From a virus: 23,395 bases of DNA. The translations under genes and the position numbers were made by a program. This document shows, one piece after another, positions 1-23,395 of the stretch (the stretch's first letter is position 1; each line of letters begins with the position of its first letter). Below the pieces are notes generated by a model. It was not told the DNA's origin, did not search any database, and saw only the letters and a list, made by a program, of their open reading frames with translations. The stretch is from IMG/VR virus record IMGVR_UViG_3300009455_000016, positions 1-23,395 of that record. The stretch is one strand, 5' to 3'.

Positions 1-40
1 CGTACTGCCGTACTGCCGTACTGCCGTACTGCCGTACTGC
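1..40. repeat. Five perfect tandem copies of an 8-bp unit
   Basis: The unit CGTACTGC is repeated five times without a mismatch and fills the first 40 bases, so the array may continue outside the window. It lies beyond the last gene of the lysis cassette in a non-coding stretch. No coding frame is claimed across it. It could be an iteron-like or packaging-related array, the edge of a terminal region, or an assembly artefact at a contig end. The sequence alone does not decide. Confidence 0.9.
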
Positions 41-113
41 TCCTACCTTCCGGCACCGACTAGGTGCCGCACTTGTCTCGACTCTCCTCGACAGCCAGCA
101 ACCGGCGTGCAGC
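41..113. other. Non-coding stretch after the lysis cassette
   Basis: Between the octamer array and the stop codon of the outer spanin I see no credible gene. The only structure is the hairpin at 51-69. No T-rich tract, promoter-like boxes or tRNA-like fold were recognised. Confidence 0.5.
51..69 (-). terminator. Possible transcription-ending hairpin after the lysis genes
   Basis: CGGCACC at 51-57 and GGTGCCG at 63-69 form a perfect 7-bp stem with a 5-base loop, about 45 bases after the outer spanin stop in the direction of transcription. No T run follows on the minus strand, so this is not a canonical intrinsic terminator. It may act through another mechanism, protect the mRNA end, or belong to the adjoining repeat region. 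Confidence 0.35.
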
Positions 114-392
114 CTACCTGCCCGGCAGCGCAAACTCCCGCAGAGCACCCTTGTCGGCGTTGCACTGCCCGAGGGCGTCGCGCCAGTCGTCGATGTGCTG
201 GAGCAAGTCGGCGTTGGTCGAGCCGACGAACACCGGCTCAGCGGTCGGCTCGATCAGGCTGACCGGCGGGTCCAGGCGTGGCACTGTCGGCGCTGCGCTG
301 CAACCGGCGAATAACAGCGTCAGGCAGAGAGTGGCTGGCCCAACCAGCGACTTCAGGACGCTTGAGCAGTTCGGCAAGGTCTTGGCGTGCAC
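114..392 (-). CDS. Outer-membrane spanin lipoprotein (Rz1-like)
   Basis: This 92-residue protein is the probable o-spanin, which pairs with the inner-membrane spanin to fuse inner and outer membranes at the end of lysis. It has an N-terminal signal segment ending in a lipobox (LLFAGC, Cys31), followed by a Pro-containing mature part of about 60 residues, as expected for Rz1-type lipoproteins. The start is GTG at 392, chosen because AAGGAG lies 7 bases upstream (400-405). The gene begins inside the i-spanin gene in another frame and runs past its end, which is the overlapping form of the Rz/Rz1 arrangement. Little sequence conservation is expected in this family; the call rests on lipobox, size and position. 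Confidence 0.85.
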   Translation of the reverse strand: MHAKTLPNCSSVLKSLVGPATLCLTLLFAGCSAAPTVPRLDPPVSLIEPTAEPVFVGSTNADLLQHIDDWRDALGQCNADKGALREFALPGR

Positions 393-621
393 GGTCGCGC
401 TCCTTCAATAGCTTGGTCCGATCGGCCTCCCGCTTGCGTAGAGCGGCCTCTGTGCGCCTGATGACGTCTGCCTGCTGCTCCACTACCACCAGCAGCTCTG
501 CGGCCTCCTGGCGGGCCTGCTCGGCCTCTGCAATGGCGTTCCGGTAGACGAGCACCGCAGCCACCGCTGCTGCACACACCGCCGCCAGGGCAGCCAGCTT
601 GACGATCGCGATCCAGTTCAA
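238..621 (-). CDS. Inner-membrane spanin (Rz-like)
   Basis: This 127-residue protein has one N-terminal transmembrane helix (about residues 3-25, Ala/Val rich). A long charged coiled-coil region follows (about 28-90, rich in Glu, Arg, Lys and Ala), then a C-terminal segment with a WASHSLPD motif. This is the usual plan of an i-spanin, anchored in the inner membrane and reaching across the periplasm to the o-spanin lipoprotein. The start is TTG at 621: GGAGG lies 7 bases upstream and the TTG overlaps the preceding gene's stop as TTGA. A longer reading of the frame back to 762 would run through the previous gene and has no membrane-protein logic. The o-spanin gene is embedded in its 3' half. 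Confidence 0.85.
   Translation of the reverse strand: MNWIAIVKLAALAAVCAAAVAAVLVYRNAIAEAEQARQEAAELLVVVEQQADVIRRTEAALRKREADRTKLLKERDRARQDLAELLKRPEVAGWASHSLPDAVIRRLQRSADSATPGPAGQPDRADR
400..405 (-). promoter_or_regulatory. Ribosome binding site for the outer spanin
   Basis: AAGGAG on the minus strand lies 7 bases before the GTG at 392. It sits inside the inner spanin gene and is the reason for accepting a GTG start there. Confidence 0.75.
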
Positions 622-839
622 GTTCCGGCCTCCACTTTGCGTTGGGCAACGTTCCCGGCGATGTAGGCGCCGACGGTGCCTAGGACGACCGTGGCGTATA
701 CCTCTCCGCTGACCTTGGACATGACCACCAGGACCGTGGTCACAAGCAGCGTGGCACAGCACAGCAGGTAGCGCCGCCCGCCGACATACTCGAAGTTGAA
801 GGCACGGCGGCTGGGCTTGGCCTTAGCGGCGGCGGTCAT
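618..839 (-). CDS. Small two-helix membrane protein, holin candidate
   Basis: The 73-residue product has a basic N-terminus and two hydrophobic stretches (about residues 24-43 and 46-62), the second containing GAYIAGNVAQ, then a short basic/acidic tail. Size, topology and position directly before the spanins fit a class II holin or a related small phage membrane protein. The start is ATG at 839, overlapping the end of the Cache gene by 17 bases; no strong ribosome binding site is seen, so it may be translated by coupling. Other membrane proteins in the cassette compete for the holin role, so the function is inferred from context only. Confidence 0.6.
   Translation of the reverse strand: MTAAAKAKPSRRAFNFEYVGGRRYLLCCATLLVTTVLVVMSKVSGEVYATVVLGTVGAYIAGNVAQRKVEAGT
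629..633 (-). promoter_or_regulatory. Ribosome binding site deciding the inner spanin start
   Basis: GGAGG on the minus strand, 7 bases upstream of the TTG at 621 and inside the end of the preceding gene. It supports a TTG start over the longer frame. Confidence 0.75.
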
Positions 840-1626
840 AGATCGATGGCACCAGAATGAGAATGAGTCCCAGCAGGATCAGGACGTCTTGGAACAGGTG
901 ACGCGCCGTCCACGCACGCACGACAGCGGCTGCGTCAACCCGGCCGCGCACGACGAACTGGTGTCCGACCATGCGTACGAGCGTGTCGGTAGCCAGGCTG
1001 CCGACGCCGTCCGGACTGCAGGAGACCACCTGCTCTCCGCTCGAGTGCGCTATCGACAGCCCGACGCCCGGCGAGAGCGCTGCCGCGCACAGCAGCTCCA
1101 GGGTCGCCACATCCATTGCAGTGACCACGATGCCGTCGAAGTTCCCGTCCGCGTCTTCGATACGCGCCACGTAGGCAAAACTGTTGCGCCCCGTGTTGCG
1201 CCCCAAGTATGGCCCGAACCACGCCGTCTGAGTACCGCTCGCGGCGGCCTTGAAATACGGGCGGTCGGCGACGTTGAGCGCCGGCGCAGTCTCGCTGAAC
1301 GACACCGCACGTTGGTCTCCGTTGGCGTCGAACATGAGCACGTGACGGATGGGCTCCTGCGCTGCAGCGTGCAGGACGTCGTACACGAACTGGCTGCTCC
1401 ATCCGTGCCACCGGCCGCTCGCCGCCGTCGCCACGGCCTCGGTTGCCGAACGCGCCTGCGTGAACGTGATCCTGAACATCATCTCGGCTGCGCCAGCGCG
1501 CTGCTCGACAGTGTCAGCCGTATGGCGAAACTCCAGCGCCAGGTCAACGGCAATGCCCACAATCCAGATGAGCGCCCCGACGGTGACGGCCAGGACTCGA
1601 GCAACGTGGCTCAGCTCTCTGTGCAT
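823..1626 (-). CDS. Membrane-anchored Cache-type sensor domain protein without output domain
   Basis: The 267-residue product has one transmembrane helix at about residues 11-31, an extracytoplasmic region of about 200 residues, a second helix at about 243-260 and a tail of only a few residues (YDRRR). The middle region reads like a double-Cache ligand-binding domain of bacterial chemoreceptors and diguanylate cyclases: FDANGD at 99-104, ADRPYF at 120-125, GPYLGRNTGR at 138-147 and DADGNFDGIVVTAMD at 158-172. No HAMP, GGDEF, kinase or methyl-accepting domain follows. The start ATG at 1626 has AAGG-type pairing upstream and overlaps the previous stop by 16 bases; a start at 1698 would lie well inside the previous gene. 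It sits between single-helix membrane genes and the spanins. Function is unknown; a lysis-timing or host-signalling role is inference. Confidence 0.75.
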   Translation of the reverse strand: MHRELSHVARVLAVTVGALIWIVGIAVDLALEFRHTADTVEQRAGAAEMMFRITFTQARSATEAVATAASGRWHGWSSQFVYDVLHAAAQEPIRHVLMFDANGDQRAVSFSETAPALNVADRPYFKAAASGTQTAWFGPYLGRNTGRNSFAYVARIEDADGNFDGIVVTAMDVATLELLCAAALSPGVGLSIAHSSGEQVVSCSPDGVGSLATDTLVRMVGHQFVVRGRVDAAAVVRAWTARHLFQDVLILLGLILILVPSIYDRRR

Positions 1627-2018
1627 GACCGTCCCGCCTTGATTTTGTGGTCCACGACGCTCATCCACGGCTGCCACACAACGTAGGTATCCACGCACAC
1701 AGTAACGACCACGTCGCGCGGCAGCATGATCTCGCGCGAGATGACGCTGTCACCCTGCGCTATCGTGCCCCACGGGTCAAATGACCTCAGCGTCTCGCCG
1801 TCACGGAAGATGATGTCGCGCTCGAACAGGACGCGCACCGGCTCGCTCGATTGAATGTGCAAGGTGTGCACGAGCTGCTTGACGGCATACCGCGTATCTA
1901 CGACCACGTCAGAAGACTTGATCGTGAATGGCACATCGATGCTGATCAACGATCGCACCAGCACGACGATGAGAAAGGCAAACAGCAGCCCGATGAGGAC
2001 CGGTATCAGGCGAGCCAC
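1611..2018 (-). CDS. Single-helix membrane protein of unknown function in the lysis cassette
   Basis: The frame encodes a strong N-terminal hydrophobic helix (LIPVLIGLLFAFLIVVLV) followed by about 110 mostly soluble residues with a strand-like Val/Ile pattern, probably extracytoplasmic. I do not recognise the soluble part. The start is uncertain. GTG at 2018 gives 135 residues and a 13-base overlap with the previous gene; GTG at 2030 is also possible. An ATG at 2117 would add about 33 residues that look like a shadow of the upstream gene. It overlaps the Cache gene by 16 bases, so the two are probably translated together. It could be an antiholin or a partner of the Cache protein, but neither is shown. 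Confidence 0.6.
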   Translation of the reverse strand: MARLIPVLIGLLFAFLIVVLVRSLISIDVPFTIKSSDVVVDTRYAVKQLVHTLHIQSSEPVRVLFERDIIFRDGETLRSFDPWGTIAQGDSVISREIMLPRDVVVTVCVDTYVVWQPWMSVVDHKIKAGRSCTES

Positions 2019-2278
2019 GAGAGCAGCCACTTCACGAGTGGTTTGGCGAATGCTATCAGCGACGCCGTAGCTGACGTGATCGCGACTGTCATGACCTTGC
2101 CCTGGATGTCTTCCCATCTCCTGGCCTTCTGCTCACGTGACTTGTGGTCGCTGCGATGCGCGTCATAGGCATCTGCCCCGTCACCAATCGAGCGACTGAT
2201 GGCGTGCTGCAGAGCGTTCAGACGGTTCTCTACATCATGCAAGCGCTCATCGATGCGCACGGCACGCACGTCGCGCAT
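2006..2278 (-). CDS. Small coiled-coil protein with C-terminal membrane helix, holin-like
   Basis: This 90-residue protein starts with a charged helical region containing a heptad-like stretch (ERLHDVENRLNALQHAI) and a His/Arg-rich middle. It ends in one hydrophobic helix (about residues 63-90, VAITSATASLIAFAKPLVKW). The plan resembles XhlA-type or other tail-anchored holin-associated proteins. The ATG at 2278 overlaps the end of the endolysin gene by 32 bases and has GAGG 9 bases upstream. Being next to the endolysin supports a lysis role, but the family assignment is tentative. Confidence 0.6.
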   Translation of the reverse strand: MRDVRAVRIDERLHDVENRLNALQHAISRSIGDGADAYDAHRSDHKSREQKARRWEDIQGKVMTVAITSATASLIAFAKPLVKWLLSWLA

Positions 2279-2933
2279 GGCGCCACGCCTCGAAGCGGTG
2301 CTCTTTGCCTATCGGAGAACAATGCCTTGATCCGCAGCTCACGAGCGCACTGATGATGTGGAAGGCGTTCGGATCATGCTGCGTTGCGTCGGCCAGACTG
2401 TTCAGCCGCTCACGCACCCAGAATCCGATGGCGCTGCCCACTGCATGCTCCGGCTCGAGCAGTAGGTCGGGACGCGACACGACGTCGGCGCCGCTCCAAG
2501 AGCGATACCAGGCGTAGTTGTCCTTACCCGTCAACTGCTTCAGTCCCCGGCCGATGTACTTCCATCCATCGCCACTCTCGGGACTGCCGTTGCCCATTCG
2601 GTTCGCGTACGTGTTGTTGGCTATTTTGACTGGATCTCTAGCGATCGACATCGCCAGCTGGTTCGGAGCGCCTCCAGCGCGTCCGGTGATCGAATATCTC
2701 TTCGGCCATGTGTTGGCGAGGCCAGCAGCCGAGTAGTTCAGGTTCTCTTTGATCGTGCGCAGGTAGTTCGACTCGACCGCCACCTGCGCCAGCCACGCAG
2801 AGCGCCGGTATGGCGTGTCGATATGGTGCGCCGCCCAGCCCTGCGCGATCCAGGGCGCGTAGCGCTCGATGTCTTGCCGAGCGGCCTGCGGGATGGCCTG
2901 ATCGATCAGCTCGATGAGCTCGGCGCTGTCCAT
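2247..2933 (-). CDS. Endolysin, glycoside hydrolase family 19 (chitinase-like lysozyme)
   Basis: The 228-residue product should cleave the glycan strands of peptidoglycan at lysis. It matches the phage GH19 plan: AQVAVESNY with candidate catalytic Glu54, KENLNYSAAGL with second Glu63 nine residues on, then YANRMGNGSP, YIGRGLKQLTG and a late EPEHAVGSAIGFW segment. No signal peptide or membrane segment is seen, so release through a holin is expected. The start ATG at 2933 begins 2 bases after the preceding stop. No clear ribosome binding site is visible, suggesting coupling. The open frame extends further upstream to 3575, but that part is a shadow of the preceding gene. The last 40 residues are Cys/His/Arg-rich and less typical of the family. 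Confidence 0.9.
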   Translation of the reverse strand: MDSAELIELIDQAIPQAARQDIERYAPWIAQGWAAHHIDTPYRRSAWLAQVAVESNYLRTIKENLNYSAAGLANTWPKRYSITGRAGGAPNQLAMSIARDPVKIANNTYANRMGNGSPESGDGWKYIGRGLKQLTGKDNYAWYRSWSGADVVSRPDLLLEPEHAVGSAIGFWVRERLNSLADATQHDPNAFHIISALVSCGSRHCSPIGKEHRFEAWRHARRACRAHR

Positions 2934-2935
2934 CG

Positions 2936-3529
2936 TCAGGAGACGGTGATGCAGCCGGTGAACAGGTTGATGTACTCGCCGCAAGACCAAAGCGGGATCT
3001 CGACGCGCGAGGTGCCGATAGCCGTTGGCGTGCCCGACAAGCGAACCACGCCTGCGTCCAGGGTGACGTTCAGCCAATCCGGTCCGATGACGGTGCCAAG
3101 CCCGAACGGCGGCGTGCCGGAGAGCACGAACTGATGCCAGTAGGGCACGTTGAGCGCCGCAGCCGGCGCTTGCGCCCCCGAGACAATGGAGGCCTTGCGG
3201 CAGTCGGCCGGGCAGAACTGGTGCTGCTCGATCATGTCCTCGATGGTTTGGTAGGTGATCGAGAACTGCAGGCACGAGCCGATGGGGAAGAACTGCTTGT
3301 GCGTCCCATCCATGCCGCGGTCGAGGACGACTACGCCGTGGCTGCACCGCACACGCACGATCTCGAACCCGCCCGGGCACGTCAGCGTCATGTACGTGTA
3401 GTCGCCGTTCCCCAGCACGGCGCAGATCCTGGAGGACGCATCGAACCTGATCTGCGGCGTGGAGTGATTCGGCTCGAGCGCGGCAGTCAGGTTGGTCAGG
3501 AAGTTCTGCAGCCCTCGTGCGGTGTACAT
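2936..3529 (-). CDS. Cys-rich structural protein with putative Ig-like domain
   Basis: The 197-residue product carries 8 cysteines. Its C-terminal half (about residues 125-185) contains GVVRLSGTPTAIGTSRVEI, the type of signature seen in the He_PIG putative immunoglobulin-like domain. The N-terminal half is not recognised. The ATG at 3529 has AAAGGA upstream and follows the previous stop by 12 bases. Ig-like domains are common on phage virion surfaces and adhesins, so an external accessory or tail role is plausible. Its place between the giant ejection protein and the endolysin fits a late structural gene. Confidence 0.65.
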   Translation of the reverse strand: MYTARGLQNFLTNLTAALEPNHSTPQIRFDASSRICAVLGNGDYTYMTLTCPGGFEIVRVRCSHGVVVLDRGMDGTHKQFFPIGSCLQFSITYQTIEDMIEQHQFCPADCRKASIVSGAQAPAAALNVPYWHQFVLSGTPPFGLGTVIGPDWLNVTLDAGVVRLSGTPTAIGTSRVEIPLWSCGEYINLFTGCITVS

Positions 3530-3541
3530 AACCTGGTTCCT

Positions 3542-3988
3542 TTAGCAATCGGCAGAGCAAGATGGGGGCGGGCACTGGACCTGCGACACGCAGTCATCGC
3601 CGCCGATGGAGAGCCTGTCCTCAAGGTGGAACTGCAAGTGTCCGACGAACTCGTTGCAGATGAACAGCTCTCCTGTCCAGCGTCCAGGCTCAGCCTTCAG
3701 AAGCTTGTCGTCCCACATGAAGCAAACGTTGCCGGTGCGCGCGTCGGCCTCGACGGCGCGATACCTGATGCCTCGGTTCGGCACGCGACTGTAGACCTTG
3801 CGCGTCGTCGTGACGCCACACCCCCAATCGACCGGCTCTTGTTCGCACACCAGCGCGCCCAATCCGCAGCGACGCATGATGATGCTGACGTCCTCGTGCC
3901 CGATCAGCTCAGAGTCGCCGCACAATTCGCGGCGCAGTCCAATGCAGGTCTTGATAGTGCGCGGCGTGATGCGAATGATCCGATCCAT
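3542..3988 (-). CDS. Very Cys-rich small structural protein, unknown function
   Basis: This 148-residue protein contains 11 cysteines by my count, four of them in the last 20 residues (the end reads QCPPPSCSADC). No domain was recognised. It starts at ATG 3988, which overlaps the stop of the giant gene as TGATG and has GAGGA upstream; a longer start at 4009 would lie inside the giant gene. The Cys density matches the neighbouring 197-residue protein and the outer head/tail proteins, hinting at a virion surface role with disulfides. That is inference. Confidence 0.65.
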   Translation of the reverse strand: MDRIIRITPRTIKTCIGLRRELCGDSELIGHEDVSIIMRRCGLGALVCEQEPVDWGCGVTTTRKVYSRVPNRGIRYRAVEADARTGNVCFMWDDKLLKAEPGRWTGELFICNEFVGHLQFHLEDRLSIGGDDCVSQVQCPPPSCSADC

Positions 3989-6900
3989 CAGATTTCCTCT
4001 TCGTCCCACTCCAGTGCGTCACGTAGGAAGGCAATCATCTGGGCCTTGCGCTCATCGGAGATGGCTCCCAATTCTTCTCGGATCTCATTGATGTCGGATG
4101 AGCCCCTCTGCGCGGACCGCAGTAACTCATTATATCGCTTAGTCAAGTCGTTTATTCTTTTCTGTGAAACGCGCAGCGCCTCCAGCCGTTCCAGCTTCTC
4201 GGGGTTGTCCTCGCGCCACTCCTCCAGCCGGTCTTCGGCCTTCGCGAGGCTTTCCTCGCGCCTGTACCGCATGGCCTTGGTCAATTCTTCGTGGTACTTG
4301 GATTCGAGGTAGCGGGACATGCCGCCGATCAGGCGATCGCCACCGACCAGGCGCAGCAGCGTGCTGCCCGGCATTCTGTCGATGGCGTCGAGCTCGCGCC
4401 CTTCCAGCTCTTTCGACGAATCCGTTATGGACTTCAGGACGTATCCCAGCGGCCCCCAAGCCGTACCCTCAACCAGCGTCTTCCACTGCTCTGGGTAGGC
4501 GTCCCAGCCAGTGGACTCGCGCATCGCGGCCGCCATCCGTTTGTACGCGTCGGGGGTGGTGATCTTGCCTTGCTCGCTACGGAACTTGCTCTGATCGGGG
4601 TAGTAGGCGGTCAGCTTCCCGCCGAACGCGTTCGTGTCGGTAGCCAAGTCCACGATCGGGCGGAACACCGTCGGGGTGAACATCTTCGTAAAGAACAGCG
4701 CTGGCGCCGCGCTGACCGTCACCTCGCTGGGCGGGATCGGGGAGATCGTCTTGAAGAACTGCGCCGCCTGCTGGGCGACGGCTTCTTGCGCACCGTAGCG
4801 TCCGGACATCCAGCGCGCGCTGTTCACGACGCTGGACCACGCGAGTTGCGGCAGGCCGAAGCCTACGGGCACCTTGACCGGCTGGTCGTTGCCAAGGATG
4901 AACAGCGGCACGTTACGCTCGATCTCGAACGCGCCCCTCTTGTCCAGCGCGCTGATGCCCTCTTCGCCGTCTTCCTCGTCCCGCGGCGCCAGCACCTCGG
5001 CCAATCCGTAGAGCAGGCCGGCCACCATCAGCATGATGGACGCATCGGTAACTCCGCGCTTCGTGTTGAGCTGGCGGATCAGGTTCCCGCCCGATTGCAT
5101 GGCCGGGTTGAAGAACGCGTAGAGGTGACGCAGCCAAGCAGTCTTGGCCCCTTGGTTGCCAAAGTTCATGAGGTCCAGCGTCTGGAATGCGGCCGTCTTT
5201 TCCTCTACGCCGAGGTCTCGCATCGCCGCGTGGCTAGACAAGGACGAGATCAGCTCGAAGAGCGTGTTGTACGCCTCGACCACCTTGCCGAGACGGCTCG
5301 CCACCAGATGCGGGCCGCTCTTGGCCTTGACCGCCGTGTTGACCGATTTCTGCCCGCGCTTGAGCCGTTCGCCGAACGTCGAGATTCCGCCGTTCATGAC
5401 GAGCTGATTGGCGTAGCGGCCGGCGGCCGTGTTGTTGTCGGCCTGCTTGCCATTGGCCAGCGCCCAGGCGGCGCGCCACAGATCCGGCTTGATCGAATTG
5501 CTCCACGTGCGCGCGAACAGTTTGTTGACGTCGACCGGCTGGCCCGAGGCGTCGATAACTCCGCGCGAGCGGATCAGGACCGACTTCTCCTGCAGGTCGC
5601 GCATCATGTTGATCGGCGCGAACGCCATCGTCCACTGCGTGACCGCGCGCGAGAACAGGCGCAGCGCCCCGTCGAGCATGCTGGGCAGCGTGCCGTCGGA
5701 GAACTCTCGGTTCTTGTTCAGCAGCGCCGGCCCGACCTCTTGGGCATCGCCGGTGAAACGGAAGATCCAGCGCTCGCCTTGCGGGTCCTGCCAGATCACG
5801 TCGGTCGCGAACGGGGACTGGCCCTTCGAGCTGGCTAGACGCTCGATGCCGACGGTGTTCTTGTCGCCGCCGGCCTGGGTCCACACTGCGTTCAGTTTCG
5901 TCTTGAACTCGACGCTGCCGTTGTAGGCTGCCACCCGTCCGGTCCGGTCAACCAGCGCCACCAGCGCGTTATCGGACACCCCGCCAACTCTGCCGCCGCG
6001 CTCGCGCAAGATGTTGGGCGACACGTGCGACCCGAACGCATCGCTGGCCGAGTCGTCCCAGGGCGTGCCGGTGAGGGCGACGTAATGCTTGAACTTCGGG
6101 AAGCCCTGCAGCGCCTTCTTGGAAATCTGTCCGCTCGCGATCGCCTCGGCCTTCATCTTCGCAAAGCCGTCAACGATCATGTTGCCTATGCGCTCGAGGT
6201 CGGCCGCCGCGAACTCGGACTCGAGCTTCTGGCCGATGGCGGTGGCCTCGGCGTCAGACCAGCCGCCCGCCATGGCGCCGCGGTCAGGGTCGTTGTCGTT
6301 CGGGTGCGCGCCGCGCTGGGTCTCGTCGAAGCGACGCAGGTCATGGATGGCGCTCGGGTCGCCTTGCCCGACGCGCCCGACGATCTTCTTGCGCAGTTGC
6401 GCGTTGGCTTCCGGGACGTGGCGCATGGTTGCCCAATACCCAACGACCTGCGCCGCGCGCGCCGCGCCGATCTTGTACTGCTGCGCGAACTTGGCCACCT
6501 CGGCGTGGATGGGATCCAGCACGTCGTTGTTGTAGCGCTGTAGCAGCGCCCGGATCCTGCCGGGGATGAGCTTGAGCGCGCGCCACAGCCCAACGTCTAA
6601 CCCATTGTCCCTGATCCAGTTCCACACTGGCCGCTGCGCGTCCTGCCAATTCTCGATGAATTTGTCCTTCGCCTGCGGCAGCCACTGCGCCGTCGGGTTC
6701 TCACCGGTATCGACGAAGTGTTGAACGGCCGCGCGCGTCTTCATCGGCGCTGCCCGCTGCGCCGGTAGCTTGACCCACGCGGCGTTGGCGATGCTCGACT
6801 CGGCGATGGAGTCGTCGCCGTAGATTGGGTTGATCTGCGACGGGCGGACGCCCAGGGCGCGCTGCGCAGGCGTGGCTTCGTCCGGGTTGTAGTCCCACGC

Positions 6901-9900
6901 ACCGCGCTCGATCTGCTCCTTGATGCTACGCGCCAGGAAGCCGGAGCTTTGCTGCATCAGGGACTCGACGCGCTTCGTCCCGATAGCGTCGGGCAGCTCA
7001 AGGTTGGCTGCGCCGTATGCGGCCAGCAGCATCTCGTCGACGTCCACCCTCGGCACCACGCCAAACAAATCGGCAATCGCGCGCCGCACCCAGCTCGACC
7101 ACTGCGTCAGCGCGCCGACGATGCCTGGCCTGTTCAGCGCCGGTCTCTTGCTTGGCAGGTATCCAGCGACGATCGCCTCCTCGATAAAGTATGGGACCAG
7201 CTCTTCGTCGTACCGCCGGTTGCCGCGTACTGGCTCGCCTGCGCCGAACGCGACCGCATTCACTCGCTGGATGGCCCTATCGTAGACGATGCGCTCCGGC
7301 GACCCCCGCCGCGCGTTGGCCCACTTCTCGATTTGGCGACGGAACTGCTGCAGCCGCTTGCGCCCCAGGATCTGGCCGCCTCGCTTGTGGAATAGCTCGT
7401 GAAAGATGACCGCCTTGATCCGGTCTTTTGGAATGCGCGTCGTCAGCAGCACGATCTGATTGCGCTCCGGCCAGTGGAACGCGAGCGTGCCGCTGCCCAC
7501 CTTGACGGTCCTGCCGTCGGGCATGATGATCAAGGTGTCCTTGTTCGGACCCTCCGACGCAACGATCTGGATGTTGGAGTCCTCGGCCAGCACGACCTTC
7601 GGCAGCAGAGACATGATCGTCTCTTTCGGCCGTCCGAAGATTCGGGCCAGCTCCTGGACGATCTCGGCGCGCGTCGCCTTCTCGCCCGGGATCTGGGCGG
7701 CGGCCGTGTCGTTTACAACGACTTGGGCTTTGGCGCCTGTTGTGGGCTGATCTGCAGCGGCTTTGGTCCTGGCTTGAGGTTTGGCGCGTCCGGTTCCTCT
7801 TTGTAGAGTCGGAGCGCCTGTTCTAGAGCTTGGAGCTGGAGTTGCGGCTCCAAGCCTTGGAGCTGCCGCAGTCTGAGCAGCGGCGATCGATTCGCTGACC
7901 TCTTCGATTGCGCTTCTAATGTCTTGCTCAGCGGTTTCGGGGTTGGCACTGACGGCGGCAACGACGGCGCGAGCTGCTTCATCAACGGCTCCTAATACCG
8001 AGGCTTGTTCGGCCCCGGGCTGAACCTCAGATGCCACTCCAGGTTGGGCGTTCCGGTCGATAGCGCCAGCACGTACTGCGCCTTGAGCTGTTGCCCCTCC
8101 GGTGTCTGCGCCCGCTCCTGCGTCCAGCGCGACGGCGGGGCCGCCATGTCCGGAAATCGCTTGGCGTACAGTGTCTGCAATTGAAGCAGCGTCAAGCTGT
8201 CCAGAGCTTTCGAGTTGTCTGAGTCCATTGAATAGTCTTTCCGCAAAGGCGTATGTCTTGGGCAGACGCGATTTGAGTGTACTTGGGTCTGCGTGATAGT
8301 ACGCAACGATTTGTGCAAAATACTCGGCCGCTTGGTCCCTCGGACTCCCGGAACCAGACATGAGCGGGTAGTGAAAATACAAAGGGGCTTCGGCGCCGCG
8401 CTTGGCGTACCAATCGGCAATCTCCTTGACGTACACGCCGGCAGAAGAGAATTCCGGTGCATTCTGCGAGATGAATGGGGCGTCGCTGCCGGTGCGCAGA
8501 ATGTCGTCCAGCGCATGTCCGAGCTCGTGAGCTGCGGTGTGCTGCTTGCTGTAGCTCCCACTACCAGACGGGCTCATGTCGAGCGCGACCTGCCCCTGCC
8601 AATCGAACATCGAGCTAGAGCAATAGAAGCCCACGTAGCCGTAGCCATGCTGGATCTTCGAGAACCTGGCGCCGAGCGCGCGAATGATGTTGTTGGTGAA
8701 GCCGTTGGGCACCGACGTCACGCTGCGCATGATGGCCAGGAACGCCGGGATTTCGTCCTTCGTGATGGCCTGGCTTCCCTTATACGTCTTGCCGGCGGCG
8801 GCTAGAGCGTACCCCTCGGTATCTCCACCGGGCTGCTTGTCAGGATCTGGCGGTGCTGGAGGCGCGGGCGGCTCGATGCCGGAGTCGGCGGTCGTTGTGT
8901 CCTGGCGCGCCAAGTCGGCCAGCTGGCGCGCGGCGATACTCTGCGCCTCGCCGAACGAGAACTCTCTGCCCTGAAGCTGCTGCTCGCGATAGATGATCGC
9001 GGCCAATTCGTGCAGACGTCCGTCGCCCGGTGACCGTCCTTGCCGAAAGAGGTTGATCAAGCCTTGCGTCAGGTCGGCACGTGCGGTCGCAAGCGTGGGC
9101 TCGTCGGCGGTCAGCAGCTCTTTCGCGCGTGCCGTCGACTCCTCGATTTGCCGCGCCATCCTGATGAGCTGCGCGCGCTCGGAGCGGCGGTAGATCGTGT
9201 TGGCGCGCGCGTCGTAGATGCGCGAGGCCGCGATGTTGGCGATGACCGACAGGGCGTCCGAGAGCTTCAGGGCGCCCAGCTCTTCGGCGGTCGGATAGAC
9301 GTAGTTGCCGCTGTTGTCCTTCGGGAATGCGCTGCGCTCTTGCGCCGCGAACGCGCGGTCGCTCGGAGTTTCGACCAATGACCGCTCGTCCAGGATCTGG
9401 TTGGCGATCGCACGCTCCTCCAGCAAGCGCGCCTCGTTCTCGCCGGTGACTTTGGCGCCGGTGCCGCGCTCGCCCTCGATGTCGAGCAACGCCTGCTCGC
9501 GGTCGCGCACGTAGCTCTCGAGGTCGTTCTCGTCGAGGTCGGCGAGACTGGCCAGCTCCTGCGCTCGCTGCACCTTCTTCGTGAGCGGCGCGGACAGGCT
9601 GGCCTTGGTCGCGTCGTCTAGGCTGCTGGATGCAATCTGATCGAGCCGACGTGCTGCGGCCTCAACTTCGCCCTGGAGGCGTCGCACGGTTGGCGTGGCC
9701 TCGAACTCCATGGCCGATTGCGTCCACGCATCGATTTGCTCCTCGATGGCGACGCCCTGCTCGACGCGTCCCGCCTCGGAGAGATCGGGGTTCTGCCGTA
9801 TCGCATCCAGCGTCGTCTGCAGCGTGCCGATCGCCTTGGCAGCGCGCTGGCGAAACGTCTCGGGTCCGGTAGGCGCCTCCGGGGCCGAGGGAGCGCTCGG

Positions 9901-11331
9901 CTCGGGCTGCGTTGGCGTAGCCTGCGCTTCCTCCGGAGCAGTAGACCCGATCGCGGCGATCGCGCCAGGCCCAGCCCCGGCCAACACCGCCTGCGCTGCC
10001 ACCTCGCCGGTGCCGGCCAGGAGCTGCGTGTCCGGCGCCAGGCGCCGCAGTTGCCGGTTAGCCTCGATCTGCGGCCCGACTTCCTCCGGGATCTCGCCCA
10101 ACGGTTCCGCCGCAAAGCGGCCGAGGCGCGACATCAGTCCGGCCTTGGCGGCCTTGCCGAGCAGTTGCTCCACGCCAAACGCGCCGCCCACACCGCCCGC
10201 AACCATGCCAATCAAGGCGGCGACCTTCGAGCGGTCGAGCGCGATCTGGCGCTTGGCCTCTTCCTCGCCAACCGTCTTGCGCAGCTCGTTGTACTCTGGG
10301 TCGGTGCGCCACTGTTCCTCGGTGGCTTTGCGCATCGTCTCGACGTTGGTCGAGATCGCATCGCCGGCCGTCAGCGCTGAGCCGGCCGCAACAGCCGTGC
10401 CGCGGGCCGCCTTCGTTGCCAACTGAGCGGCAGCGGCAGCCTCGGCAGCGCTGAGCGTTTTGAAGCCCGTTGAGAGCGCGGAGGCAACCCGCCCGGCGGT
10501 GCCGGCCGCCCCAAGAGTTGCCACCATCTGCGGCACGTTCTCGGCGAAGAGGTTGACGATCAGGTCAGGGCGGTCCCATGCCGCGCCGATCGCCGCCCGG
10601 AACTTCCCAAACTCGCCCTCACCAGCGGCCTGGACGCGCTCGGCGGAGACCTTCAGGTCGTCCTTGAGCTTCTGCGAATACTCGTCGCGGAACGCCTTGG
10701 CGCGTGCCTCGGCCAGCTCCGGATTGAGCATATCGCCCAAGATGCTCTGGCCCTCTTGCGTGAACGGCTCGCTCACTCCGACTTGGCGCGCGGTGAAGTT
10801 GACCAACGTGCCGACTTGCCCGGCCAGTGTATTCGCCCCGGACGCGAACGCGTTGACGCGATCCATCAACGCCCCGCCCAGCGTGCGCTCGATCGACTTG
10901 GTCAGCGGGGCGCCCTTGCGGATGGCGGCCCTGAATGCCTCGCGTTCGCCCTTGTCCTCGATGGTGAGCGCGTACTGCTTGACCTGATCGAGCCACGCGC
11001 GCTCGAGCGACTGGCGGCGCTCCGTGGATCCCTGCTTCCACTGCGGAGAATTCTGCAGGTCGGCCCACGTTCCGAGTCCGTCGGGCAGGGCGGCGGCGGT
11101 CGGCGCCTGCTGCGCTGGCTGGACTGGCGCGGTCATGGCGCCCGCAATGGGCACTGGCGTAGGCTGCGAATAGATCAGGTCCGACAGGCTCGGCGCTTGG
11201 GCGGCGGTCGCGGCGGCGACTTCCGCTTTCGTAAGCGCCGGCGTCGTGACCAGGGGTGCTCCAAGCAGGCTCGTGTTCTCATTCTTCTTGTCCTCTCTCT
11301 GGGGCATGAAGCGCTCAAGTTCGCTGGCCAT
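3988..11331 (-). CDS. Giant internal virion/ejection protein with two zinc-peptidase sites and an LPD38-like C-terminus
   Basis: The 2447-residue product has an Ala/Pro-rich N-terminus and helical regions with Gly/Ala hydrophobic stretches (for example about 370-390). A Pro-rich linker at about 815-836 leads to a first zincin domain: HELGH at 935-939, followed by AAEYFAQ with Glu1003 as probable third ligand. The HELGHALDD and QAAEYFAQ spacing recalls the catalytic domain of anthrax lethal factor. After a low-complexity linker (about 1150-1200) comes a second site, HELFH at 1311-1315, with candidate ligand Glu1376/1377. The C-terminal third (from about 1900; FFNPAMQ at 2073-2079; hydrophobic helix about 2098-2116) looks like large polyvalent protein-associated domain LPD38, and the end is a coiled coil. 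I find one cysteine. It abuts the transglycosylase gene, so ejection into the host with the DNA is likely. Internal details are inferred from motifs. Confidence 0.85.
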   Translation of the reverse strand: MASELERFMPQREDKKNENTSLLGAPLVTTPALTKAEVAAATAAQAPSLSDLIYSQPTPVPIAGAMTAPVQPAQQAPTAAALPDGLGTWADLQNSPQWKQGSTERRQSLERAWLDQVKQYALTIEDKGEREAFRAAIRKGAPLTKSIERTLGGALMDRVNAFASGANTLAGQVGTLVNFTARQVGVSEPFTQEGQSILGDMLNPELAEARAKAFRDEYSQKLKDDLKVSAERVQAAGEGEFGKFRAAIGAAWDRPDLIVNLFAENVPQMVATLGAAGTAGRVASALSTGFKTLSAAEAAAAAQLATKAARGTAVAAGSALTAGDAISTNVETMRKATEEQWRTDPEYNELRKTVGEEEAKRQIALDRSKVAALIGMVAGGVGGAFGVEQLLGKAAKAGLMSRLGRFAAEPLGEIPEEVGPQIEANRQLRRLAPDTQLLAGTGEVAAQAVLAGAGPGAIAAIGSTAPEEAQATPTQPEPSAPSAPEAPTGPETFRQRAAKAIGTLQTTLDAIRQNPDLSEAGRVEQGVAIEEQIDAWTQSAMEFEATPTVRRLQGEVEAAARRLDQIASSSLDDATKASLSAPLTKKVQRAQELASLADLDENDLESYVRDREQALLDIEGERGTGAKVTGENEARLLEERAIANQILDERSLVETPSDRAFAAQERSAFPKDNSGNYVYPTAEELGALKLSDALSVIANIAASRIYDARANTIYRRSERAQLIRMARQIEESTARAKELLTADEPTLATARADLTQGLINLFRQGRSPGDGRLHELAAIIYREQQLQGREFSFGEAQSIAARQLADLARQDTTTADSGIEPPAPPAPPDPDKQPGGDTEGYALAAAGKTYKGSQAITKDEIPAFLAIMRSVTSVPNGFTNNIIRALGARFSKIQHGYGYVGFYCSSSMFDWQGQVALDMSPSGSGSYSKQHTAAHELGHALDDILRTGSDAPFISQNAPEFSSAGVYVKEIADWYAKRGAEAPLYFHYPLMSGSGSPRDQAAEYFAQIVAYYHADPSTLKSRLPKTYAFAERLFNGLRQLESSGQLDAASIADTVRQAISGHGGPAVALDAGAGADTGGATAQGAVRAGAIDRNAQPGVASEVQPGAEQASVLGAVDEAARAVVAAVSANPETAEQDIRSAIEEVSESIAAAQTAAAPRLGAATPAPSSRTGAPTLQRGTGRAKPQARTKAAADQPTTGAKAQVVVNDTAAAQIPGEKATRAEIVQELARIFGRPKETIMSLLPKVVLAEDSNIQIVASEGPNKDTLIIMPDGRTVKVGSGTLAFHWPERNQIVLLTTRIPKDRIKAVIFHELFHKRGGQILGRKRLQQFRRQIEKWANARRGSPERIVYDRAIQRVNAVAFGAGEPVRGNRRYDEELVPYFIEEAIVAGYLPSKRPALNRPGIVGALTQWSSWVRRAIADLFGVVPRVDVDEMLLAAYGAANLELPDAIGTKRVESLMQQSSGFLARSIKEQIERGAWDYNPDEATPAQRALGVRPSQINPIYGDDSIAESSIANAAWVKLPAQRAAPMKTRAAVQHFVDTGENPTAQWLPQAKDKFIENWQDAQRPVWNWIRDNGLDVGLWRALKLIPGRIRALLQRYNNDVLDPIHAEVAKFAQQYKIGAARAAQVVGYWATMRHVPEANAQLRKKIVGRVGQGDPSAIHDLRRFDETQRGAHPNDNDPDRGAMAGGWSDAEATAIGQKLESEFAAADLERIGNMIVDGFAKMKAEAIASGQISKKALQGFPKFKHYVALTGTPWDDSASDAFGSHVSPNILRERGGRVGGVSDNALVALVDRTGRVAAYNGSVEFKTKLNAVWTQAGGDKNTVGIERLASSKGQSPFATDVIWQDPQGERWIFRFTGDAQEVGPALLNKNREFSDGTLPSMLDGALRLFSRAVTQWTMAFAPINMMRDLQEKSVLIRSRGVIDASGQPVDVNKLFARTWSNSIKPDLWRAAWALANGKQADNNTAAGRYANQLVMNGGISTFGERLKRGQKSVNTAVKAKSGPHLVASRLGKVVEAYNTLFELISSLSSHAAMRDLGVEEKTAAFQTLDLMNFGNQGAKTAWLRHLYAFFNPAMQSGGNLIRQLNTKRGVTDASIMLMVAGLLYGLAEVLAPRDEEDGEEGISALDKRGAFEIERNVPLFILGNDQPVKVPVGFGLPQLAWSSVVNSARWMSGRYGAQEAVAQQAAQFFKTISPIPPSEVTVSAAPALFFTKMFTPTVFRPIVDLATDTNAFGGKLTAYYPDQSKFRSEQGKITTPDAYKRMAAAMRESTGWDAYPEQWKTLVEGTAWGPLGYVLKSITDSSKELEGRELDAIDRMPGSTLLRLVGGDRLIGGMSRYLESKYHEELTKAMRYRREESLAKAEDRLEEWREDNPEKLERLEALRVSQKRINDLTKRYNELLRSAQRGSSDINEIREELGAISDERKAQMIAFLRDALEWDEEEI

Positions 11332-12132
11332 CTATGCCTCATCGATCATGCGGAGCAAATCCTTGTCATACGCCTTTGGAAAGACGTCTGCAATGCCAGC
11401 AATGGGTCCGAACTTGGCTTTTAGGAATCCGTCCATGGACTTGGGCTTGGCCAGTGCCAGCAAATCTGCGGAGCTGGTAGCTCCGCCCATCTCTGCAGCG
11501 AGGTCCATCTCCTCGGCCGGCGGCTGCGAAGCGTCGAGTGCGGCCTCGATCGTCAGCTTCTCGCCCGTGGGCATGGCGCCCAAGCCGACTTGCGCCACTA
11601 CCTCGCCCGCCGATGCGCCGCCAGTGCGCTGAGCGACGGCGCGGTTGACCGCCTCTTTCGGCAGTTTGGACGTGCCCGGAAAGAACGCCAGCGTCAGGTC
11701 TGCCGGCGCCTGCGTTGAGCCGTAGGCCATGGCCCTGCGCATGACCGACGGCACGTAGTCGAGCGTTTCTTTCGGAGGCGTATACCCCCGAGGGTTCTTC
11801 AACATCTTCTGGACGTTGCCGGGGCCCCAATTGTAGGCGGCCAGCGCGAGGCCGGTGTCGCCGAACTGATCCAGTCGATCCTTGAAGTAGCGCGCCGCGC
11901 CGCCCAGGTTCTCCTCGGGGTCGAAGACGTTCTTGACACCGAGGTCTCGAGCGGTGCCCGGCATGAGCTGACCCAGACCCTTGGCGCCGGCTGCGCTGGT
12001 GGCGCGTGGGTTCCAGCCGGACTCCTGCTCGATCTGTCCCAGGAATACAGGGACCAGATCCTCCGGGATGCCCGCCTCGAGCGCCTTGCGCCGTGCCAGC
12101 GCGACGAGGTCTTGCTTATCCGCGCGGGCCAT
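11332..12132 (-). CDS. Virion-associated lytic transglycosylase (SLT family)
   Basis: The 266-residue product has an N-terminal soluble-lytic-transglycosylase domain: IEQESGWNP with catalytic Glu37, GAKGLGQLMPGTA at 49-61 and ALAAYNWGPGNV at 96-107. The C-terminal 150 residues are acidic and Ala-rich and were not recognised. Such enzymes cut peptidoglycan locally to let the ejection channel pass. There is no signal peptide, and the gene lies among internal virion genes far from the endolysin, which supports a virion role. ATG at 12132 has AGGTGA just upstream. The stop is followed with no gap by the giant gene's ATG. In T7 the transglycosylase domain is fused to the large internal protein gp16; here the two parts are separate genes. 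Confidence 0.92.
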   Translation of the reverse strand: MARADKQDLVALARRKALEAGIPEDLVPVFLGQIEQESGWNPRATSAAGAKGLGQLMPGTARDLGVKNVFDPEENLGGAARYFKDRLDQFGDTGLALAAYNWGPGNVQKMLKNPRGYTPPKETLDYVPSVMRRAMAYGSTQAPADLTLAFFPGTSKLPKEAVNRAVAQRTGGASAGEVVAQVGLGAMPTGEKLTIEAALDASQPPAEEMDLAAEMGGATSSADLLALAKPKSMDGFLKAKFGPIAGIADVFPKAYDKDLLRMIDEA

Positions 12133-12135
12133 GGC

Positions 12136-13458
12136 TCACCTGTATCCCTTCGGGATCATCTCGTACACCTGGGCGCGCCCTTGCATTAGCGCCTTGATGG
12201 CGTTCTGATCTCCGCTCTTGTAGGCGGAGGCGATCTGCTGATCGAGTTGTTGCAGCGCCTGCGAGATGGTCAGTGCCTCGCGGGCGTACAATTGCGACGC
12301 GGCCATCTTTTTCACGGCAGCGTGTAGCGGCGCGGCTGGGGTCGCGGCGGGCGCCGGCGGAGCCACCAAGGGCTGCGCGGCTGCTGGGGCGGCTGCTGAA
12401 GCGGCTGCTGGGGCAGCGGCTGGAGTGGCTGCTGCCGCGGGAGTGGCGGGCGTAGGCGACGTCCCCAGCAATGCGGCGGCTCTGCTAGCTCCAGCAGATG
12501 CCGCTGTGGCTGCCTGCTGTTCCTTTGTCGGCGCGGCCACACGAGCCGCGGGCGGCGGCTTCTGCGGCAGTACAGTCGCTCCCAGGCCGATCTTGGCTGC
12601 CTCGAGGTTCTGGAACGAGAACGACTCCGGCTTGGCGGCGCCGTCCTGCCCGACGCTCTGGCGCGTGACCAGGATCGTGCCGTCCGGCTGCTGGGCGACG
12701 GTCAGGCCCCGCAGCGACGGGATCAGGCTGGCAACGGACTGCAATTGCTCCGGCGACTGCGCGCGCGACATCTCGTCTGCGGCAAGAACCTCGCGCTGTT
12801 TCAGAAGCTTCGCCTGCGCAGTTGGGTCCTTGGTCTTGGTCAGCGCCAAGTTGATCTGCTCGATCTTCGAGCTGTCCGGCGCCTCGGTGATGGCGCTCTG
12901 CCATGCGCGGACCGCTTCCTTTTCGCTCGCTGCGGCGGCAGCGGAGTCTTGGATCTGCCCCAGAGTGCTCTGCTGCCCGGCCCGCTGAACGTCGAGCGCG
13001 CCGGAGCGCACGTCGAGTTGTTTGCTCAGGTCGGCCATCTGGCGCTCCAGATCCTGCCGCCTGGCCTCAAGTTGCTTGGGCTGCTCAACGTCGAGCCTGA
13101 ATTGGGCCCCTTTCAGCTCCGCCTCCGACTGCGCTTGGGCGGCCCGCATGCGGTTGGTGATCGTTTCGCCCGGCGCCGTGCCGGCGGCTTTGAACGCCTC
13201 GATGTCGGTGCCGGTCGTCAATGACCTCAGTTGCGCCCCCAGGCGGTCCGCCTCTCGTGCCGCCTCTCGCGTTGCCACCGCGCCAGGCGAGTAGGTCTCC
13301 TGCTGCGTCAGGCGGGCAAGTTGGTTGGCAAGGTTTATACGCTCGATTTCGGCCAGGGCTTTTTCTTCCTCACGCGCCGCCTTCTGCCCGAACTCGTAGC
13401 CCTCCATGAGGCCGCGCGGAATCCCAGAAGCCGCCACGAGCCAATCGGCGATTGTCAT
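12136..13458 (-). CDS. Internal virion protein, coiled coil with Ala/Pro-rich segment
   Basis: This 440-residue protein has a long helical, probably coiled-coil N-terminal half (Glu/Gln/Arg/Ala rich, about 20-210). A small mixed region follows, then an Ala/Pro low-complexity stretch (about 330-385) and a helical C-terminus. It has no cysteine. The low-complexity part is encoded by imperfect GCT/GCG-rich repeats, for example a 14-base unit at 12377-12390 repeated at 12401-12414. ATG at 13458 follows AAGGAGAG. Position between the gp14-like proteins and the transglycosylase corresponds to the gp15 place in T7-like phages, but I see no sequence similarity that proves it. Confidence 0.7.
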   Translation of the reverse strand: MTIADWLVAASGIPRGLMEGYEFGQKAAREEEKALAEIERINLANQLARLTQQETYSPGAVATREAAREADRLGAQLRSLTTGTDIEAFKAAGTAPGETITNRMRAAQAQSEAELKGAQFRLDVEQPKQLEARRQDLERQMADLSKQLDVRSGALDVQRAGQQSTLGQIQDSAAAAASEKEAVRAWQSAITEAPDSSKIEQINLALTKTKDPTAQAKLLKQREVLAADEMSRAQSPEQLQSVASLIPSLRGLTVAQQPDGTILVTRQSVGQDGAAKPESFSFQNLEAAKIGLGATVLPQKPPPAARVAAPTKEQQAATAASAGASRAAALLGTSPTPATPAAAATPAAAPAAASAAAPAAAQPLVAPPAPAATPAAPLHAAVKKMAASQLYAREALTISQALQQLDQQIASAYKSGDQNAIKALMQGRAQVYEMIPKGYR

Positions 13459-13460
13459 GC

Positions 13461-14210
13461 TTACTCTCCTTCGTCGGCGTAGATCGGCGCCTGCTCGCTA
13501 GTCTGCGCAGTCTGCGCAAAGCCACGCGAACTATCGCTACCCGCGCCCTCAGTAACGCGCTGGGCGCCCTCGTAGGACGGGTCTCCTGGCTGCTTCGCGC
13601 TGCTGCCGAACGCGCGCGCGAACAGGTTGTAAGTCTTGCTCAGCTGCTGCTGCCCGCGATCGCTGATCAAGTATCCGCCGAGCTTGGCCCAATTCTGCAT
13701 GGCCATGCTCTGCATGCCGGCGACCGACTCGCTCAGTTTGGCGGCCAGCTGAGCGCCGCCAGCCGCTTGGCTGAGCAGGTTCTTGCCCATGCCTAGGTGA
13801 GCATGCAGGTTCTCGATCTGCGCCTGGTTGCGCAGGACTGCGCTGGCTTCGTCTGCCCGAAACGCGAAATTGGCCGCATCGTCGAAAGTGGACGCCTCGA
13901 TTGACGACAAGTAGTTGCAGTCCATGCATACGTTGGAGAGGCACATTGCCGAGTCATCTGCATAGACCAGGGCGCGGGCGCGGGCGAAGTTGCGCGAGTT
14001 CTCGTTGAAGGCGAGGGAGCCCTCCAGGTTGTAGTCCGGCTCGATCTTCTCGGTGGCGCAGATCTCCTGGATCGCGGCGATGTCGCAGTCGCGGTAGTAC
14101 GTCTTCCAATGGTCGTGCAGCTCGCGCGCGACCTTGGTCGTCATGTCGGCGATGTCCTTCTGCGCCGACGCCTGAGCCTTTTGTGCGCTTGCCGCTCCGG
14201 AGGATGCCAT
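13461..14210 (-). CDS. Internal virion protein, second (downstream) copy, gp14-like
   Basis: The 249-residue product is a diverged paralogue of the 293-residue protein encoded at 14643-15524. Shared blocks are TKVARELHDHW (25-35), CDIAAIQEICA, KNLLSQA (from 143), KLGGYLISDRGQQ and an SSRG motif near the C-terminus. Unlike the other copy it lacks the N-terminal hydrophobic Gly/Ala segment and starts almost directly with the shared helix. It has a cluster of cysteines (MCLSNVCMDC) absent from the paralogue. ATG at 14210 begins one base after the preceding stop. Role as a component of the ejected internal complex is inferred from position and the T7-like order GNAT, gp14-like, large protein. Confidence 0.75.
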   Translation of the reverse strand: MASSGAASAQKAQASAQKDIADMTTKVARELHDHWKTYYRDCDIAAIQEICATEKIEPDYNLEGSLAFNENSRNFARARALVYADDSAMCLSNVCMDCNYLSSIEASTFDDAANFAFRADEASAVLRNQAQIENLHAHLGMGKNLLSQAAGGAQLAAKLSESVAGMQSMAMQNWAKLGGYLISDRGQQQLSKTYNLFARAFGSSAKQPGDPSYEGAQRVTEGAGSDSSRGFAQTAQTSEQAPIYADEGE

Positions 14211-14211
14211 C

Positions 14212-14646
14212 TCAGCTCACCACCATCATTCGATCTGCGGGGTTGGCGCCGCAAGCGCGGGCCGCGTCCATGAGCGATGGTATCGCCTCGTTGATCTGCA
14301 AGACAATCCGTGTTGCGCCGCGAGCCTTGACGGCGCGGATGCCGTACTGGATGAACTCGGCCAAGTTGACGCCGGGGTCCATGCGCCCGATGGTCGTCAT
14401 CAGGCCCGTGATCACGGCTTTCTCGTCCATGTCGCGTACGATCCACCAGAGCATGCCGGCGACAATCTTGCCGTCCTTGCGCGCCGACACCCCGATCGCC
14501 CGTCCGGAGACAATGGCCGCAGCGAGCGCGTCCAGGTCAGGGTCGTAGACGCGGCCGAGCTTGCCGGGCCCGAGCTTCCAGTGCTCGGCGTAGGCATCAA
14601 CGCACTCTTTCAGTGTAGCCGCGCCCTCGACGCCGAATACGATCAT
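14212..14646 (-). CDS. GNAT-fold-like virion-associated protein, second copy
   Basis: This 144-residue protein resembles the GNAT-like internal protein family of podoviruses (T7 gp13 type). It is a paralogue of the 155-residue protein encoded at 15524-15991: both have an LxEC-x-AYA N-terminal helix and ARKDGKIVA (55-63 here), followed by a hydrophobic strand and an alternating helix/strand C-terminal half. Whether it binds acetyl-CoA is not evident, because a clear Q/RxxGxG/A loop is missing. ATG at 14646 overlaps the preceding stop as ATGA. A structural role in virion assembly is more likely than catalysis, by analogy with gp13; that is inference. Confidence 0.7.
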   Translation of the reverse strand: MIVFGVEGAATLKECVDAYAEHWKLGPGKLGRVYDPDLDALAAAIVSGRAIGVSARKDGKIVAGMLWWIVRDMDEKAVITGLMTTIGRMDPGVNLAEFIQYGIRAVKARGATRIVLQINEAIPSLMDAARACGANPADRMMVVS

Positions 14647-15524
14647 GTCGCGCTACCTCCGAGCGGGCTGAAGTCAGAGCCGCTGAACCCTTGGCCTTCC
14701 AGGCCGACGCCAGCGAACCCCTGCCCTTCGCCGCCGGTGCCGATGTTCGGGGCGGTGTCGGTCGACCCACGGGACCAGTCAGACCCTGACTCGCTCATGT
14801 CTGGCACTTGCCCGGCGGACGGCTGCGGGTTGTAGCCCCACGGGTTGTCGAACGTTGAGTAGTCGGTGCCGCCAATTCCGAACGCCCTGAATGCCGACCC
14901 GATCAATCGCTGACCGCCGTCCGACGTGAGATAGCCGGCCAACTGCGCCCACCCCTGCGCCGCTTCGCCGCGTAGCTGCGCCGCTTTCATGGCGAAGGAT
15001 GCCGCAAGCGCCGAGGTCTCCATAGCCTGCGACAGCAGGTTGCGTCCAAGCGCGAGCTGCCGATAGCGGTTGGAGATGCGCAGCTGGTTCCACTCCTGCT
15101 GCTTCGCGCGCTCGTAGCGCCACGCGTAGTGGTAGCCGTCGGTGAGCGCCTGCGCCTCGGTCGCGGCAAGGTAGCGCAGCGTCTGGCAATAGGCCCCGGT
15201 GTTATAGATGTCCTGCTGCATGCGCAGTTGTTCCCGGCTCGCCGACGCGCTGCGCAGCACCTCGAGACGCACCCTTCCGGCGACTAGAGACGGACGGAAG
15301 TCGTAGTAGGGGAACGCGCAGAGTGCCTGGATGGCTGAGGCGTCGCAGGTGGCGTAGTAGGCCAGCCAGTGTTCGTGCAGCTCGCGCTGCACCTTGGTCT
15401 GCAACTCGGCCGCCTCGCGCGTCGTAGCTGCCGATTGCTTGCCAGCGGAAGCGGTAACGGCGGCGCTGGCCAAGCTGCCGGCAGCGCCAATCGCGGCAAC
15501 GGTCAACGCGCCACCGAATGGCAT
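14643..15524 (-). CDS. Internal virion protein, first (upstream) copy, gp14-like
   Basis: The 293-residue product begins with a Gly/Ala hydrophobic stretch (about residues 4-27), as seen in T7 gp14-like ejection proteins. A helical body follows: TKVQRELHEHW at 43-53, RNLLSQA from 161 and QLAGYLTSDGGQR. The C-terminal tail is Gly/Ser-rich with repeated EGQGF-type motifs. It is paralogous to the product of 13461-14210. The start is ATG at 15524, overlapping the preceding stop as TAATG; the frame stays open to 15923, but that extension is a shadow of the GNAT-like gene. A membrane-interacting role in the ejected channel is inferred from the N-terminus and the gene order. Confidence 0.78.
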   Translation of the reverse strand: MPFGGALTVAAIGAAGSLASAAVTASAGKQSAATTREAAELQTKVQRELHEHWLAYYATCDASAIQALCAFPYYDFRPSLVAGRVRLEVLRSASASREQLRMQQDIYNTGAYCQTLRYLAATEAQALTDGYHYAWRYERAKQQEWNQLRISNRYRQLALGRNLLSQAMETSALAASFAMKAAQLRGEAAQGWAQLAGYLTSDGGQRLIGSAFRAFGIGGTDYSTFDNPWGYNPQPSAGQVPDMSESGSDWSRGSTDTAPNIGTGGEGQGFAGVGLEGQGFSGSDFSPLGGSAT

Positions 15525-15991
15525 TACGGAATCTCCATGAGGTAATCGCCCAGCTTGGCGCCGATGGCCTCCATGCGTGCGCGCAGCGACGGCACGCCAG
15601 ACCAAGCCAGCATCGCCACCGACGTGGCGCCTTGGTCCTTCATGGCTTGCGCGCCGAACCGCAGGAACGCGGTCGTGTCGCATGCGTCGGGCGTGGACTT
15701 GTAGATGAGCGTCATCGTCGCGAGCAGCCGTGAAAGCGACTCGAGATCGCGGTTGAACGTCCAGTGCTGCAGCGCTACGATCTTGCCGTCCTTGCGCGCC
15801 GTGACGAACTGCCGCTGCCTGGCAACCACCGCGCCGATCAGCGATTCGAGGTGCGGCTCGAACGGTACGTGCGCTTGCCCGCGGTAGCCGCGGTCCCATG
15901 CGGCTGCGTAGGCGGCCATGCACTCGTTCAGCTTGATGGCGAACTCGCGCTCATCGCGCCACGTCTCGACGGCGAATACCGGCTCAGACAT
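15524..15991 (-). CDS. GNAT-fold-like virion-associated protein, first copy
   Basis: The 155-residue product has the strand/helix pattern of a GNAT acyltransferase fold and carries ARKDGKIVA at 65-73, identical to the second copy encoded at 14212-14646. It lacks an obvious acetyl-CoA binding loop. In T7-like phages a GNAT-like protein (gp13) precedes the gp14 ejection protein, and the same order is seen here. ATG at 15991 overlaps the end of the propeller-protein gene by 8 bases. The stop overlaps the next start as TAATG, indicating coupled translation of the two-gene module. Confidence 0.72.
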   Translation of the reverse strand: MSEPVFAVETWRDEREFAIKLNECMAAYAAAWDRGYRGQAHVPFEPHLESLIGAVVARQRQFVTARKDGKIVALQHWTFNRDLESLSRLLATMTLIYKSTPDACDTTAFLRFGAQAMKDQGATSVAMLAWSGVPSLRARMEAIGAKLGDYLMEIP

Positions 15992-17690
15992 TGGCGCCAG
16001 CCCTGAAGGCTTCTTTGTACGATGTCCCGAGCACGAACTCAGCCACCTCGCCGGTGCCAGTCAGCTCGATCTGCGTATCTGCCACGCTCATCCAGTTGGG
16101 CATGCGAAACACCCTGCCGCCCAAGATGGTCTGCACATGGTTACCGCGGTCGGTGAGCACGGTGAGCATGACAGGCCCGGGCTCGCCCAAGGTAACGTAT
16201 CCGGCGCCCAGCGCCGTGCGGCGCGCCCAATAGAAAGTAGTGTTCCTCCAAAGGTACGGGCGCAGCGCAGCGCCGGCGTTCCACTTGCTGACGATGCCGT
16301 CTTCGACCATGTATAGGCCGCCGCGATCGGAGAGCCACACCGCGTCCGGGTTGTCGCTGAGCACGGTCAACGTGGCCGTCTCGGCGTCGGCGTGCTCGCT
16401 CTCCGCGGTCTTCAGCCTGAAGCCGTGCACGCCGGACTCCGCGAGGTCGCTGTCCAGCGGATCGCTGAAGCCGAAGTAATGGCCATCATGGACAACTCCA
16501 AGTAGCCTATTTGGCCTCCACGACTGCCATTGCCGCTTGCTCATGACGGTCTCGGAGATGACTCGCGCCTGCGTAGCCGACAACGCCACCAGCCCATCGT
16601 GCGACGCGTAGTAGCAGGCGCCTGAGCCGGCCACGAAACTGCGCGCGCTGATGCAGGGCAACGATTCGCGATGGCGAAACACCCCGTGCCTGCCATCTTG
16701 TTGTTGCTGCTGCACCGTGATCGTGTACGGATGCCCGGTCGTCGCCACGTAGAGCGCTGGCCCAATGGCGCTGAGAGCCACGGGCACATCGTCTTGCCAC
16801 AGTGTCTTGCGGTAGCGCATCGGCCAGGACGTCGGCAAGAACGGCTCGCTGAACACGATCATATTGGTGGACGGCGAGATGCCGGCCATCATGCCGTTCT
16901 CCAGCGTCACGACCGACGTGAGGTCGTCGGGCGCCGGCAGGCGTTCATCGCCGTGAAACGTCGCGTTCGCGGACTGCCCTAGCAGCAGGTCTATATTCGG
17001 GCGCCCATCGGAGTACACGTTGACGCCGACGGGCAGCTCCTCCACCAGGAACCATTCAGTGTTGGGCGGGTTCGTTTTCTCGCCGCCGCTCTCAAGCGGA
17101 GTGCCCGTGCGATACAGGCGCAAGCGGTCGATGCAATACCCGGGCGGCGGATTCGGCAGGTACACCGTGACCGGCGAGCCGTCGAACGTGTTCACGAAGG
17201 CAGACGGTGCGCTACCACCGCTCTCGTGTCCGTAGACGTTGACCCACGCATACCGGTAGTGCCGCGTCTCGAAATCTTTCCGCGCGGTCGTCGGCGGATA
17301 GGCGCCAACAGGCGGATCGGTGGCAAAGGCGGCTGGCGCCTCGGACGGACACGGTATTCCAAGCGGACACCAATCGTCGGCGCACGCGTTCTCGAACGAA
17401 GCGTAGAAGGGCGCGCCGGCGCCGGCGCGAACAACGAAGCGGCATGACGGCCACGGCACGACGAACTTGACGCACGCCTCGCTGGTTAGCCAACAGCAAT
17501 CCACCTGCGCGAACGACAGCACCTCGGTACCTTGGGTCGCGGTGGACACAACCAGCCGCTCGCGCCACGGCGACAGGGTGCCTTGGTCGAGGTTCACGTC
17601 GAGCGCCATGGCCGCGACTTGGCTGCTCCGGGAGACGGGGTTCGCCCGAGGCAGCATGCCGCCGAACTGGTTGAACTTGAGGCCCGGCAT
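15984..17690 (-). CDS. Tail nozzle/stopper-like beta-propeller structural protein
   Basis: The 568-residue product starts with a typical segment naming the virion protein's own polypeptide core (MPGLKFNQFGGMLPRAN). Strand-rich repeats follow: ENGMMAGISPSTNMIVFSEP, a Pro/Trp-rich SWPMRYR, IGPALYVATTGHPYTITV, then PCISARSFV, YYASHDGLVAL and QWQSWRPNRLLGVVHDG. These motifs are familiar from propeller-like tail proteins of podoviruses placed after the adaptor. It holds about 10 cysteines. ATG at 17690 overlaps the preceding stop as TAATG. A poly-Gln run (QQQQQ) lies near residue 330. The role as a tail hub or nozzle is inferred from family pattern and order. Confidence 0.75.
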   Translation of the reverse strand: MPGLKFNQFGGMLPRANPVSRSSQVAAMALDVNLDQGTLSPWRERLVVSTATQGTEVLSFAQVDCCWLTSEACVKFVVPWPSCRFVVRAGAGAPFYASFENACADDWCPLGIPCPSEAPAAFATDPPVGAYPPTTARKDFETRHYRYAWVNVYGHESGGSAPSAFVNTFDGSPVTVYLPNPPPGYCIDRLRLYRTGTPLESGGEKTNPPNTEWFLVEELPVGVNVYSDGRPNIDLLLGQSANATFHGDERLPAPDDLTSVVTLENGMMAGISPSTNMIVFSEPFLPTSWPMRYRKTLWQDDVPVALSAIGPALYVATTGHPYTITVQQQQQDGRHGVFRHRESLPCISARSFVAGSGACYYASHDGLVALSATQARVISETVMSKRQWQSWRPNRLLGVVHDGHYFGFSDPLDSDLAESGVHGFRLKTAESEHADAETATLTVLSDNPDAVWLSDRGGLYMVEDGIVSKWNAGAALRPYLWRNTTFYWARRTALGAGYVTLGEPGPVMLTVLTDRGNHVQTILGGRVFRMPNWMSVADTQIELTGTGEVAEFVLGTSYKEAFRAGANV

Positions 17691-18556
17691 TAGAGCGTGA
17701 TCCTCAGCGACAGGGAGGCGCTATCCTGTACTTCCTTCCAGCCAAGACCGTCCACGAAGGCATAGAAAGACCGCGGATTGGTCGTGCCAACGGCGGCGAA
17801 GTAGAAACCGGTGGTCGACGGGTCGGCCGGCAGGTCGCCCACGGTGTCGTACTGCCGCGTCCCCTTGACCAGCACGAACGTGAACGGATCGGTGCTGCCG
17901 CAGTTGCCGATGATGTACTTGCAAAGGTTGCCGGGGTCGCGCTGCACGGTGATGCTGCAGCCAGGCTCGGCGGCGATCTCCAGCACCGGCTGATAGGGCA
18001 GCGGAAGCGCCGTGATCAGGCCGTTGCTGACCGTGATCCCGCAGCCGGTGTAATTCACGCCACCACCACCGCCGCCGCCCGCAGCCACGTAGAGCCCATT
18101 GGGCGTGCAAGTTAGCCCGTTGCCAGGCGTCGGCGAGATGATGGGGTTCACCTGCAGGGGCGACGTGAGCGTGCCGCAGCCGGAGATCGTCATGCAGCTC
18201 GAGTTCGTCGTGAACAGCCGGCTGAGCAGGCCGTTCGGCCCGTTCGATGTCAGGTTGCACGGGTCCGGATCGACGGTGATCGTGACTGGCGGCGGCGTGG
18301 GGGTCGTGCCGGCGCACGGATCGCACTCTGAGTAGAGGACTGCGTTGCCGCTGGAGATGGCCGAGATGCAGCCGCCTGCAACCGTGATCGTGGCGTTCGA
18401 GTAAATGCCGTCGGCGATCGCCGGCACGCGCGCCGTCACGACGGCGTCTGGGACCGTGACGCTCTGGTTGAGCGTGCAGAACGTGGCGGGCGTGGCGGAC
18501 GCCGGAGATTGAGTCTGCGGCCCGGGCGGCGGTGGCGGGCAGTTGTACGGGTTCAA
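17690..18556 (-). CDS. Cys-rich, Gly-linker-containing fibre-like structural protein
   Basis: The 288-residue protein has a Pro-rich N-terminus and Ser/Thr/Gly-rich strand repeats: ITVAGGCISAISSGNAV, ISGCGTLTSPLQVNPI, NGLTCTPNGLYVA and a run of seven glycines. VNYTGCGITVSNGLITAL and a C-terminal domain ending DGLGWKEV follow. The GTLTSPL and NGLYVA pattern occurs in many phage fibre or surface proteins. I count 13 cysteines, mostly one per repeat. The start is TTG at 18556 with GAGGAG 6 bases upstream, overlapping the preceding stop as TTGA. It could be a tail fibre, a short spike or a decoration protein; host binding is only a guess. Confidence 0.7.
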   Translation of the reverse strand: MNPYNCPPPPPGPQTQSPASATPATFCTLNQSVTVPDAVVTARVPAIADGIYSNATITVAGGCISAISSGNAVLYSECDPCAGTTPTPPPVTITVDPDPCNLTSNGPNGLLSRLFTTNSSCMTISGCGTLTSPLQVNPIISPTPGNGLTCTPNGLYVAAGGGGGGGVNYTGCGITVSNGLITALPLPYQPVLEIAAEPGCSITVQRDPGNLCKYIIGNCGSTDPFTFVLVKGTRQYDTVGDLPADPSTTGFYFAAVGTTNPRSFYAFVDGLGWKEVQDSASLSLRITL

Positions 18557-19233
18557 ACGAATCTCCTCGTGACCAACCGCTGGTGCGCGCCAGCAGAGCC
18601 CACCATTTGGTCAAGGTGCGCGCGCATCTTGCCGTGGTTGAAGTCTTGCGCTCGTTTCGCCGCCGCGGCCTGGCTGGACCATGTCTTGTTGGGCATGCGC
18701 AGCAGTGCCGCCACGGCGCCATCGATGACTACCTGCGCGTATCGCTGATAGACGATCTCGTCCACCTCGCACGAGTCGCGATCGGGGGCCACCGCCAAGA
18801 CGACGGAGAAGCCCAGCTCGAACTCGCCGGCCGGCGGTGGTACCACGATCAGCTCGTTGGGGTGGCGGAACGTTGCCCATGGCACGCTGCCGTTGCAGCT
18901 CTTGCCGCCGCACCAGTCCCATGCGCCTATGTTGCATGGAGACATGCAGATCCCGTTCTTGATGGCCAGCTCTCGGCCCTGCCAGTCGCACACCCGGATG
19001 ATCTTCAGCGTTCGCGTGTCGTCTGGCGGCTCGAGCAGGTAGGAGTCGCAGCCAAGCTGGGTCCTGATCTTGACTTCGCGATGCATCAGGAGCGAGTCCT
19101 CGGCCAGCCGAATGACGGTCTCGCGGACGTAGTTCTCGGCCACGTCGAGCGGCACCTCGGGCAGCTCGAACAGGACCTCGGGCGTGAACTTCGAGTACGG
19201 AACCTTCTGCGGGATGTGAACAAGCTCGATCAT
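18553..19233 (-). CDS. Connector/tail-completion protein, unknown family
   Basis: This 226-residue protein contains seven cysteines, Trp-rich motifs (GAWDWCGGKSC) and a helical C-terminal half ending in Lys/Arg-rich residues. Segments such as FELPEVPLDVAENYVRETVIRLAED followed by a strand-rich middle resemble tail-tube or connector proteins placed after the adaptor in podoviruses. I cannot name the family. ATG at 19233 overlaps the adaptor's stop as ATGA and has AAGGA upstream. Its size, position and helical-strand-helical layout suggest it stacks on the adaptor ring. Confidence 0.6.
   Translation of the reverse strand: MIELVHIPQKVPYSKFTPEVLFELPEVPLDVAENYVRETVIRLAEDSLLMHREVKIRTQLGCDSYLLEPPDDTRTLKIIRVCDWQGRELAIKNGICMSPCNIGAWDWCGGKSCNGSVPWATFRHPNELIVVPPPAGEFELGFSVVLAVAPDRDSCEVDEIVYQRYAQVVIDGAVAALLRMPNKTWSSQAAAAKRAQDFNHGKMRAHLDQMVGSAGAHQRLVTRRFV
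18563..18568 (-). promoter_or_regulatory. Ribosome binding site deciding a TTG start
   Basis: GAGGAG on the minus strand, 6 bases before the TTG at 18556, located at the end of the upstream reading frame. It supports the rare start codon of the fibre-like gene. Confidence 0.75.
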
Positions 19234-19913
19234 CTCGATCCTTGCTGTGCCGGTGCCGGCTGCGCAGAGCCGCTGAACGCAGCATCGGAGCGCGCCACAT
19301 TCGTCATGAATGACGTCCAGATGCTGAGATGGAACTGCGCCAGCGCGTTGTTGGACGAGTCGGAGTCCTGCGAATAGGCCATAGCCAACATGTAGTGCTT
19401 GACCATGGTGAACTGGTAGCAGTCCAGGTCAACCTCGTCGTTCATGTTGCCCATCTCGAGCGCCGGCGGCGCTCCGGAGCAGACGATGCGCACCTTGACC
19501 TCAGCGCCGCCCGGTACAGGCGGCTCGACGTAGAAAGTCCGTTTCTGCGTAGGATCGAAGCGGTAGCTCGACAGCGCGTAGTCGGCGACCTGCTTGCGGC
19601 AGGGCGGCTTGGTCCAGCTAGCCGTTGCGGCAAAACTAGTCTTCCGGACGTTGGTCTCGGTGCCGTCCGGATTGACCTGAGAGATGACCCGGCCGAACCG
19701 ATCGCAGCCAGATACCGTCTGCTCGCTGCCGGGCTGCAGCGTCACTACGCGCGTCGCGGAGAAGAGGTCTGGCCGCCATGCGGCCAAGATGCACACCCCT
19801 TCGTTGAACCACTGCAGCAGGAGATCCTGCGGCCAGCCAGAGAACTCCTGCCCCGGTGCGAGGTCCTTAAGCGTTGCCGCTACTTGCCGCAGCGCCTGAT
19901 TCAACGTGGTCAA
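19230..19913 (-). CDS. Head-tail adaptor protein (DUF6682-like)
   Basis: The 227-residue product fits the phage adaptor family pattern: an N-terminal helix, LLLQWFNEGVCILAAWRPDL, a strand region with LQPGSEQTV and GRVISQV, then FDPTQKRTFYVEPPVPGGAEV. VCSGAPPALE and a C-terminal helical part with MVKHYMLAMAYSQDSDSSNN follow. Such proteins bind the portal ring and connect it to the tail. The start is taken as TTG at 19913 because GAGGAG lies 7 bases upstream; the frame open to 20027 would begin with an Arg/Pro-rich stretch that is a shadow of the upstream gene. It overlaps that gene by 47 bases. Two coupled structural genes follow. Confidence 0.78.
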   Translation of the reverse strand: MTTLNQALRQVAATLKDLAPGQEFSGWPQDLLLQWFNEGVCILAAWRPDLFSATRVVTLQPGSEQTVSGCDRFGRVISQVNPDGTETNVRKTSFAATASWTKPPCRKQVADYALSSYRFDPTQKRTFYVEPPVPGGAEVKVRIVCSGAPPALEMGNMNDEVDLDCYQFTMVKHYMLAMAYSQDSDSSNNALAQFHLSIWTSFMTNVARSDAAFSGSAQPAPAQQGSR

Positions 19914-20259
19914 CAGTCGGCTCCTCGGGCTGGGCGGTCGCCCTCTTGCGCGGCTTGCCTTTCGGCCATCCGCGGGTGGCTTTGCGGGTCGGCGTGGTAG
20001 TGGCCGGTGATGCGTAATGTGCCACATCCAGACCGGCAGCGACCTGGATTTTCGGCGCAGGCGGCGCCTCCCAACTTGGCGTCAACACATCTCCCATGTC
20101 CTCCATCCACTTCTCGCGCGGCCAAATCATGCCGGCCGCGTCCTTAACGTATGGCGAAGCCTCTTTGAGCATCGTTTTCGGCTTGAAGCCGGGCAGGTCG
20201 CCGTCATTGGATCGCGGGGTGGAGATGCCGAGGACCTTCGGTGCGGAGAATTCAGCCAT
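19867..20259 (-). CDS. Small hypothetical protein ahead of the adaptor
   Basis: This 130-residue protein has a Pro/Lys/Trp-containing N-terminal part (GISTPRSNDGDLPGFKPK) and a C-terminal Thr/Lys/Arg/Ala-rich, probably disordered half. No domain was recognised. ATG at 20259 is preceded by AAGGA 9 bases away. It is the first gene after the intergenic hairpin, so it opens the connector/tail block. Small proteins here are often head-completion or minor structural proteins; that remains a guess. Confidence 0.6.
   Translation of the reverse strand: MAEFSAPKVLGISTPRSNDGDLPGFKPKTMLKEASPYVKDAAGMIWPREKWMEDMGDVLTPSWEAPPAPKIQVAAGLDVAHYASPATTTPTRKATRGWPKGKPRKRATAQPEEPTVDHVESGAAASSGNA
19921..19926 (-). 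promoter_or_regulatory. Ribosome binding site deciding the adaptor TTG start
   Basis: GAGGAG on the minus strand, 7 bases before TTG 19913, lying inside the upstream gene. It supports the short form of the adaptor. Confidence 0.65.
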
Positions 20260-20284
20260 GTCATGCGTCCTTATTCTGTAGTGA

Positions 20285-20308
20285 CCCCTCCGGATTGCTC
20301 CGGAGGGG
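20285..20308 (-). terminator. Strong intergenic hairpin between head and connector genes
   Basis: CCCCTCCGGA (20285-20294) and TCCGGAGGGG (20299-20308) form a perfect 10-bp GC-rich stem with a 4-base loop. It lies in the 77-base gap between a structural gene's stop and the next start. An outer GTGAC/GTCAC pair (20281-20285 and 20319-20323) could extend it with a bulge. After the stem the minus strand reads TCACTACAG, not a T run, so a canonical intrinsic terminator is doubtful. It may reduce read-through from the capsid genes or stabilise a processed mRNA end. Confidence 0.6.
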
Positions 20309-20336
20309 CGGGGGTTACGTCACGCTGCCCTATGGA

Positions 20337-20948
20337 TTACGGGAGGTTGATGAAGCAAGAGCCCGTCAGCCGGCAGTCGGCGATCTGCGCCGTCTCGAAG
20401 TCGCGCGCGAGGACGCTCAACTCGATGCGGCCGCCGTAGGTGCACGCGCCGCCCGTGGGCAGCGTGTCCACCTGCACGCCGACCCGGATCCCGACGCGCG
20501 CGCCGCCCGGGCCATACGGCGTGGTGTACGTCGGAGTGGCCAGAGGAGCGTACACGGCGAGCGGCGCCGAGGTGGCCAAACCAGCAACGGTGCCGGGCAG
20601 GACCACGGGCGCGATCGCCGCGCCGGTGTCGAGGTCGAAGGTCTCGGCTACTACCGTGTAGACCAAGCCGCCGGCATCGCCGTCGGTGACTTTGGTGCGC
20701 ACGGCAAGGAACAGAGCGTCTTCGGGGATGAGCGCAAGCCAAACGGTATCGGTCGCCACGAGCTGGCAGAAGCAGTCGCGGTTACGTTGGTCGCAGGTCG
20801 GATCGAACGCGCCACCGAGGAGGTATGCGGAACGACGCCGATGCGCGGCCAGACGATGCGGGCCAGGGTACGCATTCTCTTTGCACCCGCCGCAATCGAC
20901 GCCCTGCGTAACGGCGCGCCCGCCTTCCCAGAGTTGTACATCAGCCAT
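20337..20948 (-). CDS. Cys-rich structural protein downstream of the capsid gene
   Basis: The 203-residue product contains 8 cysteines (CGGCK near residue 19, CDQRNRDCFC near 52 and four more). A strand-rich C-terminal two-thirds follows, with Gly/Thr/Pro and repeated Ala-Pro stretches. I do not recognise a family. ATG at 20948 has GGAG 8 bases upstream. Lying directly after the major capsid gene, it could be a head decoration or stabilising protein. The Cys pattern at the N-terminus could bind metal or form disulfides. Confidence 0.6.
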   Translation of the reverse strand: MADVQLWEGGRAVTQGVDCGGCKENAYPGPHRLAAHRRRSAYLLGGAFDPTCDQRNRDCFCQLVATDTVWLALIPEDALFLAVRTKVTDGDAGGLVYTVVAETFDLDTGAAIAPVVLPGTVAGLATSAPLAVYAPLATPTYTTPYGPGGARVGIRVGVQVDTLPTGGACTYGGRIELSVLARDFETAQIADCRLTGSCFINLP

Positions 20949-21027
20949 GTCGAATCTCCATCAAGATCGGGTAAGCGCAGCCCCGACTAGAGAGTGAACG
21001 TCCTGCGCGACGCATCGTGGGTGGCGA
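20949..21027. other. Intergenic gap between capsid gene and next gene
   Basis: This 79-base gap is larger than most junctions in the block. Apart from the ribosome binding site for the downstream gene I see no clear hairpin or promoter-like boxes. A phage-specific promoter cannot be excluded. Confidence 0.3.
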
Positions 21028-21975
21028 TTAGCCGATGGCCCAATAGCCCACCGCGAAGCCATCCGGGTGCACGGGCTTGTGGCCCCACACGCCGAGCACT
21101 TCGAGGAGCTTGTAGAAGCCGTCGCCCTGCCGGGTCCGCGTGATGATCAGGTTCTGCGCGAACAGGAGCGCGTCCATGTTCATCGCGATCACGTAGAACA
21201 CGCTGCGGTTGGCGGTTGCGTCAAAGCCCTGACACGCGTAGTTGGTCTGGATGAAGTCCCATCCCATCAGGTTGGTGTAGAACTCGCCCGACAGGATCGG
21301 GCTGCAATCGACGCAGCGACCCATCTGCAACGCGTTGGCCAGCTTCGAGTCCATGAGGACAGGGCCGAGCGCAGGCGGATAGAGCAGGACCATCTTGCCC
21401 TTTTGCCACGCGCACGACTCGGTCAGCACCTGGTTCAGCTTCGCGATCTCGACGGTGACCGTGTTGGCATTGACCAGCACGGGGGCTCCAGGAGCGCCGA
21501 GGTTCACGTTGCCGCTGCGGGCACCGGCCGCCGCGCCTTTGTTCTGCGCCGAGGCGTAGAACGGGAGACGCTTCATGACGTCGTTGGTGAGCAGGCGATC
21601 CCATGCGCGGGTCACCGCCACATCGAACATCTCCTTCCATTGCGACCAACGCTCGCACAAGAACCTCTCATCGAGCTCGTCGATCTTGACACGGATGTAG
21701 GCCGCGTCGCAGATGCGGAAGCAGAACGCGTCGGGGGTGGCGGTCTGCGTCTGCCCGGTCTCGTTCTTCTCGTAGGGGAGGAACTCGAGCTCGAAGTTGC
21801 GGACGAATTGCACCTCTTGCGAGCAGTAATCGATCTCTTTCGAGTATTCACCGTTGGTGAACTTCGAGAAGAGCCCGTCGCAATGGTAGTTGTACGCGAT
21901 CGTGCGAGCATACTTGCGCCGAGCGAGCGGGCTGTCTTCGAGACTGTTCCATCCGGAGGCGGAATTGATTGCCAT
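21028..21975 (-). CDS. Major capsid protein (HK97-fold type)
   Basis: The 315-residue protein directly follows a scaffold-like gene. It shows the typical coat pattern: a helical N-terminal arm, ANTVTVEIAKLNQVL, then KGKMVLLYPPALGPVLMDSKLANALQMG, ILSGEFYTNLMGWDFIQTN and a C-terminal strand-rich part with VFYVIAMNMDALLFAQ. This order (long helix, PPALGP loop, L-N-A helix, Gly-rich turn, surface strand) is characteristic of podovirus HK97-fold coats. It has nine cysteines, unusually many. ATG at 21975 has AAGGA 8 bases upstream. Together with the scaffold gene it would form the procapsid shell around the portal. Confidence 0.85.
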   Translation of the reverse strand: MAINSASGWNSLEDSPLARRKYARTIAYNYHCDGLFSKFTNGEYSKEIDYCSQEVQFVRNFELEFLPYEKNETGQTQTATPDAFCFRICDAAYIRVKIDELDERFLCERWSQWKEMFDVAVTRAWDRLLTNDVMKRLPFYASAQNKGAAAGARSGNVNLGAPGAPVLVNANTVTVEIAKLNQVLTESCAWQKGKMVLLYPPALGPVLMDSKLANALQMGRCVDCSPILSGEFYTNLMGWDFIQTNYACQGFDATANRSVFYVIAMNMDALLFAQNLIITRTRQGDGFYKLLEVLGVWGHKPVHPDGFAVGYWAIG

Positions 21976-21999
21976 GGTTGCTATCCTTTTGCCGGTTCC

Positions 22000-22965
22000 T
22001 TACCGGCCTTGCAGTTCCTTGAACTGTGCCCGCGTCATCTCGCCGCGCAACACCTTCTGGAAGGCTGCCTGCAGCTCATCATCAGTTGGCGCTGCGACCG
22101 GTTTTGGCGCGCGAGGCACTTGCGATTCGATGGCCGGAGCGGGATCCGGAGTCGGCGCCGCGGGCTTGGAGCTAGCTGACCACTGCGACACCAGGCCGGC
22201 GATGAAGTCTTCATCGCCTTCCGCATACGCGTCTTGCAGCTCTTGCAATCGCGTGCGACGTCCGCCCGGAACTCGCTGTGCCAGGAACTCTTTGCCCGAC
22301 GGGGACTGCAGCATTCCCTTGATGTCGGGGGACTTGTGCAGAAGGTTGCGATCAAGCCATCGTTGATCGACCTTCTTGATCTCCTCGCGAGCCGTGCCGA
22401 GAACTTCATCGAGCTTGCGCTCTAGTTCGGCTTGCTTGGCGAGCGCACCTTGGATCATCTCGTCCCTGCGTTTCAGCGCCGGGTTGAGACCCTTGACGAT
22501 CTCCGCGAATTGTTGCGCGTCGACCAGGTCCGAACTGAATCCTTTGACCACGTCGGTCACTTCCTGAGCCGCCTCGATGGACCGCAGCCGTTCGCGCAAC
22601 GTCTGCAGCTCCTGCTGCTGCTCGCTGGCTCGCTGCTCCAGGAATTGGCGGTTGGCGTCGACGGCCGCCAGCCTGCCCAGGTTCTCGCGGTTCTCGCGGT
22701 TGAGCGCCTCCATGCGCCCCATCATCGAGTCGTACTGGCGCTGCAGCAGATCGACATTGACGGCCGGCGGCGCCGCCGCGGGTGCGGGTGCCGGCTCTGT
22801 TGCCGCGGCTTGCACCGCCGGCTCTGGATCGGTTGGCGTTGCGTCGAGCGCCTCGGCCGCGTTGGCGGACGTATCGACTGCGCCCGCGAGCATGGCGTCA
22901 ATCTCTCTCTGCTCGGCCGCGGCCGCTTCAGCCATGGGGTGCGATGCATTCCTGTTCTTTGCCAT
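22000..22965 (-). CDS. Capsid scaffolding protein (helical, Ala/Pro-rich)
   Basis: The 321-residue product is acidic and Ala/Pro-rich at both ends. The middle is a long charged coiled coil (about residues 72-130 and 150-205, rich in Glu, Gln, Arg and Leu), and the C-terminus is a helix ending in MTRAQFKELQGR. There is no cysteine. This composition, together with its place immediately upstream of the major capsid gene, fits an internal scaffolding protein that guides coat assembly and is lost on maturation. ATG at 22965 has AAAGG upstream. I see no separate protease gene nearby. Confidence 0.8.
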   Translation of the reverse strand: MAKNRNASHPMAEAAAAEQREIDAMLAGAVDTSANAAEALDATPTDPEPAVQAAATEPAPAPAAAPPAVNVDLLQRQYDSMMGRMEALNRENRENLGRLAAVDANRQFLEQRASEQQQELQTLRERLRSIEAAQEVTDVVKGFSSDLVDAQQFAEIVKGLNPALKRRDEMIQGALAKQAELERKLDEVLGTAREEIKKVDQRWLDRNLLHKSPDIKGMLQSPSGKEFLAQRVPGGRRTRLQELQDAYAEGDEDFIAGLVSQWSASSKPAAPTPDPAPAIESQVPRAPKPVAAPTDDELQAAFQKVLRGEMTRAQFKELQGR

Positions 22966-23005
22966 GTTCTACCTTTCTGTCCTTATGGCACGCGTTGTGG
23001 ATGTG

Positions 23006-23188
23006 TTAGCGCGCGCGGCCGGAGATAACCAACGGCTCGGTCTCGTTGCACTCCGGGTATTCGCGCGCCTGGCGAGACACGCCCTCGGACTGCATGCGTC
23101 CGCTATGCTGGTACGGTTTGCCGCGCTCGGCGATGCAGAACGGGCACTCGTCGCCGTGCGGAGCCGGGTTCACGTATGGCATGTCCAT
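23006..23188 (-). CDS. Small CxxC-containing protein, possibly zinc-binding
   Basis: The 60-residue product has a CPFC pair near residue 15, a nearby His and another Cys later (PECNE), suggesting a small zinc-binding or redox fold. The function is unknown. The start is ATG at 23188, 2 bases after the preceding stop, with AAGGTGAGG upstream; a longer start at 23239 would overlap the upstream gene. It lies before the scaffold gene. Confidence 0.6.
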   Translation of the reverse strand: MDMPYVNPAPHGDECPFCIAERGKPYQHSGRMQSEGVSRQAREYPECNETEPLVISGRAR

Positions 23189-23190
23189 GT

Positions 23191-23394
23191 TCACCTCACC
23201 TTGAAGAGTTGGTTGATGACCGCTGTTAGCGCTTGACATTGTCCGCGCATGACGATGGCTGCCTCTGCTGCAGAGTTTTCGAGGACTGCTCGACGCGCCT
23301 CGCGCAACTCCACGAGGTACGCCTCAAGCGAGAGAGCGAGGCCGGGATTTTCGCGAAGCGCCGCGACGAGGGTATCGACATGGTTTAGATGCAT
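23191..23394 (-). CDS. Small helical protein at the window edge
   Basis: This 67-residue protein is mostly helical and Leu/Ala/Glu/Arg-rich. It has one Cys, near residue 53. The ATG at 23394 is one base from the window end, so the true start may lie further upstream and any ribosome binding site is out of view. The function is unknown. It is coupled to the CxxC protein by a 2-base gap. Confidence 0.55.
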   Translation of the reverse strand: MHLNHVDTLVAALRENPGLALSLEAYLVELREARRAVLENSAAEAAIVMRGQCQALTAVINQLFKVR

Positions 23395-23395
23395 C

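Follow-up and report, generated by a model that had tools for sequence, protein, structure and literature searches.

A Cache sensor domain without an output domain in a phage lysis cassette

The Lysis Cassette

The window, by which we mean the whole stretch of 23,395 nucleotides analyzed here, carries a lysis cassette with the gene order GH19 endolysin, p90, p168, Cache, p73, Rz, and Rz1. The genes considered all lie on the minus strand:

2247..2933, minus strand: GH19-type endolysin (phrog_181, E = 7e-55)
2006..2278, minus strand: p90, hydrophilic in its N-terminal part and with a hydrophobic segment at the C-terminal end; candidate holin or partner of a holin
1611..2117, minus strand: p168, with one N-terminal transmembrane (TM) helix and a periplasmic domain of ~105 residues; start codon uncertain
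823..1626, minus strand: Cache protein gene, 267 aa, ATG to TGA; TM1, stalk, Cache, TM2
618..839, minus strand: p73, small, with two hydrophobic segments; candidate holin
238..621, minus strand: Rz-like inner-membrane spanin (phrog_89, E = 1.4e-9; phrog_214)
114..392, minus strand: Rz1-like outer-membrane lipoprotein spanin, LysC (PF23793, E = 7e-15)

Upstream, the start of the Cache ORF shares 16 nt with p168, and downstream its stop shares 17 nt with the start of p73; the pairs GH19/p90, p73/Rz, and Rz/Rz1 overlap as well. The endolysin has no signal peptide evident from its sequence, and the cassette should therefore need a holin. The cassette encodes several small TM proteins, and topology alone makes p168, p90, and p73 holin candidates: p168 resembles the class III holin T, and the hydrophobic segment of p90 was read from the sequence and falls under the threshold of our hydrophobicity scan. 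Our searches found no homologues of p90, p168, or p73, and p168 had no match in 399 genomes of the Zoogloea order. Taken with the overlaps, the family matches of the endolysin and the two spanins support the view that a sensor lacking an output domain lies inside a genuine lysis operon, as a sequence-only reading of this DNA had proposed.

The Cache Protein

The ORF encodes TM1 (residues ~8–31), a long stalk helix, a periplasmic Cache domain (residues ~70–230), and TM2 (residues ~243–263), with no output domain. Its hydrophobic segments span about residues 5–34 and 240–266, the C-terminus IYDRRR comes directly after TM2, and neither HisKA nor HATPase was found in the ORF by Pfam. The hydrophobic helices at both termini and the charged tail YDRRR after TM2 predict that the Cache domain is likely outside and both protein ends inside. 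Codon statistics favor this frame, at 0.285 bits/codon compared with −0.39 and −0.56 for its two alternatives and ~0 for the opposite strand, and led us to reject a chance or wrong-frame ORF. As the gene overlaps both neighbors and its codon usage matches that of the phage, a chimeric contig is unlikely.

The Pfam profile PF02743 (dCache_1) matched residues 88–180 with E = 1.3e-8; the score of 35.1 bits is below the Pfam gathering score of 45 bits, and accepted kinase relatives of the protein likewise score near or under that cut-off. A phmmer search recovered 3lif (E = 1.4e-7) and KinD (E = 2e-4), and an HMM built without the phage row from 25 aligned bacterial Cache domains, collected by genome scan, found the phage ORF at E = 1.2e-26. 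With an alignment of bacterial homologues as input, AlphaFold2 gave a model with a mean pLDDT of 87.7 and a pTM of 0.76, for which Foldseek ranked 3lif at the top (E = 2e-12). Aligned with VIA-align, the model matched 3lif with a Z of 20.2 (2.9 Å over 207 residues) and KinD with a Z of 19.6–20.2, the highest being to 4jgq. This agreement with the Cache family is partly expected because homologues were in the input alignment; the phmmer and Pfam matches are independent of the model. A single-sequence model (pLDDT 46) and the fold search made with it were meaningless and were discarded.

Altogether, the protein is predicted with high confidence to adopt a Cache fold. The profile search and structure prediction thus bear out the sequence-only reading, which had described two membrane helices, a Cache domain, and a stop just after the second helix. 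It had also called the domain a double Cache, and this needs qualification: the membrane-distal half is clear, while the membrane-proximal half is short and poorly modeled at residues 210–221 (pLDDT <50), the total length being as in KinD.

The phage Arg122 aligns with Arg131 of KinD, a position at which the mutant KinD chain differs from the wild type; according to the PDB entry titles, 4jgq and 4jgr are R131A and 4jgp is the pyruvate complex. KinD is counted among the carboxylic-acid dCache domains (PMC8694187). One candidate ligand-site residue is therefore retained in the phage domain. Arginine is nearly invariant at this position in 26 aligned Cache domains and so points to a functional pocket generally rather than to pyruvate specifically. 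Compared by relative position only, without alignment, with the PctA amino-acid motif (Y121, R126, W128, Y129, and D173), the phage protein has R122 and D172, and L117, Y124, and F125 at the other positions, a partial fit.

Relatives and Origin

Scanning 399 genomes of the Zoogloea order for the Cache domain gave matches at 1e-8 in eight, the six best (1e-21 to 1e-24) lying in open frames of 690–769 aa. One of these, from a Zoogloea MAG, has the architecture Cache-HisKA-HATPase-REC and the other five Cache-HisKA-HATPase. The sensor halves of these histidine kinases are the closest relatives of the phage protein, at 32–35% identity, and in a tree of 33 Cache domains the phage protein joined the six kinases with support of 99/97, branching outside them. 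The kinases have the TM helix, stalk, and Cache domain in common with the phage protein, and the MAG protein also shares the motifs FDA[ND]G[DQ]QR.VSF, DRPY, and GPY[LV]GRNTGR, but they run on into HisKA and HATPase where the phage protein ends after TM2. KinD (4jgo/4jgp) and rpHK1S-Z16 (3lif) have the same fold as the phage domain over ~200 residues (Z ~20), and the phage domain keeps the DR motif and the equivalent of Arg131; the KinD and rpHK1S-Z16 domains, however, are parts of full signaling enzymes.

Judged from these sequences, the natural reading is that the gene would be the captured sensor half of a histidine kinase whose kinase part was not kept. Likewise, the capture would naturally be read as old enough for about two-thirds of the residues to change and for the codon usage to become phage-like. 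With only one phage sequence, we infer both the direction and the time of the transfer.

Distribution in Other Phages

Relatives of this phage were identified via the capsid protein. One sister phage (G001) has the same neighborhood, with the giant protein, p148, and p197 followed by lysis genes, here for a GH24 lysozyme, a protein of 141 aa in which three stretches are hydrophobic, Rz, and Rz1. Its cassette keeps Rz and Rz1 in the same position but has the GH24 lysozyme and the 141-aa TM protein and lacks Cache, p168, and p90, from which the Cache gene appears to travel with an alternative lysis module. In a second sister phage (G002), we found no Cache gene and none of the lysis families looked for, and four further relatives (L002, L003, L063, and L066) are fragments ending short of the cassette. 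The genes preceding the cassette in the window (2936–3529 and 3542–3988, minus strand; the first with a weak tail-fibre match) are conserved in position in the two sister phages, irrespective of what follows.

The sequence-only reading had suggested looking for homologues beside GH19 endolysin or spanin genes, and our HMM survey of such genes in viruses found no Cache domain at any of 59 loci with flanks of up to 5 kb. No Cache homologue was found in the viral contig, phage, and sister-phage sets, and no Cache-bearing lysis cassette among 50,697 phage records. Wider viral surveys for Cache gave nothing, using short peptide patterns that diverged members could escape; PADLOC defence families gave nothing relevant. 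In the literature, searched with subscription journals mostly outside coverage, no Cache protein was described in a lysis cassette. Given the GH19 survey and the absence from the sister phages, no contig other than this one has so far shown the arrangement. The earlier reading had weighed a one-off insertion of a gene whose homologues lie only outside lysis cassettes: no homologue turned up in other cassettes and the relatives known so far are kinases encoded on chromosomes, but with overlaps on both sides and phage codon usage the gene is no raw insertion.

A likely precedent for the protein type is gp214 of Bacillus phage G (L111:7885-8925, minus strand), a 346-aa Cache-like membrane protein with no output domain, a weak Pfam match to dCache_1 (E = 1.6e-4), and two hydrophobic segments read from the sequence. 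Like the protein studied here, it is a phage-encoded membrane protein with a Cache-like domain and no output, but no lysis gene is named among its neighbors and the kinship extends to fold and the weak Pfam match only. Phage proteins of this type thus probably exist already, and the novelty here is the place, inside a lysis cassette. The gp214 gene adjoins a coiled-coil-like gene, gp215.

Possible Function

From the domain, its fold, the missing output, and the operon position, we infer a ligand, a partner, and an effect on lysis. A kinase sensor half, taken up by the phage and retained without its kinase, would be anchored in the inner membrane and expose the Cache domain to the periplasm, as the predicted topology has it; the gene overlaps suggest that it would be translated together with the endolysin, the putative holins, and the spanins. 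The ligand, a small molecule of the periplasm and perhaps a carboxylate, would bind or leave and thereby shift the two TM helices; these, or the periplasmic face, could then restrain or release a holin partner from the same operon, p168 or p73. Our leading, tentative proposal is that the Cache protein acts as an antiholin-like regulator setting lysis timing, a function read from the anatomy and position of one instance. We rate it so mainly because the gene lies inside the cassette, not beside it, and should be translated along with the other genes there. Of the two roles suggested by the sequence-only reading, a sensor that times lysis through a holin and a decoy of host receptors, the first is possible and is favored by position and co-expression; its fuller version, in which a periplasmic metabolite gates the lysis clock via the captured sensor domain as a ligand-gated antiholin, we regard as rather doubtful.

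In T4, holin and antiholin control acts through periplasmic domains of membrane-anchored proteins, as we propose here, with lysis inhibition mediated by RI and T (PMC11413866). The two systems differ in that the T4 signal is superinfection and the one proposed here a small periplasmic molecule, and T has no sequence similarity to the Cache protein in the comparison made.

Morons adjoining lysis genes are common, and the Cache gene might be such accessory cargo, using late expression from the lysis operon, for instance for superinfection exclusion or a change of the envelope, with no role in lysis. The single instance, its absence from the sister cassette, and the example of gp214, without a lysis gene named beside it, fit this; the location inside the cassette, where a gene overlaps it at either end, fits it poorly, and we consider it unlikely. 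Somewhat less credible is a decoy or dominant-negative subunit that, late in infection, mutes a two-component response of the host, either by heterodimerizing with one of the host's Cache histidine kinases or by binding the ligand of that kinase. TM1, stalk, and Cache, the parts by which such receptors dimerise, are retained, and the closest relatives are a specific Cache kinase family grouping with the phage protein at 99/97, but the identity to any known kinase is only 32–35% and the late operon position leaves host signaling little time to matter. Least plausible is that the Cache protein and p168 together form a large-domain holin comparable to T4 T, the Cache domain being an oligomerisation module that senses nothing: p168 does have class III topology and Foldseek matched the Cache model weakly to T-type holins in BFVD (A0A2I6PF73, A0A3B8DX45, and A0A023W573; E 0.013–0.068), but at an rmsd of 10–18, and an architecture of two TM helices flanking a large periplasmic domain differs from that of known holins. 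Homology to T holins was left unsupported by hhalign (probability 0.2% against nine T holins), and Pfam gave no match to PF11031 (Phage_holin_T) in the Cache protein.

Phages adjust lysis timing to superinfection. If the antiholin-like role is true, a lysis regulator derived from a bacterial metabolite sensor would tie lysis to the chemistry of the host or the environment, and a Cache-based regulator could be put to use as a lysis switch under ligand control.

Other Genes in the Window

The giant protein (2,447 aa; 3988–11331, minus strand) contains an LPD38 domain of polyvalent proteins (E = 1.3e-19) and two HExxH motifs (HELGH and HELFH), and the sister phages have counterparts of the HExxH type; its gene adjoins a transglycosylase gene at 11332–12132. 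Between 13461 and 15991 on the minus strand, a two-gene module, consisting of a small protein that looks acetyltransferase-like by eye and has no Pfam match and a p249-like protein, is tandem-duplicated, both copies being matched in sister phages L064/L068:

14212-14646 and 13461-14210, minus strand: small protein and p249-like protein, one copy
15524-15991 and 14643-15527, minus strand: small protein and p249-like protein, other copy

Just past Rz1, at the contig end (window 1–40), lie five perfect copies of CGTACTGC, a repeat that is perhaps what stopped the assembly.
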